Assembly (NCBI GenBank): GCA_018647945.1
Contig: JABGSE010000077.1
Span: forward strand, 1 to 64,000
Length of the DNA stretch: 64,000 nt
Origin: Flavobacteriales bacterium
GTDB lineage: Bacteria > Bacteroidota > Bacteroidia > Flavobacteriales > BACL11
Reading direction: 5' to 3'
Shown here: in pieces, positions 1 to 64,000 of the stretch
How the letters are laid out: each line of letters opens with the position of its first letter
Numbering within the stretch: position 1 is the first letter of the stretch
Program-made: the position numbers and the translations under genes
Notes under the pieces: model-generated
What the model was told of the DNA's origin: nothing
What the model saw: the letters and a program-made list of their open reading frames with translations, nothing else
Database searches by the model: none

Positions 1-1010
1 ACCATTGTAATAGCTTCTGATTGTGTTGGGTTTACTTTCCCTGGCATAATAGAAGATCCTGGTTCATTTGCAGGAATGATGATCTCTCCAATTCCAGACC
101 TTGGACCTGAAGCCAACATTCTGATGTCATTCGCAATTTTATTTAAAGAAACGGCCAATTGTTTTAATGCTCCATGGCTTTCTACAATAGCATCATGAGC
201 GGCTAAGGCTTCAAATTTATTTTCTGCAGTAATAAATGGAAGTTCTGTAAAATCAGCAATGTATTTTGCTACTAATTCAGAATATCCTTCAGGAGTATTA
301 ATTCCCGTTCCAACTGCTGTTCCTCCTAATGCTAATTCCGAAAGGTGAGAAAGTGTATTATTAAGTGCTTTTAGTCCATGATCTAATTGAGATACATATC
401 CAGAGAATTCTTGACCAAGTGTAAGTGGGGTAGCGTCCATTAGATGAGTTCTACCAATCTTTACAACATTCATGAACTCTTCAGATTTCTTTTGTAGAGT
501 ATTTCTTAATTGCTCCACTCCAGGGATTGTTGTTTCTACTAACATTTTGTAAGAAGTAATATGCATTCCGGTTGGGAAGGTATCGTTGGAGCTTTGAGAT
601 TTATTTACATCATCATTAGGGTGTACTGATTTTTCAGAATCTTCTAAACTTCCACCACCAATTACATGAGATCTGTTAGCAATTACTTCATTAGTATTCA
701 TGTTACTTTGTGTTCCACTTCCTGTTTGCCAAATCACAAGAGGGAATTGGTCGTCATGTTTTCCTTCTAAAATCTCATCACATACTTTTGATATTAAATC
801 TCTTTTTTCGGTAGATAAAACTCCTAGTTCACAATTGGTGTGAGCGGCAGCCTTTTTTAAATAGGCAAATCCATAAATAATTTCTAACGGCATAGATGCT
901 TCACTTCCTATTTTAAAGTTATTTATACTCCTTTGAGTTTGAGCTCCCCAGTATTTTTCTGCAGGAACTTTTACTTCTCCCATTGTATCTTTTTCAATTC
1001 TATAATTCAT
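1..1010 (-). CDS. fumC: Class II fumarate hydratase, 3' end cut by window edge
   Basis: Class II fumarases interconvert fumarate and malate in the TCA cycle as soluble homotetramers. Translating the minus strand from the ATG at 1010 gives a protein beginning [20 protein letters not shown], followed by the family landmarks [11 protein letters not shown], the [14 protein letters not shown] active-site region and, near the window edge, the superfamily signature [13 protein letters not shown]. About 336 codons are visible of a usual 460 or so, so the C-terminal part lies outside the window. Aspartate ammonia-lyase shares the same signatures, but the N-terminus ([15 protein letters not shown]) matches fumarase better. 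A TAnnTTTG-type promoter box lies upstream at 1058-1065 on the minus strand. Confidence 0.93.
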
Positions 1011-1057
1011 AACAAAAATGTTTTGATAGTTTTAATTGTTGTTGTTTATTTGCAGTA

Positions 1058-1065
1058 CAAAATTA
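1058..1065 (-). promoter_or_regulatory. Candidate -7 promoter box for fumC
   Basis: The minus strand reads TAATTTTG, matching the Bacteroidetes TAnnTTTG box, 47 nt before the fumC ATG. No clear TTG -33 element was found at the usual distance, so the call rests on the box and its position alone. Confidence 0.45.
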
Positions 1066-1071
1066 ATAATT

Positions 1072-1215
1072 ATGAAATTTCTAGGCTTCCTTATATTTGT
1101 ATTTGTTTTTTTAATGGCTTTTTGGGCTATTATATTTTTAGCTTCTGTTATTCCTTACTTCATTTTTGTGTGGATTAAAGAAGGTAAATTAGAAAAAGAT
1201 CAGATTCCTAATTAA
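1072..1215 (+). CDS. Small single-pass membrane protein (47 aa)
   Basis: This reading frame encodes 47 residues: a short MKF start, a strongly hydrophobic stretch of about 30 residues rich in Phe, Leu, Val and Ile, then a charged tail (WIKEGKLEKDQIPN). The pattern suggests one or two membrane passes with a cytoplasmic hydrophilic tail. It lies between the divergent fumC and the convergent arsC-like gene; its stop codon overlaps the stop of that gene by four bases, so both ends fit a real gene. I do not recognise a family. It could be chance, since AT-rich DNA gives hydrophobic frames easily, but the clean start, charged end and snug position favour a gene. Confidence 0.5.
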   Translation: MKFLGFLIFVFVFLMAFWAIIFLASVIPYFIFVWIKEGKLEKDQIPN

Positions 1216-1553
1216 TTTATTATTTCCAAAACATTTTCTGGAGGTCGTCCAATAATCGCTTTTTCTCCATTTATTACAATTGGTCTTTCCATAATTTTCG
1301 GGTGTTTCACCATTCCCTCAATAATTTCTTTGTCTGTTAAGTCTTTCCCTTTATAATTATCAATCCAAATTTGTTCTTTTTTTCGGACTAATTCAATTGG
1401 ACTGATTCTCAATTTCTCTATTATTTCTTCTAATTCTATAACGCTTAAATTATCTTTTAAGTACTCAATAATCTCAATATTTCCTCCTTTTTCCTGAATC
1501 AGATTTAGGGTCTGTTTACTTTTGCTACATCTTGGATTGTGGTATATTTTCAT
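1212..1553 (-). CDS. arsC: ArsC-family protein (arsenate reductase-like, thioredoxin fold)
   Basis: Glutaredoxin-coupled ArsC proteins reduce arsenate to arsenite through a single catalytic cysteine; many chromosomal relatives (YfgD type) have unproved substrates. The product starts MKIYHNPRCSKSKQT, with the CSKS motif at residue 9 carrying the catalytic Cys, and ends with the family element RPIVINGEKAIIGRPPENVL that holds conserved arginines. The frame could open earlier at 1571, but that would run into the prfB stop region and add a polar MDKNNN not typical of the family, so the ATG at 1553 is preferred (113 aa, the usual length). It lies just downstream of prfB on the same strand. There is no ars operon nearby, so arsenic resistance is not implied by context. 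Confidence 0.8.
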   Translation of the reverse strand: MKIYHNPRCSKSKQTLNLIQEKGGNIEIIEYLKDNLSVIELEEIIEKLRISPIELVRKKEQIWIDNYKGKDLTDKEIIEGMVKHPKIMERPIVINGEKAIIGRPPENVLEIIN

Positions 1554-1557
1554 ATTG

Positions 1558-2646
1558 TTATTTTTGTCCAAACTCCATTAAGTAACTCTTTATAAACGGA
1601 TTTAATTCTCCATCTAATACGGCATCCGGATTTGTTGATTCAAGATTTGTTCTTAAATCTTTTACCATTTTATAGGGGTGAAGTACATAGTTTCGTATTT
1701 GAGAACCCCATTCTATTTTCTTTTTATTTCCTTCTAACTTATCTTTCTCATCCTGAATTTTCCTGATTTCTAATTCGTAAAGTTGAGATTTTAAAAGTTG
1801 TAGTGCTTTTGCTTTATTTTCTAACTGTGATCGGGATTCAGAGTTTTCAATTGTAATTCCAGTTGGTCCGTGTTTTAACCTTACTGCCGATTCTGTTTTA
1901 TTTACACCTTGCCCACCCGCACCACTTGCTCTAAATGTGTCCCAGCTTATTTCAGATGGATCAATTTTAATTTCAATAGAGTCATCCGCTAAAGGATAAA
2001 CAAATACAGAAGCAAAAGAGGTGTGTCTTTTTGCATTAGAATCAAATGGAGAAATTCTGACTAAGCGGTGGACTCCATTTTCTCCTTTTAAATTTCCAAA
2101 TGCGAAATCTCCTTCAAACTCTAATGTCACGGATTTTATTCCTGCAGTATCTGCTTTTTGGAAATCGAGTTCCTTTATTTTAAATCCGTTTTTTTCTCCC
2201 CACATCAAATACATTCTCATTATCATTTCTGCCCAATCTTGGCTTTCAGTCCCTCCTGCTCCTGGGTTTATGGTCATTACAGCCGACATGTTGTCTTCTT
2301 CTGCACTTAACATGTTTTTAAACTCTAAATTTTCTAAGGACTTTAAACAAATTTTATACTGACTTTCTAATTCTTCTTCTGTACATTCACCTTCTTTTAT
2401 AAATTCTTCTAAAATTTTAAGTTCGTCAATTTCAGTTTTTACTTTATTGTAGGAATTAACCCAAATTTTAACTTTACTAATTTGTTTTAATGTTTTTTCT
2501 GCTTCTTTTGGATTATCCCAAAAGTTATTTTGATGAGATATTTTTTCTAATTCTGCAATTTTAGTTTCTTTTATTTCAATAGAAAGAAATTTATACAAAT
2601 CATCTAATCTGTTTTGTAGTCCTGATATTTGTTCGGAAGAAATCAT
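1558..2646 (-). CDS. prfB: Peptide chain release factor 2, without the usual programmed frameshift
   Basis: RF2 recognises UAA and UGA stop codons and triggers peptide release in the ribosome. The 362-residue frame has the RF2 recognition tripeptide SPF at 199-201 and the catalytic GGQ at 244-246, inside GAGGQGVNKTESAV. Most bacterial prfB genes carry an in-frame UGA near codon 25, read through by a +1 shift as autoregulation. Here the corresponding site reads CTT TCT ATT (2586-2578), with no stop and no upstream AGGGGG-like element, so the protein is made from one continuous frame. recX lies upstream and the arsC-like gene downstream on the same strand. Confidence 0.96.
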   Translation of the reverse strand: MISSEQISGLQNRLDDLYKFLSIEIKETKIAELEKISHQNNFWDNPKEAEKTLKQISKVKIWVNSYNKVKTEIDELKILEEFIKEGECTEEELESQYKICLKSLENLEFKNMLSAEEDNMSAVMTINPGAGGTESQDWAEMIMRMYLMWGEKNGFKIKELDFQKADTAGIKSVTLEFEGDFAFGNLKGENGVHRLVRISPFDSNAKRHTSFASVFVYPLADDSIEIKIDPSEISWDTFRASGAGGQGVNKTESAVRLKHGPTGITIENSESRSQLENKAKALQLLKSQLYELEIRKIQDEKDKLEGNKKKIEWGSQIRNYVLHPYKMVKDLRTNLESTNPDAVLDGELNPFIKSYLMEFGQK

Positions 2647-2659
2647 TTGTCAAAAATAC

Positions 2660-3130
2660 TTATTTATCTTTGTTAATTAACTCCCAAATCAGATTGCTTT
2701 CAAATCCTTTTTGTTGTAAGTATTTGGATATTTTCCCATTGCGGATAAACTTATTTTTTTCTTTTAAGGAATCTCTCTTCTTTTCGTATAATTGTTGTAA
2801 AGTGTTCAGGTATTCTTTATCCTCTATTTGTAATAATCCTTTATTAATACAGATTTCAGAAATCTTTTTTATTTTTAGTTCGTTCTTAATTTTTATTTTC
2901 CCCCATCTTTTTATTCTAAATTTCCCTCTACAAAAGGACTCAGAAAACCTTAATTCATTAATGAATTGTTCACTTATTAAATCAAGTATTATCATCTCAA
3001 TAGTACTCTTCATCAATCCCCATTCATTTAATTTTTTCTCAACATCCCATTGGCATCTGTCTTGTAAAGCGCAGTACGATTGAATTCTTTCAATCGCTTC
3101 TTTTATATTATAAACCCTGTTTTTTTGCAC
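2660..3130 (-). CDS. recX: Regulatory protein RecX
   Basis: RecX proteins bind RecA filaments and limit recombinase activity. The 156-residue product is of usual length, with the helical three-repeat layout of the family: CALQDRCQWDVEKKLNEWG near the N-terminus (the CxxxDxSxxEVxxKL-like repeat), a central LISEQFINELRFSESFCRGK segment (the FI(D/N)ExRYAxxFVxxK signature) and a C-terminal LQQKGFESNLIWELI. It is 13 bases upstream of prfB on the same strand and probably cotranscribed. recA itself is not in the window. Pairing recX with prfB is an arrangement seen here rather than one I can call general. Confidence 0.9.
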   Translation of the reverse strand: MQKNRVYNIKEAIERIQSYCALQDRCQWDVEKKLNEWGLMKSTIEMIILDLISEQFINELRFSESFCRGKFRIKRWGKIKIKNELKIKKISEICINKGLLQIEDKEYLNTLQQLYEKKRDSLKEKNKFIRNGKISKYLQQKGFESNLIWELINKDK

Positions 3131-3162
3131 CTCCCAAAATTACATAATAAGTTTATTAATTC

Positions 3163-3170
3163 TATTTTTG
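3163..3170 (+). promoter_or_regulatory. Candidate -7 box directly before the MFS gene at 3176
   Basis: TATTTTTG fits TAnnTTTG and ends only 5 nt before the chosen ATG at 3176. If it is used, the transcript would start at or almost at the start codon. No well-placed TTG -33 element was found. Confidence 0.4.
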
Positions 3171-3175
3171 TCGGA

Positions 3176-4456
3176 ATGAAAAATAAATCGGCTATAACAT
3201 TATTATTTGTATCTAATATTATTTCTGGTTTCGCTCAAGGAATTAGTATGATGGCGATACCTTGGTATTTTATAGAAATTGTAAATGAACCATCTTTATT
3301 TGCATTTGCTTATGCAATAATTACTTTCCTGACTTTGTTTTGGGGATTGTATGCTGGAACAATAATTGATAGATACCCCAGAAAAACGGTATTTATTATT
3401 ACTAATATTATTTGTGGAACTATAATAGCTACCGTTGCTGCTTCTGGATATTATTTGGGAGATGTGAACCATTATTTGGTGCTTTTGGTTTTTGGAGTTA
3501 CCATATTTAATTACAATATTCATTACCCGAATTTGTATGCTTTTGGGCAGGAAATTACAGAGCAAAGAAATTATGGTAAATTAAATTCTTATATTGAAAT
3601 TCAGGGACAAGTTACGAGCATGATGGCGGGGGCATTTGCTGCTATTCTTCTTTCAGGGAGTTTAAATAATGAGTTTGTTATTGCAGGAATTTCAATTCCT
3701 TTACCTTTTAATATTGAGCCTTGGAGTATTCAAAAAGTATTTTTGATGGATGCGATTACTTATTTTATTGGGGTAGGGATTTTCTTTTTTATTCGATATA
3801 CTCCAATTTCTACAAAAGAAATACATAAAGGCACATTATTTACTAGGTTAAAAGGAGGGTTTGCCTATTTGAAACAGAATAGAAGTATCTTTTATTTTGG
3901 AGTTTTTTCCTATATGTTGTTTGCTTTTACTTTGGTTGAAGTACATGTTCTTTTACCTGGATATGTAAAAAGATTTTTGAAAGAATCTGTGAATGTATAT
4001 GCATCTGCAGAGGTTTATTATTCCTTTGGAGCCATATTGGCAGGAATATTGATTTTTAGAATTTTCCAGAAATACAGCGCCTATCTTGGTGTGGTCTTTT
4101 TAATGATTACAGTAAGTTTCGCTTTTCTGAGTATGTCTTTTTATGAGAATATTTGGCTCTTCTTTTTAGCAAATTTAGTGTTGGGAATTTGCAATGCTGG
4201 AGTACGGATTTTAAGGACAACTTATTTATTTACTCATGTCCCAAATAATGTAATTGGGAGGGCAAATAGTTTGTTTAGTTCAATAAATGTACTTGTCCGT
4301 TCTCTAATGATTTTCTTTTTTTCATTACCTTTTTTTCTGGAAGGAAACAATATAAGATGGGGATATTTTATAGGGGCAATCTTTGTAGTTCTATCTGTTT
4401 TTCCTTTATTATTGAGTTACAAAAAGGAGAAGAAAATAGTCAATAAAACTACTTAA
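3176..4456 (+). CDS. Major facilitator superfamily transporter
   Basis: The product is a 426-residue polytopic membrane protein with about twelve hydrophobic segments, starting MKNKSAITLLFVSNIISGFAQ. The loop between helices 2 and 3 contains GTIIDRYPRKTV, the MFS motif A (GxxxDRxxRR-like). Overall pattern resembles the enterobactin exporter/permease-like (MFS_3) group, but the substrate cannot be read from sequence. The open frame begins 32 codons earlier at 3080, inside recX; the ATG at 3176 is preferred because it directly precedes the first membrane helix and follows a promoter box. Its 3' end overlaps that of the convergent RNase G gene by 8 bp. Confidence 0.85.
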   Translation: MKNKSAITLLFVSNIISGFAQGISMMAIPWYFIEIVNEPSLFAFAYAIITFLTLFWGLYAGTIIDRYPRKTVFIITNIICGTIIATVAASGYYLGDVNHYLVLLVFGVTIFNYNIHYPNLYAFGQEITEQRNYGKLNSYIEIQGQVTSMMAGAFAAILLSGSLNNEFVIAGISIPLPFNIEPWSIQKVFLMDAITYFIGVGIFFFIRYTPISTKEIHKGTLFTRLKGGFAYLKQNRSIFYFGVFSYMLFAFTLVEVHVLLPGYVKRFLKESVNVYASAEVYYSFGAILAGILIFRIFQKYSAYLGVVFLMITVSFAFLSMSFYENIWLFFLANLVLGICNAGVRILRTTYLFTHVPNNVIGRANSLFSSINVLVRSLMIFFFSLPFFLEGNNIRWGYFIGAIFVVLSVFPLLLSYKKEKKIVNKTT

Positions 4457-5978
4457 CTACACTATATTGTAAAAGGTGTAATCTTTCATCAGAAATTATG
4501 ATAATTTTTCTGTCGTACTTTTTTGCCCAATTGTGTCTGATTGAAGAGAAAAATAATCCTTTGTTTATATGAGAGGCTACAAATGGGTGTGTGGCAATTT
4601 TAATTTCACCTTTTTGTATTTTAGTTAAGTTCCCTATTTTATTCTCAATTGTATCTACTAAAAGTAAACTTGAGTCAATCTTACCATTGCCTGTACACAT
4701 TGGACATTTCTCTCTGGTATCAATGTTCATTTCTGGACGAACTCTTTGTCTAGTAATTTGCATTAAACCAAATTTCGTAAGTGGTAAAATATTATGTTTG
4801 GCTTTGTCGGTTGACATCCCCTCTGTTAATTTATCGAAAATTAATTTTCTGTTTGTAGCATTCTTCTGATCAATAAAATCAACAATTATAATTCCTCCCA
4901 TATCTCTAAGTCGGAGCTGTCTTGCAACTTCTTCAGCTGCAATCAGATTAACCGCTAAAGCATTTGCTTCCTGATTTTTTTTTGAATCTACTTTTTTCCC
5001 ACTGTTTACATCTATTACATGTAAGGCTTCAGTGTGTTCAATTACCAAATAAGTTCCGTTTTTCATTGTAGCAGTTTTTCCGAACGAACCTTTTATTTGT
5101 TTTGTAATTCCTAATTCTTGAAAAACTGGAGCCTCTCCTTTGTATAGTTTCACTATTTTTTCTTGTTCTGGTGCGATTCTTGATAAATATTCTTTTAGTT
5201 CCAAATATAATTCCTGATTATTTATATGAATGTTACTGAATTCTGAATTCAATAAATCTCTCAAGATTGCAGAAGATCGGTTAAGTTCACCTAATATTTT
5301 ATCTTTTACTTGGGCTTTTTGTAGTTTTTTGAATATTGTCTGCCACTTTTTGTACAAATTTTTCAAATCTCTATCTAGTTCTGCCACTTTTTTGTTTTCC
5401 GCAACGGTTCTTATTATTACTCCAAATCCTTGTGGCCTTATACTCTGAATTAATTTTCTTAATCGGGATCTTTCTTCTTTGCTTCCAATTTTTTGAGACA
5501 TGGAAATTCTATCAGAAAATGGAATTAAAACCATGTACCTTCCAGCCAAGGAAATTTCGGTTGTAAGTCTTGGTCCTTTGGAAGAGATAGATTCTTTGGA
5601 TACTTGAACTAAAATTTGGTCTCCAGAAGATAATACTTCTTTTACCTGTCCGTGTTTATCGGTGTCTTTTTCCCTTTTGAAGTTCTTTAAAGAAGCGGTA
5701 TTAAGTTTTTTATCTAATACCTTTTTGGTAAATTTATTAAAAGAATTTACCTGTGACCCTAAATCTAAGTAGTGAAGAAAACCATCTTTTTCGTGCCCAA
5801 CACCAATAAATGCAGCGTTTAGCCCGGAAACGATTTTTTTTACTTTTCCTAGGTAAATATCTCCAACTGAATAATCATTATCATGATTTTCTTTGTGAAG
5901 CTCTATTAATTTTCCATCTTTTAAAAGGGCAATTACAACTTCAGTTGATCGAGAATCAATTACAAGTTCAAATTTCAT
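4449..5978 (-). CDS. rng: Ribonuclease G/E family endoribonuclease
   Basis: RNase G cleaves single-stranded RNA at AU-rich sites and matures the 5' end of 16S rRNA. The 509-residue product has an N-terminal S1-like domain (GDIYLGKVKKIVSGLNAAFI, about residues 40-60), then the DNase I-like catalytic domain with both metal-binding aspartates in HVIDVNSGK and IIIVDFIDQ, and the zinc-link CPMCTG near residue 430. Length matches RNase G; the long scaffold tail of enterobacterial RNase E is absent. It is followed upstream (on the minus strand) by a 29-codon basic peptide gene and an HU gene, a setting conserved in Flavobacteriia as far as I know. Confidence 0.95.
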   Translation of the reverse strand: MKFELVIDSRSTEVVIALLKDGKLIELHKENHDNDYSVGDIYLGKVKKIVSGLNAAFIGVGHEKDGFLHYLDLGSQVNSFNKFTKKVLDKKLNTASLKNFKREKDTDKHGQVKEVLSSGDQILVQVSKESISSKGPRLTTEISLAGRYMVLIPFSDRISMSQKIGSKEERSRLRKLIQSIRPQGFGVIIRTVAENKKVAELDRDLKNLYKKWQTIFKKLQKAQVKDKILGELNRSSAILRDLLNSEFSNIHINNQELYLELKEYLSRIAPEQEKIVKLYKGEAPVFQELGITKQIKGSFGKTATMKNGTYLVIEHTEALHVIDVNSGKKVDSKKNQEANALAVNLIAAEEVARQLRLRDMGGIIIVDFIDQKNATNRKLIFDKLTEGMSTDKAKHNILPLTKFGLMQITRQRVRPEMNIDTREKCPMCTGNGKIDSSLLLVDTIENKIGNLTKIQKGEIKIATHPFVASHINKGLFFSSIRHNWAKKYDRKIIIISDERLHLLQYSVVK

Positions 5979-6011
5979 ATATGAAATTATTAATTAAGAA
6001 GACGATTAAGT

Positions 6012-6101
6012 CTACTTATTCTTGTGTCTATTTTTTCTTAAACGCTTTTTACGTTTATGAGTTGCAATTTTTTTTGCCTTCTTCTTTTTTGCTCCTGACA
6101 T
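6012..6101 (-). CDS. 29-residue Lys/Arg-rich peptide, possible small ribosomal protein
   Basis: The minus strand between rng and the HU gene holds a 29-codon frame, ATG at 6101 to TAG at 6012. The peptide opens MSGAKKKKAKKIATHKRKKR and closes with LRKNRHKNK: 18 of 29 residues are Lys, Arg or His and there is no acidic residue. This composition is typical of tiny ribosomal proteins such as bTHX or bL36. Cryo-EM of the Flavobacterium johnsoniae ribosome revealed a new protein named bL38; whether this gene is that protein is my guess and not shown here. The frame is short but its composition, position and the lack of any other gene in the 157-bp gap argue it is real. Confidence 0.65.
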   Translation of the reverse strand: MSGAKKKKAKKIATHKRKKRLRKNRHKNK

Positions 6102-6135
6102 ATCTTAATTTTTGTTTAAGCAGAATTCTGCTTTG

Positions 6136-6420
6136 TTATTTTATATTGTTTTTCACCTCATTTTTAAAAACCTTGGAAGGTTTGAAAAATGGAATATGGT
6201 GAGCTGGAATAATAATTGTTGTATTTTTTGAAATATTTCTTCCTGTTTTTTCTTTCCTTTCTTTTGCTAAAAATGTTCCAAATCCTCTCAAGAAAACTGA
6301 TTCTTCATTTTTTATTGAATCTTTTATTTCGGCCATTAAAGATTCTACAACTGCTATTGTTGTTGTTTTTTCAATACCAGTTTTTTCAGATATCTTGCTT
6401 ACAATTTCTGCTTTTGTCAT
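6136..6420 (-). CDS. HU/IHF family DNA-binding protein
   Basis: HU proteins bend and compact DNA as dimers. The 94-residue product starts MTKAEIVSKISEKTG and carries the DNA-binding arm region LRGFGTFLAKERKEKTGRN, followed by the IPAHHIPFFKPSK beta-arm end that corresponds to the conserved FKPGK motif. Length is standard (90-100). It lies upstream of the basic peptide gene and rng on the same strand and diverges from mutY. The variant sequence at the arm (NTTIIIPAHHI in place of NPQTGE) is common among Bacteroidetes paralogues, so it may be one of several HU copies in the genome. Confidence 0.93.
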   Translation of the reverse strand: MTKAEIVSKISEKTGIEKTTTIAVVESLMAEIKDSIKNEESVFLRGFGTFLAKERKEKTGRNISKNTTIIIPAHHIPFFKPSKVFKNEVKNNIK

Positions 6421-6554
6421 TTTTTAGTAAATATATAGTTTGTTAATTTATTATTCTCCCTATTTTTGGGTTCGCAAATATATTAAAAATACAATAAAAA
6501 GACACAGCATTGTATTCTTTTTTTTATTTGCATAATATTAATATTCAATCAATT

Positions 6555-7598
6555 ATGTATTTTTCAAATTCGATAATAAGCTGGTATAATAAAAATGCAA
6601 GAGAATTGCCTTGGCGTAATACGGTGAATCCTTATAAAATTTGGCTTTCGGAAATTATTTTACAACAAACAAGAGTCAGTCAGGGATTACCTTATTATCT
6701 TAAATTTATAGAGAATTTTCCAACAATTAATCATCTTGCTTCTGCATCCGAAAATCAGGTGATGAAATTATGGCAAGGACTAGGTTATTATTCCAGAGCA
6801 AGAAACATGCATTTTACTGCAAAATATATTGTTCAATATTACAATTCTCAGTTCCCTGAAAACTACAATGAGATTTTAAAATTGAAAGGAATAGGAGAGT
6901 ATACCGCTGCGGCAATCTCATCTTTTTGTTTTGATTTGCCTCATGCTGTTGTTGATGGAAATGTTATTCGAATTTTAAGTAGATATTTTGGAATAGAAAT
7001 TCCATACGACACTTCTGAAGGTAAAAAAATATTTAAAAATCTAGCAGAGAGGGAGTTGAATGTTGATTTATCGGCAATTCATAATCAGTCAATAATGGAA
7101 TTTGGAGCTTTGCAATGTGTACCAAAATCACCAAATTGTTCTGTTTGTACTTTAAGTGAAAATTGCATGGCTTTTAACTCAAATTTGATAGACTTATTAC
7201 CGCTTAAAAGTAAAAAAATAAGTGTTAAAAAAAGATATTTCAATTATTTGATTATTGAAAATGAGGACTCAACATTTTTGCAAAAACGCAATAGTGGAAT
7301 TTGGAAATCCTTGTATGAATTCCCTCTTATTGAAGGAGATTTTACAGAAGAAAAACTACTTAAATCTGATGAGTTTGATGAAATATTACAAAATTCAGAC
7401 TTTACAATTGGTTTTGTTTCCAAACAGGTAACACATCAACTTACACACCAAACTATTTTTGCGAAATTTTGGCACATTAAAGTTTCTTCTTTTCAAAATA
7501 AGAAATATAAAGAGGTAAATTGGGATTGTTTTATCGACTTTCCTATCCCCAGATTGATAGATAAATACTTGAAAAATATTGAAAAAGTTACTAATTAA
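6555..7598 (+). CDS. mutY: Adenine DNA glycosylase MutY
   Basis: MutY removes adenine mispaired with 8-oxoguanine. The 347-residue product has the catalytic Glu33 in SEIILQQTRV, the helix-hairpin-helix LKGIGEYTAAAI, the catalytic Asp in VDGNVIRI, and the [4Fe-4S] ligands in CVPKSPNCSVCTLSENC. The C-terminal third is a NUDIX-like domain that senses the oxidised guanine. The frame is open from 6510, but the ATG at 6555 puts MYFSNSIISWYN directly before the helical domain as in homologues. It begins the run mutY-ssb-gldE-gldD, all on the plus strand. Confidence 0.95.
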   Translation: MYFSNSIISWYNKNARELPWRNTVNPYKIWLSEIILQQTRVSQGLPYYLKFIENFPTINHLASASENQVMKLWQGLGYYSRARNMHFTAKYIVQYYNSQFPENYNEILKLKGIGEYTAAAISSFCFDLPHAVVDGNVIRILSRYFGIEIPYDTSEGKKIFKNLAERELNVDLSAIHNQSIMEFGALQCVPKSPNCSVCTLSENCMAFNSNLIDLLPLKSKKISVKKRYFNYLIIENEDSTFLQKRNSGIWKSLYEFPLIEGDFTEEKLLKSDEFDEILQNSDFTIGFVSKQVTHQLTHQTIFAKFWHIKVSSFQNKKYKEVNWDCFIDFPIPRLIDKYLKNIEKVTN

Positions 7599-7611
7599 TT
7601 CCCTATATTTG
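7579..7611 (+). promoter_or_regulatory. Promoter of ssb (TTG, 22 bp, TATATTTG)
   Basis: TTG at 7579-7581 is followed after 22 bp by TATATTTG at 7604-7611, matching the Bacteroidetes -33/-7 pattern, 16 nt before the ssb ATG. The -33 element lies within the end of mutY, so ssb, gldE and gldD can be expressed apart from mutY. Confidence 0.65.
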
Positions 7612-7627
7612 TGAAAAAATAATAGTT

Positions 7628-8056
7628 ATGGCAGGAGTAAATAAAGTTATATTAGTTGGAAATTTAGGAAAGGATCCAGAAATAAGACATTTGGACACAG
7701 GAGTGGCAGTGGCAAATTTTTCGTTAGCAACTACCGAATCGTACAAAAATAAAAGTGGTGAAAGAGTAAGTAATACAGAGTGGCACAATGTGGTACTTTG
7801 GAGAGGTCTTGCAGAGCTTGCAGAAAAATATTTGAAAAAAGGCAATTCTGTTTATATTGAAGGGAAAATTAGTACCAGAAAATGGGAAGATAAAGAAGGA
7901 AATACAAGATACTCAACCGATATAATTGCTGATAAAATGACCATGCTTGGCTCCAAATCGGATAATGAATCTTCTAATCCAAAAGAAGAACCTTCTGAAA
8001 CAATAAATTCGGAAGTTCCGTCACAAGATGATAGTAAAGGAGATCTACCATTTTAA
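7628..8056 (+). CDS. ssb: Single-stranded DNA-binding protein
   Basis: SSB coats single-stranded DNA during replication and repair. The 142-residue product has the OB-fold start MAGVNKVILVGNLGKDPEIR, the central EWHNVVLW segment and, after a polar disordered linker, the acidic C-terminal tip DDSKGDLPF through which SSB recruits partner proteins. It has its own promoter (7579-7611) and is followed after 13 bases by gldE, a linkage seen across gliding Flavobacteriia. Confidence 0.97.
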   Translation: MAGVNKVILVGNLGKDPEIRHLDTGVAVANFSLATTESYKNKSGERVSNTEWHNVVLWRGLAELAEKYLKKGNSVYIEGKISTRKWEDKEGNTRYSTDIIADKMTMLGSKSDNESSNPKEEPSETINSEVPSQDDSKGDLPF

Positions 8057-8069
8057 TATATAAAATACT

Positions 8070-9392
8070 TTGAAAGAAGACCCCATACCCTTTTTGTTAA
8101 ACACCACTTTTTCCGTAGAGATTAATGAAATTTCATCATCAATAATAATTGGTTTTATTATTGTTTTAATTTTAATCTTTATTTCATCATTAATTTCAGG
8201 TTCGGAAGTTTCATTTTTTTCTTTAAACTCACAGAATTTAGATGAACTTTCTAAAACGGATACTAAAAAAGAAATTCAGATAAGAAGGCTGTTAAAAACA
8301 CCTAATAAATTACTTGCTACTATTTTGATTGCAAATAATTTTGTGAATGTTGCTATTATTGTAATTTCCTCATACTTAACATCTATTTTGTTTGATTTTG
8401 ATGAATCACCAATTTTCCAATTTATCATTCAAGTGGTAATTATTACATTTATTTTGGTGTTGTTAGGTGAGATAACTCCAAAGGTTTACGCAAAACAACA
8501 TGCGGTAAATTTTAGCAAACGAATTGTATCATTAATATCATTTCTAGAAAAAATATTTTCACCAATATCTTATTTGTTAGTTTCTTCTACTTCATTTATT
8601 GATAAAAGATTGAAACAAAAATCGGAAGATATTTCCATGAACGAAATTCAGAAGGCAATTGATTTGACAGAAAATAATCTAGAAAATGAAGATGATAAAA
8701 GAATTTTGAAATCTATTGTGGAGTTTGGAAATATTGATGTGAAAGAAATAATGAAACCCAGAACGGATGTAATTTCTATTGAAATGAATACAGAATATTC
8801 GGAGGTTTTACAAATCATTGTAAATTCTTCTTATTCCAGAATTCCTGTTTACAAAGAGTCCTTTGATGACATAAAAGGGATACTTTACATAAAGGATTTA
8901 CTTCCTCATCTTTCCAAAGAAAATTTGGATTGGTTTTCATTGTGTCATTCTCCACTTTTTGTTCCAGAAACAAAAAAAATTAACGATTTGTTAAAAGAGT
9001 TTCAGACTAAAAAAATCCATTTAGCTATAGTTGTTGATGAGTATGGAGGTACCTCTGGAATTGTAACTTTGGAAGATGTACTAGAAGAAATTGTTGGAGA
9101 GATAAATGATGAGTTTGATGATGATGGAAAACAATATTCTAAATTAGATGCTGATAATTTTATTTTTGAAGGGAAAACTTCATTAAATGATTTTTTGAAA
9201 ATTGTTGATGGAGAAACAGATTACTTTGATGATGAAAAAGGAGATTCGGATTCTTTGGCCGGTTTAATTTTGGAGAGCTGTGGAGTTATTCCTAAAATTT
9301 CAGATAGGATAGAGTTTCCTCCATATACTTTTATAATTGAATCGGCAGATGACAGGAGAATAAAAAGGATAAAAGTCATCATTAAAAGATGA
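8070..9392 (+). CDS. gldE: Gliding motility-associated protein GldE (CNNM/CorC family), TTG start
   Basis: The 440-residue product has an N-terminal membrane domain of the DUF21/CNNM type with about four hydrophobic segments (residues 20-150), a CBS pair (VKEIMKPRTDVISIEM onward, ending VVDEYGGTSGIVTLEDVLEEIVGEI) and a C-terminal CorC_HlyC domain. In Flavobacterium, GldE is encoded just upstream of gldD and overexpression can compensate for some gldB defects; its biochemical role is uncertain, perhaps cation transport. No ATG precedes the first membrane helix in this frame; TTG at 8070 gives MKEDPIPFLL, similar in position to known GldE N-termini, so a TTG start is chosen. The gene overlaps gldD by 4 bp. 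Confidence 0.88.
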   Translation: MKEDPIPFLLNTTFSVEINEISSSIIIGFIIVLILIFISSLISGSEVSFFSLNSQNLDELSKTDTKKEIQIRRLLKTPNKLLATILIANNFVNVAIIVISSYLTSILFDFDESPIFQFIIQVVIITFILVLLGEITPKVYAKQHAVNFSKRIVSLISFLEKIFSPISYLLVSSTSFIDKRLKQKSEDISMNEIQKAIDLTENNLENEDDKRILKSIVEFGNIDVKEIMKPRTDVISIEMNTEYSEVLQIIVNSSYSRIPVYKESFDDIKGILYIKDLLPHLSKENLDWFSLCHSPLFVPETKKINDLLKEFQTKKIHLAIVVDEYGGTSGIVTLEDVLEEIVGEINDEFDDDGKQYSKLDADNFIFEGKTSLNDFLKIVDGETDYFDDEKGDSDSLAGLILESCGVIPKISDRIEFPPYTFIIESADDRRIKRIKVIIKR

Positions 9393-9967
9393 AAAAACTA
9401 ACATATATTTTTGTTGGAATTGCTGTTATTTTGGGAGTATATTTTCTGTTTTCTACTACAGAAGAATATTATATTCCTAAGCCAGAAGCACTCCTTAAAA
9501 TAAATTTACCTGATTCTAATTCTACTTTTCATGCAATTGATAACTTTACTTTTTCACATTCAAACTCTGCAGTTGTGCTTTCAGATGACAATGTAAATTA
9601 TTCTATTTACTATCCTGATTATGATGTGAAAATTAAATTTTACCATGCCCTTTCATTAAACTTGGAAGTTGACAGATTTTATTTTGAGAAAGAAATGAAT
9701 TCACATATCAATCAATCATATGATTATGCAGAAGTGCCAATTGAGAACAAAGAATTAAATATTTATGGGATACTTTATTTTCTGGAAGGCGTAGATGTGG
9801 CAACTTCAGCATCTTTCTTTATTAACGATAATATCGAAAATATTGTAAGTGGAAATATAGAGTTTTCTACTTCAATTGATTATCAAATTTTACCTCAAAA
9901 CAGAATAATGAAAATGGAAGTTTTGAAATTTATTGAATCTTTTCGTTGGATTGAGATTGATGAATAA
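9389..9967 (+). CDS. gldD: Gliding motility protein GldD, without lipobox cysteine
   Basis: GldD is required for gliding and for stability of the type IX machine in Flavobacterium, where it is a lipoprotein. The 192-residue product directly follows gldE (4-bp overlap) and has the GldD landmark YYIPKPEALLKINLPDS at residues 28-44, corresponding to the PKPxGYxRIxLP element. The N-terminus is one hydrophobic segment (MKKLTYIFVGIAVILGVYFL) with no cysteine anywhere near its end, so it would be an uncleaved anchor or a cleaved signal rather than a lipoprotein. The identification rests on synteny plus that element. Its 3' end overlaps convergent ctaA by 38 bp. Confidence 0.82.
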   Translation: MKKLTYIFVGIAVILGVYFLFSTTEEYYIPKPEALLKINLPDSNSTFHAIDNFTFSHSNSAVVLSDDNVNYSIYYPDYDVKIKFYHALSLNLEVDRFYFEKEMNSHINQSYDYAEVPIENKELNIYGILYFLEGVDVATSASFFINDNIENIVSGNIEFSTSIDYQILPQNRIMKMEVLKFIESFRWIEIDE

Positions 9968-10925
9968 GATAAATTGTTCCTAAAACCAATAAAGCTGCAA
10001 CAAACTGATGTGTAATTGCTGTGTGTTTTTGTACATCCAAAAGTAATGTGCTAATTCCTAATATTACTTGTACTAAAACCAAACTCAATACAATATTCCC
10101 TTCTTTCTTTAAGTTCGTATTCCTTGTTTTCTTCCATATATAAATAGAAAAAAGTAAAATTCCCCACGCAATCATTCTATGGATAAATTGAATATTCAAA
10201 TCATTATTAAAAATATCAAACCCCTGAAAACTCTGATTGTAATATCCAAATAAGCTACTAATTACATTAGTTGCTTTATGCTGCCCCGCGTCCAATCCTG
10301 CAGTAAATGCTCCATAAATAAGTTGAATAGTGAGCACTCCTAAAAAGTATTTAGAATATTTATTAATTTCTTGATTCCCTTTAGGGATTTCCCTAATATC
10401 CAGTATCATCCAGAAAATATAAGCTGCCAAAGTGAGGGCTGCTACAAAATGAATTGCTAATCGGAAATGACTGACAGATGGTCTGTCAATCAAACCACTT
10501 TTTACCATAAACCATCCTATTCCTCCTTGTATTGCTCCCAGTCCTAAAAGGATAAAATATTTTTTCAATTCTTTTTTTGTAAACCACTTTTTAATCAGAA
10601 AGAAAAGGAAGGGAATAATAAAAATTATACCGAGTAATCTGCCGGTCATTCTGTGTAAATATTCCCAAAAGTAGATTTTTTGAAATTCTGAAACTGTCAT
10701 CTCAGTATTTACTTTTGCTCCCTCCGGATAAAGTTTGTATTGATCAAATTCTACTTGCCATTCAGTGTCATTCATTGGAGGTAGTGTTCCTTCAAATTTC
10801 CAATTTACCATGGAGAGTCCAGAGTCGGTAATTCTGGTAATTCCTCCAATTATTACCATTAATATTACAATTGTAAGTCCGCTAAAAAGCCAATAACTCA
10901 CTATTTCTTTTCTTTTCAAATTCAT
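9930..10925 (-). CDS. ctaA: Heme A synthase (COX15/CtaA family)
   Basis: This enzyme oxidises the methyl group of heme O to make heme A for cytochrome aa3 oxidase. The 331-residue integral membrane protein has eight hydrophobic segments in two similar halves, with the heme-ligand histidines in EYLHRMTGRLLG and SHFRLAIHFVAAL, then QFIHRMIAWGIL and TAITHQFVAALL in the second half. Type-defining ITRITDSGLSMVNW near the N-terminus matches the mitochondrial-like group. The ATG at 10925 (MNLKRKE) is preferred over 10946 because a promoter box at 10931-10938 lies between them. Confidence 0.93.
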   Translation of the reverse strand: MNLKRKEIVSYWLFSGLTIVILMVIIGGITRITDSGLSMVNWKFEGTLPPMNDTEWQVEFDQYKLYPEGAKVNTEMTVSEFQKIYFWEYLHRMTGRLLGIIFIIPFLFFLIKKWFTKKELKKYFILLGLGAIQGGIGWFMVKSGLIDRPSVSHFRLAIHFVAALTLAAYIFWMILDIREIPKGNQEINKYSKYFLGVLTIQLIYGAFTAGLDAGQHKATNVISSLFGYYNQSFQGFDIFNNDLNIQFIHRMIAWGILLFSIYIWKKTRNTNLKKEGNIVLSLVLVQVILGISTLLLDVQKHTAITHQFVAALLVLGTIYLIHQSQSNEKIQ

Positions 10926-10930
10926 TATAG

Positions 10931-10938
10931 CAAAAGTA
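10931..10938 (-). promoter_or_regulatory. Candidate -7 box of ctaA, 5 nt before its ATG
   Basis: The minus strand reads TACTTTTG, a TAnnTTTG match, ending 5 nt from the ctaA start codon. A transcript from here would be nearly leaderless. No clear TTG -33 element was found. Confidence 0.45.
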
Positions 10939-10945
10939 AGTAACA

Positions 10946-10953
10946 TATATTTG
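10946..10953 (+). promoter_or_regulatory. Candidate -7 box of the EamA transporter gene
   Basis: TATATTTG (TAnnTTTG) ends 19 nt before the ATG at 10973. It is back-to-back with the ctaA box on the other strand, giving a compact divergent promoter region. No clear -33 TTG. Confidence 0.45.
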
Positions 10954-10972
10954 CCGCGCTATATTTATTCAA

Positions 10973-11854
10973 ATGAAAAAACAATACAATCATTATTTTA
11001 TTCTTGCATTACTTGCCATTATTTGGGGTAGTTCGTTTATCCTAATGAAAAGAGGTTTGGATGCTTATTCTGATGTTCAAGTTGCAGCACTTAGGTTGTT
11101 TATTGCTTTTTTATCCTTATTACCTTTTATGTTTAAGGCACTAAAGAAGGTGAAACGAAATCAGATTTTACCATTAGCGATTGCAGGTATTTTAGGAAAT
11201 GGTATTCCGGCATTTTTATTTACTCGAGCACAAACTACTTTGGAGAGTTCTTTTGTAGGGATATTAAATTCCTTAACTCCAATTTTCACTTTGTTACTCG
11301 GAATTTATTTTTTTAAAACAAAACCTAGTAAGATAAATATTTTAGGAATTATTATAGGATTTATAGGGGCTCTTCTGTTGTATTCTTCCGAGATATCTGA
11401 AGTAACTACTATAAATATTGGAGTATTACTGATAGTATTGGCTTGTTTCTTTTATGGTACTTCCGTAAATGTAATCCGAAAATATTTAACAGAATTAGAT
11501 TCTATTTCTATTTCGGTAGTGGCCTTTTTGTTTGTTGGTCCCTTTGCAGGATTTTATATTTTTACAACTGATTTTCTGGAAATAGCAACTACTACAAATC
11601 AAGGTCTTATTTCCTTGGGTTATATTGTTATATTGGCAGTTATTGGCACTTCCTTTTCGGTGGTAGTGTTTAATAAATTGATAAAAGATACTTCAGCTAT
11701 TTTTGCGGCATCTGTTACTTATCTTATCCCTGTAGTATCACTTATGTGGGGATTATTGGAAAATGAACAAATAAAAAACGAACACTACATTGGTGTAGTC
11801 ATTATTTTATGTGGAGTATATTTGGTGAATAAGAAAAAATTTATTCCAAAATAA
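10973..11854 (+). CDS. EamA/DMT-family membrane transporter
   Basis: The product of 293 residues has ten predicted hydrophobic segments arranged as two EamA repeats, opening with ALLAIIWGSSFILMKRGLD, the typical first-helix signature WGSSF of the drug/metabolite transporter superfamily. The second repeat starts near residue 150 (LLIVLACFFYGTSVNVIRKYL). Members export amino acids, nucleosides or drugs; the substrate cannot be told here. It is divergent from ctaA, and its last 14 bp overlap the 3' end of the convergent metalloprotease gene. Confidence 0.88.
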   Translation: MKKQYNHYFILALLAIIWGSSFILMKRGLDAYSDVQVAALRLFIAFLSLLPFMFKALKKVKRNQILPLAIAGILGNGIPAFLFTRAQTTLESSFVGILNSLTPIFTLLLGIYFFKTKPSKINILGIIIGFIGALLLYSSEISEVTTINIGVLLIVLACFFYGTSVNVIRKYLTELDSISISVVAFLFVGPFAGFYIFTTDFLEIATTTNQGLISLGYIVILAVIGTSFSVVVFNKLIKDTSAIFAASVTYLIPVVSLMWGLLENEQIKNEHYIGVVIILCGVYLVNKKKFIPK

Positions 11855-12953
11855 TTCTCTTTTCTACTGTGCCATTATCATAAATATAAAATAGGGGAAT
11901 GTTTTTTCTTTCTTTTGTTTCTTGTCCTAAAATATCTACCACTTTTAATAGTATTTTTTCATTTGATTCTATTTCTTGAATTGCTACAGAGCCTCCGCAA
12001 ATAGTTTGTGTAAGTAATTCCGATCTGTACTGATTTATAGCAGAAACCATTCTATTTTTCTGTCCTTCTGTAAACAGATTCATACAAGCGTCATTGGTGT
12101 AATCCATATAATTCATAAACATATCTCCATTTACGTTTGTTGTGTTGCAAGAGTTGGGATCTTCAGGAAAAGAAGGACATCCATAATTTTCCCATTCTTG
12201 AGTTGGAGTATCGTTTACTTGGTCATCTCCACAGCTATTCCATCCCGTACCCCATAAGTGATCTAAATTTAGCCAATGTCCTACTTCATGGGTTGCAGTT
12301 CTTCCCTTTCCGTATTGAGGATCGTTAGTTATTCCAAAATATTGATATGCAATTACTACTCCATCATCTGGGTCTGTCCAGTTTGATGGTACAGAAGAAT
12401 ATCCTAGCAGGTTGTCCAAACTACAAACCCAAATATTCAAATAATCTTCAGAAGGCCATCCTTCAGTTCCTCCATCTGCAGTATGTTTTACACCATCATC
12501 TGATATGTCAAAAGAACTCACAGTAGTTTGTGTTCTGGTAATTCCATTTGTAGTATTTCCATTTGGGTCGGTAGTTGCAAGGCAAAATTCAATTTCACAA
12601 TCTGCCGATATTGGTTTCCATACAGTAGGAGTATTGAGAGTGTCAATATTTAGTTTTCTGAAATCTTTATTCAATACATCAATTTGAGAAAGTATTTGTG
12701 TATCTGAAATATTCTGAACCGGATTTTTCCAAACAACATGAACTACTACTGGTATAGTAATGATACTTTTAATAGAATAATTTGTATTGTTTTCCATCCA
12801 TTTTTTTGTATCTGTATTTACTTTTTGTTTTGCAGTTGCAAACTCAGTATTGTTTTGTAATAAATTTTGTGTTCGTAGTGTAGTTCCACATCTTTGTTGT
12901 GCAAAAGTATTTGCAGATAAAATTACTAGTAGAGATAGAAATATTTTCTTCAT
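11841..12953 (-). CDS. Secreted M43-family zinc metalloprotease with likely type IX sorting tail
   Basis: The 370-residue product starts with a signal peptide (MKKIFLSLLVILSANTFAQQ). The catalytic domain has the zinc site HEVGHWLNLDHLWG (HExxHxxxxxH) and the Met-turn MNYMDYTNDACMNLFTEGQ, which define the pappalysin-like M43 family. After VAIQEIESNE, the last 35 residues (DILGQETKERKNIPLFYIYDN, then GTVEKRIILE) resemble the short type IX C-terminal targeting domains that end in a KxxxE-like strand; with gldKLMN in the same window this is a likely T9SS cargo. The ATG at 12953 rather than 13004 is chosen because the signal peptide begins there and a promoter lies between them. Confidence 0.9.
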   Translation of the reverse strand: MKKIFLSLLVILSANTFAQQRCGTTLRTQNLLQNNTEFATAKQKVNTDTKKWMENNTNYSIKSIITIPVVVHVVWKNPVQNISDTQILSQIDVLNKDFRKLNIDTLNTPTVWKPISADCEIEFCLATTDPNGNTTNGITRTQTTVSSFDISDDGVKHTADGGTEGWPSEDYLNIWVCSLDNLLGYSSVPSNWTDPDDGVVIAYQYFGITNDPQYGKGRTATHEVGHWLNLDHLWGTGWNSCGDDQVNDTPTQEWENYGCPSFPEDPNSCNTTNVNGDMFMNYMDYTNDACMNLFTEGQKNRMVSAINQYRSELLTQTICGGSVAIQEIESNEKILLKVVDILGQETKERKNIPLFYIYDNGTVEKRIILE

Positions 12954-12974
12954 TATTTGTTTTTTTAATTGCAA

Positions 12975-13004
12975 CAAAAATAGGAGTATTTTTCCATCTG
13001 GCAA
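12975..13004 (-). promoter_or_regulatory. Promoter of the M43 protease (TTG, 19 bp, TATTTTTG)
   Basis: On the minus strand TTG (13004-13002) is followed after 19 bp by TATTTTTG (12982-12975), then the protease ATG 21 nt later. Both spacing and box match the Bacteroidetes pattern. This also rules out the longer frame start at 13004. Confidence 0.6.
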
Positions 13005-13076
13005 CTATGTTGTTTTTACAATCTTATTTATCCAAAAAATAATTAAATATTTCATCTCTATTTTATTATAATTTAT

Positions 13077-13084
13077 TAGTTTTG
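13077..13084 (+). promoter_or_regulatory. Candidate -7 box of rplU-rpmA
   Basis: TAGTTTTG fits TAnnTTTG and ends 27 nt before the rplU ATG. No convincing TTG -33 sequence is present at 17-23 bp. Confidence 0.5.
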
Positions 13085-13111
13085 CAGTCCGAATTTAAAA
13101 AATAATTAATA

Positions 13112-13552
13112 ATGTACGCAATAGTTGAGATAGCAGGGCAACAATTCAAAGTTGAAAAAGATCAGCAGATATTTGTACACAGATTAGAAGTAAAAGAAGG
13201 ATCGAAAGTAGATTTCGAAAACGTTCTTTTAATTGATAATGGTGGAAAAGTAAATGTTGGCGCCCCAGCTGTAAAAGGCGCCAAAGTCACGGCCAAAGTA
13301 CTTGAGCACCTTAAGGGTGACAAAGTAATTGTATTCAAGAAGAAAAGAAGAAAAGGATACAAAGTGAAGAATGGTCACAGACAATATTTAACAAAACTTG
13401 AGATTTTGAAAATTGATGAAAAAGCAGCCGCTAAGAAAGCTCCTGCAAAAAAATCAGAACAAAAAACTGAAGTAAAAGCTAAACCAGCAGCTAAAAAGCG
13501 GGTAGCTAAAAAAACAACAATCAAAAAGACTGCAGCTAAAAAAGCTGAGTAA
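13112..13552 (+). CDS. rplU: 50S ribosomal protein L21 with Lys/Ala-rich tail
   Basis: bL21 binds 23S rRNA and L20 in the large subunit. Residues 1-103 form the standard protein, from [18 protein letters not shown] through the basic [18 protein letters not shown] near residue 85 to TKLEILKI. The remaining 43 residues are a low-complexity tail of [23 protein letters not shown] and [12 protein letters not shown], like histone H1-type tails; similar extensions occur on L21 of Flavobacteriia. The gene is followed after 22 bases by rpmA, the usual pair. Confidence 0.97.
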
Positions 13553-13574
13553 TCTTTTATAAAACTATAATACA

Positions 13575-13829
13575 ATGGCACATAAAAAAGGAGCGGGTAG
13601 TTCGAAAAACGGAAGAGAATCGCAAAGTAAACGATTAGGTGTGAAGATTTTTGGTGGACAAAATATTATCGCTGGAAACATTATTGTTCGTCAGAGAGGA
13701 ACAGTTCATCATCCAGGTGATAATGTAGGTCTTGGTAAAGATCATACTTTATTTGCACTTGCACATGGAATTGTAAAATTCACAAAAAAGAAAAATAACA
13801 GATCATATGTATCTGTTGTAACTGAGTAA
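13575..13829 (+). CDS. rpmA: 50S ribosomal protein L27
   Basis: bL27 reaches the peptidyl transferase centre with its N-terminus. The 84-residue product starts [20 protein letters not shown], so no N-terminal prepeptide of the Firmicutes type is present, and contains [21 protein letters not shown]. It is second in the rplU-rpmA operon and is followed by an intrinsic terminator at 13855-13883. Confidence 0.98.
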
Positions 13830-13854
13830 TTTAATTTCTCGGAAATATACTATA

Positions 13855-13883
13855 AAAACTCTTGAGAAATCAAGAGTTTTTTT
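13855..13883 (+). terminator. Intrinsic terminator after rpmA
   Basis: AAAACTCTTGA and TCAAGAGTTTT form a perfect 11-bp stem around a GAAA loop, followed by three more T. It ends rplU-rpmA just before the serS promoter. Confidence 0.85.
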
Positions 13884-13886
13884 GTT

Positions 13887-13894
13887 TACTTTTG
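13887..13894 (+). promoter_or_regulatory. Candidate -7 box of serS
   Basis: TACTTTTG (TAnnTTTG) directly follows the rpmA terminator and ends 22 nt before the serS ATG. The region where the -33 element would lie overlaps the terminator hairpin; no clear TTG except the CTTGAG inside the stem at 13861-13866. Confidence 0.55.
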
Positions 13895-13916
13895 TACCGA
13901 AAATAAAAAATAAAAA

Positions 13917-15188
13917 ATGTTACAAATACAATTTTTAAGAGAAAACAAAGAAAGTGTTATCGAAATCCTAAAAGTAAAAAACTTTGACGCTTCTACTATT
14001 ATTGATCAGGTGATTGCTTTAGATGACAACAGAAAATCAACACAATCTTCTTCTGACGAGCTACTTTTCAGAGCAAATGCTATTGCAAAGGAAATAGGAA
14101 TTCTGTTCAAATCAGATAAAGGAGAGGAAGCAAATATTTTAAAAGAAGAATCTGTACAAATTAAAGAAAAAACAAAATCACTTCAATCTTCACTTTCTGA
14201 AATTGAAAGTGATATCTGGAAGCTATTAGTTCAAATACCAAATATTCCTCATCCATCTGTTCCTGCAGGTAAGTCGGATGCGGATAATGAAGTGATAAAA
14301 GAAGTAGGCGAAATCCCTCAACTTTCTGAAAATAAAAAACCACATTGGGATTTATGTTCTCAGTATAATCTGATTGATTTTGAATTAGGAAATAAAATTA
14401 CGGGAGCAGGTTTTCCTGTTTACAAAGGTAAAGGAGCGAAATTACAAAGAGCGCTAATTGCATATTTCTTAGATAAAAATACAGATGCAGGTTATACCGA
14501 ATATCAACCTCCTTATTTAGTGAATGAGGATTCTGGTTTTGGTACGGGACAACTTCCTGATAAGGAAGGACAGATGTACCATGTAACGGAAGATAATTTG
14601 TATTTAATACCAACTGCTGAAGTGCCGTTAACTAATTTTTTTAGAGATATAATTGTAAAGAAAGAAGAGTTTCCTATAAAATGTACTGCTTATACTCCTT
14701 GTTTCAGAAGAGAGGCCGGTTCTTACGGAAAAGATGTAAGAGGATTGAATAGATTACATCAATTTGATAAAGTGGAGATTGTACAAGTTCAACACCCAAA
14801 AGATTCTTACGATACTTTGGATGTTATGGTAAATCATGTAGCAAATATTTTGGAGGAGTTGGAATTACCATACAGAATATTAAGATTGTGCGGTGGAGAT
14901 TTAAGTTTTACTGCTGCACTTACTTTTGATTTTGAAGTATATTCTGCAGGACAAGATAGATGGCTAGAAGTTAGTTCTGTTTCTAATTTTGAAGGATACC
15001 AATCCAACAGATTGAAACTGAGATATAAAGACGAGAATGGGAAAACACAATTGTGTCATACCTTAAATGGAAGCGCACTAGCACTACCAAGAATATTTGC
15101 TTCACTTGTAGAGAATAACCAAACTGAAAACGGAATTAAGATTCCGAAAGTATTACAAGATTACACTCGTTTTGATACAATTAACTAG
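13917..15188 (+). CDS. serS: Seryl-tRNA synthetase
   Basis: SerRS charges tRNA-Ser. The 423-residue protein has the N-terminal coiled-coil arm that grips the tRNA long arm (about residues 30-110), then the class II catalytic core with motif 2 (TPCFRREAGSYGKDVRGLNR) and motif 3 (LNGSALALPRIFASLVENNQ). Length is standard. The following TPR gene starts one base after its stop, so serS, the TPR gene and the DUF4286 gene probably form one transcript. Confidence 0.98.
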   Translation: MLQIQFLRENKESVIEILKVKNFDASTIIDQVIALDDNRKSTQSSSDELLFRANAIAKEIGILFKSDKGEEANILKEESVQIKEKTKSLQSSLSEIESDIWKLLVQIPNIPHPSVPAGKSDADNEVIKEVGEIPQLSENKKPHWDLCSQYNLIDFELGNKITGAGFPVYKGKGAKLQRALIAYFLDKNTDAGYTEYQPPYLVNEDSGFGTGQLPDKEGQMYHVTEDNLYLIPTAEVPLTNFFRDIIVKKEEFPIKCTAYTPCFRREAGSYGKDVRGLNRLHQFDKVEIVQVQHPKDSYDTLDVMVNHVANILEELELPYRILRLCGGDLSFTAALTFDFEVYSAGQDRWLEVSSVSNFEGYQSNRLKLRYKDENGKTQLCHTLNGSALALPRIFASLVENNQTENGIKIPKVLQDYTRFDTIN

Positions 15189-16988
15189 ATGAGACTGACT
15201 CTTGTATTTTTATTTTGTGTGTCGTTTGCTTTTTCACAAACAAACGATTCTCAAATTGCACAGCAGTTTTACCAAAATGGAGAGTACGAAAAAGCAATTG
15301 ATATTTTTAAAAATCTAAGCAAAGGAAATAACTTCCATTTGTATTATCATCCTTATTTTAACTCATTGGTAAATACCAAAAATTATGAGGAAGCTGAGAA
15401 GTTGTCCCTAAGAATGACCAAGAAAATTTCCAATAGCTTCATCTATTTTGTGGATTCGTACATGGTGCAACTTAAAAATGGAAATGATAGAAAGGCAAAA
15501 AAAACTTTAGAGAAAATTAATTCCAAATTGAAAAAAAAAGATGCTCAAGTTGTGAGTGTTGCCAATACTTTTATAAAATATCAGATGTATAATCAGGCAC
15601 TGAAATGCTATCAAGTTGTAATAGAAAATAACACGAAAAGAAAAAGTACTTACAGAATGCAGATTGCACAACTTTATCTGTATTTGGATAAAGATGTTCA
15701 GATGGTGGAAGAGTACCTTACTTTGATAGAAGAAAACCCAACTCAAAAACAAACTGTACAAAATTACTTACAGCGATACCTGAATAATGATGGAATAAAA
15801 AGTGATAAAAATTACAATGCTGTAAAAAATGGATTGTTGAAATACAGCCAAAAAGAAAGAGAAGGACATTTATTTACTGAGATGCTCATTTGGCTTTTTA
15901 TGCAAAACAATCAGTTCGACTTGGCTTTTTTGCAGGCAAAAGCATTAGATAAAAGATTGAAAGAAAATGGTTTCCGTTTGTATAATTTGGCAGAAACATT
16001 TTTGGACAATGAATATTACAATTTATCAATAAAAGCATACAATTACATTATTGAAAAAGGAGAGGAGAATTATTATTACATTGATGCTCATGTAAATAAA
16101 TTGTATTCCATGGGAGAGCTTTCTTCCAGAAAAGAGAATGATTTGAAGGAGTTGGACGATTTGTATAAAAAAACCATTGAGGAGTTGGGACAGAGCAGAA
16201 AAACCATTTTACTGATAAATAATTATGCACACTTTAAGTCATTTATAATACACGATTTGATTTCTGCAGAAAGTATTTTGTCGGAAGCTATGGAAATTCC
16301 TCAACTTTCAAAATCAGATTTGGCAGAATGTAAATTGGTGTATGCGGATGTAATGCTACTTTCCGACCAAGTATGGACCGCACTTTTGTATTACTCTCAA
16401 GTAGAAAAGGATTTTAAGGAAACTCCAGTAGGACATGAGGCCAAACTCAGAAGATCAAAAATTTCTTATTATCAAGGAGATTTTGATTGGGCACAATCTC
16501 AGTTGGATATTTTAAAGGCTTCTACTTCCAAACTTATTGCCAATGATGCTATGGATTTATCATTGTTGATTACAGATAATTTGAATTTAGACACTTCTAC
16601 AGTTCCCATGGAAATGTACGCAAGGGCGGATTTACTTTTTTACCAAAACAGATTTGAGGAAGCGATTACTACTTTGGACTCTATTTTAACAACTTACTCA
16701 GGACATACTTTGTCGGATGAAATATATTTCAGGAAATACCAAATTTACCAGAAAATAGGAAATACTGATAAAGCAATTGAGATGCTGGAAACCATTGTTA
16801 CAGATTATGCATTTGATATTTTGGAAGATGACGCGCTCTTTCATTTGGCTCAGATTTATGAAAACGAAAAAAAGGATTTTGACAAGGCTTTTCATTATTA
16901 TGAAACAATACTACTTCAATGCAGTGGAAGTATTTACACTGCTGAGTCCAGAAAAAAATACAGAAAACTAAGAGGAGACGATTTATGA
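15189..16988 (+). CDS. Exported tetratricopeptide-repeat protein
   Basis: The 599-residue product begins with a signal peptide (MRLTLVFLFCVSFAFSQ) and continues with repeated helical pairs of TPR character, for example AQQFYQNGEYEKAIDIFKNL at 24-43, YNQALKCYQVVIE near 138, NRFEEAITTLDSIL near 487, GNTDKAIEMLETIV near 525 and DFDKAFHYYETILL near 567. It should be periplasmic or outer-membrane associated and act as a protein-binding scaffold; no enzymatic motif is seen. It starts next to the serS stop and its end overlaps the DUF4286 gene by 4 bp. The gene order serS-TPR-DUF4286 is familiar from Flavobacteriia. Confidence 0.85.
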   Translation: MRLTLVFLFCVSFAFSQTNDSQIAQQFYQNGEYEKAIDIFKNLSKGNNFHLYYHPYFNSLVNTKNYEEAEKLSLRMTKKISNSFIYFVDSYMVQLKNGNDRKAKKTLEKINSKLKKKDAQVVSVANTFIKYQMYNQALKCYQVVIENNTKRKSTYRMQIAQLYLYLDKDVQMVEEYLTLIEENPTQKQTVQNYLQRYLNNDGIKSDKNYNAVKNGLLKYSQKEREGHLFTEMLIWLFMQNNQFDLAFLQAKALDKRLKENGFRLYNLAETFLDNEYYNLSIKAYNYIIEKGEENYYYIDAHVNKLYSMGELSSRKENDLKELDDLYKKTIEELGQSRKTILLINNYAHFKSFIIHDLISAESILSEAMEIPQLSKSDLAECKLVYADVMLLSDQVWTALLYYSQVEKDFKETPVGHEAKLRRSKISYYQGDFDWAQSQLDILKASTSKLIANDAMDLSLLITDNLNLDTSTVPMEMYARADLLFYQNRFEEAITTLDSILTTYSGHTLSDEIYFRKYQIYQKIGNTDKAIEMLETIVTDYAFDILEDDALFHLAQIYENEKKDFDKAFHYYETILLQCSGSIYTAESRKKYRKLRGDDL

Positions 16989-17293
16989 TAATATACAATG
17001 TAACATGTAGTGTGGATCCATCCGTAAGTGAGGAATGGTTACAATGGATGAGAGAAATTCACATTCCGGATGTGATGGAATGCGGGATTTTTAAAGAGGC
17101 ACAAATTAATAAAGTGCTTTCTGAAAAAGATGGTGGGATTACTTATGCCATTCAGTATTCTTGTGAAAGCATGAAGGATTTACACCATTATCAAGTGAAT
17201 TTTGCACCCCAATTACAGAAAAAACACAGCCAAAAATATTGGGATAAAGTGCTTGCTTTTCGTACATTAATGGAGGTTATTCAAGAGTATTAA
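16985..17293 (+). CDS. DUF4286 family protein
   Basis: The 102-residue product starts MIIYNVTCSVDPSVSEEWLQ and has WMREIHIPDVMECGIFKEAQ, the hallmark of the DUF4286 family, a ferredoxin-like (dimeric alpha/beta barrel) fold of unknown function. The start overlaps the TPR gene stop by 4 bp, implying translational coupling. In many Flavobacteriia the next gene is the rRNA methyltransferase ksgA; here it is an MFS transporter. Confidence 0.88.
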   Translation: MIIYNVTCSVDPSVSEEWLQWMREIHIPDVMECGIFKEAQINKVLSEKDGGITYAIQYSCESMKDLHHYQVNFAPQLQKKHSQKYWDKVLAFRTLMEVIQEY

Positions 17294-17301
17294 TTCCTGT
17301 T

Positions 17302-18516
17302 TTGAAAAAAGTAATTAAGGCATACTTACAATTAGAAGAACATGTCCTTTTAATGATAAAGGCTGAATTTTTTGTGCAGTTAATTGGGGCTGCTTTCTTC
17401 TTGATTTTAAATATCTATTTGGCAAAGCAGGGTTTTTCTGATCCTGAAATAGCCAATTTTATTTCCTTTCGTTTTCTAGCAGTTATGTTGTTGGCATTTC
17501 CTTTGGGTTTTTATATAAAAGGAAAACCGCTTAAGCCCTTTTTTTTGATGGGTAGTTTAGGTGTGCCTACGGTTGCTATCGCACTTGTTTTGGCTGTGCA
17601 GTATGGTTTGTATCAGTATTTGCCTACATTATTTATTTTGTGGGGAGTCGTTTTCACTTTGTTTCAAGTAAGTTCTTTGCCTTATGTAATGAGGAATACT
17701 TCAGTTGAAAATCAATCGCATGCCATATCTTTAAATTATGCGACTCATAGTTTCGGAACGATATTAAGTGGAATAATTATCTTTGGTTTTGGACAGTTTA
17801 TGCGAGAGATGGATGAAGGGATAATTCTATTATTTATTTCTGTACTTGGATTTGTTGGGGTCTATTATTTGTTGAAAATGAAGGTTGACATAGTAGTGCC
17901 TGTCAAAAAAGGCTTGCAATGGAAATCCTATGATTGGGACTTATTAATTAAGGCAATTATCCCAACTCTTATTATTGCTGTTGGGGCAGGACTCACTATT
18001 CCGTTTATTAATTTATTTTTCTTTCATAATTTTCAAATCGATTCCACAGGCTTTGCGGTTATTGGTGGGGTGGCTAGTGTGTTGGTTGCTTTTTTGGCTT
18101 TGCTTGTTCCTAATGTAAAAAATAAAATGGGTTTCAAAAAAGGGATAACTTATACGCAAACTACTGCCGTTATTGCTTTGGTTTCTTTGGCTACTACTGA
18201 GTTTTTTGCAAACTATTGGTGGGCGTTACCAGTGGCGGTTATGTGTTATTGGGTGCGTACTCCACTTATGAATATGGCGGCTCCCATGACCTCCGAACTT
18301 ACTATGAATTATGTAGGAAAGAAAAATCAAGAAATGTTGAGTGCAATTATGGCGGCAATCTGGAGCGGAAGTTGGTTTTTTAGTTCGCAAATATTCAGGT
18401 ACTTAAAAGCAGAAGGGTTGCCTTATGCCTATATTTTTTACATCACAGCCGCACTGTATTCTTTTGGGGTGTTTATGTACTACATCTTGGTATTGGATTA
18501 TGAAAAGAGGAAATAA
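17302..18516 (+). CDS. MFS-type membrane transporter, probable TTG start
   Basis: The product is a polytopic membrane protein of 404 residues with about twelve hydrophobic segments and weak MFS features (FPLGFYIKGKPLKPF after helix 2). The frame before the first ATG at 17353 encodes KKVIKAYLQLEEHVLL, an amphipathic lead-in that resembles the N-terminus of similar Bacteroidetes proteins, so the TTG at 17302, 8 bases after the DUF4286 stop, is preferred. Starting at 17353 would give 387 residues. Substrate is unknown. It probably belongs to the serS-TPR-DUF4286 transcript. Local base use is slightly richer in G than the neighbours. Confidence 0.78.
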   Translation: MKKVIKAYLQLEEHVLLMIKAEFFVQLIGAAFFLILNIYLAKQGFSDPEIANFISFRFLAVMLLAFPLGFYIKGKPLKPFFLMGSLGVPTVAIALVLAVQYGLYQYLPTLFILWGVVFTLFQVSSLPYVMRNTSVENQSHAISLNYATHSFGTILSGIIIFGFGQFMREMDEGIILLFISVLGFVGVYYLLKMKVDIVVPVKKGLQWKSYDWDLLIKAIIPTLIIAVGAGLTIPFINLFFFHNFQIDSTGFAVIGGVASVLVAFLALLVPNVKNKMGFKKGITYTQTTAVIALVSLATTEFFANYWWALPVAVMCYWVRTPLMNMAAPMTSELTMNYVGKKNQEMLSAIMAAIWSGSWFFSSQIFRYLKAEGLPYAYIFYITAALYSFGVFMYYILVLDYEKRK

Positions 18517-18535
18517 TATTCTTTTAAGTTTTAAT

Positions 18536-19174
18536 TTATTGCAAAAAAAGGTTTGTTAGTTTCTCCTTTCCAATTGTTGTTGAAGGTCCATGTCCGCAAT
18601 ACACCACAGTTTCACTGTCCAATAAAAATAGTTTTGTTTTTATACTTGCAATCAAAGTATCAAAATCTCCTCCTGGCAAATCTGTTCTCCCAATACTTCC
18701 ATTAAACAAAACATCTCCCGCCACAATAAATTTATCCTCTTTACTACAAAGACAAATATGTCCGGGAGCGTGGCCAGGTGTAAATAATATTTCCAATTTA
18801 CTTTCTCCAAATTCCAATACATTCCCTTCTTCCAAAAAGTATTTTGGGTATGGACTTCTCCTATAGTTTTCAAAACCATACATTTTAGCAATGTCTCCAG
18901 CTCCTTCTAAAAGTGGTAAGTCTGTTTTGTGCATATAAAGTTCCAAATTCCATTTTTCACTCACAAATTTATTTCCCAAAATGTGGTCAATATGGCAATG
19001 TGTATTTATCAGTTTTACAGGATTTAAATCATTTTTCTCTATAAAATTTACTAGTTCTTTCTCTTCATTTTTTTCATAACAACCCGGATCAATAATGATG
19101 CAATCTCCTGTATTGTCCCACAAAACAAAAGTATTTTCCTGAAAAAGATTAAATGTAAATGATTGAATTTTCAT
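18536..19174 (-). CDS. Metallo-beta-lactamase fold hydrolase (glyoxalase II-like)
   Basis: The 212-residue product has the binuclear metal motif THCHIDHILGN (HxHxDH, near residue 65), a further His in TPGHAPGHICL near 137, the bridging Asp in VAGDVLFNGSIGRTDLPGGD near 158, and the last His in VYCGHGPSTTIG near 195. These place it with the hydroxyacylglutathione hydrolase-like group (YcbL type). GRTDLPGGD is characteristic. The frame extends to 19198, but the ATG at 19174 starts the standard MKIQSFTFNLFQENTF. Substrate is not known; a thioester hydrolase is likely. Confidence 0.9.
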   Translation of the reverse strand: MKIQSFTFNLFQENTFVLWDNTGDCIIIDPGCYEKNEEKELVNFIEKNDLNPVKLINTHCHIDHILGNKFVSEKWNLELYMHKTDLPLLEGAGDIAKMYGFENYRRSPYPKYFLEEGNVLEFGESKLEILFTPGHAPGHICLCSKEDKFIVAGDVLFNGSIGRTDLPGGDFDTLIASIKTKLFLLDSETVVYCGHGPSTTIGKEKLTNLFLQ

Positions 19175-19202
19175 ATAAATTTTTTTACAAAGATACATTT
19201 CT

Positions 19203-19210
19203 TATCTTTG
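19203..19210 (+). promoter_or_regulatory. Candidate -7 box of the TauE-like gene
   Basis: TATCTTTG (TAnnTTTG) ends 21 nt before the ATG at 19232 in the short divergent gap with the hydrolase gene. No -33 TTG at the expected distance. Confidence 0.45.
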
Positions 19211-19231
19211 CTTATCAGAAAAAATTCTACT

Positions 19232-19600
19232 ATGAGTATTCCTACTATTGTTATTCTTATTTTTATCGGTTTGGCGGCCGGTTTACTTTCTGGTATTATT
19301 GGTATTGGAGGTGGACTGATTATGATTCCACTTCTTATTATTTTATTGGGATTGGATCAGCATACTGCACAAGGAACTTCTCTTGCTGTAATGCTACCTC
19401 CAATCGGAATTTTAGCAGCTATGAATTACTTTAAATCAGGAAACCTAAATTGGGAATATGCCCTTATTATTGCCAGTACATTTATTGTGGGAGGATATTT
19501 TGGATCCAAAATTGCACTTCAATTGAGTCCTCAAGTTTTGAGGAAAGTGTTTGGAGTTATCATGCTAGTCGCGTCCCTTAAAATGATTTTTTCAAAATGA
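19232..19600 (+). CDS. Half-size TauE/SafE-family membrane protein
   Basis: The product of 122 residues has four hydrophobic segments and the TauE/SafE signature GLAAGLLSGIIGIGGGLIMIP at residues 12-32, with the SLKMIFSK end. Full-length family members have two such repeats and move sulfite, sulfonates or other anions; this protein has one repeat and would need to dimerise. Such half-size members are frequent in Bacteroidetes, so it is not likely a truncated gene. The start at 19232 is chosen over 19163 because the upstream part overlaps the divergent gene and its promoter. It overlaps the M20 gene by 4 bp. Confidence 0.82.
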   Translation: MSIPTIVILIFIGLAAGLLSGIIGIGGGLIMIPLLIILLGLDQHTAQGTSLAVMLPPIGILAAMNYFKSGNLNWEYALIIASTFIVGGYFGSKIALQLSPQVLRKVFGVIMLVASLKMIFSK

Positions 19601-20775
19601 TAGATTCAATTAAAAATTTATCTGAAAAATATTTCAATAAAATTGTTGCAATCAGAAGACACATACACCAAAATCCTGAGCTTTCTTTTCAAGAACATGA
19701 AACTTCCAAATACATAAAATCTATTTTGGATTCTTGGAATATTTCCTATGTTGATAATATTGCCAATACTGGAATACTAGCAATTATTGAAGGAAAAAAT
19801 CCTAAAAAAAAATGTATTGCCGTTCGTGCTGATTTTGATGCACTTCCTATAGAAGAAGAAAATGAAGTAGAATATTGTTCGGTAAATAAAGGGGTAATGC
19901 ACGCCTGCGGACATGACGTACATACATCTTCAATGTTGGGAGCTGTTAAAATTCTAAACGAATTGAAAGAGGAATGGGAAGGAACAATAAAATTTATTTT
20001 CCAACCCGCAGAAGAGAGGATTCCCGGAGGAGCAAAACAAATGATAGAGGAAGGAGTATTGGAAAATCCGAATGTAGAAAATGTAATGGCACAACATGTT
20101 TTTCCTGATTTGGAAATTGGGAAAGTTGGATTCCGTGCAGGAATGTATATGGCTTCAACTGATGAAATTTACATCACAGTTTCTGGAAAGGGTGGACATG
20201 CCGCACTGCCAGAAAAATACAACAGTCCTATAATTGCATCTTCCAATTTGATAATGGAATTGGACAATCATTTTACAAAGGAAAGAAACAGACCTTCAGT
20301 TTTTGCCATTGGATTTGTAAATGCAGATGGATCTACAAATGTAATTCCAAAAGATGTGAAATTAATGGGAACTTTTCGTGCTATGGACGAGCAGTTTCGG
20401 GCAGAATCTCATAAAATAATGCAAAAAATTGCAAAAAATATTTCTGAAAAATACAATCTGGTAATTGATTTTGAAATTAAAAAGGGATATCCTTTTTTAA
20501 AGAATGACGAAATGTTTACAAATTTATCTTCCGAATTTGCAAAGGAGTATTTGGGAAAAGGAAATGTGGTGAACCTCCCAGTCCGAATGACTGCAGAGGA
20601 TTTTTCCTATTTTACTTTCGAGCGGCCATCTTGCTTTTACCGATTAGGAATTCGAAATGAAGAAAAAGGAATTGTTCATGGATTGCATACTTCCAGATTT
20701 AATATTGATGAGGATGCTTTAAAAGTAGGTATGGGATTAATGAGCTGGCTGCTTATTAAAAATTTAGGAAATTAA
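19597..20775 (+). CDS. M20-family amidohydrolase (N-acyl amino acid / hippurate hydrolase type)
   Basis: M20 aminoacylases remove acyl groups from amino acids with a binuclear metal centre. The 392-residue product starts with RRHIHQNPELSFQEHET near residue 20, has the metal-binding MHACGHDVHTSSMLG near 105 and QPAEERIPGGA near 140, a dimerisation domain from about 185 to 295, and a closing metal ligand in VHGLHTSRFNIDED near 372. This is the hippurate hydrolase/N-acetyldiaminopimelate deacetylase-like group; exact substrate is unclear. It overlaps the TauE-like gene by 4 bp and the convergent FMN reductase by 12 bp. Confidence 0.9.
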   Translation: MIDSIKNLSEKYFNKIVAIRRHIHQNPELSFQEHETSKYIKSILDSWNISYVDNIANTGILAIIEGKNPKKKCIAVRADFDALPIEEENEVEYCSVNKGVMHACGHDVHTSSMLGAVKILNELKEEWEGTIKFIFQPAEERIPGGAKQMIEEGVLENPNVENVMAQHVFPDLEIGKVGFRAGMYMASTDEIYITVSGKGGHAALPEKYNSPIIASSNLIMELDNHFTKERNRPSVFAIGFVNADGSTNVIPKDVKLMGTFRAMDEQFRAESHKIMQKIAKNISEKYNLVIDFEIKKGYPFLKNDEMFTNLSSEFAKEYLGKGNVVNLPVRMTAEDFSYFTFERPSCFYRLGIRNEEKGIVHGLHTSRFNIDEDALKVGMGLMSWLLIKNLGN

Positions 20776-21279
20776 TTTTCTTCCAATTGTAGAAAATTCT
20801 TCTGAAAAAATATCTAATCTTTCGAGTAAATCTGTATTTGTAACTTTATCATCTGTAAAATCTTTTCCAGTAGCATATACAATTCTTGGCATCTGAATCA
20901 TTCTCCATTCATTCATGCAAATTTGTGTTAAATGCATAGTGGAAAGGTAACTTCTTTCTCCTCCGGCAGCACAAATAATTCCAAAAAATTTTCCTTCCGC
21001 TTTCCCAAAACATCTATCTAAAATAATTTTTAGTCCATCATTTACACTGTAGCAATGTATTCCCATTCCAATTATTATATTGTCAACATTTTCTACTTTT
21101 TTAGATAGTAAATTCATGGATTCGGTTGGTCCTACATGACAAGGTAAAAGTTCCATTTTTCTAGCATCTACAAATTCTACATTTATACCTTTTTCAGATA
21201 ATCTGTTGGAAATTTCTGTGCACAAAATAAATGATCTGGAATTTGTTGAGAGTGAACTCGATATAATAAGTGTATTCAT
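20764..21279 (-). CDS. NADPH-dependent FMN reductase-like flavodoxin-fold protein
   Basis: The 171-residue product opens with MNTLIISSSLSTNSRSFILC, a flavodoxin-fold phosphate-binding loop (SSSLSxxSRS), and has FGIICAAGGERSYLSTMH near residue 105, matching the NADPH-dependent FMN reductase family. Members reduce FMN, quinones or azo compounds. It is 4 bases downstream of recQ on the same strand and may be cotranscribed; no functional link is evident. Confidence 0.82.
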   Translation of the reverse strand: MNTLIISSSLSTNSRSFILCTEISNRLSEKGINVEFVDARKMELLPCHVGPTESMNLLSKKVENVDNIIIGMGIHCYSVNDGLKIILDRCFGKAEGKFFGIICAAGGERSYLSTMHLTQICMNEWRMIQMPRIVYATGKDFTDDKVTNTDLLERLDIFSEEFSTIGRKLIS

Positions 21280-21283
21280 TTTT

Positions 21284-23467
21284 TTAATTTCCTACTTCTG
21301 AGATAAACTGTATTCTAGCAATTCTTATTTCTTCATCCGAAAATTCATCTTCTCCATATTCATCTCTTGTTTCTTCCAACGAAAAATTTTCGGACACTTT
21401 AAAGAACTCAAAAAGTTCTTCTTGTTCATAGTCGTCCATCATTTCATCCAGCATATATTGTAAATTTACTTTCGTACCAGATTCAACAATTGTTTCAATT
21501 TCTTTGATGAGTTCGTCAGATGTAAGTCCTTTTGCCCGAGCAATGTCCTCCACAGAAAGTTGCTTGTCCACACTTTGTATAATATAAACCTTATTTGCCG
21601 ATTTGTTGGCAACAGTTCTGATTACCATATCAGATGGTCGTTCAATATTATATTCTTTTACATATTTATCAATTACTACAGTAAAATAATCTCCATATTT
21701 TTTTGCTTTTCCCATTCCAACACCTTGTATTTGGCTCATTTCTTCAGTAGTAATTGGGTAGTTGTTGGCCATGTCAATTAAAGAGGATTCTTGAAAAATA
21801 ATAGCTGGTGGAAGTTCAACTTCTTTAGATACTTCTTTTCTTAATTGTTTCAGTATCTTGAACAGAACATTGTCCATAGCTGCTCCTTTCTGTTCTCCGA
21901 TAGAACTTGTTCCTAGTTTTTGATAATCATGGTCTTCAGTAATAATAAAACTTTGAGGATTTTTTAGAAACTCTCTTCCTTTTTCGGTTAATTTTATTGT
22001 GCCGTAGGTTTCAATTTCTTTTGTAATTATTTCTTGTACATAAGTTTGTCTGATAACGGCATGCCAAAATTCAATATTTTTCTCTTTCCCTGATCCAAAT
22101 ACTTCTGTTATAGTGGCTATGTGTTGATTAATTAGAGCATTTCCGTCACCTATCATTATTCGGGCAACTTCTTTTGCTTTAAAAGTTTCTTTACTTACTT
22201 CTATAGCTTTTAATAGTTTACATACAAAATCTTTTCCTTCAAATGTAGGTTTCGGATTTTTACAATTGTCGCACATTTGATTACAGTCTGCACTTTCAAA
22301 ATCTTCTCCAAAGTAATGAAGTAAATATTTTCTCCTGCACATTGCAGTTTCGGCAAATGAAATGGTTTCCATTATGAGTTGCCTTCCTATTTCCTGTTCG
22401 CTTACTGGTTTTCCACTTAGGAAATTTTCTAACTTTTCTATATCTTTATAGCTGTAAAAAGTGACCAATATTCCTTCTCCATCATCTCTTCCCGCTCTTC
22501 CAGTTTCTTGGTAATAACCTTCCAAACTTTTTGGGATATCGTGATGTATAACAAAACGAATATCGGGTTTATCAATTCCCATTCCAAATGCAATTGTTGC
22601 AACAATTACATCACAATCTTCCATTAAAAATGCGTCCTGATGAATAACTCTCTTTTTTGATTCCAATCCTGCGTGATATGGAAGAGCGTTAATTCCGTTT
22701 ACTTGTAGGGTTTCAGCAATTTCTTCTACTTTTTTTCTGCTCAAACAATAAACAATTCCCGATTTTCCGGGATGTTGTTTAATAAATTTAATCATTTCTT
22801 TTTCTACATCATGTTTTGGTCTGATGTCGTAAAATAAGTTTTTCCTATTAAATGAGTCTAAAAATAATTTTGCATCAATAACTTTTAGGTTTTTCCGAAT
22901 ATCTACCCGTACTTTTGGAGTTGCAGTTGCTGTTAAGGCGATTATAGGTCGTCTGCCAATATTGTCAATTATTTCTCTAATTCTACGGTATTCTGGTCGG
23001 AAATCATGTCCCCACTCCGAAATACAGTGTGCCTCATCAATTGCAAAAAAGGCAATTTTTATTCCCCTGAAAAACTCTATATATTCTTCTTTTGTTAAGG
23101 ATTCTGGGGCGACATACAACATTTTTGTTTCTCCAGAAATAATATCCTCTTTTACAATATTTATTTGTGTTTTTGATAAAGATGAATTCAAAACATGGGC
23201 AATATTATCTTGTTCGCTAAAGGTTTTTATGGCATCAACTTGGTTTTTCATTAATGCAATTAAAGGAGAAATCACAATTGTGAGTCCATCACTAATAAGA
23301 GCAGGTAGTTGATAACACATTGATTTTCCTCCTCCAGTTGGCATTATTACTAATGTGTCTTTTCCTGCAAGCAAATTTTGAATAATTTGCTCTTGTCTTC
23401 CCTTAAAACTATTGAATCCAAATATTTTTTTAAGGTGTTTGTGTAATGTTGCTGAAGAAATACTCAT
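21284..23467 (-). CDS. recQ: ATP-dependent DNA helicase RecQ
   Basis: RecQ unwinds DNA 3' to 5' in recombination and fork repair. The 727-residue protein has Walker A MPTGGGKSMCYQLPAL near residue 45, the DEAH box with aromatic-rich loop AIDEAHCISEWGHDFRPEYR near 145, motif VI YYQETGRAGRDDGEG near 320, the zinc cluster CRRKYLLHYFGE/CNQMCDNCK near 380-405, a winged-helix RQC region and an HRDC-like segment (IQGVGMGKAKKYG near 600). The C-terminal tail is rich in Asp and Glu (residues about 680-727). Length is standard for Bacteroidetes RecQ, which are longer than the enterobacterial enzyme. Confidence 0.97.
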   Translation of the reverse strand: MSISSATLHKHLKKIFGFNSFKGRQEQIIQNLLAGKDTLVIMPTGGGKSMCYQLPALISDGLTIVISPLIALMKNQVDAIKTFSEQDNIAHVLNSSLSKTQINIVKEDIISGETKMLYVAPESLTKEEYIEFFRGIKIAFFAIDEAHCISEWGHDFRPEYRRIREIIDNIGRRPIIALTATATPKVRVDIRKNLKVIDAKLFLDSFNRKNLFYDIRPKHDVEKEMIKFIKQHPGKSGIVYCLSRKKVEEIAETLQVNGINALPYHAGLESKKRVIHQDAFLMEDCDVIVATIAFGMGIDKPDIRFVIHHDIPKSLEGYYQETGRAGRDDGEGILVTFYSYKDIEKLENFLSGKPVSEQEIGRQLIMETISFAETAMCRRKYLLHYFGEDFESADCNQMCDNCKNPKPTFEGKDFVCKLLKAIEVSKETFKAKEVARIMIGDGNALINQHIATITEVFGSGKEKNIEFWHAVIRQTYVQEIITKEIETYGTIKLTEKGREFLKNPQSFIITEDHDYQKLGTSSIGEQKGAAMDNVLFKILKQLRKEVSKEVELPPAIIFQESSLIDMANNYPITTEEMSQIQGVGMGKAKKYGDYFTVVIDKYVKEYNIERPSDMVIRTVANKSANKVYIIQSVDKQLSVEDIARAKGLTSDELIKEIETIVESGTKVNLQYMLDEMMDDYEQEELFEFFKVSENFSLEETRDEYGEDEFSDEEIRIARIQFISEVGN

Positions 23468-23496
23468 CTTTTTATATTAATACATCTAAAAAATAA

Positions 23497-23504
23497 TACT
23501 TTTG
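23497..23504 (+). promoter_or_regulatory. Candidate -7 box of kdsD-tatC-lptB
   Basis: TACTTTTG fits TAnnTTTG in the divergent recQ/kdsD gap and ends 36 nt before the kdsD ATG. No clear TTG at -33. Confidence 0.5.
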
Positions 23505-23540
23505 TAATGTTTTTATCAAACGAATATACGCATAAAATTA

Positions 23541-24503
23541 ATGTCTAATAACAAAAATATTTTAAATATTGCAAAATCTGTCATTATTATTGAGAAAAAT
23601 GCTATCTCTCAGTTGGAGAGCCAGTTAACTAATGATTTTGTAGAAGCTGTACAACTTATTTTCTCCTCAAAGGGGAGAGTGATTGTAGCAGGAGTAGGGA
23701 AAAGCGCAAACATTGCAAATAAAATGGTCGCTACTTTTAATTCTACTGGGCAACCGGCTGTTTTTCTTCACGCTGCAGACGCTATTCATGGTGATTTAGG
23801 TAACATACAAAAAGATGATGTAGTAATTTGTATTTCCAAAAGTGGAAACACAGAGGAAATAAAGTATTTACTGCCATTGATAAAAGATTTGGGAAATAAA
23901 ATTATTTCAATTTGTGGTAATTCTAATTCGTATTTAGCAAAAGAATCAAATTTATTTTTGGATAGTACAGTAGAAAAAGAGGCTTGTCCTAATAATTTGG
24001 CTCCTACATCTTCCACTACTGCACAATTGGTTTTGGGGGACGCTTTGGCAGTTTGTTTATTGAAATTAAATAATTTTTCAGATAATGATTTTGCTCGTTT
24101 TCATCCCGGTGGAAGTTTAGGAAAAAGGTTGTTTTTAAAGGTTTCAGATTTATTATCTGATTTTTCTAAACCTATTGTATCTCCAACTGACTCTATAAAT
24201 TCGGTAATTGTGGAAATTTCCAACAAACGCTTGGGATCGACTGCAGTTTTAGAAAACAATAAACTTATTGGAATAATTACAGATGGGGATTTGAGGAGGA
24301 TGTTGGAGAAAAACCAGAATATTAATGTTTTGCAGGCTTCGGATATAATGACTGAAAATTCAAAAACTATTAATTCTACTACTTTAGCCTCAGATGCTTT
24401 ATATATAATGGAACAAAATAATATTAGTCAACTTATTGTAATGAATGGAAATATTTATTGTGGAATTGTTCATATTCATGATATTTTAAAAGAAGGAATT
24501 TAG
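23541..24503 (+). CDS. kdsD: Arabinose-5-phosphate isomerase (KpsF/GutQ family)
   Basis: KdsD turns ribulose-5-phosphate into arabinose-5-phosphate, the first step to the LPS sugar Kdo. The 320-residue product has an N-terminal SIS sugar-isomerase domain with GRVIVAGVGKSANIANKMVA near residue 48 and CISKSGNTEEIKYL near 97, the HPGGSLGKRL element near 190, then a pair of CBS domains (ITDGDLRRML near 250). It is followed without gap by tatC and then lptB, so one transcript links LPS sugar synthesis, Tat export and LPS transport. Confidence 0.95.
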   Translation: MSNNKNILNIAKSVIIIEKNAISQLESQLTNDFVEAVQLIFSSKGRVIVAGVGKSANIANKMVATFNSTGQPAVFLHAADAIHGDLGNIQKDDVVICISKSGNTEEIKYLLPLIKDLGNKIISICGNSNSYLAKESNLFLDSTVEKEACPNNLAPTSSTTAQLVLGDALAVCLLKLNNFSDNDFARFHPGGSLGKRLFLKVSDLLSDFSKPIVSPTDSINSVIVEISNKRLGSTAVLENNKLIGIITDGDLRRMLEKNQNINVLQASDIMTENSKTINSTTLASDALYIMEQNNISQLIVMNGNIYCGIVHIHDILKEGI

Positions 24504-25310
24504 ATGGAGAAGAAGGAAAAGGAGATGTCTTTTTTGAACCATTTGGAAGTATTGAGATGGCATTTGGTAAGATCTGCCGCTGCTATTATTATATTCGCAA
24601 TTCTTGCATTTATTTATAAAGATTTTGTTTTTGATCAAATTTTACTTGCTCCGAAACATCCAGATTTTATTACATATCGATTTTTCTGTTCTCTTTCTGA
24701 AATGATGGGAATGGGAGATACTTTGTGTTTTGGAGATTCGGAGTGGACCTTAAATAGTTTTACAATGTCAGGACAGTTTTCAACTCATATTTTGACTTCC
24801 CTTTTTGCAGGTTTTGTAGTGGCTTTCCCTTATGTTTTTTGGGAAATATGGAGTTTTATAAAGCCAGCATTATATTCAAAGGAAACTAAAATTACTAGAT
24901 GGGTTGTGTTTTTTACTTCCATATTATTTTCTGTTGGGGTTTTGTTTGGTTATTATTTGGTAGCTCCGCTTTCAATTAATTTTTTAGGATCGTATCAAGT
25001 AAGTGGACAAGTAGCAAATCAGATTGGTTTGAGCTCATTTATTTCAACAATTACCACTATTAGTTTTGCGAATGGTGTAATTTTTGAACTTCCAATTATT
25101 GTTTATTTTCTTACTAAAATTGGATTGCTTACTCCAGAGTTTATGAAAAAATACCGAAAACATTCCATGGTTTTAACTCTTGCTCTTGCGGCAATTATTA
25201 CTCCGCCAGATGTTACAAGTCAGATTTTAGTTGCTTTGCCAATACTCATTTTATATGAATTAAGTATCAAAATCTCTGCGAGAGTTTTAAGAAAACAAGA
25301 AAAATCATGA
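24504..25310 (+). CDS. tatC: Twin-arginine translocase subunit TatC
   Basis: TatC is the receptor for twin-arginine signal peptides in the inner membrane. The 268-residue product starts MEKKEKEMSFLNHLEVLRWH, containing the conserved cytoplasmic LxHLxELRxxL-like motif, and has six hydrophobic segments, with the family element FVVAFPYVFWEIWSFIKPAL near residue 110 and the cytoplasmic KYRKHSM loop near 212. The ITPPDVTSQ loop is also conserved. An alternative start is M8. It begins immediately after the kdsD stop and overlaps lptB by 4 bp. tatA is not in the window. Confidence 0.96.
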   Translation: MEKKEKEMSFLNHLEVLRWHLVRSAAAIIIFAILAFIYKDFVFDQILLAPKHPDFITYRFFCSLSEMMGMGDTLCFGDSEWTLNSFTMSGQFSTHILTSLFAGFVVAFPYVFWEIWSFIKPALYSKETKITRWVVFFTSILFSVGVLFGYYLVAPLSINFLGSYQVSGQVANQIGLSSFISTITTISFANGVIFELPIIVYFLTKIGLLTPEFMKKYRKHSMVLTLALAAIITPPDVTSQILVALPILILYELSIKISARVLRKQEKS

Positions 25311-26029
25311 TATTAAAATCGGAAAATATAGTAAAGTTTTATGGAGATAAAAAGATTGTAAAAGGCGTTTCTGTTGAAGTGAAAAAAGGGGAAATTGTAG
25401 GTCTTTTAGGTCCAAATGGCGCTGGAAAAACAACTTCTTTTTACATGATTGTAGGACTTATAAAACCAAATGAGGGAAAAGTATTTTTAGATGGGGAGAA
25501 TATTTCAAATCTTCCAATGTACAAAAGAGCTCAATTGGGTATTGGATATTTGGCTCAGGAATCTTCAATCTTCCAAAAAATGACAGTGGAAGATAATCTG
25601 CTTGCCGTTTTAGAAATGACGAAATTAAGTAAGGAAGAACAAAAACAAAAATGTGAAACTTTACTAGATGAGTTTGGACTTCAGAAAATAAGAAAGAATA
25701 TGGGAGGATTGCTTTCGGGAGGAGAGAGAAGAAGAACAGAGATAGCAAGATGTTTGTCTACTAATCCAAGTTTTATTCTTTTAGATGAGCCATTTGCTGG
25801 GGTTGATCCAATTGCAGTAGAAGACATACAACAAATTGTATCTGATTTGAAAAAGAGAAATATTGGTATATTAATTACCGATCATAATGTGCACGAAACC
25901 CTTTCCATTACCGATAGAGCGTATTTGCTTTATGAAGGAAAAATCCTAAAATCGGGAACATCAGAAGAACTTGTTTCTGATGAAATGGTAAGAAAATTAT
26001 ATCTCGGAAAAAATTTCGAGTTGAGGTAA
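25307..26029 (+). CDS. lptB: LPS export ABC transporter ATPase LptB
   Basis: LptB powers extraction of lipopolysaccharide from the inner membrane with LptF and LptG. The 240-residue protein has Walker A GPNGAGKTT near residue 37, the Q-loop GYLAQESSIFQKMTVEDN typical of LptB near 82, the signature LSGGERRRTEIARCL near 137, and Walker B FILLDEPFAGVDP near 158. Length is standard. It is the third gene after kdsD and tatC, in accord with an LPS assembly role. It is one base from the convergent purS. Confidence 0.96.
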   Translation: MILKSENIVKFYGDKKIVKGVSVEVKKGEIVGLLGPNGAGKTTSFYMIVGLIKPNEGKVFLDGENISNLPMYKRAQLGIGYLAQESSIFQKMTVEDNLLAVLEMTKLSKEEQKQKCETLLDEFGLQKIRKNMGGLLSGGERRRTEIARCLSTNPSFILLDEPFAGVDPIAVEDIQQIVSDLKKRNIGILITDHNVHETLSITDRAYLLYEGKILKSGTSEELVSDEMVRKLYLGKNFELR

Positions 26030-26030
26030 A

Positions 26031-26282
26031 TTATGCTTCTTTTAAAGTAAATTCAAATGCTTCCATAATCTGATTTGCTAGTAATTTAGTACAAGCCTCA
26101 GTTACTTTGGTATTTGCAGTATCTTTGTTTTCTGCATCAATTTCTAGTGTAATGTGTTTACCAATTCTTACATTCGTAATTTCAGAAAGTCCAACATTTC
26201 CCATACTTGCGCTTACGGCTTTTCCTTGTGGGTCCAACAAAGCTTGTAATGGCATGATGTCTATTTCGGCTCTAAATTTCAT
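26031..26282 (-). CDS. purS: Phosphoribosylformylglycinamidine synthase subunit PurS
   Basis: PurS is the small partner of PurL and PurQ in step four of purine synthesis in organisms with the split enzyme. The 83-residue product (MKFRAEIDIMPLQALLDPQG) shows the family's LxDPQGxAV element and the VGKxxxLxI-like VRIGKHITLEIDA. It overlaps the upstream pssA by 4 bp and the pair may be translationally coupled. No other pur gene is in the window. Confidence 0.92.
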   Translation of the reverse strand: MKFRAEIDIMPLQALLDPQGKAVSASMGNVGLSEITNVRIGKHITLEIDAENKDTANTKVTEACTKLLANQIMEAFEFTLKEA

Positions 26283-26986
26283 TTTATTAGATTATTTATG
26301 ATTGATAAAAAGATATACAAAATTACAATAAAAGGAATTGCTACAAAATGAAAAACCAATAATAATATTACACAACTTATTAAGAATAGAATTCGGATGA
26401 TGTTGAGTTGAGATTTTAAGTTTTCTCCTTTACTAATTTTCAGTGAAAACAGTGGTATTTCGGCAACTAAAAGTAAGGATAAAATGACTGTAGTTCCAAT
26501 TAATAATTCGGTACTTAACTTTACCCCATAATTTGCTTCAATAATTGGTAAGGATGCGATAAAAATAGCGGCAGCTGGAGTTGGTAAACCTATAAAAGAT
26601 GAAGTTTGACTGCTATCAACATTAAACTTTGCTAATCGGATTGCAGAAAAAATAGGTATTAAAAAAGCTATTAATGCTATTGTTAACTCATATGATATTC
26701 CTAATTGATTTTCATTAGTCATTGATATTAATTGATACATGAGAATTCCTGGAACTACTCCGAAAGTAACCATGTCTGCCATACTGTCTAATTGTTTTCC
26801 TATTTCGGAACTAACCTTTAATAATCTCGCTACCAACCCATCAAAAAAGTCGAGTATCGCGCCATAAAAAATAAAGGCTCCCGCAAGTGCTAAATTCCCT
26901 TCTAATCCCAATACAATAGAGAGTAATCCGCAAGTCAGATTTCCTAAAGTGATTAGGTTTGGTATATTCTTTTTAATTCTTTCCAT
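26279..26986 (-). CDS. pssA: CDP-diacylglycerol-serine O-phosphatidyltransferase
   Basis: This membrane enzyme makes phosphatidylserine, the precursor of phosphatidylethanolamine. The 235-residue product begins MERIKKNIPNLITLGNLTCG and has the CDP-alcohol phosphotransferase motif DGLVARLLKVSSEIGKQLDS then MAD, i.e. DGx2ARx8Gx3Dx3D at about residues 48-70, plus seven or eight hydrophobic segments. The ATG at 26986 matches homologues; the frame extends to 27046 but into the divergent porin gene. A minus-strand TATATTTG box lies at 27028-27035, 41 nt before the start. Confidence 0.95.
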   Translation of the reverse strand: MERIKKNIPNLITLGNLTCGLLSIVLGLEGNLALAGAFIFYGAILDFFDGLVARLLKVSSEIGKQLDSMADMVTFGVVPGILMYQLISMTNENQLGISYELTIALIAFLIPIFSAIRLAKFNVDSSQTSSFIGLPTPAAAIFIASLPIIEANYGVKLSTELLIGTTVILSLLLVAEIPLFSLKISKGENLKSQLNIIRILFLISCVILLLVFHFVAIPFIVILYIFLSIINNLIK

Positions 26987-27040
26987 TATTTGCAATATTA
27001 TGTTGAATTTTGTGTTTATTTGATGGACAAATATACAACA

Positions 27041-28099
27041 ATGCACTACAAACTTAAATATCTGTTTTTCTTTTTTGTTTTACTTTCTTTTACGGGAGTT
27101 TCTCAAACAAAATATAGTAATGAATTTTTACAGATTGGTGCTGGGGCTCGTTCCTTAAGTTTATCTAAAGCGGTGGTCGCTTCTTCTGCAAATTCTTCTT
27201 CTATTTATTGGAACCCTTCTTCCTTGGTTGATTTAACCCATACAGAAATGGAATTGATGCATGCTTCCTATTTTGCAGGAATAGCAAATTTCGATCAGTT
27301 TTCGTTTGCTAAAAAGGTAAATGAAACAGATGCTGTTGGTTTTATGATGTTGAGATTCGGCGTAGATGACATTATGAATACATCCAATTTGATTGACAAT
27401 GAAGGAAATGTTGACTATAACAGAATTGAACTTTTTTCGGCAGCCGATTACGCTTTTTTATTCTCTTATGCTAAAAAAGATGTGTTTAAAGGATTTGATG
27501 TTGGAGGAAACGCAAAAATAATATACAGACAAATTGGTGATTTTGCAAAATCGTGGGGATTTGGTTTTGATCTTTCTACCCAAAAGCAATTTGGAAAATG
27601 GAAAGTAGCGGCTATTACACGTGATGCCACCTCAACTTTTAATTCTTGGATGTTTAATATGGAGAAATTTGAGGAGGTGTACCTACAAACTGGAAATGAA
27701 CTCCCAGAAAATTCTTCTGAACTTACTTTACCTTCTATTCAAACAGGAATTGCAAGAAGTTTTACGATAAATAAAAATTTCTCTGCTCATTCAGAATTAG
27801 ATTTGGATATTCATTTTGATGGAGAAAGAAATACATTGTACAGTGCAAATACAACAAGTGTTAATCCTCATTTTGGTGCAGAAATAAGATATAGAGATAT
27901 CATTGATTTTCGTTTTGGGATAGGAGAATTCATCAGAGAAACAGATTTTAATAACGAAAAATATGTTTCAGTGCAACCAAATATTGGTATTGGTTTTCAT
28001 TTTGATAATATCAGAATTGATTACGCATTAACTAATTTGGGTGACCAATCTTCAGGGTTGTATTCTAATCTTTTTTCTTTAAGATATAGTTTAAAATAG
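27041..28099 (+). CDS. PorV/PorQ-family outer-membrane protein (PorV2-like)
   Basis: The 352-residue product has a signal peptide (MHYKLKYLFFFFVLLSFTGV, cleaved near SQT) and then the family entry EFLQIGAGARSLSLSKAVVA with IYWNPSSLVDL, which mark the UPF0164/PorV group of FadL-like outer-membrane beta-barrels. PorV itself shuttles type IX cargo; PorQ is a related family member. The alternating strands and terminal aromatic-rich strand (NLFSLRYSLK) fit a barrel. This paralogue sits away from the core T9SS genes, between pssA and lnt, so cargo shuttle, attachment or another outer-membrane role are all possible. A start at 27023 (MDKYTT) would add six residues. Confidence 0.78.
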   Translation: MHYKLKYLFFFFVLLSFTGVSQTKYSNEFLQIGAGARSLSLSKAVVASSANSSSIYWNPSSLVDLTHTEMELMHASYFAGIANFDQFSFAKKVNETDAVGFMMLRFGVDDIMNTSNLIDNEGNVDYNRIELFSAADYAFLFSYAKKDVFKGFDVGGNAKIIYRQIGDFAKSWGFGFDLSTQKQFGKWKVAAITRDATSTFNSWMFNMEKFEEVYLQTGNELPENSSELTLPSIQTGIARSFTINKNFSAHSELDLDIHFDGERNTLYSANTTSVNPHFGAEIRYRDIIDFRFGIGEFIRETDFNNEKYVSVQPNIGIGFHFDNIRIDYALTNLGDQSSGLYSNLFSLRYSLK

Positions 28100-28100
28100 G

Positions 28101-29663
28101 ATGAGAAAAATACTTCTTTCTGTTTTAAGTGGGTTGATATTGGCTTTTTCTTGGCCAGAAACGGGAGTATTTCCACTCATATTTATTGCTTTTATTCCCC
28201 TGTTAATTTTGGAAAAGGAGATTTCAGAAAGTGGAGAAAAAACTTCTTGGAAAGTTTTTGGATATTCTTTTATTTCATTTTTCATTTTTAATATTATTAC
28301 TACTTATTGGGTGTGGCACGCTACTGTTGCGGGGGCCTTTGCTGCTTTTGTTATAAATACTTTACTAATGAGTTTCGCTTTTGTATTGTTTCATAAAGTG
28401 AAAAATGTACTTGGAAATAAGAGGGGGTATTTTTCTTTAATCTTCCTTTGGATAAGTATGGAATATTTGCATTTACATTGGGAACTTGCCTGGCCATGGC
28501 TCACTTTAGGAAATGTTTTTGCAACTATTCCGGACATAGTACAATGGTATGAATATACAGGAGTGTTGGGGGGTTCTTTATGGATATTAGGATTGAATAT
28601 TCTATTATTTAAATGTTGGAATTCAGTAGAGAAAAAAAAGAAGAAATGGATTCTTCCATCTTTTTTTATTGTTGTTCCTATATTGTTCTCTTTTTATAAT
28701 GGACTGGAAATAAGAACCCTTCCACATATAACAGAAGAAATAGTAATTGTACAGCCAAATGTAGATCCATATAAAGATAAGTTTAATAGAGATGCTCAAA
28801 CACAGTTAGATGATTTTATAAATCTGGCAAAAGATAAGTTAACGCAAAATTCCACTTTGTTAATTGGACCTGAAACTGCTTTACAAGAAGTTATTTGGGA
28901 AAGTAAAATAAGTCAAACTCAAAGTATTTCAAAACTTCAAAAATTACAAGTAGAGTTTCCTAAATTAAATATTCTTATTGGTTCTTCTACCTTTAAGTAT
29001 TTGGGTAAAAATAAAGTAGAAAATTCCAGAAGGTTAAACAAAACAAATGAATGGTACAATGCTTATAATTCTGCTATTTTTTTAGGAGTTGATTCTACTA
29101 TTTCAATTTACCATAAAACAAAATTGGTTCCGGGTGTGGAACAAATTCCGTACTCTTTCCTCTTAAATGTAATTGCAGATTTCACAGTTGATTTGGGAGG
29201 TGCTTCCGGGAGTTTATCAAAGGATAATACCATTGAAAACTTCAAGTATAAAGAGGTAAATATTCTTCCTCTTATTTGTTACGAAAGTATTTTTGGAGAT
29301 ATGATAACAGGAAAGAATTCGAATATTATTACCATTATTACCAATGACGGTTGGTGGAAAAATACTTCAGGATACAAACAACATTTTCAATATGCCAGAT
29401 TGCGAGCAATTGAACAAAGAAGGTCTGTGGTTCGCTCTGCCAATACAGGGATTTCTGGAGTTATTTCTCCTTTTGGACAGGTGTTGGAGCAAACAAATTG
29501 GGAGAAAGAAATAGCTATAAATGTTAAAGTGCCTTTAAATGATAAAGCAACTTTTTACAACAGATACGGAGATTATATTGGTCGTATTTTTTCTTTTGTT
29601 ACAGTTTTATTACTTCTTTCTTCTTTTGTAAAAAAGAGACTAAAAAAAATACCAACTCCTTAG
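28101..29663 (+). CDS. lnt: Apolipoprotein N-acyltransferase
   Basis: Lnt adds the third acyl chain to the N-terminal cysteine of lipoproteins. The 520-residue product has about seven hydrophobic segments in its first 210 residues, then a nitrilase-like domain with the triad Glu in IGPETALQEV (near 255), Lys in YHKTKLVPGVEQ (near 337) and Cys in LPLICYESIFGDM (near 394). A terminal membrane helix follows. It starts two bases after the porin stop. The terminator at 29647-29675 spans its stop codon. The several gld lipoproteins in this window would be substrates. Confidence 0.96.
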   Translation: MRKILLSVLSGLILAFSWPETGVFPLIFIAFIPLLILEKEISESGEKTSWKVFGYSFISFFIFNIITTYWVWHATVAGAFAAFVINTLLMSFAFVLFHKVKNVLGNKRGYFSLIFLWISMEYLHLHWELAWPWLTLGNVFATIPDIVQWYEYTGVLGGSLWILGLNILLFKCWNSVEKKKKKWILPSFFIVVPILFSFYNGLEIRTLPHITEEIVIVQPNVDPYKDKFNRDAQTQLDDFINLAKDKLTQNSTLLIGPETALQEVIWESKISQTQSISKLQKLQVEFPKLNILIGSSTFKYLGKNKVENSRRLNKTNEWYNAYNSAIFLGVDSTISIYHKTKLVPGVEQIPYSFLLNVIADFTVDLGGASGSLSKDNTIENFKYKEVNILPLICYESIFGDMITGKNSNIITIITNDGWWKNTSGYKQHFQYARLRAIEQRRSVVRSANTGISGVISPFGQVLEQTNWEKEIAINVKVPLNDKATFYNRYGDYIGRIFSFVTVLLLLSSFVKKRLKKIPTP

Positions 29664-29675
29664 AAGTTGGTATTT
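29647..29675. terminator. Bidirectional terminator between lnt and the Cys-rich protein gene
   Basis: AAATACCAACT and AGTTGGTATTT form an 11-bp stem with a 7-nt loop that contains the lnt stop codon. A-rich sequence on the left and T-rich on the right let it work for lnt and for the convergent gene at 29698-29943. Confidence 0.8.
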
Positions 29676-29697
29676 AAAATGTAAAGTTTATTTTCTT

Positions 29698-29943
29698 TTA
29701 TTTTTCAGTTGATTCAATTTTGTCTTCAACAACTTCTGATGTGTCCGCATCTACATCAGTACTGTCATTTGCTATTTCTTCTATTGCCTCTCCATCAACA
29801 ACTGTTTCTTTTTCGGGTGGCGGTGGTGGAGGTGTTTTTTCTATTGAACATTTTGTTTCACAACATTCGCAATTTTGAATTACAAGAAATCCTAAAGCTA
29901 ATACGATTAAAACACCTGTAATAATTCCTGTTAAATTTTTCAT
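29698..29943 (-). CDS. Small membrane-anchored Cys-rich protein with polyproline and acidic tail (81 aa)
   Basis: I do not recognise a family. The protein has an N-terminal hydrophobic helix (residues 4-22), directly followed by a cysteine cluster QNCECCETKC (Cys 25, 27, 28 and 32), then six prolines (38-43) and a strongly acidic Thr/Ser/Glu tail to the end (EIANDSTDVDADTSEVVEDK). The residue before Cys25 is Asn, which does not suit a lipobox, so a lipoprotein is unlikely. The layout suggests an anchored periplasmic tail with possible metal or disulfide chemistry. It is alone between terminators. Confidence 0.65.
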   Translation of the reverse strand: MKNLTGIITGVLIVLALGFLVIQNCECCETKCSIEKTPPPPPPEKETVVDGEAIEEIANDSTDVDADTSEVVEDKIESTEK

Positions 29944-29990
29944 GTTTAAATATTTAATTGGTTAGTGATGGCTAATATAGGTAAAATAAT

Positions 29991-30767
29991 TTATCTCAAA
30001 TAATTGGGTATTTTGTAAACTGGAATTGGATTCATTTTATGTTGATTTTTTTTATTCAGAGTTCTATAAACATTCAAAATTTCTTTCTCTCTTTTAGTAA
30101 GAGAATTTTCATCTCCATTAAAATTCATTGCCCACTCCAATTCTGGATAAGAAGCTCCAATTTGTTCTTCATCTGTTTTGTCATCTCCCCAAAGTCCATC
30201 TGTTGGAGGAGCAAGTAAAATATCATTATTAATCCCTAATTTTTTGGAAAGCGTGTACACTTCCGTTTTTAATAAATCCGCAATAGGACTGATGTCTACC
30301 CCCCCATCACCATATTTAGTAAAGAATCCTATTCCGAAATCTTCTACTTTATTTCCTGTTCCCACTACCAAATAATTATTTAGTTGTGCATAGTAGTATA
30401 GTGCTGTCATTCTGAATCGGGCCCTTACATTTACTAAGGGAAGTTCGTTGTTTTCTTGATGAGAATTTGGAAGTTTTGCAACAAAAGAATCGAAAACATG
30501 AGTAAGTTCAATTTCTCTATCACAAATATTTTCAAATTTTTTGTGCAGCCATTTTATATGATTTCTCCCTCTTTCAACTTGCGTTTTATTCTGATGAATA
30601 GGCATTTCTAAACACAAAGTAGGGAGTCCAGTTTTTGCTGCGAGTGTTGAGGTAAGCGCAGAGTCAATTCCTCCAGAAATTCCTATAACAAAGCCATTTG
30701 CTCCCGATTTTTTTGCGTAATCGGAAAGCCAATTTACAATTTGTTGTATTACTTCTTTTTCTTTCAT
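29991..30767 (-). CDS. nadE: NAD+ synthetase, ammonia-dependent
   Basis: NadE makes NAD+ from nicotinate adenine dinucleotide. The 258-residue product has the PP-loop GISGGIDSALTS near residue 30 and the family element TGNKVEDFGIGFFTKYGDGG near 150, with DISPIADLLKTEVY following. No glutamine-amidase domain is present, so it uses free ammonia. The start at 30767 (MKEKEVIQQ) is preferred over 30791, which lies in the divergent gldB promoter. Neighbouring nadE and gldB divergently is typical of Flavobacterium. Confidence 0.95.
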   Translation of the reverse strand: MKEKEVIQQIVNWLSDYAKKSGANGFVIGISGGIDSALTSTLAAKTGLPTLCLEMPIHQNKTQVERGRNHIKWLHKKFENICDREIELTHVFDSFVAKLPNSHQENNELPLVNVRARFRMTALYYYAQLNNYLVVGTGNKVEDFGIGFFTKYGDGGVDISPIADLLKTEVYTLSKKLGINNDILLAPPTDGLWGDDKTDEEQIGASYPELEWAMNFNGDENSLTKREKEILNVYRTLNKKNQHKMNPIPVYKIPNYLR

Positions 30768-30786
30768 TTTATAATTTACAAATTTA

Positions 30787-30794
30787 TACATTTG
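30787..30794 (+). promoter_or_regulatory. Candidate -7 box of gldB, 5 nt before its ATG
   Basis: TACATTTG (TAnnTTTG) is followed by CAGTC and the gldB ATG at 30800. Transcription starting 4-7 nt after the box would give a leaderless or nearly leaderless message. Confidence 0.5.
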
Positions 30795-30799
30795 CAGTC

Positions 30800-31780
30800 A
30801 TGAAATTCATAAAAACACTATTATTATTTTTCATTCTTTCTTCATGTTTTAAGGATGATGTTAAAAAAGTTGAAATTGAGGTTTACCGATTTGATAAAGA
30901 ACTCTCTTCAGTTGATTCAACGAATATTGACGCAAAAATAGATAAGTGGGATACCATATTAAATGGTTTTCATCACTTTTATTATTCATCTTTTTTAGAT
31001 CTTAAGTACGAAAATTCAGATTCTTTAAAAAGTTTAATTCTTCAAGGTATATATCATGAAGAATTAAATTTAATTACTAAAGAAATATCGAATAAATTTC
31101 CAGATTTCACCAAAATAAATACTGAAATTGAATCTGCATTTGGATTGGTTCAATTTTATTTTCCAAATTTTATTGTTCCAAAAAATATTGTAATTATTAA
31201 TGGAGAAAGAACATACGCAATGATGTTTAAAGGGGATACGGTTGTCTTATCCTTAGACATGTATCTTGGTGACTCTAATATAGTGTATGATTCTGCTCCT
31301 CTTTATATAAGAAAGATGTTTCAAGAAAAGTATATAATTCCAGATATTTTGGAGAATTGGTGTAATGTGCAATTTGAAACAAATCCGCAATCTAATTTCT
31401 TAGATAAATTAATTTATAAAGGAAAAATCATGTATTTGATGTCTCAATTTCTACCTCACAAAAATATTGAAACTATTTTAAGATTTTCAAAATCGGAATT
31501 TGAAGAATGTGAGGAAAGTGAATCTGTAATTTGGGATGGCATTATTTCGCTTGATTTATTGTATTCAAATTATGAAAGAGAATACCATTCTTTCTTTAAT
31601 ATTGATGTGTGTACTCGTCCAATATCTCCTGATTCTCCTTCAAGATTAGGATATTATACTGGATATAAAATTATTCAAAATTATATGCAAAACACTGATG
31701 TATCTTTGCTCGAATTAATGCAAAATACAAATTCACAACAGATATTATTAAATTCAAAATACAATCCAAAACATGACTAA
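30800..31780 (+). CDS. gldB: Gliding motility lipoprotein GldB
   Basis: GldB is a lipoprotein required for gliding and for type IX secretion in Flavobacterium. The 326-residue product opens with a lipoprotein signal, MKFIKTLLLFFILSSCFKDD, with the lipobox LSSC at residues 13-16. The remaining globular part, with VYRFDKELSS and LGYYTGYKIIQNYM near the C-terminus, matches GldB. The 34 extra upstream codons of the open frame overlap nadE and are not used. gldC follows with its ATG overlapping by 8 bp. Confidence 0.92.
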   Translation: MKFIKTLLLFFILSSCFKDDVKKVEIEVYRFDKELSSVDSTNIDAKIDKWDTILNGFHHFYYSSFLDLKYENSDSLKSLILQGIYHEELNLITKEISNKFPDFTKINTEIESAFGLVQFYFPNFIVPKNIVIINGERTYAMMFKGDTVVLSLDMYLGDSNIVYDSAPLYIRKMFQEKYIIPDILENWCNVQFETNPQSNFLDKLIYKGKIMYLMSQFLPHKNIETILRFSKSEFEECEESESVIWDGIISLDLLYSNYEREYHSFFNIDVCTRPISPDSPSRLGYYTGYKIIQNYMQNTDVSLLELMQNTNSQQILLNSKYNPKHD

Positions 31781-32105
31781 ATCAACTTTAACATTCGATT
31801 TGGAACTAGACGAAAATAATGTTCCCACAAAAATAGTAATGAATTCTTCCGATAAACAAGCGGAAAATATTAATCTGAAATCAGTAATGATTGCCGGTTG
31901 GGATGAGAAAACAAAAGAAACTTTAAGGGTGGATTTGTGGACAAAGGACATGATGGTAGACGAAATGTTTATTATGTATCATCAAACACTTATGTCAATG
32001 GCTAATACTTTAGAAAAGTCAACAGGACACGATAAATTGGCGGGAGCTTTAAAAGATTATTGTGAGTTTTTTGCCGAACAAACAAAAATTATCGACTCAA
32101 AGTAG
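31773..32105 (+). CDS. gldC: Gliding motility protein GldC
   Basis: GldC is a small soluble protein encoded after gldB; it is not essential but improves gliding in Flavobacterium. The 110-residue product starts MTKSTLTFDLELDENNVP and has the invariant LRVDLWTKDMMVDEM near residue 51, then LAGALKDYCEFFAEQT. Length is standard. It overlaps gldB by 8 bp at the start and the convergent engB by 17 bp at the end. Confidence 0.93.
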   Translation: MTKSTLTFDLELDENNVPTKIVMNSSDKQAENINLKSVMIAGWDEKTKETLRVDLWTKDMMVDEMFIMYHQTLMSMANTLEKSTGHDKLAGALKDYCEFFAEQTKIIDSK

Positions 32106-32703
32106 GGTCAAAAGATTGATTGTATTTTTCAATAAATTGTAAAATTTCTTTAGTTCCTTTTCCTTTTTCAGAAGAAGTGATGAATATTTCAGGAAGGTCT
32201 TCCCATTGTTTTAACATTTCATTTTTGTAATGTTCTACATTTTTGCTAATTTCAGTTTGAGAAATTTTATCTGATTTAGTGAAAACCATTACAAAAGGTG
32301 TTCCTTCTTCTCCCATTTTCCTCATAAATTCCAAATCAATTGGCTGGGGTGTATGTCGGATATCTAACAGCACAAACAGACATATCAGATTTTCTCTATT
32401 CATAAGGTATTTATTAATCATACCTTTAAACATCTCTCTATTTGTTTTGGATGTGGAAGCATATCCGTATCCTGGTAAATCTACCAAAAACCAATTGTTA
32501 TTTATTTTGAAATGATTTATCAGTTGAGTTTTTCCGGGTTTTCCTGAAGTTTTCGCCAGATTTTTTCTGTCGACCAAAGCATTTATCAAGGATGATTTTC
32601 CAACATTTGATCTTCCGATAAATGCATATTCAGCCAGTGCTTCTTTTGGGCATAATTTGTAGTCAGTATTGCTAATTACAAATTCTGCACTTTTTATTTT
32701 CAT
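32089..32703 (-). CDS. engB: Ribosome biogenesis GTPase EngB (YihA/YsxC)
   Basis: EngB is a GTPase needed for assembly of the large ribosomal subunit. The 204-residue protein has G1 GRSNVGKSSLINAL near residue 30, G3 VDLPGYGYA near 74, G4 FTKSDK near 141 and G5 TSSEKGKG near 175. It starts 4 bp inside the end of the alpha/beta hydrolase gene upstream. The pair lies just before the division cluster but on the other strand. Confidence 0.96.
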   Translation of the reverse strand: MKIKSAEFVISNTDYKLCPKEALAEYAFIGRSNVGKSSLINALVDRKNLAKTSGKPGKTQLINHFKINNNWFLVDLPGYGYASTSKTNREMFKGMINKYLMNRENLICLFVLLDIRHTPQPIDLEFMRKMGEEGTPFVMVFTKSDKISQTEISKNVEHYKNEMLKQWEDLPEIFITSSEKGKGTKEILQFIEKYNQSFDPTLSR

Positions 32704-33455
32704 TTACTGATGTTTCTTTCTGCCCAATCAATTACAATATTACTTGTTGTTTCTGGGTGTTCCCACATTGGAGAATGTCCACATTTGTCAATCCAATGTA
32801 ATTCCGAGTTTGGTAATGCTTCTTTAAATGCTTCACCTACTTCTGGTGGGGTTACTTTGTCGTTTCTTCCCCAAACCATACAAAATGGAGTTTTAAAGTT
32901 TGGTAAATCTTTTGACATATTATGTCTGATTGCAGATTTTGCAAAAGCCAATAATCGAATAGCGGATTCTCTTTTGTTTGCAATGGCAAATACTTTATCT
33001 ACAAGTTCTTTTGTGGCAGTTTTAGGATCGTAAAAAACTTCTTCTGTTTTCACTTTTATGTAATCGTAATCACCTCTTCTAGGAAAAGATGCTCCCATTG
33101 AATTTTCGTATAATCCAGAGCTTCCCATCAATACTACTCCATCAACCATTTCAGGATACATTTTTGAAAACACCAAAGATACATGTCCTCCTAAGGAATT
33201 TCCTACAAGTATAGCTCTTTTGATTCCTTTAATAGTCATGAATTCATGAATATATTTACTAAGGTGTTTAATTGTACATTTTAATAAAGGAGTTTCAAAA
33301 AGTTGTAAATCTGGAGCGTAAACTTTGTGTTTTTTAGCTACAATATCTACCATCTCTCCAAAATTATCTACACCTCCCATTAATCCGTGTAACATGATAA
33401 CAGGACTCCCTTCACCTTCTTCCAAATATTTAAATTTACCTTCTTCTTTTAGCAT
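32700..33455 (-). CDS. Alpha/beta-fold hydrolase
   Basis: The 251-residue product has the oxyanion-loop element VIMLHGLMGGVDNF near residue 19, the nucleophile elbow GNSLGGHV near 90 with Ser92, a likely acid Asp in WGRNDKVTPPE near 195, and the catalytic His in IDKCGHSPMWEHP near 227. This gives a complete Ser-Asp-His triad. It resembles the meta-cleavage product hydrolase/esterase group, but substrate is unknown. It is linked by a 4-bp overlap with engB and diverges from mraZ, an arrangement I know from other Flavobacteriia. Confidence 0.9.
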   Translation of the reverse strand: MLKEEGKFKYLEEGEGSPVIMLHGLMGGVDNFGEMVDIVAKKHKVYAPDLQLFETPLLKCTIKHLSKYIHEFMTIKGIKRAILVGNSLGGHVSLVFSKMYPEMVDGVVLMGSSGLYENSMGASFPRRGDYDYIKVKTEEVFYDPKTATKELVDKVFAIANKRESAIRLLAFAKSAIRHNMSKDLPNFKTPFCMVWGRNDKVTPPEVGEAFKEALPNSELHWIDKCGHSPMWEHPETTSNIVIDWAERNISK

Positions 33456-33548
33456 TATATATCTTTTTTCAGAATTGCAAAGTAAACAATTTTATTTGAA
33501 TATCTATTTTTATTCTTAAACACAATTGATTTAATCTGAAAAAATAAT

Positions 33549-33596
33549 AAAGTGGAAAAAGTTATCAACAAAGTGGTATAATGTGGTAAAATGTGG
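33549..33596 (+). promoter_or_regulatory. Putative MraZ operator: four GTGG repeats with 10-bp phasing
   Basis: Upstream of mraZ the sequence holds AAGTGG (33550-33555), AAGTGG (33571-33576), ATGTGG (33581-33586) and ATGTGG (33591-33596). Spacings are 21, 10 and 10 bp, one helical turn apart, which matches how MraZ binds short GTGG/TGGG-type direct repeats in its own promoter in other bacteria. A TATATTTA sequence at 33607-33614, close to TAnnTTTG, is the likely -7 box, so the repeats cover the -33 area and would repress. A near DnaA-box TTATCAACA (33562-33570) sits between repeats one and two. Confidence 0.7.
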
Positions 33597-33638
33597 GACA
33601 ATTTTGTATATTTACACCCAATTAGAACTGTGAAATAA

Positions 33639-34109
33639 ATGATTAATTTAATCGGGACATACGAATGTAAAGCTGACTCCAAAGGAAGAGTTATGTTGCC
33701 TGTATCGTTGAAAAAACAGTTAAACTCAATTGTAAATGAAGGATTTGTTGTTAAAAGATCTGTTTTTAATAATTGTTTGGAATTGTACCCTATGTCCGAA
33801 TGGAGTAACATGGTTTCTCAGGTAAACAAGTTAAATCGTTTTGTGAAAAAGAACAATGATTTTATCCGATCGTTTATATCGGGATTAAAAATGTTAGAGC
33901 TTGACTCTACAGGAAGAGTTTTAATTCCAAAAGATTTAGTGGTTTTTGCCGGAATTGAAAAAGAAATTGTCTTGGCTTCATCAGTAAACATGATAGAAAT
34001 TTGGGATAAAGATCAGTATGAAAAATCGGTGAAAGAGACTTTAACTGATTTTGGAGCACTTGCAGAAGAGGTTATGGGTAATCAATCTCATTCGGATGAC
34101 TTACCATAA
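33639..34109 (+). CDS. mraZ: Transcriptional regulator MraZ
   Basis: MraZ is an AbrB-like DNA-binding protein that forms rings and represses the division and cell-wall cluster it heads. The 156-residue product carries two SpoVT/AbrB repeats with DSKGRVMLPVSLK near residue 12 and DSTGRVLIPKDLV near 88. Its own candidate operator is at 33549-33596. The rsmH start lies 14 bp inside its 3' end. Confidence 0.96.
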   Translation: MINLIGTYECKADSKGRVMLPVSLKKQLNSIVNEGFVVKRSVFNNCLELYPMSEWSNMVSQVNKLNRFVKKNNDFIRSFISGLKMLELDSTGRVLIPKDLVVFAGIEKEIVLASSVNMIEIWDKDQYEKSVKETLTDFGALAEEVMGNQSHSDDLP

Positions 34110-34992
34110 ATCGGTACTATTAAACGAATGTATTGACGGATTAAATATTAATCCTAGTGGAATTTATGTAGATGTTACTTTTGGTGGTGGTGGACATTCT
34201 TTAGAGATTCTGAAAAAACTTACAACAGGAAAGTTATTTGCTTTCGATAGAGATTCTGATGTGGAAGTAAATATTCCTAAGGATAAGAATTTTAAATTAT
34301 TGAAAACAAATTATAAAAATATTAAAAGATTTTTACGGTTAGAAGGTGTGAAAAAAGTAGATGGAATATTGGCAGATTTAGGAGTTTCTTCTCACCAATT
34401 TGATGTTGCGGAAAGAGGTTTTTCATTTCGCTTTGATGCGGAATTAGATATGAGAATGAATAAAAATGCTGATTTGGATGCAAAACAAATTCTTAATAAT
34501 TATTCCAAAGAAGATTTAGCAAATGTGTTATTCAATTATGGGGAGTTAAGAAACTCTAGAAGAATATCGGACAAAATAATTGAATTGAGAAATGAAATGG
34601 AGATTAAAACAACTACTCAATTAATATCGTGTATTTCAGATGCGGTTCCAGAAAAAAATAGAAATCAGTTTTTGTCACAAGTGTTTCAGGCTTTGAGGAT
34701 TGAGGTGAATGATGAAATAGATTCCTTAAAACAAATGATGTTGGATGGAGTAGAAATTCTGAAAAGTGAAGGAAGATTTGTTGTTCTTTCTTATCATTCT
34801 TTGGAGGATAGAATTGTAAAAAATATTTTTAAGAAAGGAAATTTATCTGGAGAAATTGAAAAAGATTTTTATGGAAATGTTCTGAAGGATTTGAAGGAAA
34901 TAAACAGAAAAGTAGTTGTTGCTTCTGATGAAGAAAAGAAAGGAAACTCCAGATCCAGATCTGCCAAATTAAGAGTAGCAGAAAAAATATAA
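34096..34992 (+). CDS. rsmH: 16S rRNA (cytosine-1402-N4) methyltransferase
   Basis: RsmH (MraW) methylates C1402 in the ribosomal P site. The 298-residue product begins MTYHKSVLLNECIDGL and has the SAM-binding motif VDVTFGGGGHS near residue 24, the LADLGVSSHQFD element near 97 and the C-terminal VLSYHSLEDRIVKN near 232. The ATG at 34096 is chosen because YHxSVLLxE is the standard N-terminus; the frame is open to 34051 inside mraZ. It ends directly before the ftsL-like gene. Confidence 0.97.
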   Translation: MTYHKSVLLNECIDGLNINPSGIYVDVTFGGGGHSLEILKKLTTGKLFAFDRDSDVEVNIPKDKNFKLLKTNYKNIKRFLRLEGVKKVDGILADLGVSSHQFDVAERGFSFRFDAELDMRMNKNADLDAKQILNNYSKEDLANVLFNYGELRNSRRISDKIIELRNEMEIKTTTQLISCISDAVPEKNRNQFLSQVFQALRIEVNDEIDSLKQMMLDGVEILKSEGRFVVLSYHSLEDRIVKNIFKKGNLSGEIEKDFYGNVLKDLKEINRKVVVASDEEKKGNSRSRSAKLRVAEKI

Positions 34993-35298
34993 ATGAAAAA
35001 GTCGAACAATATATTTAAAGGAAATTTTTTTGAAAAAGGAGGGATAAGTAATCAAGCTCCTTTTATAATATTTGTTGTTTTTCTGATAATTCTTCAAATC
35101 GGGATTTCATTCAAAAGTATTGATGTAATAATAGAAACCAATGAGATAAACAAAGAAATATTTGATTTGGGGAGACAATCTATTTCCCTTAAAACAAAAT
35201 TGATGGGATTGTATAAAAGATCGGTTGTTGAACAGAAAGTAAAAGAGTTTGATTTGGAAACATCTAGGAAATTACCTTTTGTGTTGGAAATAGAATAA
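34993..35298 (+). CDS. ftsL: FtsL-like cell division protein
   Basis: FtsL is a small bitopic division protein that acts with FtsB and FtsQ to activate FtsW/FtsI. The 101-residue product has a cytoplasmic start, one membrane helix at about residues 25-43 (APFIIFVVFLIILQIGISF) and a periplasmic part with coiled-coil character (IETNEINKEIFDLGRQSISL). Sequence conservation in this family is low, so the call rests on position between rsmH and ftsI, length and topology. Its stop overlaps the ftsI start by one base. Confidence 0.85.
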   Translation: MKKSNNIFKGNFFEKGGISNQAPFIIFVVFLIILQIGISFKSIDVIIETNEINKEIFDLGRQSISLKTKLMGLYKRSVVEQKVKEFDLETSRKLPFVLEIE

Positions 35299-37310
35299 TG
35301 GGAAAAAATAAAAAAAATAGAAATTGGCCTTTGGTGTATTTTTACATTTTCACATTTATCTTATTAATTTTTATCGTTTACAAAATTTCTTACATTCAGT
35401 TTGTTGAGGAGAAAATAATTAGCACTCATGAATTGGAGTTAAGAAACTTAGAGGCGACAAGAGGAAATATATTGTCGGTGGATGGAAGGATACTTTCAAT
35501 TACAAAATCGGTTTACGATATCAGACTTGATTTAATTACAATTAAATCTAGTTTATTTGAATCTGAAATTTCTAATCTTTCCAATAAATTAAGTGATTTA
35601 TTTCAGGATAAATCTTCTTCAGAATATGAAAAATTACTAAGAAGTGAAAGAGGAAATCGGTATTTTTTACTCAAAAGAAAAGTAAATTATTTTGTTTTAC
35701 AGGAACTAAAAAGTTTCCCAATATTTAAAAATGGTAGAAACTCTGGGGGTTTTATGCCAGAAGAATATAAAAACAGAGATTATCCTTTTGGATCATTGGC
35801 GAAAATTACTGTTGGAAGATACAAAAATGGAAAAGCTTATAAAGGAATTGAAAATTCTTTTAATGATTATTTGAAGGGAGAAGATGGAAAAATCATGTCT
35901 CAAAGAATTAATAAGGAGGGGAAATGGATACCGAAAAAATCAGAGCAAAATATTTTACCAAAACCAGGATACAATGTTGTTTCTACAATAAATATTGAGT
36001 TTCAGGATGCTGCTGAAGTTGCACTCAGAAAAAAGTTAGAAGAAACACATGCTCTCTGGGGGTGTGCTATTTTAATGGAAGTAAATACTGGAGAAATAAA
36101 AGCAATTGCAAATTTGCACAGAGGGGAAGATAGTTTGTATTACGATTCAAAAAATCATGCAATTGTAAGTCATATTGAGCCAGGTTCTACATTCAAACTT
36201 GCTTCTTTAATTTCTCTTTTAGAAGATGGAAATGTAAAATTGACTGATTCGGTAGATACAGAAAATGGAAAGTATAAATTTTACGATCAAACAATGTATG
36301 ACTCTAAAAATGGCGGTTACGGAAAAATAACGCTAGCAGATGTATTTGTTAAATCTTCCAATGTTGGGATTTCCAAATTGATTAATCAAGAATACAAAGA
36401 CAATAAAAAAGGTTTTATTTCCAACTTGGAAAAAATGTGTTTAACCAAACCTTTAGAATTACAACTTCCATTTCAAAATAGTATTCTTTTCAAAGATCCT
36501 GAAAATAAAAACGAGTGGTCGGGAACTACTTTACCTTGGATGTCAATTGGTTACGAATTACAACTTTCTCCCTTGCACATGCTTACTTTTTACAATGCAA
36601 TTGCAAATAATGGAGAGATGATTTGTCCTAAATTAGTGAGTTCTGTAATGGATGGGGAGAATATAATTGAGACATTTCCGAAAAAAGTAATTAGTCAGAA
36701 AATTTGTTCGGATAAAACGATTCAAAAAATAATACCAATTTTATCGGAGGTGGTGGATAATGGAACTGCTCAATCAATTAAATCGGATAAGTATTCGATA
36801 GCAGGAAAAACAGGAACTTGTGAAATTGAATATTGGGTAAAAAAATCCTATTCGGAAAAAAGATACAGAGCTTCATTTGCGGGATTTTTCCCTGCCGAAA
36901 ATCCAAAATATTCTTGCATTGTGGTGGTTAATGATTTTACTGGTTCTATTCATTATGGAGGAGCGATTGCAGCTCCTGTTTTCAAGGATATTTCGGACAA
37001 GGTATTTGCACTGGATTCTGAAATGGAATACTTTTCTCAAGAAGAAAATAATCAATCAAATTTTACGAGAATAGAAGAGAAAGTAAATTCTTCTTTTTCT
37101 GAAGAGAATTGTATTTTATCTGCAAATAAGGATTTGCAAAAAGGAGTGATGCCAAATTTAAAAGGAATTGAAATTATGGACGCACTATTTCTGTTAGAAA
37201 ATAGAGGGATTATTGTAGAATTTGAAGGGAATGGAAAAGTGATTTCTCAAAGCGTGCCGAAAGGAAAAAAAATAAATAAAGGATTAATCGTAGAACTAAA
37301 ATTAACTTAA
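35298..37310 (+). CDS. ftsI: Penicillin-binding protein 3 / FtsI with one PASTA domain
   Basis: FtsI is the septal peptidoglycan transpeptidase. The 670-residue protein has one N-terminal membrane helix (12-30), a dimerisation domain with RGNILSVDGRILS near 55-67, and the transpeptidase domain with active-site Ser297 in SHIEPGSTFK, the SSN motif in VKSSNVGIS near 352 and KTG in IAGKTGTCE near 503. A single C-terminal PASTA-like repeat follows (MPNLKGIEIMDALFLLENRG, ending VSQSVPKG-like). Such PASTA tails are usual in Bacteroidetes FtsI. murE overlaps by one base. Confidence 0.96.
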   Translation: MGKNKKNRNWPLVYFYIFTFILLIFIVYKISYIQFVEEKIISTHELELRNLEATRGNILSVDGRILSITKSVYDIRLDLITIKSSLFESEISNLSNKLSDLFQDKSSSEYEKLLRSERGNRYFLLKRKVNYFVLQELKSFPIFKNGRNSGGFMPEEYKNRDYPFGSLAKITVGRYKNGKAYKGIENSFNDYLKGEDGKIMSQRINKEGKWIPKKSEQNILPKPGYNVVSTINIEFQDAAEVALRKKLEETHALWGCAILMEVNTGEIKAIANLHRGEDSLYYDSKNHAIVSHIEPGSTFKLASLISLLEDGNVKLTDSVDTENGKYKFYDQTMYDSKNGGYGKITLADVFVKSSNVGISKLINQEYKDNKKGFISNLEKMCLTKPLELQLPFQNSILFKDPENKNEWSGTTLPWMSIGYELQLSPLHMLTFYNAIANNGEMICPKLVSSVMDGENIIETFPKKVISQKICSDKTIQKIIPILSEVVDNGTAQSIKSDKYSIAGKTGTCEIEYWVKKSYSEKRYRASFAGFFPAENPKYSCIVVVNDFTGSIHYGGAIAAPVFKDISDKVFALDSEMEYFSQEENNQSNFTRIEEKVNSSFSEENCILSANKDLQKGVMPNLKGIEIMDALFLLENRGIIVEFEGNGKVISQSVPKGKKINKGLIVELKLT

Positions 37311-38773
37311 TGTTTCTGAAAGATTTATTATATAAAACATCTTTGAATTCTGTAGTGGGAAACATCAATTCAGTTTCAGTTTCTGAAGTACAATTTGATT
37401 CCAGAAAGGTAAATAAAGGAGATTTGTTTGTAGCAATAAATGGAGTTTCGGTTGATGGACATCTTTTTATTGATACCGCAATTAAGAAAGGGGCAAAAAG
37501 TATTGTTTTGGAAACCATTCCTAAAAATTTGGTAGAGGGAATTTGTTATGTAGAAGTTGAAAATTCTTCACAGGCTTTGTCGGTTATTGCATCAAATTAT
37601 TACAATAATCCTTCAGAAAAAATAAAGTTAATTGGTGTGACTGGAACAAATGGGAAAACTACAATTGTAAGTTTATTGTTTCAATTGTTTGTAAATTTAG
37701 GATATCAATCGGGAATGCTTTCTACCATTCATAATAAAATTGGAAATAAAATTATTGAAAGTAGTCATACAACTGGGGATTCCCTTCAAATAAACTCTCT
37801 TCTTTCAACAATGGTGGAAGATGGTTGCGACTATTGTTTTATGGAAGTTAGTTCTCATGCAATTCATCAAAATAGAGTTTCAAACCTACATTTTGATGGA
37901 GGCATTTTTACCAATATTTCACACGATCATTTGGATTACCACAAAGATTTTAAAGAGTATATAAATACCAAGAAAATATTTTTTGATAATTTGGATTCTT
38001 CAGCATTTGCACTTACAAATAAGGATGATAAAAATGGAAGAATTATGATTTCTAATACCAAAGCGATAAAACTAACTTATAGTTTGAAATCAATGGCGGA
38101 TTACAAATGTAAATTGATAGAAAATAGATTAGATGGAATGCATCTGAATATTCAGAATTATGAGCTTTGGGTTAGGTTGATAGGAGAGTTTAATGCTTAT
38201 AATTTATTGTCGGTTTATGCGGTAGCTATACAATTAGGATTAAATAATGAAGAAGTATTAGAACAAATTAGTAATCTTCATTCTGTAGAGGGCAGATTTC
38301 AAACAATAAGAACTATAGAAAATATTACTGCAGTTGTGGATTATGCACACACTCCAGACGCTTTGGAAAATGTATTGAAAACTATTAATTCAATCAGAAA
38401 TAATAACGAAAATGTAATAACTGTAGTGGGTTGTGGAGGAGATAGAGATAAAACAAAACGACCAAAAATGGCTGCTATTGCATGTAATAATAGTTCTCAA
38501 GTTATCATTACTTCCGACAATCCCAGAACCGAAAATACGGAAGATATAATTGAAGACATGATAAAGGGTTTAGATCCTGTTCAGAAGAAAAAAACTCTTG
38601 TAATATCAGACAGAGAGCAAGCGATTAAAACAGCTTGCACACTTTCCAAAGAGGGAGATATTATTTTGGTGGCCGGAAAAGGACATGAAAAATACCAAGA
38701 AATTAATGGAGAGAAATTTCCATTTGAAGATATGCAACATTTAAAAGAATCTTTAAACTTAAAAACAAACTAA
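37310..38773 (+). CDS. murE: UDP-MurNAc-tripeptide synthetase MurE
   Basis: MurE adds the third residue to the peptidoglycan stem peptide. The 487-residue protein has an N-terminal UDP-binding region ([17 protein letters not shown]), the ATP motif [14 protein letters not shown] near residue 107 and the specificity loop TSDNPRTEN near 403. The DNPR sequence there marks meso-diaminopimelate as the added amino acid rather than lysine, from known MurE families. One-base overlaps join it to ftsI and mraY. Confidence 0.97.
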
Positions 38774-40005
38774 TGTTATATTATTTATTTGATTATTTAA
38801 ACGAAACATTCAATTTGCCAGGAGCAGGAGTTTTTCAATACATCTCGTTCCGAGCGGCTATGGCACTTATTGCATCCCTTTTAGTTTCTATGGTTTTTGG
38901 GGGTAAAATTATTAATCTTATCCGGAAACATCAGATTGGAGAGGAAGTAAGAATGTTAGGATTGGAAGGAGAGGAAAGTAAGAAAGGAACTCCAACAATG
39001 GGAGGATTAATTATCTTATCTGCAATATTAATTCCGACTTTACTTTTTGCTCAATTAGACAATATTTATATTATCACACTTTTGGTTTCTACGGTATGGT
39101 TGGGTCTTATTGGTTTTTTGGATGATTATATTAAAGTTTATAAAAAAGACAAGGAAGGGTTAGCGGGTAGGTTTAAAATTCTTGGGCAGGTTGGAATTGG
39201 TATTATTGTTGGTCTTGTTATGGTTTTTCATCCTGATATTACCATAAAAGAGAAGATTAGATTTTCCAATAATCAAACAGTGGAATCTTTAGCTTTGGAT
39301 AATAATTTTACTGAAGTAGCAGAAAAATCATCTAAAACAACTATTCCTTTTCTGAAAAATAATGAATTTGATTACCACGATTTAACTTCTTGGATTTCAG
39401 ATTCTGCTGCAAAGTATTGGTGGTTACTTTTTATAGTAATTGTAGTATTTGTAATTGCAGCCGTATCAAACGGAGCAAATCTGACGGACGGTTTGGATGG
39501 GTTAGCCACAGGAACTTCCGCTATTATTGGAGGGACACTTGCAATATTTGCATATGTATCGGGTAATATTATTGCAGCAGATTATTTAGATTTAATGTAC
39601 ATCCCAAACTCTGGTGAGATTGTGATTTTTATGTCGGCTTTTGTTGGGGCTTGTGTCGGATTTTTGTGGTACAACTCTTATCCAGCACAAGTATTTATGG
39701 GAGATACAGGAAGCTTATCACTTGGAGGAATTATAGCTGTTGTAGCAATTCTTATCCGTAAGGAATTATTGATACCAATTTTATGTGGAGTGTTTTTAAT
39801 TGAAAACCTATCTGTTGTATTACAAGTAGGTTGGTTCAAATATACAAAGCAAAAATATGGTGAAGGAAGACGAATTTTCAAGATGTCACCATTACACCAT
39901 CATTATCAAAAATTAGGTTATCACGAAAGTAAAATTGTTACCCGATTTTGGATTGTTGGAATCATGTTGGCGGTACTTACAGCGGTAACTTTAAAATTGA
40001 GATAA
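38773..40005 (+). CDS. mraY: Phospho-MurNAc-pentapeptide transferase MraY
   Basis: MraY makes lipid I on undecaprenyl phosphate in the inner membrane. The 410-residue protein has about ten hydrophobic segments, [12 protein letters not shown] near residue 72, GFLDDYIKV near 114 (aspartate pair), [15 protein letters not shown] near 233 and the cytoplasmic [12 protein letters not shown] near 375. It has an about 50-residue insertion of polar character ([20 protein letters not shown], near 165-215), as in other Bacteroidetes, which makes it longer than the 360-residue E. coli protein. The murD ATG overlaps its stop. Confidence 0.97.
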
Positions 40006-41321
40006 TGAAAAAGTTGGTAGTATTAGGTGGAGGTAAAAGCGGAATTGGAGCGGCTCTACTAGCTAAAAAAAATGACTGGAATGTTTTTGTTTCCGATAAA
40101 GGAATAATTACAGATAAAGAAGTTCTTACAAATAATGATATAAAATGGGAGGAAGGAAGTCATTCTGAAAATGAAATACTTTCTGCAGATGAAATTGTAA
40201 AAAGCCCTGGAATCCCGGATGGAATAAAGATTATTCAGCTTGCGAAAGAAAATCGAATTCCAGTAATTTCAGAAGTGGAATTTGCATACCGATACACCAA
40301 TGCAAAAATAGTGGCAATATCAGGAAGTAATGGGAAAACCACCACCACATTATTGGTTGGCCATATCCTGAAAAATGCAGGATATGATGTATTGGTTACT
40401 GGGAATATTGGAACAGGATTTGCAAGATCAATTTTAGAGAGGGATTACGATTATATAGTATTGGAACTAAGTAGTTTTCAGTTGGATGGAATTGTAGATT
40501 TTAAGGCAGATGTTGCAATAATATTAAACATAACTCCTGATCATTTGGACAGATACAATAATGATTTTCAGTTGTATGTAAAATCAAAATTGAAGATTAC
40601 AAATAAGCAAGAAAAAAAGGATTTTTTAATCTACAATATTGATGATGAAAACATTAAGAATCATATAGAAACAAGCGGAAGAAAAATACCATTTAGCATA
40701 AAAGAAACAATAAAAAATGATGGAGCTTTTTATAAAAATAAACAAATAAATATTAACCTAAATAATAACAAAATGACAATACAAGAATTAGCGCTACAAG
40801 GAAAACACAATGTATACAACTCAATGGCGGCTGCGGTTGCATGCAGAGTTTTGGAAGTAAAAGATTATATTATCCGACAAAGTCTTTTGGATTTCCAGAA
40901 TATAGAACACAGATTAGAATATGTGTTAACCGTACATGGAATTGATTTTATTAACGATTCAAAAGCAACTAATATCAATTCGGTTTGGTATGCACTTGAA
41001 AGTATGCACAAGCAAACAGTTTGGATAGTAGGAGGAGTTGATAAAGGAAATAATTATGATGAGCTTTTGGAATTAGTAAAAGATAAGGTAAAAGCAATTG
41101 TTTGCATTGGTGAGGATACGCAAAGTATACACGAAACTTTTGGTAATGATATTAAAGATATTGTAGATGCAAAATCAATGAGTGAGGCCGTAAGTTTGTC
41201 TTTTGAGTTTGCTACAAAAGGAGAGAATGTTTTACTGTCACCAGCTTGTGCTAGTTTTGATATGTTTCAAAATTTTGAACATAGAGGAATTGAATTTAAA
41301 AACTCTGTAAGAAAGTTATAA
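40005..41321 (+). CDS. murD: UDP-MurNAc-L-Ala:D-Glu ligase MurD
   Basis: MurD adds D-glutamate as the second stem residue. From the ATG at 40005 the 438-residue product begins [20 protein letters not shown], with a Rossmann-like entry loop, then the ATP motif AISGSNGKTTTTLLVG near residue 105, LNITPDHLDRY near 175 and INDSKATNINSVWYALES near 312. The frame extends upstream into mraY, but the ATG overlapping the mraY stop (taatg) gives the standard N-terminus. ftsW follows after 4 bases. Confidence 0.96.
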   Translation: MKKLVVLGGGKSGIGAALLAKKNDWNVFVSDKGIITDKEVLTNNDIKWEEGSHSENEILSADEIVKSPGIPDGIKIIQLAKENRIPVISEVEFAYRYTNAKIVAISGSNGKTTTTLLVGHILKNAGYDVLVTGNIGTGFARSILERDYDYIVLELSSFQLDGIVDFKADVAIILNITPDHLDRYNNDFQLYVKSKLKITNKQEKKDFLIYNIDDENIKNHIETSGRKIPFSIKETIKNDGAFYKNKQININLNNNKMTIQELALQGKHNVYNSMAAAVACRVLEVKDYIIRQSLLDFQNIEHRLEYVLTVHGIDFINDSKATNINSVWYALESMHKQTVWIVGGVDKGNNYDELLELVKDKVKAIVCIGEDTQSIHETFGNDIKDIVDAKSMSEAVSLSFEFATKGENVLLSPACASFDMFQNFEHRGIEFKNSVRKL

Positions 41322-41325
41322 TTGA

Positions 41326-42459
41326 ATGCTTAATTTTTCGAAATATATAAAACTAGAAGGAGATAAAACAATTTGGGGAGTTGTATTTTTCCTATTGGGA
41401 TTGTCGGTATTATTGGTGTATAGTATAGATGGAGTGTCAGTAATCCGAACTCACATCCGAAATATAATAATAGCCCTTTTTGTAATGTATTTTGTACATA
41501 AACTAAAGTTTAAATATTTTTCAAAATTAAGTGTTGTAGCGATAGTTGTAAGTATTGTTTTACTAATTGTAGTGTATTTTATTGGGAATGAAATTAATGG
41601 AGCTAAAAGGTGGATTTCTTTAGGTGGATTGTCTTTTCAACCATCCGATTTAGCGAAAATTGCTATTCTGATTTTTATGGCCAGACAAATTAGTAAATAC
41701 AGAGATTATTTACATGAATTTATGGGAGTGTTTTGGTATTTGTTAGGACCATTGATATTTATTTGTTGTTTAATTCTTCCGTATAATTTTTCTACTGCTG
41801 CTTTGGTATTTTTCAATGGTTTGGTTTTGATGATTATTGGTAAAGTACATCTGAAATTTATTTTATTAATTGTTGGATTTTCAATGGCGGGGGTTGTATT
41901 TATTTATTTGGGAGGAAAATATGTTACTCCATTTCAGGATTTTGCTCCTCGATCAATAACTTGGGTGAGTAGAATTGATGGTTTTATTTCTCCTTCAGAA
42001 GATGATGTTAAAAATGAAGGGCATCAGTTGAATCAGGCGAAAATAGCAATACAAAATGGAGGAGTTCTTGGAAAAGGACCAGGAAAAGGGGTTCAAAGAC
42101 ATTTTTTATATGCAAGTTCTTCCGATTTTATTTATGCAATAATGATAGAACAATATGGATTAATTATTGGAGGTATTATGCCAATTTTCCTTTATTTATT
42201 ATTTTTTTATAGGTCAGTAATAATATCATCTAAAAGCGAAAGTGTTTTCGGTTCCTTAGTAGTTGCAGGGTTGTCATTTGCCTTGGTCTTTCAGGCGATA
42301 AGTAATATGGCAGTAAATGTGGGATTATTTCCCGTTACAGGACAAACTCTTCCATTAATTAGTAAAGGAGGGACATCAATTATTTTTACATGTATTGCAA
42401 TAGGAATAATATTAAGTATAAGCAGAAATACAAACGATAGAGATTATGAAAAAGCTTAA
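41326..42459 (+). CDS. ftsW: Peptidoglycan glycosyltransferase FtsW
   Basis: FtsW is the SEDS-family septal glycan polymerase that works with FtsI. The 377-residue protein has about ten hydrophobic segments, the SEDS elements NGAKRWISLGGLSFQPSDLA near residue 89, the extracellular loop with HQLNQAKIAIQNGGVLGKGP near 228, and the closing PVTGQTLPLISKGGTSII near 337. All are conserved in FtsW/RodA; the location in the division cluster supports FtsW. It overlaps murG by 14 bp. Confidence 0.96.
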   Translation: MLNFSKYIKLEGDKTIWGVVFFLLGLSVLLVYSIDGVSVIRTHIRNIIIALFVMYFVHKLKFKYFSKLSVVAIVVSIVLLIVVYFIGNEINGAKRWISLGGLSFQPSDLAKIAILIFMARQISKYRDYLHEFMGVFWYLLGPLIFICCLILPYNFSTAALVFFNGLVLMIIGKVHLKFILLIVGFSMAGVVFIYLGGKYVTPFQDFAPRSITWVSRIDGFISPSEDDVKNEGHQLNQAKIAIQNGGVLGKGPGKGVQRHFLYASSSDFIYAIMIEQYGLIIGGIMPIFLYLLFFYRSVIISSKSESVFGSLVVAGLSFALVFQAISNMAVNVGLFPVTGQTLPLISKGGTSIIFTCIAIGIILSISRNTNDRDYEKA

Positions 42460-43549
42460 AGTAATAATTAGTGGAGGAGGAACGGGAGGACATATTTTTC
42501 CGGCAATTGCAATTGCTAAACAGTTGGAAAAAAAAGTAGAGGATATTGATATTCTTTTTGTGGGAGCTAAAGATAGGATGGAAATGCAAAAAATCCCAGA
42601 AGCAGGTTATAAAATTGAAGGATTATGGATTAGTGGTTTGCAGAGAAGTTTGAGTTTAAGAAATCTTTCTTTTCCTTTTAAGTTGATAAGTAGTATTTTA
42701 AAATCCAGAAGCATTGTCTCCAATTTTAAAGCAGATTTGGTAATTGGTACAGGAGGATTTGCAAGTGGACCTTTGTTATTTGTTGCTAGCAGAAAAGGGA
42801 TTCCTGCACTTATTCAGGAACAGAATTCTTATCCTGGAATTACCAATAAACTACTTTCAAAATATGTGGATAAAGTGTGTGTTGCTTATGATAAAATGAA
42901 CAGATTTTTTCCTCAAGATAAAATTGAATTTACAGGAAATCCAATTAGGAAACTGATTTTGGATTTTAAGGATAAAAGGGAAGAAGGAAAAAAATTATTT
43001 AAAGTAGACAATGGGAAAAAGACCGTTTTAGTTGTCGGAGGAAGTTTGGGAGCAAGAACAATTAATGAATCTATTGGCGAAAATTTAGAGCTTTTTGTAA
43101 AAAATAATCTGAATTTGATATGGCAAACCGGTATTTCTTACGGAAATCAATCAAAAGAATTGATAAAAAAAATAGATAAAAAAGAAATAAATGCTCATGT
43201 TTTTATTAATGAAATGGATAAAGCTTATGCGGCTGCCGATATTATCATTTCTAGGTCAGGAGCAATTGCAATTTCGGAGCTTTGTTGTATTGCAAAACCA
43301 GTTATTTTGGTTCCCTCTCCAAATGTAGCGGAGGATCATCAAACACAAAATGCACAATCGTTAGTTAATAAGAATGCTGCACTCATGGTAAAAGATGTTG
43401 ATGCAAGCGGTAAACTTGTAAGTGAGTTGGTGAAACTTTCTGAAAATAACGTTTTACAGGAGGAACTAAGTGAAAATATAAGTGAGTTGGCGGTAACAAA
43501 TGCAGCTGAAAGAATTGCAGATTTGGCATTGGAATTAATTAAAAAATGA
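42446..43549 (+). CDS. murG: MurG, lipid II-forming GlcNAc transferase
   Basis: MurG transfers GlcNAc to lipid I at the inner face of the membrane. The 367-residue protein has the N-terminal G-loop ISGGGTGGHIFPAIAIA, the second G-loop VIGTGGFASGPLL near 102, QEQNSYPGITN near 125 and the donor-site ISRSGAIAISELC near 268. Length is standard. Overlaps join it to ftsW (14 bp) and murC (4 bp). Confidence 0.97.
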   Translation: MKKLKVIISGGGTGGHIFPAIAIAKQLEKKVEDIDILFVGAKDRMEMQKIPEAGYKIEGLWISGLQRSLSLRNLSFPFKLISSILKSRSIVSNFKADLVIGTGGFASGPLLFVASRKGIPALIQEQNSYPGITNKLLSKYVDKVCVAYDKMNRFFPQDKIEFTGNPIRKLILDFKDKREEGKKLFKVDNGKKTVLVVGGSLGARTINESIGENLELFVKNNLNLIWQTGISYGNQSKELIKKIDKKEINAHVFINEMDKAYAAADIIISRSGAIAISELCCIAKPVILVPSPNVAEDHQTQNAQSLVNKNAALMVKDVDASGKLVSELVKLSENNVLQEELSENISELAVTNAAERIADLALELIKK

Positions 43550-44922
43550 ATTTGAATAATTATAAACATATATATTTCATAGGAATTGGAGGTATTGGTA
43601 TGTCTGCCATTGCTCGATATTTTAATAGTAAAAATCTATCAGTTTCAGGTTACGATAAGGTAAAATCAGATTTGTGTGTGGAGTTAGAAACAGAAGGAAT
43701 AAGTATTCATTACAATGAGAATGTTGAAAATATTCCTAATCTGGTAAAAGAAAATAAAAATGAATGCTTAATTGTGTACACTCCAGCAATTTCAAACAGT
43801 CATTTTCAGTATCAGTATTTCCGAAAAAACAAATATAAAGTTCTGAAAAGGGCAGAGGTTTTAGGGTTAATTAGTCAAAAATATTTTACTATTGCCGTTG
43901 CAGGTACTCACGGAAAAACGACAACATCAACTATGCTTGCACATATTCTAACTCATGGGAAAATGGATTGTACTGCCTTTTTGGGAGGAATTAGTAAGAA
44001 TTATAAATCTAATTTTCTAATTAGCGAAAAGGAAAATATTATTGTGGTGGAAGCGGATGAATATGATAAATCTTTTTTACAATTAAATCCTGATATTGCA
44101 ATTATTACTTCTGTTGATGCCGATCATTTGGATGTATATGGGAATAAAGAAAATTTACACAATACATTTTCAGATTTTGCTGATAACATAAAAAAGAATG
44201 GTACTTTAATATTGGAAAATAGTATTGACTCTACTTTGTTTTCTCAAAAAGAAATTTCAATTGTAAAATATTCCGCAGTAGAAAATTCAGATTATCATGC
44301 TAAAAATATTAGTGTTTCAAATGGAAAAATGGTTTTTGATGTTCATTCTCCCAAGGGCAATATTGTTGGAGCGGAACTTTGTATGGCGGGTAATCATAAT
44401 ATAAGTAATGCAATTGCTTGTATTTCGGTATCTCAATTAATGGGATTATCTAATGATACCATTGTAGAAGGAATACAATCTTTTCAGGGAATAAAAAGAC
44501 GATTTGATGTTCAGATAAGTACTCCATATTTAGTTTTTATTGATGACTATGCTCATCATCCAAAAGAGATTACAGAGAGTTTGAAGGCGGTAAAAATTTT
44601 ACATCCAAACAAGCAAATGACAGTGGTTTTTCAGCCACATTTATATAGCAGAACTCAAGATTTTGCAGATGATTTTGCAGAAAGTTTATCTGTTGCAAAT
44701 CAGTTGGTAATTTTGGATATTTATGGAGCGAGAGAAAAGGAAATTCCAGGAGTTACTTCTGAAATGCTTCTTTCAAAATGTACAAACTCAGAAAAGGAAG
44801 TGAGTAGTAAAAATGATATTGTAGAGGTTTTGAAAAAAAAGAATATTGAACTTTTGGTAACTTTAGGAGCGGGGGATATTAGCACAAAAGTTCAGTCAAT
44901 TAAAAATATGCTAGAAGGATGA
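43546..44922 (+). CDS. murC: UDP-MurNAc:L-alanine ligase MurC
   Basis: MurC adds the first stem-peptide alanine. The 458-residue protein opens with IYFIGIGGIGMSAIARYF, has the ATP motif VAGTHGKTTTSTMLAH near residue 122, EADEYDKSFL near 172 and the late IDDYAHHPKEI near 334. All family motifs are intact. A 4-bp overlap leads into ftsQ; ddl, often next to murC in Proteobacteria, is not here. Confidence 0.97.
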   Translation: MNLNNYKHIYFIGIGGIGMSAIARYFNSKNLSVSGYDKVKSDLCVELETEGISIHYNENVENIPNLVKENKNECLIVYTPAISNSHFQYQYFRKNKYKVLKRAEVLGLISQKYFTIAVAGTHGKTTTSTMLAHILTHGKMDCTAFLGGISKNYKSNFLISEKENIIVVEADEYDKSFLQLNPDIAIITSVDADHLDVYGNKENLHNTFSDFADNIKKNGTLILENSIDSTLFSQKEISIVKYSAVENSDYHAKNISVSNGKMVFDVHSPKGNIVGAELCMAGNHNISNAIACISVSQLMGLSNDTIVEGIQSFQGIKRRFDVQISTPYLVFIDDYAHHPKEITESLKAVKILHPNKQMTVVFQPHLYSRTQDFADDFAESLSVANQLVILDIYGAREKEIPGVTSEMLLSKCTNSEKEVSSKNDIVEVLKKKNIELLVTLGAGDISTKVQSIKNMLEG

Positions 44923-45629
44923 AAAATATATTTAACATAATCCGTTTTGTATTAGGACTTTTACTTTTGATTGTTTTAATGTCCTTTTCGTACTACAAAA
45001 TTGGGGAACAATTATGTGAGATAAAAAGTATTGACATTCAAGTTGATGAAAATAAATTTGTGACTCTTCATTTAATTACACAACTTTTAAATGAGAACTC
45101 TATTCATCCAAATGATAAAAAATTAGCAACTATTTCGGCAAATAAAATTGAATCAATTTTAGAAAACCATTCTTCAATAAAAACTGCAAATGTGTTTTCC
45201 GATTTGAAAGGAAATATAAGTATTCATGTTTTATCTAGAGTTCCTATTGTCCGAATTCAGAATAAAAAAGAAGGCTATTATATTGATTTGGATGGAGATA
45301 AAATGCCGTTTTCAAATTTATATACTTCCAGAATTTTGTTGATTACTGGAAATATTGATGAAGTAGAAAATGAGGATTTGTTTACTATTTCCGAGTATAT
45401 CTATAATGATGAATTTTTGAAGAAACAAATAGTACAAATAAATATTGAGAAAAGTGAACTTACGCTTTATACTAGAGTTGGGGAATATATTGAATTTGGG
45501 GAAGTGAAAAATATAAATACAAAATTTAATAATTTAAGGTTGTATTACGACAAAGGAACAAAGGAAAATTTGATATATAAAACGATAAGCTTGAAGTATA
45601 ACAATCAAATAGTATGTACTAAAAAATAA
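44919..45629 (+). CDS. ftsQ: Cell division protein FtsQ
   Basis: FtsQ bridges early and late division proteins through its periplasmic POTRA and beta domains. The 236-residue product has a short cytoplasmic tail, one membrane helix at residues 5-25 and a periplasmic part with VDENKFVTLHLITQLLNENS (POTRA-like) and a later VLSRVPIVRIQNKKEGYYID, typical of FtsQ/DivIB. Sequence similarity in the family is low, so position between murC and ftsA carries much of the call. Confidence 0.9.
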   Translation: MKNIFNIIRFVLGLLLLIVLMSFSYYKIGEQLCEIKSIDIQVDENKFVTLHLITQLLNENSIHPNDKKLATISANKIESILENHSSIKTANVFSDLKGNISIHVLSRVPIVRIQNKKEGYYIDLDGDKMPFSNLYTSRILLITGNIDEVENEDLFTISEYIYNDEFLKKQIVQINIEKSELTLYTRVGEYIEFGEVKNINTKFNNLRLYYDKGTKENLIYKTISLKYNNQIVCTKK

Positions 45630-45633
45630 TATT

Positions 45634-46956
45634 ATGACAGAGAACACAGATAATACAGAAAAACAAAATAAAATGACAAATTCGCAAATTATTGTAGGGC
45701 TTGATATCGGAACAACAAAAATTTCCGTGATGGTTGGTAAAAAGAATCAATATGGAAAATTAGATATTCTGGGTACAGGAAAAGCAATTTCTGCTGGAGT
45801 GATGAGAGGTGTTGTGTCAAATATTGATAAAACAGTAGAATCTATAAAAATTGCAGTGGAGCAAGCCGAGCTTGATTCGGGAATACAGATTAAGGAAGTT
45901 TATGTAGGTATTGCTGGGCAACACATTAAAAGTTTACAACACAGAGGAGATTTGGTAAGGGATAATATTGATGAGGAAATAAATATTGATGACATCAACA
46001 AACTTTCCTCAAATATGTTCAAGTTGGTTACAATTCCTGGTGAAAAGGTCATCCATGTTATTCCTCAAGAGTACACTGTGGATGGAGAGGAATGTATACA
46101 GGATCCAAAAGGAATGGCGGGTGTAAAATTGGAGGCTAATTTTCATATTATTACGGCAAAAGTTGCAGCGGTAAAAAATATAATGAGATGCGTTCAGAAA
46201 GCGGGACTAACCCCTAAAAATTTAATTTTAGAACCATTTGCTTCCGCAGTGGCAGTGTTGGATAAAGATGAGTTGAATGAAGGTGTGTGTTTGGTAGATA
46301 TTGGTGGTGGAACTACTGATGTTGCATTCTTTTTAGATGGGATAATTCGTCATACTGCGGTAATTCCTTTTGGAGGAAATGTGATTACAACTGATATTAA
46401 ATCTGGAATTCAGATTTTGGAAAAACAGGCAGAGATGTTGAAAATAAAATTTGGATGTGCAATGGAAAGTGCAACAAAGGACAATGTAATGGTTTCTATT
46501 CCAGGACTAAGAGGAAGGGATCCAAAAGAGGTTTCTGTAAAAAACCTTTCAGCAATTATTGAATCCAGAATGAAAGAGATAATTGAACTTGTAAATCATC
46601 AAATTATATCTTCAGGTTTTCAAAATAAATTAATGACAGGAATTGTGATTACAGGAGGAGGATCTCAACTGAGAAGTTTACCACAATTGGTGTCCTATAT
46701 AACAGGAAAGGAAGTGAGAGTTGGAGTTCCGAACGAACATTTAGGGTCGGAATCTAAAAGTAAAGTTAAGAGTCCTATGTTTTCTACCGGTGTAGGTTTG
46801 GTGCAAAAAGGATTTGAAGAAGTAGATTGGAAAGAGATTCAGGAAAATACTCCTATCAATTTGGAGAAGCCAGAGGAGGAGCCTTCAACAATAGGTTTGA
46901 AAGGGAAATTTATTGGATTTCTTGATAACCTTTTTAGTGATGAAGAATTAAATTAA
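45634..46956 (+). CDS. ftsA: Cell division protein FtsA
   Basis: FtsA is an actin-like ATPase that tethers FtsZ to the membrane. The 440-residue product has the phosphate-1 loop IVGLDIGTTKISVMVG near residue 21, the SHS2 domain 1C region (SIKIAVEQAELDSGI and VYVGIAGQHIKSL), phosphate-2 LVDIGGGTTDVAFF near 225 and VITGGGSQLRSL near 345. The C-terminal IGLKGKFIGFLDNLFSDEEL is an amphipathic membrane-targeting helix. It is 4 bases after ftsQ and 41 before ftsZ. Confidence 0.97.
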   Translation: MTENTDNTEKQNKMTNSQIIVGLDIGTTKISVMVGKKNQYGKLDILGTGKAISAGVMRGVVSNIDKTVESIKIAVEQAELDSGIQIKEVYVGIAGQHIKSLQHRGDLVRDNIDEEINIDDINKLSSNMFKLVTIPGEKVIHVIPQEYTVDGEECIQDPKGMAGVKLEANFHIITAKVAAVKNIMRCVQKAGLTPKNLILEPFASAVAVLDKDELNEGVCLVDIGGGTTDVAFFLDGIIRHTAVIPFGGNVITTDIKSGIQILEKQAEMLKIKFGCAMESATKDNVMVSIPGLRGRDPKEVSVKNLSAIIESRMKEIIELVNHQIISSGFQNKLMTGIVITGGGSQLRSLPQLVSYITGKEVRVGVPNEHLGSESKSKVKSPMFSTGVGLVQKGFEEVDWKEIQENTPINLEKPEEEPSTIGLKGKFIGFLDNLFSDEELN

Positions 46957-46997
46957 ATAATAAACAAAAAATATTAACCAATTAAATCAATAAAATT

Positions 46998-48638
46998 ATG
47001 AGCGAAAAAGACAACATAATTGATTTTAATCTCCCAAAAAACAAATCATCAGTTATAAAAGTAATTGGTATTGGTGGTGGAGGTGGAAATGCAATTAACT
47101 ACATGTATAAAAATGGAATTGCTGGTGTGGATTTTGTAATCTGTAATACAGATACGCAAGCACTTGAAGCCAGTGATATTCCTGTGAAAATTCAGCTTGG
47201 AGAATCACTTACTGGTGGTTTGGGAGCTGGATCTAATCCGGAAACGGGTAGACAAGCGGCCTTAGAAAGTATTGATAAAATCAACGAACTTTTGGACGCC
47301 AATACTGAAATGTTATTTATTACTGCAGGAATGGGTGGTGGTACCGGAACAGGAGCGGCTCCTGTTGTTGCGCAAGCAGCAAGGGATAAAGGTATTCTTA
47401 CTGTGGGAGTGGTTACAGTTCCTTTTCACACAGAAGGAGGGAGAAGAAAAGAACATGCGAAAAATGGTTTGGAAGAATTGAGAAATAATGTAGACACTCT
47501 GTTGATAATTGATAATGAAAAACTAATTGAAGTGTATGGAGACCTAACTTTGAAAAGAGCATTTGGTAAAGCAAATGAGGTGTTGAATACTGCAACTAAA
47601 GGAATTGCGGAAGTTATTTCTCAGTATTTGGATATTAATATTGACCTTAATGATGCCAGATTGGTATTAGAAAATAGTGGTACTGCCATAATGGGACAAG
47701 CTATTTCGGAAGGTGAAAATAGAGCAATTGATGCAGTAAAACAAGCTTTGGACTCTCCACTCTTGAATGATAATGATATTAGAGGTTCTAAACATGTGTT
47801 ATTGAAAATTGTAACTGGTGAGGAAGATGATGAAATATCAATGAACGAATTGAAAATTATTAACAATGCAATACAACAAGCTGCTGGCTCGGATGTAAAT
47901 ATTATTTTGGGTGCTGGAACAGATTCTGAACTTGGGAATCAATTAAGTATAACGGTTATTGCTACAGGATTTAAGGTAAAAGAAGAACCCAAAGATATTT
48001 ATATAGGGATAGGAGAAGGTAATTTGGAATCTCTTAATAACAAGAAGATTGAACAAGCTCCGGAAGCTATTACAGAAGATTTTTCTCAGCAATCAATGTT
48101 TGATTTTGATAAGCAAGATTATAAAGATACAATTGATTATATTGAAGAAAACCAAGAAACTGAAGTAGAGGATGAAGAAGGTTTGTTGGATTTTGAAGTA
48201 ACTGATATTGAAGAAGAAAATAATGTTGTAGAATTTGATTTGGATGAGCCATCTGAAAAAATAGTATTGAATTTAGAAGATGATGTAGAAGAAGTAATGA
48301 CTGATGAAGTAGAAGAGATTGTAAATAAAATAGAGGAAGTTGAAGAAAAGGAGGTTAAAACTCCTGATTTGCAAATAAATCCTCAGCAAACTCAGGAGAA
48401 TGAAATTACTTCTAGAAAAAGAGATGAAAAATTGAAAAATATATCTAATATTTTGAGAACACCTTCTGGTTTAACTAATCTGATAGACGAGCCGGCATAC
48501 AAAAGAAATGGAATTGACCTGGAGGAGGTTCCTCACTCTTCCGAATCGGAAATATCTAGACATACATTATCTTTGGGAGATGATAATTCTGTTCAGATAA
48601 AACCGAATAATTCTTTTCTACACGATAATGTGGATTAA
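46998..48638 (+). CDS. ftsZ: Cell division protein FtsZ with long acidic linker
   Basis: FtsZ is the tubulin-like GTPase of the division ring. The 546-residue protein has the GTP entry IKVIGIGGGGGNAINYM near residue 20, the tubulin signature GGGTGTGAAPVVA near 114 and the T7 loop DINIDLNDARLV near 216. After about residue 330 it carries a linker of roughly 190 residues dominated by Glu, Asp and Val, then a conserved tail NNSFLHDNVD. Bacteroidetes FtsZ often has such extensions. It ends the division cluster and is followed by a terminator at 48662-48691. Confidence 0.98.
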   Translation: MSEKDNIIDFNLPKNKSSVIKVIGIGGGGGNAINYMYKNGIAGVDFVICNTDTQALEASDIPVKIQLGESLTGGLGAGSNPETGRQAALESIDKINELLDANTEMLFITAGMGGGTGTGAAPVVAQAARDKGILTVGVVTVPFHTEGGRRKEHAKNGLEELRNNVDTLLIIDNEKLIEVYGDLTLKRAFGKANEVLNTATKGIAEVISQYLDINIDLNDARLVLENSGTAIMGQAISEGENRAIDAVKQALDSPLLNDNDIRGSKHVLLKIVTGEEDDEISMNELKIINNAIQQAAGSDVNIILGAGTDSELGNQLSITVIATGFKVKEEPKDIYIGIGEGNLESLNNKKIEQAPEAITEDFSQQSMFDFDKQDYKDTIDYIEENQETEVEDEEGLLDFEVTDIEEENNVVEFDLDEPSEKIVLNLEDDVEEVMTDEVEEIVNKIEEVEEKEVKTPDLQINPQQTQENEITSRKRDEKLKNISNILRTPSGLTNLIDEPAYKRNGIDLEEVPHSSESEISRHTLSLGDDNSVQIKPNNSFLHDNVD

Positions 48639-48661
48639 TAATTAAAATCGCTCATATTTAA

Positions 48662-48691
48662 AAATCCTCAACTTATGTTGGGGATTTTTTT
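48662..48691 (+). terminator. Intrinsic terminator after ftsZ
   Basis: AAATCCTCAAC and GTTGGGGATTT pair over 11 bp (one G-T pair) with a TTAT loop, followed by a run of T to 48691. It closes the mraZ-ftsZ transcript 24 nt after the ftsZ stop. Confidence 0.88.
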
Positions 48692-48730
48692 GTTTTATAT
48701 TATTCCTAAATTACTAGATTAAAAATAGAG

Positions 48731-48751
48731 ATACTATGCCAAGCATAGTAT
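48731..48751. repeat. Perfect 9-bp inverted repeat, possible operator
   Basis: ATACTATGC and GCATAGTAT are exact inverse copies around a CAA centre. The repeat lies 16 bp upstream of the promoter box at 48768-48775, covering the -33 area, so it could be a binding site for a dimeric regulator; it could also be a weak terminator, but it lacks a G/C-rich stem and a proper T run. Confidence 0.55.
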
Positions 48752-48767
48752 TTAATTTTAGATAAAT

Positions 48768-48775
48768 TATCTTTG
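48768..48775 (+). promoter_or_regulatory. Candidate -7 box of the gene at 48806
   Basis: TATCTTTG matches TAnnTTTG and ends 30 nt before the ATG at 48806. No TTG is present at the usual -33 place, which is filled by the inverted repeat. Confidence 0.5.
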
Positions 48776-48805
48776 TGACATTATTAATCAACTCATATCT
48801 CTTTT

Positions 48806-49147
48806 ATGAAAAAACTAATTTTACTTTTAATTACTTTAATTACACTGATAAATGTAAGCTATGCTTCTTTTCCTCTAAGTCAAGAAATTAAAACTGAGAT
48901 TCTGGAAATATCAAAATCAGAGAATGAATCTTTAAGCGATCCATTTGAACTAACGGGGTTAGCAATTGCAATTTTAATATTTTACCTTTTTCGAGCATCT
49001 GTAAAAACTACCGATCCTAATGAAAGAAAAAGATTACGCATTTATGCTTTTACTCTTTCAATATTATTAATCCTTGCTTTTATTATACTATCTCTTATAT
49101 TACACAGTATGAGTTCATCTTGGATAAACTTTTTCGATAGCCTTTAA
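48806..49147 (+). CDS. Hypothetical exported membrane protein (113 aa)
   Basis: I do not recognise this protein. It has a signal peptide (MKKLILLLITLITLINVSYA), a polar stretch rich in Glu and Ser (SQEIKTEILEISKSENESLS), then two membrane helices at about residues 48-63 and 78-105 separated by the charged RASVKTTDPNERKRLRIY. This predicts both helices inserted with a short cytoplasmic basic loop. Directly after its stop lies a truncated second copy of its signal peptide. It has its own promoter box and upstream inverted repeat. Confidence 0.7.
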   Translation: MKKLILLLITLITLINVSYASFPLSQEIKTEILEISKSENESLSDPFELTGLAIAILIFYLFRASVKTTDPNERKRLRIYAFTLSILLILAFIILSLILHSMSSSWINFFDSL

Positions 49148-49206
49148 TGAAAAAACTGATATTACTTTTAATCACGATAACTACACTTACAAATGTAGGG
49201 ATTTAA
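49147..49206 (+). pseudogene. Remnant of a tandem copy of the 48806 gene's signal peptide
   Basis: An ATG overlapping the previous stop (taatg) opens a 19-codon frame, MKKLILLLITITTLTNVGI, then TAA. It matches the signal peptide of the preceding gene at 15 of its first 17 positions, and the DNA is similar as well, but the frame stops before the mature part. The best explanation is a tandem duplication of which only the 5' end remains. No trace of the rest of the copy is seen before the groL end at 49227. Confidence 0.65.
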
Positions 49207-49226
49207 AATTTTATATTTAAGAAATA

Positions 49227-50873
<1,647 letters not shown>

Positions 50874-51155
50874 TTATGAAATAATTGCGAAAATATCAGA
50901 TTCCTTCATAATAAGGTAATCTTCTCCTTTATGTTTTAATTCTGTTCCAGCATATTTTCCGTAAAGTACAGTATCTCCAACTTTTACTGTAATCGGATTT
51001 TCTTTTGTTCCTTTTCCAATTGCAGCAATTTTACCTTTTTGTGGTTTTTCTTGTGCGTTATCGGGTATAATAATTCCTGAAGCTGTTTTGGTTTCTGCTT
51101 CCGATACTTTAATAAGTACTCTGTCGGCAAGAGGTGTAATATTTAATTTACTCAT
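50874..51155 (-). CDS. groS: 10-kDa chaperonin GroES
   Basis: GroES is the lid of the GroEL chamber. The 93-residue product has the start [20 protein letters not shown], the mobile loop [20 protein letters not shown] (about 22-41) that contacts GroEL and the closing [16 protein letters not shown]. It heads groS-groL, with a promoter at 51176-51208 whose box lies 20 nt from the ATG. Confidence 0.98.
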
Positions 51156-51175
51156 TTTTAATAATTTTAGTTATA

Positions 51176-51208
51176 CAAATATACTCAATCTGTTTACTAC
51201 TAATACAA
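51176..51208 (-). promoter_or_regulatory. Promoter of groS-groL (TTG, 22 bp, TATATTTG)
   Basis: On the minus strand TTG (51208-51206) is followed after 22 bp by TATATTTG (51183-51176), a full match to the Bacteroidetes vegetative promoter. The groS ATG follows 20 nt later. No CIRCE-type inverted repeat was seen, so heat regulation must come from elsewhere. Confidence 0.68.
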
Positions 51209-51280
51209 ATAACATGCCAAATAAATTTCAGGAAATGAAAAACGAAATTTTGTCAGAAAAGTTGAAACTGATCGCTTCAA

Positions 51281-51613
51281 TTAGTTTGAATCGGAAACGT
51301 TTTGATTAAAATCAGATGATTGACTCTGCATGTTTTCTTCAATTGCTTTGTCTTTTCCAATTGATTCAATTTCAGATGTTCCTCTATCAATTGCAAAGTT
51401 AGATGAAAGTATTAAAACAATCATAGTAATTCCAAGTGCCCAAGTAGCTTTTTCTAAAAAATCAGTTGTTTTCTTTACTCCCATCATTTGGCTTGCTCCT
51501 CCTCCAAAGGAAGAAGATAAACCTCCTCCTTTCGGGTTTTGTATAAGGATGATTAAAACGAGTAGTACTGAACAGATTATAATTAATGTTGCAAAAATTG
51601 TGTAAGCTCCCAT
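51281..51613 (-). CDS. secG: Preprotein translocase subunit SecG
   Basis: SecG is the small accessory part of the SecYEG channel. The 110-residue product has two membrane helices (about 5-23 and 55-75) around a Gly/Ser-rich cytoplasmic loop, IQNPKGGGLSSSFGGGASQM, the classic SecG signature. A polar tail of about 35 residues rich in Ser, Asn and Gln follows. It lies between the small TPR-like gene (3 bases upstream) and groS. Confidence 0.93.
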   Translation of the reverse strand: MGAYTIFATLIIICSVLLVLIILIQNPKGGGLSSSFGGGASQMMGVKKTTDFLEKATWALGITMIVLILSSNFAIDRGTSEIESIGKDKAIEENMQSQSSDFNQNVSDSN

Positions 51614-51616
51614 TTG

Positions 51617-52300
51617 TTATTTCTTTTTTAAGTCGATTATCAAATTAATTTGGTCGGCAAATAAACTGCTTTTTTCTGGATATTTCAAACTTAATTTTTT
51701 ATAAGCTGAAATTGCCTTGTCAAAATGTTGTTGTTCCAGATAAACACGGGCCAAAGTTTCGGTTACAAGTTCATCATTTTCTATTAATGATGTTTTTGCA
51801 GTTTCAGTAGGGGAGAAGAATTTGGTCTTTTCCGCTTTCATAATTGGTTTTGTGTCAATAAATTTATCAATTAAATCATTTGGGTTTTCTTTTATTTCTT
51901 CTCTATTTATCTTTTTTACTTTGGTAAGTGCCAACCACTCCGAAAAAGAATGCTCTTCAGTTTCGTCAAACTCCAATGGTTTTCCGATTTCTAATTTTTC
52001 TTCTGTTATTGTTTTTTCTTTTACAATTTTTGGAAGTTCAGTTTTGGTATTTTCTAACACTACCACTTTATTTTCTGTAATTAATTTGAAAAGTAACTTT
52101 CGGTTAGCGCTGTAAACTGCCGCTCTTTTTAATTGTCTATTATATCTAAAACTTTCTGTATTTAATAGTCCTTTTGCAAGTAGTTGCTGCGGAGCAGAAA
52201 AGAAGGGAAATTCATCAGTTATTTTCTCCAAATTCTGAAGATGATTATTCCCAATTTTTTCAGGGTTTTCAATTAAAAATATTAGATTTTCAGTATTCAT
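51617..52300 (-). CDS. Hypothetical protein with a C-terminal TPR-like motif
   Basis: The 227-residue product is soluble, with no signal peptide. Its first 80 residues (NLIFLIENPEKIGNNHLQNL and FPFFSAPQQLLAKGLL) form a helical domain common to Bacteroidetes proteins at this locus, the middle is polar and Lys/Glu-rich, and the end has LARVYLEQQHFDKAISAYKK then LSLKYPEKSSLFADQI, one clear TPR unit near residues 180-215. Function is unknown; its fixed place between lptE and secG suggests an envelope role. The ATG at 52300 is favoured over 52309. Confidence 0.75.
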   Translation of the reverse strand: MNTENLIFLIENPEKIGNNHLQNLEKITDEFPFFSAPQQLLAKGLLNTESFRYNRQLKRAAVYSANRKLLFKLITENKVVVLENTKTELPKIVKEKTITEEKLEIGKPLEFDETEEHSFSEWLALTKVKKINREEIKENPNDLIDKFIDTKPIMKAEKTKFFSPTETAKTSLIENDELVTETLARVYLEQQHFDKAISAYKKLSLKYPEKSSLFADQINLIIDLKKK

Positions 52301-52302
52301 TA

Positions 52303-52806
52303 TTACCAATTTACTACCGCTTTGTTAAATATATCTTCTACCAATTCATTGCAGATTTCCTCTATTAAAGTTTCTTCAATTGAGTTGAAATTTTCATCAG
52401 ATGGAAAGTCTCTATATCTAGAGAAAGTAGAAGTAAAATCATATTTTTTATCAAATTTATTTTTGAAATTGACTTTAATTTTGATAGTCAATCTGTTTTG
52501 CCTTGCAGTTTCATTTGATTGTATTGCAATTGGTTTTATCTGATAATGTGTTATTTCTCCCGAAAAATATAAATCTCCATTAGAATCTTCTAATTCCAAA
52601 TTGGTTTGAACCACAAAATAATCTTTTAATTTCTCAGTAAATAGCTGGCTAAGTGTTGGCTGAATAATATTTGCTTTGTTAGGGAAATAAAATACAGAAA
52701 CAGTTTTTACTTCTGGAGTAATAGATGCTCCAGTAAATGAATAAAATCCACAAGATGACAATACAAATATGAGAATTACTGATAATATTTTGTGTGATAA
52801 TTTCAT
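52303..52806 (-). CDS. lptE: LPS assembly lipoprotein LptE
   Basis: LptE plugs the outer-membrane LptD barrel in LPS transport. The 167-residue product has a lipoprotein signal MKLSHKILSVILIFVLSSCG with lipobox LSSC at 16-19, then GFYSFTGASITPEVKTVSVF, the typical LptE opening, and YFSGEITHYQIKPIA in the middle. The ATG at 52806 gives the correct signal; the frame extends four more codons into the sigma-54 activator gene. lptB is elsewhere in the window (25.3 kb). Confidence 0.88.
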   Translation of the reverse strand: MKLSHKILSVILIFVLSSCGFYSFTGASITPEVKTVSVFYFPNKANIIQPTLSQLFTEKLKDYFVVQTNLELEDSNGDLYFSGEITHYQIKPIAIQSNETARQNRLTIKIKVNFKNKFDKKYDFTSTFSRYRDFPSDENFNSIEETLIEEICNELVEDIFNKAVVNW

Positions 52807-52807
52807 T

Positions 52808-53965
52808 TTATAAATCAAATTCTTTAATTTTTCTGTAGAGTGTTCGTTCAGAAATTCCCAATTCTTCAGCAGCTAATTTTCGCTTTCCATTGTGTTTCTC
52901 TAACGATTTTATTATTAGATTTTTTTCTTGATTTGCCAGAGATAAAGTTTCTTTTATCTCAATAGAATTATCATCCTCAACAATTAAGTTGCTAGTATTT
53001 ATTTCGTTAAAAACATCTTTTTGTATTTCAGTACTCCCTTCTTTATTTATCAAATCAAAAGTAATTTTTTTCAATTCTGTTAAATCTTTTTTCATATCAA
53101 AAAGTACTTTGTAAAGTATCTCTCTTTCTGAAAGTTCAGATTTGTTTTTGTCTTCAAATAAAACAGGACTGTTGGAAACATTTGTTTGTTTTGGCAAACT
53201 ATTAATAATCGTGGTAGCGGTAATATTTCTTTCTTTTTCCAGAACAGAAATTTGAGAAACAAAGTTTTTAAGCTGACGGATATTTCCTGGCCAATTATAA
53301 TTTGTAATAATTTCTGTTGCACTATCATCCAATCGAACTGAAGGAGTATTGTATTTATCGGAAAAATCGGAAGAAAATTTTCTGAAAAGTAAAGAAATAT
53401 CTTCTTTTCTCTCCCTTAGTGGTGGCATAAAAATACTAATGGTATTCAATCTGTAATATAAATCTTCTCTAAACTTTCCATTTTTTACAGCTTCTTGAAC
53501 ATTTACATTTGTAGCGGCTATTACTCTTACATCTGTTTTTATTGACCTTGAAGACCCTACTTTCATAAATTCTCCACTTTCTAAAACCCTTAAAAGCCTC
53601 ACTTGAGTGGATTGTGGAAGTTCTGCAACTTCATCAAGGAATATTGTCCCTTCATCAGCAACTTCAAAATATCCCTTTCTGCTGTCTACCGCTCCAGTAA
53701 ATGATCCTTTTTCGTGCCCAAAAAGTTCACTATCAATTGTTCCCTCTGGTATAGCTCCGCAGTTTATTGCTACATACGAATTGTGTTTTCGGCTACTACT
53801 TTGATGAATAATTTTAGGGATATTTTCTTTTCCCGTACCACTTTCTCCAGAAATAAAAACAGAAATATCAGTTGGGGCAACTTGAAGGGCAATGTCAATT
53901 GCTCGGTCCAAAAGTGGGCTGTTCCCAATAATTCCAAATCTTTGTTTTGCTTGTTTTGCAGTCAT
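52808..53965 (-). CDS. Sigma-54 interaction AAA+ transcription activator without a sensor domain
   Basis: The 385-residue protein is an AAA+ activator with Walker [11 protein letters not shown] near residue 38, the sigma-54 contact loop [15 protein letters not shown] near 83 (GSFTGA in place of the usual GAFTGA), Walker [13 protein letters not shown] near 106, and RxxR-finger region [10 protein letters not shown] near 170. A linker of about 110 residues leads to a Fis-type helix-turn-helix, [20 protein letters not shown], at the C-terminus. No N-terminal receiver, GAF or PAS domain is present. The start [11 protein letters not shown] at 53965 is preferred over 54010. It lies between miaB and lptE in a constant Flavobacteriia order. 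Confidence 0.92.
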
Positions 53966-53966
53966 T

Positions 53967-55415
53967 TTATATCGCTTTCCCCAATAATGTTGCAGAGGTA
54001 CATTCTTCAATCTCTACCATTACATAATCTCCTTTTTTGTAATTTTCCTTTGGAAATACTACCGCAGAATTATGTGTTGTTCTTCCGTACAGTTTTTCTT
54101 CTGACTTTTTAGAAGTTCCTTCTACTAAAACTTCAAATGTTTCCCCAATTTTTTCTTTCATATGTAGCAATGAATGTACTTGTTGTTTTTCAATAATTTC
54201 AGCCAATCTCCTTTGTTTTACATCATTTGGAATGTCGTCCTCAAACTTCCTTTCGGCAGTTGTGTTTGGTCTTTCAGAATATTTAAACATATAACCATAT
54301 TCGTATTTTACATAATCCATTAAACTCAAAGTTTCTTGATGGTCCTGTTCTGTTTCAGAGCAGAATCCTGTAATCATATCCATAGAAATTGAACAATCAG
54401 GAATTGTATTTTTGATATTATCAATCAAAGTGATATATTTTCCCCTAGTATAACCTCTATTCATTTTTGATAATATTCTATCACTTCCGGATTGAACAGG
54501 GAGATGAATATAATTGCAAATGTTATTGTATTTTTTCATTACCTGAATTACATCTAAAGTCATATCTTGTGGGTTAGAAGTGGAAAATCTAATTCTTAAT
54601 TTTGATCCAACTTCTGCAACCATTTCAAGTAAATTTGCAAAACTGACGCTATTTTCTTGTGCATCTTTTGTTGCTTTTTTGAAATCTTTTTTTGCTCCTC
54701 CTCCATACCATAAATAGGAATCTACATTTTGTCCCAAAAGAGTTACTTCTTTGTATCCATCTTTAATTAATTGTTTACATTCATTTACAATGCTTTCAGG
54801 ATTTCGACTTCTTTCCCTACCTCTAGTAAAGGGAACTACACAAAAAGTACACATATTGTCGCATCCCCTTGTGATAGATACAAATGCTGTTACACCATTT
54901 CCTCCTAGTCGGACAGGACTGATATCCGCATAAGTTTCTTCCTTTGAAAGGAAAACATTTACCGCTTTTCTTCCGTCATCAACTTGTTTAAGTAAATTTG
55001 GTAAATCCCTGTAAGCATCTGGTCCAATTACTAGGTCAACTAATTTTTCTTCTTCCAAAAATTTTTCTTTTAATCTTTCTGCCATACATCCTAAAACTCC
55101 AACTATCATTCCTGGATTTTTATCTTTTTTTATAGAGTTATAAAATTCCAATCTTTTCCGAACGGTTAGTTCTGCTTTCTCACGAATTGAACATGTGTTT
55201 ACAAAAACTAAATCGGCTTCATTTATATCTTGAGTAGTAGAAAATCCTTCCTTTGTAAGGATGGAAGCGACAATTTCAGAATCGGAAAAATTCATTTGAC
55301 ATCCATAACTTTCTATATACATCTTTTTACTTCCTTTTGGATTGTCAACTATTGATAATCTTTCTCCTTGTTTACTTTCGTCTATTTTTTTCTCTAAAAC
55401 CTGTGTAATATTCAT
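53967..55415 (-). CDS. miaB: tRNA-2-methylthio-N6-dimethylallyladenosine synthase MiaB
   Basis: MiaB methylthiolates i6A37 in tRNAs that read UNN codons. The 482-residue protein has the N-terminal UPF0004 domain with Cys in [23 protein letters not shown] and [10 protein letters not shown], which bind the second iron-sulfur cluster; the radical-SAM motif CDNMCTFC near residue 185; and a C-terminal TRAM domain ([20 protein letters not shown]). It begins the minus-strand run toward groL and diverges from topA, with a promoter at 55438-55469. Confidence 0.97.
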
Positions 55416-55437
55416 TGTTGATGTAAAATTTATTTTG

Positions 55438-55469
55438 CAAATTTACAAATTCCTGACAAATTATGACAA
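55438..55469 (-). promoter_or_regulatory. Promoter of miaB and downstream genes (TTG, 21 bp, TAAATTTG)
   Basis: On the minus strand TTG (55469-55467) is followed after 21 bp by TAAATTTG (55445-55438), then the miaB ATG 22 nt later. Three TGACA repeats on the plus strand (55454, 55464, 55472) overlap its -33 side. Confidence 0.62.
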
Positions 55470-55598
55470 TATGACACTTGTTTATTTGCTTATATTATTA
55501 TATAATATAGTAAAACTGACACAAAAAAATGATTTGGCAGATTCAAAAATTCTTCTTTTTCTTTGCAAAACAATTTAACAACAAACACAAAAATAATT

Positions 55599-57935
55599 AT
55601 GGCAAAGAATTTAGTAATTGTAGAGTCTCCAGCAAAAGCGAAAACTATTGAAGGATATTTAGGAAAGGACTTTTTGGTGAAATCCAGTATTGGTCACATT
55701 AGAGATTTACCTAAGAAAGGTGGAATGGGAATTGATATTGAAAACGGATTTGCTCCTAATTATGAGGTTTCTGAAGATAAAAAACATGTTGTAGTAGATC
55801 TTAAAAAGCATGTAAAAGTAGCTGATACGGTATGGATTGCAACGGATGAGGACCGAGAGGGAGAGGCAATTGCTTGGCATTTACAAGAGGTTTTAAACTT
55901 AGAAAAAAAAGATACCAAACGAATTGTTTTTCATGAAATTACGAAAAAAGCAATTACCAATGCAGTGAAAAATCCAAGAGAGATCGACATGCATTTAGTG
56001 GACGCTCAACAAGCAAGAAGGGTTTTAGATAGATTAGTAGGTTTCGAACTTTCCCCTGTACTTTGGAGAAAAGTAAAACAAGGACTTTCTGCAGGTAGGG
56101 TTCAGTCAGTTGCCGTTAGGTTAATTGTAGAAAGAGAAAAAGAAATTGAAAACTTTAAATCGGTATCTTCTTACAGGGTATCGGCAATATTTACAACTCC
56201 TGAAGGAAAAACATTTAAGTCAGAAATATCTAGAAGGTTTCAAACTTTAGATGGGTCGGAAGTATTTTTAAAACAATGTGTTACCGCTTCTTATAAAATT
56301 TCTGATTTAGAAACTAAACCAGCTAAAAAATCTCCTTCTGCACCATTTACTACTTCTACTTTGCAGCAGGAAGCATCTAGAAAACTAGGTTATTCAGTTG
56401 CTCAAACTATGAATGTGGCTCAACGATTATACGAATCGGGTAAAATTACTTATATGAGAACTGATAGTGTAAATCTATCGAATGACGCAAGGGAAGCCTG
56501 TATAAATGAAATTACTTCTTCTTATGGTTCTGAATATTCTAAAACAAGAACATTTGCAACAAAATCGAAAGGAGCTCAGGAAGCTCATGAGGCGATTAGA
56601 CCGACAGATATGAGTAAACACACAGTAGATGGAGAGAGTTCTCACCAGAAATTATATGATTTAATTTGGAAAAGAACTATTGCTTCTCAAATGTCGGAAG
56701 CTCAATTAGAAAGAACTATTGCTAAAATTGATATTTCTACTTCTGACGAGCAGTTTACTGCAAAAGGAGAGATGATTAAGTTTGATGGATTTATGAAGGT
56801 TTACATGGAAGGAAAGGATGATAATTCTGAAGAACAAGACGGGATGCTTCCAAAATTAAATGTAAATGATGATTTGGAAATGAATGAAATAACTGCTATC
56901 GAAAGATTCTCGAGACATCCTGCCAGATATGCAGAAGCTAGTTTGGTGAAAAAATTAGAGGATTTAGGTATTGGAAGACCTTCCACTTATGCTTCAATTA
57001 TTACCACTATTCAGAAAAGAGGATATGTTGTAAAAGAAGGTAGAGAGGGAGTAAAAAGAGAATATCAGTATCTTATTTTAAAAGATAATTCCATCACTAA
57101 AGAAGTGAAAACAGAAAATACAGGTGCGGAGAAAAATAAAATGTTTCCAACAGATATTGGTGTTGTGGTAAATGATTTTTTAGTTACACATTTTGATCAT
57201 GTGTTAGATTATGGATTTACAGCAGGTGTAGAAGATGAATTTGATGAGGTTGCAGCTGGAAAGAAAAAATGGAATGATATGTTGCAAGATTTTTATGCTC
57301 CTTTCCATGAAAAAGTAGAAAATGTAATTGGTACTGCAGAAAAAGCCTTAGGAGAGCGTAATTTAGGAAAAGACCCTGCCTCTGGAAATACTGTTTATGT
57401 TCGTATTGGTCCTTTTGGGCCTATGGTTCAATTGGGAGAAAAACAGGAAGATGAAGATGCTCCAAAACCAAAATTTGCATCTTTAATGAAAGATCAGTCT
57501 ATACAAACCATTACAATGGATGAGGCTTTAGAATTGTTTAAATTACCAAGAACTGTTGGTGAGTTTGAAGGGGAAGAGATAGTTGCTTCAGTTGGTAGAT
57601 TTGGTCCGTATTTAAGATATCAAGGTAAATTTACTTCTATCAAAAAAAATGATGGAGACGATCCTTTAACTATTGAAATTGACAGAGCGATTGAGTTGAT
57701 AAAAATTAAAATTCAATCAGATAAAGATAGATTAATTTTAAACTTTGATGGAGATCCTTTAGTTCAGGTTTTAAATGGTAGATATGGAGCTTTTATTCAG
57801 GTTTCTCCTCCGAAAGGGAAAAAGATAAATGTAAAAATTCCAAAGGATTTAGAACCAAAAGAACTTACAAGAGAAAAATGTTTAGAGTTAATGGAGAATC
57901 AACCAAAATCAAAGTTTAAGAGAAATAAAAAATAA
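55599..57935 (+). CDS. topA: DNA topoisomerase I
   Basis: TopA relaxes negative supercoils by single-strand passage. From the ATG at 55599 the 778-residue product starts MAKNLVIVESPAKAKTIEGY (TOPRIM Glu), has the TOPRIM DxDxE-like ATDEDREGEAIAWH near residue 79, the active-site Tyr in ITYMRTDSVNLS near 289 and GRPSTYASI near 477. The C-terminus holds Toprim-C-type repeats (GPFGPMVQLGEKQ, GRFGPYLRYQGK and GRYGAFIQV) in place of zinc ribbons, as usual in this phylum. The frame is open 12 codons earlier at 55563. The arginase-like gene starts directly after its stop. Confidence 0.97.
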   Translation: MAKNLVIVESPAKAKTIEGYLGKDFLVKSSIGHIRDLPKKGGMGIDIENGFAPNYEVSEDKKHVVVDLKKHVKVADTVWIATDEDREGEAIAWHLQEVLNLEKKDTKRIVFHEITKKAITNAVKNPREIDMHLVDAQQARRVLDRLVGFELSPVLWRKVKQGLSAGRVQSVAVRLIVEREKEIENFKSVSSYRVSAIFTTPEGKTFKSEISRRFQTLDGSEVFLKQCVTASYKISDLETKPAKKSPSAPFTTSTLQQEASRKLGYSVAQTMNVAQRLYESGKITYMRTDSVNLSNDAREACINEITSSYGSEYSKTRTFATKSKGAQEAHEAIRPTDMSKHTVDGESSHQKLYDLIWKRTIASQMSEAQLERTIAKIDISTSDEQFTAKGEMIKFDGFMKVYMEGKDDNSEEQDGMLPKLNVNDDLEMNEITAIERFSRHPARYAEASLVKKLEDLGIGRPSTYASIITTIQKRGYVVKEGREGVKREYQYLILKDNSITKEVKTENTGAEKNKMFPTDIGVVVNDFLVTHFDHVLDYGFTAGVEDEFDEVAAGKKKWNDMLQDFYAPFHEKVENVIGTAEKALGERNLGKDPASGNTVYVRIGPFGPMVQLGEKQEDEDAPKPKFASLMKDQSIQTITMDEALELFKLPRTVGEFEGEEIVASVGRFGPYLRYQGKFTSIKKNDGDDPLTIEIDRAIELIKIKIQSDKDRLILNFDGDPLVQVLNGRYGAFIQVSPPKGKKINVKIPKDLEPKELTREKCLELMENQPKSKFKRNKK

Positions 57936-59093
57936 ATGGAAATAGCGTCTAATTTTATTCCCTTAAATCCGGGATTGTATTCTGTAAAAGAAAGATGGAA
58001 TCCTTCTCAGATTGGATTTCAGATTGATCCTCATACTCAAGAATCTTTTCCGAATGTGGATTATGCCGAAATAGCAATTTTTAATGTTCCGGAATATGAT
58101 GGGACAGATAATGTTGCAACAACTGCTGATTGTAAAATTAGAGATGCTTTTTACCGCTTGTACTTTGATGATTTGCCAAAAGTTGCCGATTTGGGAACTT
58201 TAAGTATGATGCCGACACGAAAAGAGTCTTTTGAGTTGATTACAGAGGTTTGTACAGACTTAATTGATAAAGGGATTATCCCAGTAATTATTGGTGGTGG
58301 ACAGGATATTTCCTATGCAATCTATAAATCTTATGCGAATTTACAAAAGGGAATAACTTTTTGTTCCGTTGATTCAACTTTTGATATTGGAAAACAAGAA
58401 GATAAGTTAAATGCTAAATCTTTTCTGAGTAAAATTATATCGTACAAACCCAATTATTTATTCAATTATATCAATTTAGGTTACCAAACTTATTTTGTGA
58501 AACCAGAAGAAATTTCATTATTGGAAGGTTTAAATTTTGAAGTTAACAGATTGGGGGAAGTTAAAAATAATATGTACGAAATTGAACCGCTTCTTAGAAA
58601 CGCTGATTTTTTAAGTTTTGATTTGTCTTGTGTAAAAAGCTCTTTTGTGATGTCAAATGTTTATTCTACTCCTAATGGATTTGATGGGGAAGAAGCTTGT
58701 AGAATATCAAGATATGCAGGTATTAGCGACAAAATCAGTTGTTTTGGTATTTTTGAATACAATCAGGATTTGGATGAAAATAACCAAGGTTCTCAATTGA
58801 TATCTCAAATGATGTGGTATTTCCTGGAAGGAGTTAGAAGTAGAAAGCACGAATTAAACCCTAATGTTAATAACTGTGTTAAATACACGGTAGCATTTGA
58901 GGACGAACAAACACAAATAGTATTTTACAAGAGTAAAACTAGTGGTAGATGGTGGATGGGAGTACCGTTTAAATCTTCCAAAACAGATGAAATGGACAAT
59001 TATTTTGTAGCCTGCTCTTACCATGATTACGAGAAGGCAAATAAGGGGGAAATACCCCAAAGATGGATAAAAACATACAACCGCTTTTTATAA
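57936..59093 (+). CDS. Arginase/formiminoglutamase-fold protein with lost metal ligands
   Basis: The 385-residue product is a ureohydrolase-fold protein that aligns with formimidoylglutamase, with IIGGGQDISYAIY at residues 118-130, the second motif as SVDSTFDIG (144-152) and the third as SFDLSCVKSS (227-236). Active enzymes have GGxH(D/S), DAHxD and SxDxDxxDP; here His becomes Gln, the DAH triplet becomes DST, and the third motif lacks its second Asp and the DP. At least three metal ligands are gone, so hydrolysis of arginine or formiminoglutamate is unlikely. It lies between topA (no gap) and the porP-gldKLMN operon, a position I believe is conserved. Function unknown. Confidence 0.8.
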   Translation: MEIASNFIPLNPGLYSVKERWNPSQIGFQIDPHTQESFPNVDYAEIAIFNVPEYDGTDNVATTADCKIRDAFYRLYFDDLPKVADLGTLSMMPTRKESFELITEVCTDLIDKGIIPVIIGGGQDISYAIYKSYANLQKGITFCSVDSTFDIGKQEDKLNAKSFLSKIISYKPNYLFNYINLGYQTYFVKPEEISLLEGLNFEVNRLGEVKNNMYEIEPLLRNADFLSFDLSCVKSSFVMSNVYSTPNGFDGEEACRISRYAGISDKISCFGIFEYNQDLDENNQGSQLISQMMWYFLEGVRSRKHELNPNVNNCVKYTVAFEDEQTQIVFYKSKTSGRWWMGVPFKSSKTDEMDNYFVACSYHDYEKANKGEIPQRWIKTYNRFL

Positions 59094-59185
59094 TATCTGA
59101 TTGATTTCCTTTAAAAATTTCTTAAAATTAAAAAAATAGTTATATTAGCAATCGAAAAAAAGGATAGAATTATCAATTTTATAAT

Positions 59186-60097
59186 ATGAAAAGAACGATA
59201 CTAATTATTACATTAATTGCCCTGACATTTGGGATTTCGTCAGCTCAGCAAGTACCTCAATTTAGCCAGAATATGTTTAATAAACTTGCCAATAACCCTG
59301 GTTCTGCAGGGAGTGGACAGGCAATTTGTGCAACTGTACTTCACCGATCTCAATGGATGGGTTTTGACGGAGCTCCGACAACTTTAAATTTAAGTGTTGA
59401 TGCTCCAATACCATCAATGCATGGAGGTATAGGAATTAACATAATGTCAGACGCAATTGGAGAATATAACAACTTAGGACTTCAACTTTCTTATGCTTAC
59501 AGAACAGATTTAGGAGATGGTCAGTTAGGAATAGGAGCTTCTGCAGGTATGTTTCAGAGTGGTTTGAATGGTACTCTTTTAAATCCTGCGGATGGTGGTG
59601 ATGGTTCAATTCCTACTTCTGAAGTGAGTGGTTCTGCTATGGATTTTGGTGGAGGTATTTATTACAACACTCAGGATGTGTATTTAGGACTTTCTACTTT
59701 ACACATAACTGAACCTTCTATCGAAAAGAGTGATGGTGATGTAATTAACCTTTCTCGTCATTATTTTTTACTTGCTGGTTTCTACCATGAATTGAATCCT
59801 ACTTTGTCGTTAAACCCGTCTATTTACCTTAAATCTGACGGTTCTACATCACAATTGGATATAAATACAAATATTTTATACAATAATAGGATATGGGGAG
59901 GCGTTAGTTACAGATTAGATGAAGGTATTGTATTGTTAACAGGAATGAATATAAATGAAGATCTAAAATTCGGATTGGCCTATGATGTCGTTCTGAATAA
60001 AATAAAAAATAACAGTATTGAGTTTATGTTGGGCTATTGCTTTAAAGTGGATTACGATAAACCAGTAAAAAGTTATAAAAACCCAAGATACTTATAG
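59186..60097 (+). CDS. porP: PorP/SprF-family type IX secretion membrane protein
   Basis: PorP/SprF proteins are outer-membrane barrels linked with T9SS. The 303-residue product has a signal peptide (MKRTILIITLIALTFGISSA), the family opening QVPQFSQNMFNKLANNPGSA with the N-terminal NPGSAG turn, LHRSQWMGFDGAPTTLNLSV near 50, and repeated beta strands ending with a GYCFKVDYD strand. It lies 38 bp upstream of gldK and likely shares the gldKLMN transcript, as porP does in Porphyromonas. A weak promoter-like TATATTAG is at 59141-59148. Confidence 0.9.
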   Translation: MKRTILIITLIALTFGISSAQQVPQFSQNMFNKLANNPGSAGSGQAICATVLHRSQWMGFDGAPTTLNLSVDAPIPSMHGGIGINIMSDAIGEYNNLGLQLSYAYRTDLGDGQLGIGASAGMFQSGLNGTLLNPADGGDGSIPTSEVSGSAMDFGGGIYYNTQDVYLGLSTLHITEPSIEKSDGDVINLSRHYFLLAGFYHELNPTLSLNPSIYLKSDGSTSQLDINTNILYNNRIWGGVSYRLDEGIVLLTGMNINEDLKFGLAYDVVLNKIKNNSIEFMLGYCFKVDYDKPVKSYKNPRYL

Positions 60098-60135
60098 AAG
60101 TTAAACCATTTCACTTTGGTGAAATAAAAATTAAA

Positions 60136-61419
60136 ATGAATATGAAAAAAATATTATTTTTAGGAACAATTGTAGCTCTTTTAAGTAGTTGCGGTGGCTC
60201 AGGTAATGGAGAATTAATTGGTTCTCAAGACAGACAAATTTGGAATCCGACTGACCCTTACGGGATGGTATTTGTTCCTCAAGGAAGTTTTGTAATGGGA
60301 CCATCTGACCAAGATGTTCCTTTTGCAAATGTTACAACAAACAAAAGAGTTTCTATTGGAGCATTTTACATGGATGAAACTGAAATTACAAATAACGAAT
60401 ATCGTCAGTTTGTAAATTGGGTAAGAGATTCAATAATCAGAACTGCTTTGATTGAAAATGCTGATCCAGATGTTTATGGAGTTATTAATGAAGAAACAGG
60501 AGAGTATAAAATTAATTGGAATGTAAGAGTAAGACATGATGATGATGATGTTCGTTTTGCTTTAGAGTCTGCAGAATTGTATTATACAGATTACAATACT
60601 GGAAGAAATAAATTAGATACTAGAAAACTAATTTATTCTTACAAAACCCTTGACTTATCTAAAGCAGCTAAAAAATCTAGTAGAGATGACGATAGTCCGG
60701 AAAGTTATATCACAGAAAATGAGATTAATATTTTTCCAGATACTTTAACTTGGATGCATGATTATGCATATTCTTTTAATAAACCTTATTCCGAAAATTA
60801 TTTCTGGCATGTTGCTTATGATGATTATCCAGTTGTAGGTGTAAATTGGCATCAAGCTGTTGCATTTACAAAATGGAGAACTAAAATGATGAATGAGTTT
60901 TTAAGATCTCATAATGAACCTACTTTACCAGAGTTTAGACTTCCTACGGAATCAGAATGGGAATATGCTTCTAGAGGTGGTTTAGATGAATCTCCATATC
61001 CATGGGGAGGACCTTATACAAGAAACTTAAAGGGATGTTTCCTTGCAAACTTTAAGCCTTTGAGAGGGAATTATACTGCTGATGGTGGAATTAAAGCAAT
61101 TAAAGTAATGAGTTATAATCCGAATGGTTTTGGACTTTACGATATGGCGGGAAATGTTGCAGAGTGGACTTCAAATATTTATGATGAGTCTTCAGCTTCT
61201 TATTCTCATGATATGAATGGAGATTATGTTCATACTGCTGATGAAGGAGAGGAAGATGTAATGATGAGAAAAGTAATTAGAGGAGGTTCTTGGAAAGATA
61301 TTTCTTATTTTATACAAAACTCTACAAGATCATATGAATATCAAGATACATCAAAATGTTATGTTGGCTTCAGATGTGCAGTTGATTTCTTAGGTAGAGA
61401 TAAACAAGATTTTCAGTAA
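60136..61419 (+). CDS. gldK: Gliding motility / T9SS lipoprotein GldK
   Basis: GldK (PorK) is an outer-membrane lipoprotein that forms the periplasmic T9SS ring with GldN. The 427-residue product has a lipoprotein signal with lipobox LLSSC (KKILFLGTIVALLSSCGGSG) and a formylglycine-generating-enzyme-like sulfatase-modifying domain: MVFVPQGSFVMGPSD near 43, FRLPTESEWEYASRGG near 274, GNVAEWTSNIYDES near 340 and VIRGGSWKDISYF near 380. An insertion at about 115-215 with DDDDVRF and SSRDDDSPES is GldK-typical. A second ATG two codons on (60142) is also possible. It precedes gldL by 32 bases. Confidence 0.95.
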   Translation: MNMKKILFLGTIVALLSSCGGSGNGELIGSQDRQIWNPTDPYGMVFVPQGSFVMGPSDQDVPFANVTTNKRVSIGAFYMDETEITNNEYRQFVNWVRDSIIRTALIENADPDVYGVINEETGEYKINWNVRVRHDDDDVRFALESAELYYTDYNTGRNKLDTRKLIYSYKTLDLSKAAKKSSRDDDSPESYITENEINIFPDTLTWMHDYAYSFNKPYSENYFWHVAYDDYPVVGVNWHQAVAFTKWRTKMMNEFLRSHNEPTLPEFRLPTESEWEYASRGGLDESPYPWGGPYTRNLKGCFLANFKPLRGNYTADGGIKAIKVMSYNPNGFGLYDMAGNVAEWTSNIYDESSASYSHDMNGDYVHTADEGEEDVMMRKVIRGGSWKDISYFIQNSTRSYEYQDTSKCYVGFRCAVDFLGRDKQDFQ

Positions 61420-61451
61420 AATTTATTAATAAACAATAACAAATAAAACAA

Positions 61452-62105
61452 ATGGGATTAGGAAATATAACAGAACAAAAGTGGTACAAAGTAATGATGC
61501 CAAAACTTTATGGTTGGGGTGCATCTTTGGTAATTATTGGAGCTCTTTTCAAAATTGAGCATTGGCAATTTGCAAGTACATTCTTAATTATTGGATTAGG
61601 TACTGAAGCAATTATTTTCTTTTTCTCTGCATTTGAGAAACCACATGAAGATCCTGATTGGTCATTGGTTTATCCTGAATTAAATTACATGAATGATCCT
61701 GATGGAACTAAACCTTTGTCTCCATCTCAAGAACTAGATGCCGCACTTGAAAAAGCTAAGATTGATAATGAGCTGATTGAAAGCTTAAATGAAGGATTAA
61801 GATCATTTGGTGAAGCTTCCACAAAATTAAATGAAACAATAAGTGCCGCTTCTGGTATCTCAGAGTATAATAGCCAAATTCAGGAAGGTGTTAAAAATAT
61901 GAATGCATTAAATTCTTTATATGAATTACAGTTACAAGCATCTAATCAGCAAATGGAAGCTACTACTATGTTCCTTCAAAATTTACAGGCTTCAGTGGAT
62001 GATTCTAGAAAGTTCCAAGAACAAGTTTCTCAATTAGCTGTTAATTTGGAACAAATGAATAAAGTATATAGCAATATGCTTACTGCAATGAATCCGAACA
62101 AATAA
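61452..62105 (+). CDS. gldL: T9SS motor component GldL
   Basis: GldL with GldM forms the inner-membrane proton-driven motor for type IX secretion and gliding. The 217-residue product has two membrane helices at about residues 19-35 and 42-60. The second holds a buried acidic residue, Glu52, in GLGTEAIIFFFSAF, which corresponds to the proton-carrying Glu in Flavobacterium GldL, and a Lys34 ends the first. A cytoplasmic helical tail follows, with SLNEGLRSFGEASTKLNETI. It lies 31 bases before gldM. Confidence 0.95.
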   Translation: MGLGNITEQKWYKVMMPKLYGWGASLVIIGALFKIEHWQFASTFLIIGLGTEAIIFFFSAFEKPHEDPDWSLVYPELNYMNDPDGTKPLSPSQELDAALEKAKIDNELIESLNEGLRSFGEASTKLNETISAASGISEYNSQIQEGVKNMNALNSLYELQLQASNQQMEATTMFLQNLQASVDDSRKFQEQVSQLAVNLEQMNKVYSNMLTAMNPNK

Positions 62106-62136
62106 TTTTATACTAAATAATTTAAAAATATTTTAA

Positions 62137-63897
62137 ATGGCAGCAGGAAAATTGTCACCAAGACAAAAGATGATTAACATGATGTATTTAGTGCTTACAG
62201 CATTACTTGCATTAAATGTTTCTAAGGAGGTTCTGAACTCTTTCTTTGAGGTGAATTTAGGAATTGTGAAAACTACTGAAAGTCTTAGTGATAAGAATAA
62301 TGATATCTATTCTGATTTTACAAATGCAACAAATCAAGTAAAAGTAAAACCTTACAAAGATTTAGCATTTCAAATAAAACCAGAATCTGATAAGTTGGTT
62401 GAAATGATTCAGGAGATGAAGTATTCACTTGTTTTAGCTGTTGATAAAAAAGTGTATTTAGGTCAGTATTTAGATGATGAAGGAGAACCAATTGAAGATA
62501 ATGCTATAGAAAGTGAGTATACTGATTTGACTCCATCACAAAAGAAAATGAAAATTGCTGAGCTTAGCAATAAGGAAGATAGAGACGCTTCCTCTGATTT
62601 ATTTAATCCTGAAAATAAGCAAGGTGCCGCAAGGATTTTAGATAAGAATGGTAATGGATTAGCAACTCAATTGAGAGGAAATGTAGAATCGTTTAGAGTA
62701 TTGTTGTCAAATATTTTGAAAACAGCTGAGGATTCTAGTTGGATAAAACAAGGTTCATCAGAATCATTAATAGATGAGATTGATAAAACTCTAAAATTAC
62801 ATGATAATTATGGTAAGAAGAGGAATGAGTCTTGGGAGTTTTATAATTTTAATGATATGCCATCTGTAGCGGCTTTAACTATTTTATCAAAATTACAAAC
62901 AGATATTAAAAATATGGAATCTGAGGTTATCGCATTCTTAGCTACAAATATTGATGCGTCTTCATTGAAATTTACTTCTGCAGAGGCTATTACAATTCCT
63001 AAAACAAATTTTGTTTCAAGGGGAGATGAATTTACAGCTGATATCTTTTTGACTGCAAAAGACAAAACACAAACTCCAGAAATTTATATAGGAGATTATG
63101 ATTCTACTTTAGGTTCAAATGGAGATTATGTATACACAATGAAAGATCCTTCTTTAGAACCTTTGGAAGTTGTAAATGGTAAAGGTATTTACAAACAGAA
63201 AACAAGTACTGAAGGAGAGAAGAAGTGGAGAGGTATTCTTAAAATGATTACTGATAATGGAATAAAAACATTTCCATTTAGTGGTTCATATTTAGTAGCT
63301 AACAGAATGGCTGTTGTTTCTCCTACAAAAATGAATCTCTTTTATTTGAAAGTGGATAATCCAGTTCAGGTATCTGTACCTGGTTTTCAGGCTTCTGACT
63401 TAACCGTTTCTATTACTAATGGAACAATAAAAGCAACTAAGAAGTCGAAAGGAGAATATAATGTTGTACCATCAAAACTAGGAAAATCTGTTATTTCAGT
63501 TTATGTTATGAAAGATGGAAAGAAAGTTAAAATGGGTTTTATGGATTTTAGAGTGAAATCAGTTCCTCCGCCAATTGCTACCATTGATAAAAAAGAAGGT
63601 GGAGTAATTAGTAAAAGTATGATGTTGGCTTCAGGAGGTTTGGTTGCAGAGTTAAGAGATTTTGAATTTGAGGGAGTTAGGTTTAAGGTGATTGCTTATA
63701 CATTGACAACTACATATCAAGGAGATCAAGTTAATGAAAAAGTGAAGGGAGCTCAGTTTACTCCAAAAATGAAAAAAGTAATTAAAAACACAAGTTCAGG
63801 AAGTAAAATAACAATTTCTGACATTAAAGCAAGGAGGTCAGATGTTAAAGGATTACCAGCTAGGAATTTGCCTCCTGCGGTATTTACAATAAAATAA
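62137..63897 (+). CDS. gldM: T9SS motor component GldM
   Basis: GldM spans the inner membrane once and reaches through the periplasm to the GldKN ring, coupling the GldL motor. The 586-residue product opens with SPRQKMINMMYLVLTALLAL at residues 7-26, the well-known GldM membrane helix, followed by a long helical region (about 30-270) and four beta-rich domains to the end, including YLVANRMAVVSPTKMNLFYL near 386 and PPPIATIDKKEGG near 485. Length and domain order match the family. gldN follows after 18 bases. Confidence 0.96.
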   Translation: MAAGKLSPRQKMINMMYLVLTALLALNVSKEVLNSFFEVNLGIVKTTESLSDKNNDIYSDFTNATNQVKVKPYKDLAFQIKPESDKLVEMIQEMKYSLVLAVDKKVYLGQYLDDEGEPIEDNAIESEYTDLTPSQKKMKIAELSNKEDRDASSDLFNPENKQGAARILDKNGNGLATQLRGNVESFRVLLSNILKTAEDSSWIKQGSSESLIDEIDKTLKLHDNYGKKRNESWEFYNFNDMPSVAALTILSKLQTDIKNMESEVIAFLATNIDASSLKFTSAEAITIPKTNFVSRGDEFTADIFLTAKDKTQTPEIYIGDYDSTLGSNGDYVYTMKDPSLEPLEVVNGKGIYKQKTSTEGEKKWRGILKMITDNGIKTFPFSGSYLVANRMAVVSPTKMNLFYLKVDNPVQVSVPGFQASDLTVSITNGTIKATKKSKGEYNVVPSKLGKSVISVYVMKDGKKVKMGFMDFRVKSVPPPIATIDKKEGGVISKSMMLASGGLVAELRDFEFEGVRFKVIAYTLTTTYQGDQVNEKVKGAQFTPKMKKVIKNTSSGSKITISDIKARRSDVKGLPARNLPPAVFTIK

Positions 63898-63915
63898 TTT
63901 ATAAAATAATTTATT

Positions 63916-64000
63916 ATGAAAAGAATAGTATTAGTTCTCGTATCGGTTTTAACAGTTTTAGGTTCTTCTTATGCTCAAAATGTACTTGATGGTGTATATG
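63916..64000 (+). CDS. gldN: GldN, 5' end only, cut by window edge
   Basis: The frame from the ATG at 63916 encodes a signal peptide and mature start (MKRIVLVLVSVLTVLGSSYA then QNVLDGVYV), open to the window end. GldN (PorN) is the periplasmic partner of GldK, and Q-NVLDG at the mature start is typical. Position 18 bases after gldM in the same direction supports the call. Only 28 codons are visible. Confidence 0.85.
   Translation, partial: MKRIVLVLVSVLTVLGSSYAQNVLDGVY

Follow-up and report, generated by a model that had tools for sequence, protein, structure and literature searches.

Arginases bind two metals through six ligands, which in the numbering of rat arginase-1 (rat Arg1), used here throughout for ligand positions, are residues 101, 124, 128 and 232 for metal A and residues 124, 126, 232 and 234 for metal B. 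The arginase fold also occurs without a metal centre in MetCb, in the Trypanosoma brucei arginase-like protein and in fusobacterial arginase domains (PMC11271267). Arginase-fold pseudoenzymes have therefore already been described, and the protein that we analyze here is probably a further case, one that spans most of the Bacteroidia. It is encoded in a stretch of 64,000 nucleotides of Flavobacteriales DNA, which is referred to in full as the window, and we call it ARG for its arginase-fold family.

Gene, fold and distribution

ARG is encoded by an uninterrupted reading frame of 385 codons with an ATG start (57936..59093, + strand). An earlier note on this DNA had described an intact 385-residue gene with ureohydrolase motifs, and we found exactly that open reading frame with the quoted motifs present. 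The Pfam Arginase model (PF00491) matched ARG with E=1.7e-14 and 54.4 bits against a cut-off of 22, placing the protein in the superfamily. The score against the NCBIfam hutG model (TIGR01227), 46.3 bits, was far under the 229-bit cut-off for the equivalog, and that against the NCBIfam agmatinase model, 34 bits, was below its cut-off of 174. AlphaFold was run on ARG with 83 family members as input and predicted an arginase/ureohydrolase fold for ARG (pLDDT 95.4, pTM 0.93). The solved structures closest to this model in Foldseek were metformin hydrolase, formiminoglutamases and agmatinases, with TM up to 0.8 by target. The ureohydrolase scaffold that had been read from the motifs is thus borne out by a high-confidence predicted structure whose top matches are arginase-family hydrolases.

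The source genome of the window (1.62 Mb, ~98% complete, 99 contigs) has ARG as its only PF00491 protein. No signal peptide and no hydrophobic or transmembrane segment was evident in ARG, so the protein should be cytoplasmic, in which case it could make no contact with periplasmic or outer-membrane GldK or PorP. We found no paper treating the proteins of this family.

Of 396 Bacteroidia genomes, 373 contained a match to the window protein, although the weakest matches may include a few other ureohydrolases. We built a quick maximum-likelihood tree from 85 sequences. All 40 ARG-family rows in it fell into one clade (SH-aLRT 100) on a long stem (1.09), beside formiminoglutamase-like enzymes with intact ligands that belong to other classes of the phylum. 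Only inside Bacteroidia did we find the family with its C-terminal extension, and we take the tree to indicate a single origin. Loci L181-L185 (family f62) encode strongly diverged or N-terminally shortened relatives of ARG that keep mainly the C-terminal half.

The C-terminal extension is a family-specific domain of four strands and two helices (residues ~305-385; 58848..59090, + strand) that is absent from the hydrolase relatives; those outside Bacteroidia stop aligning near position 310 of a profile of 390 positions. This domain of ~80 residues was present in members throughout the family and was about as conserved as the core, with F330 and W339 invariant, W340, C360, D364 and Y365 near-invariant and W377 invariant or near-invariant. 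In the window and in the family alignment it ends in a PDRWW-x3-QKL-like motif. Over this region a Pfam scan of 68 members returned scattered sub-threshold matches only, a PDB profile search gave nothing better than 0.03, and Foldseek gave no fold match with E<0.001. The domain did not figure in the earlier note, and it may be the seat of the present function.

Metal ligands and the retained half-site

To compare ligands we used an alignment of 106 distinct Bacteroidia homologues with E. coli SpeB and 30 intact Bacteroidia ureohydrolases, in which one of the 106 is a fragment lacking the motifs, so that most counts are out of 105. Relative to rat arginase-1, H101 corresponds to Q123 in ARG, D124 to D146, H126 to T148, D128 to D150, D232 to D229 and D234 to S231; three of the six ligands are replaced (Q123, T148, S231) and three are kept (D146, D150, D229). 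All of the codons lie on the + strand. At the metal-A His position, Q123 (58302..58304), the homologues carry Q in 69, H in 23 and N in 6 of 106. The kept carboxylates are the bridging D146 (58371..58373; D in 99/105), the metal-A ligand D150 (58383..58385; D in 94/105) and the second bridging residue D229 (58620..58622; D in 100/105). At the metal-B His position, T148 (58377..58379), histidine occurs in just 4/105. The metal-B Asp position, S231 (58626..58628), is S in 73, G in 10, N in 10 and T in 7, and the one D occurs in a diverged sequence whose alignment there is probably wrong. The catalytic-pocket Glu (E277) position is also kept, as E274 (58755..58757; E in 83/106).

In the canonical set of 30 intact enzymes all six ligands were invariant except in one truncated sequence. 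In the ARG homologues the metal-B His is gone in ~100 and the metal-B Asp in ~104 of 105; these homologues come from several dozen families, and the site-A carboxylates are retained in ~90-95% of them. The kept Asp residues stand at conservation percentiles 92, 88 and 93, and the position of the lost metal-B His (T148) is at the 22nd, among the least conserved. Since the same replacements recur in 105 distinct homologues, they are not a sequencing accident. ARG does not have the residues of an active binuclear ureohydrolase (H/N, D, H, D, D, D), both metal-B-only ligands being gone. Homologues at the same locus with a full ligand set were what the earlier note had named as counting against its claim of loss; we sought them among the 105 aligned members and found no clear case. 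Some diverged members (a few only: L151, L156, L154, L149, L152, L157) have lost one or more site-A carboxylates as well, and metal binding therefore cannot be the universal function of the family.

Comparison with formiminoglutamases helps to separate the changes that matter from those that do not. In the nearest intact relatives the motifs are GGGHD, D-T/A-H-L-D/N and SFD-L/M/I-D-x-V/I-x-S-x-DAPG, and in T. cruzi formiminoglutamase they are GGGND, DSHLD and SFDVDSLKSSDMPG, with no DP. The PDB titles 'T. cruzi formiminoglutamase with Mn2+2' and 'N114H variant with Mn2+2' show that the wild-type enzyme has Asn and binds two Mn. Because Asn at the His101 position coexists with two Mn in that enzyme, Gln or Asn there is not diagnostic. 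The ligand losses proposed earlier hold for T148 and S231 (the H126 and D234 positions), the metal-B-only ligands whose replacement is decisive; the altered GGxH and the absent DP, which had been counted with them, are lineage features and not signs of inactivation.

With metal-B loss family-wide in an intact, conserved gene, "pseudoenzyme" is a likely label for ARG. The remaining half-site looks maintained, favoring metal or ligand binding, and the conserved Asp residues could instead be structural.

We suggest, with a probability of roughly 55%, that ARG belongs to an old Bacteroidia clade that has retained half of the metal site and acts as a cytoplasmic, non-hydrolytic binding protein with a new C-terminal domain. 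The clade would descend from ureohydrolases of the formiminoglutamase-like (HutG) type. Loss of the metal-B site (the positions of His126 and Asp234) would most likely have ended binuclear hydrolysis, and the conserved C-terminal alpha/beta domain of ~80 residues would have been gained. The maintained half of the pocket would comprise the site-A residues (Gln, His or Asn, and three Asp), the pocket Glu and a conserved Asp that adjoins the replaced His. The old pocket would accommodate either a single divalent metal or a small metabolite resembling an amidino compound or glutamate, and its bound state would be relayed to a partner by the C-terminal domain. Lack of catalysis, binding of a single metal or ligand, and signaling are what we infer as most likely from these residues. 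More tentatively, ARG may be a half-site regulator that responds to a metal or metabolite, or else an amidine hydrolase with a mononuclear site, and in either capacity it may couple metabolism to T9SS/gliding or to topA.

Genomic neighborhood and alternative roles

The location of ARG had been described as conserved in Flavobacteriia, which is correct and extends beyond that group. In the window, miaB (53967..55415, - strand) is divergent to topA and is conserved in the block, topA (55563..57935, + strand) directly abuts ARG with a 0-bp gap, and both names come from a reading of the sequence. A porP-like gene (59186..60097) begins 92 bp downstream of ARG and is followed by gldK-like (60136..61419), gldL-like (61452..62105) and gldM-like (62137..63897) genes, all on the + strand. 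Among 91 longer loci the commonest order was TopA> ARG> PorP> (52 loci), neither neighbor was present in 22, and TopA> ARG> GldK> without porP was found in 6. At L052, L054, L086, L087, L088 and L095, porP is absent between ARG and gldK and the rest of the block is retained; L090 carries a tandem pair of GldM-like genes.

Sixty-eight loci had enough flank for the whole block to be scored: 33 carried miaB-topA-ARG-gldK, 9 had the other genes but no miaB that we could detect, 21 had none of the three neighbors and 5 were partial. GldK was near ARG in 44 of the 68, placing ARG in a gld/por neighborhood. The block is mostly inherited and lost as a whole, housekeeping genes included, which weakens any inference from position to T9SS function, and proximity to gliding and secretion genes alone is no proof of joint function with ARG. 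ARG is closely spaced with topA: over half of the linked loci have a gap of -8 to +20 bp, with many overlaps. The gap between ARG and porP was 57-393 bp. The Bacteroidetes-type promoter motif TAnnTTTG occurred between ARG and porP in 16 of 62 cases against 7.8 expected by shuffling, too weak an excess to rely on. In 28 broken-block loci the sole recurrent neighbor was an epimerase-like gene, divergent, in 7.

The alternative that survived best, and which we still consider unlikely, is that ARG is a T9SS/gliding accessory, a scaffold or sensor that would bind the motor where it reaches into the cytoplasm, for example at the cytoplasmic domain of GldL. ARG adjoins porP or gldK in many families, GldL was present in 95 of 95 ARG-positive genomes, and 13 of 13 GldL-negative genomes lacked ARG (Fisher p=8e-7, uncorrected for kinship and with ten ambiguous genomes left out of the counts). 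The GldL-negative genomes, however, represent a small number of clades, and several are reduced; GldL was also present in 42 of 55 ARG-negative genomes, so ARG does not occur wherever there is a T9SS. ARG is nested within T9SS-bearing lineages and is dispensable for T9SS. The rate residuals of ARG correlated with those of GldK (0.58) and GldL (0.48) above TopA (0.32), but the control gene LptE gave similar correlations with the Gld genes. In a rel mutant of P. gingivalis, induction of porPKLMN was accompanied by that of the hypothetical gene just upstream of porP, PGN_1678 / PG_0286 (PMC6994654, PMC12119571), a candidate ARG homologue and as such a lead only. Against a T9SS role, the conserved block takes in miaB and topA and usually breaks whole, ARG sits against topA and 57-393 bp off porP, and ARG is not mentioned in two T9SS papers, on translocon mechanism and on the interactome. 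We regard a T9SS link as possible and weak. The earlier note had proposed that enzymatic loss was selected in an intact gene that serves as a scaffold or sensor with GldK, GldL or PorP; selected loss is supported in a gene that is near-universal, old and of single origin, and the part concerning these partners was not borne out.

Rather unlikely, in our view, is that ARG is an active single-metal hydrolase that would cleave formiminoglutamate or a related amidine through site A (Gln/His and three Asp), and we judge in the same way the corollary that ARG would supply the missing HutG step in the window genome. This genome encodes a urocanase (HutU; L187, 7111-9114, G000:C29) of the long form, with 667 aa from the first ATG in an open frame of 690, and an imidazolonepropionase (HutI; L190, 7148-8404, G000:C91). 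FTCD, FGase, canonical HutG and a second arginase-family gene were not found in the ~98% complete assembly, so that the last step of histidine breakdown has no assigned enzyme in this small genome. With none of the other recognized formiminoglutamate-using families that we tested present, and ARG as the sole sequence of the right family, the gene content is compatible with an enzymatic role. ARG retains the pocket Asp and Glu, and a Mn-binding formiminoglutamase tolerates Asn at the His position. Both metal-B-only ligands are nonetheless missing, and we know of no mononuclear site-A ureohydrolase. Moreover, ARG has no genetic link to the hut genes (ARG on C39, HutU on C29, HutI on C91), and with the assembly incomplete and in 99 contigs, the gene for the missing step may simply be absent from it. 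An FTCD domain was found in 46 of 60 ARG-positive genomes and 5 lacked urocanase, so ARG is not generally a hut enzyme. FTCD-lacking genomes such as G089 and G055 have an arginase-family gene beside urocanase, and in G089 this gene keeps all ligands and ARG is also present. The urocanases of Bacteroidia fall into two length classes, ~560 and ~680 aa, with very different hutU model scores.

It is quite improbable that ARG is a housekeeping partner of topoisomerase I or of tRNA/DNA metabolism, translationally coupled to topA: the TopA-ARG gap is often -4 to +20 bp and is zero in the window, but ARG lies apart from topA in 23 of the 68 loci with enough flank (~1/3), its rate correlation with TopA is just 0.32, and ARG has no DNA-binding family match. 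We dismiss as extremely unlikely a dead subunit in a hetero-oligomer with an active ureohydrolase paralogue, for which metformin hydrolase subunits as top fold matches and the established precedent of MetCb with MetCa would speak, since ARG is the sole arginase-family gene in the window genome, which leaves it no active paralogue there to pair with, and since this ancient family has no paralogue paired next door.

Significance and comparison with known arginase-fold systems

About 94% of the Bacteroidia sampled carry this gene, whose age makes it a marker of the class and which has no assigned function. Members of the family are annotated as formimidoylglutamase, an activity against which the predicted active site of ARG argues. 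As a binder of a metal or metabolite, ARG would represent a sensor of a new kind; as a partner of the T9SS, a cytoplasmic component that has gone unrecognized; and as a single-metal hydrolase, a reason to revise the view of what catalysis requires in the arginase fold. Under each of these readings a common annotation would need correcting.

The closest enzymes by PDB profile are formiminoglutamases (HutG) such as those of T. cruzi (4mxr) and B. subtilis (3m1r), which share the fold of ARG and gave the best matches (8e-20 to 1e-18). The GGGxD and SDxPG signatures are common to ARG, T. cruzi formiminoglutamase and the nearest intact relatives. Unlike HutG, ARG lacks the metal-B His and Asp, carries the additional C-terminal domain and scores far under the hutG cut-off. 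Among the pseudoenzymes, the T. brucei arginase-like protein (4rhi), cited as such and found among the fold matches of ARG, likewise has an arginase fold with replaced ligands. Judged from its mutant S149D/R151H/S153D/S226D, however, it has lost most of the Asp ligands, whereas ARG retains those of site A, and we know of no neighborhood or C-terminal domain common to the two. MetCb/MfmB of metformin hydrolase, the enzyme that gave the top fold matches of ARG, is a metal-free arginase-family pseudoenzyme that forms a heterohexamer with an active neighboring paralogue; ARG has no paralogue in its own genome. Histone deacetylases, which have the arginase/deacetylase fold, use one of the two metal positions, the one equivalent to metal B, whereas ARG keeps site A.
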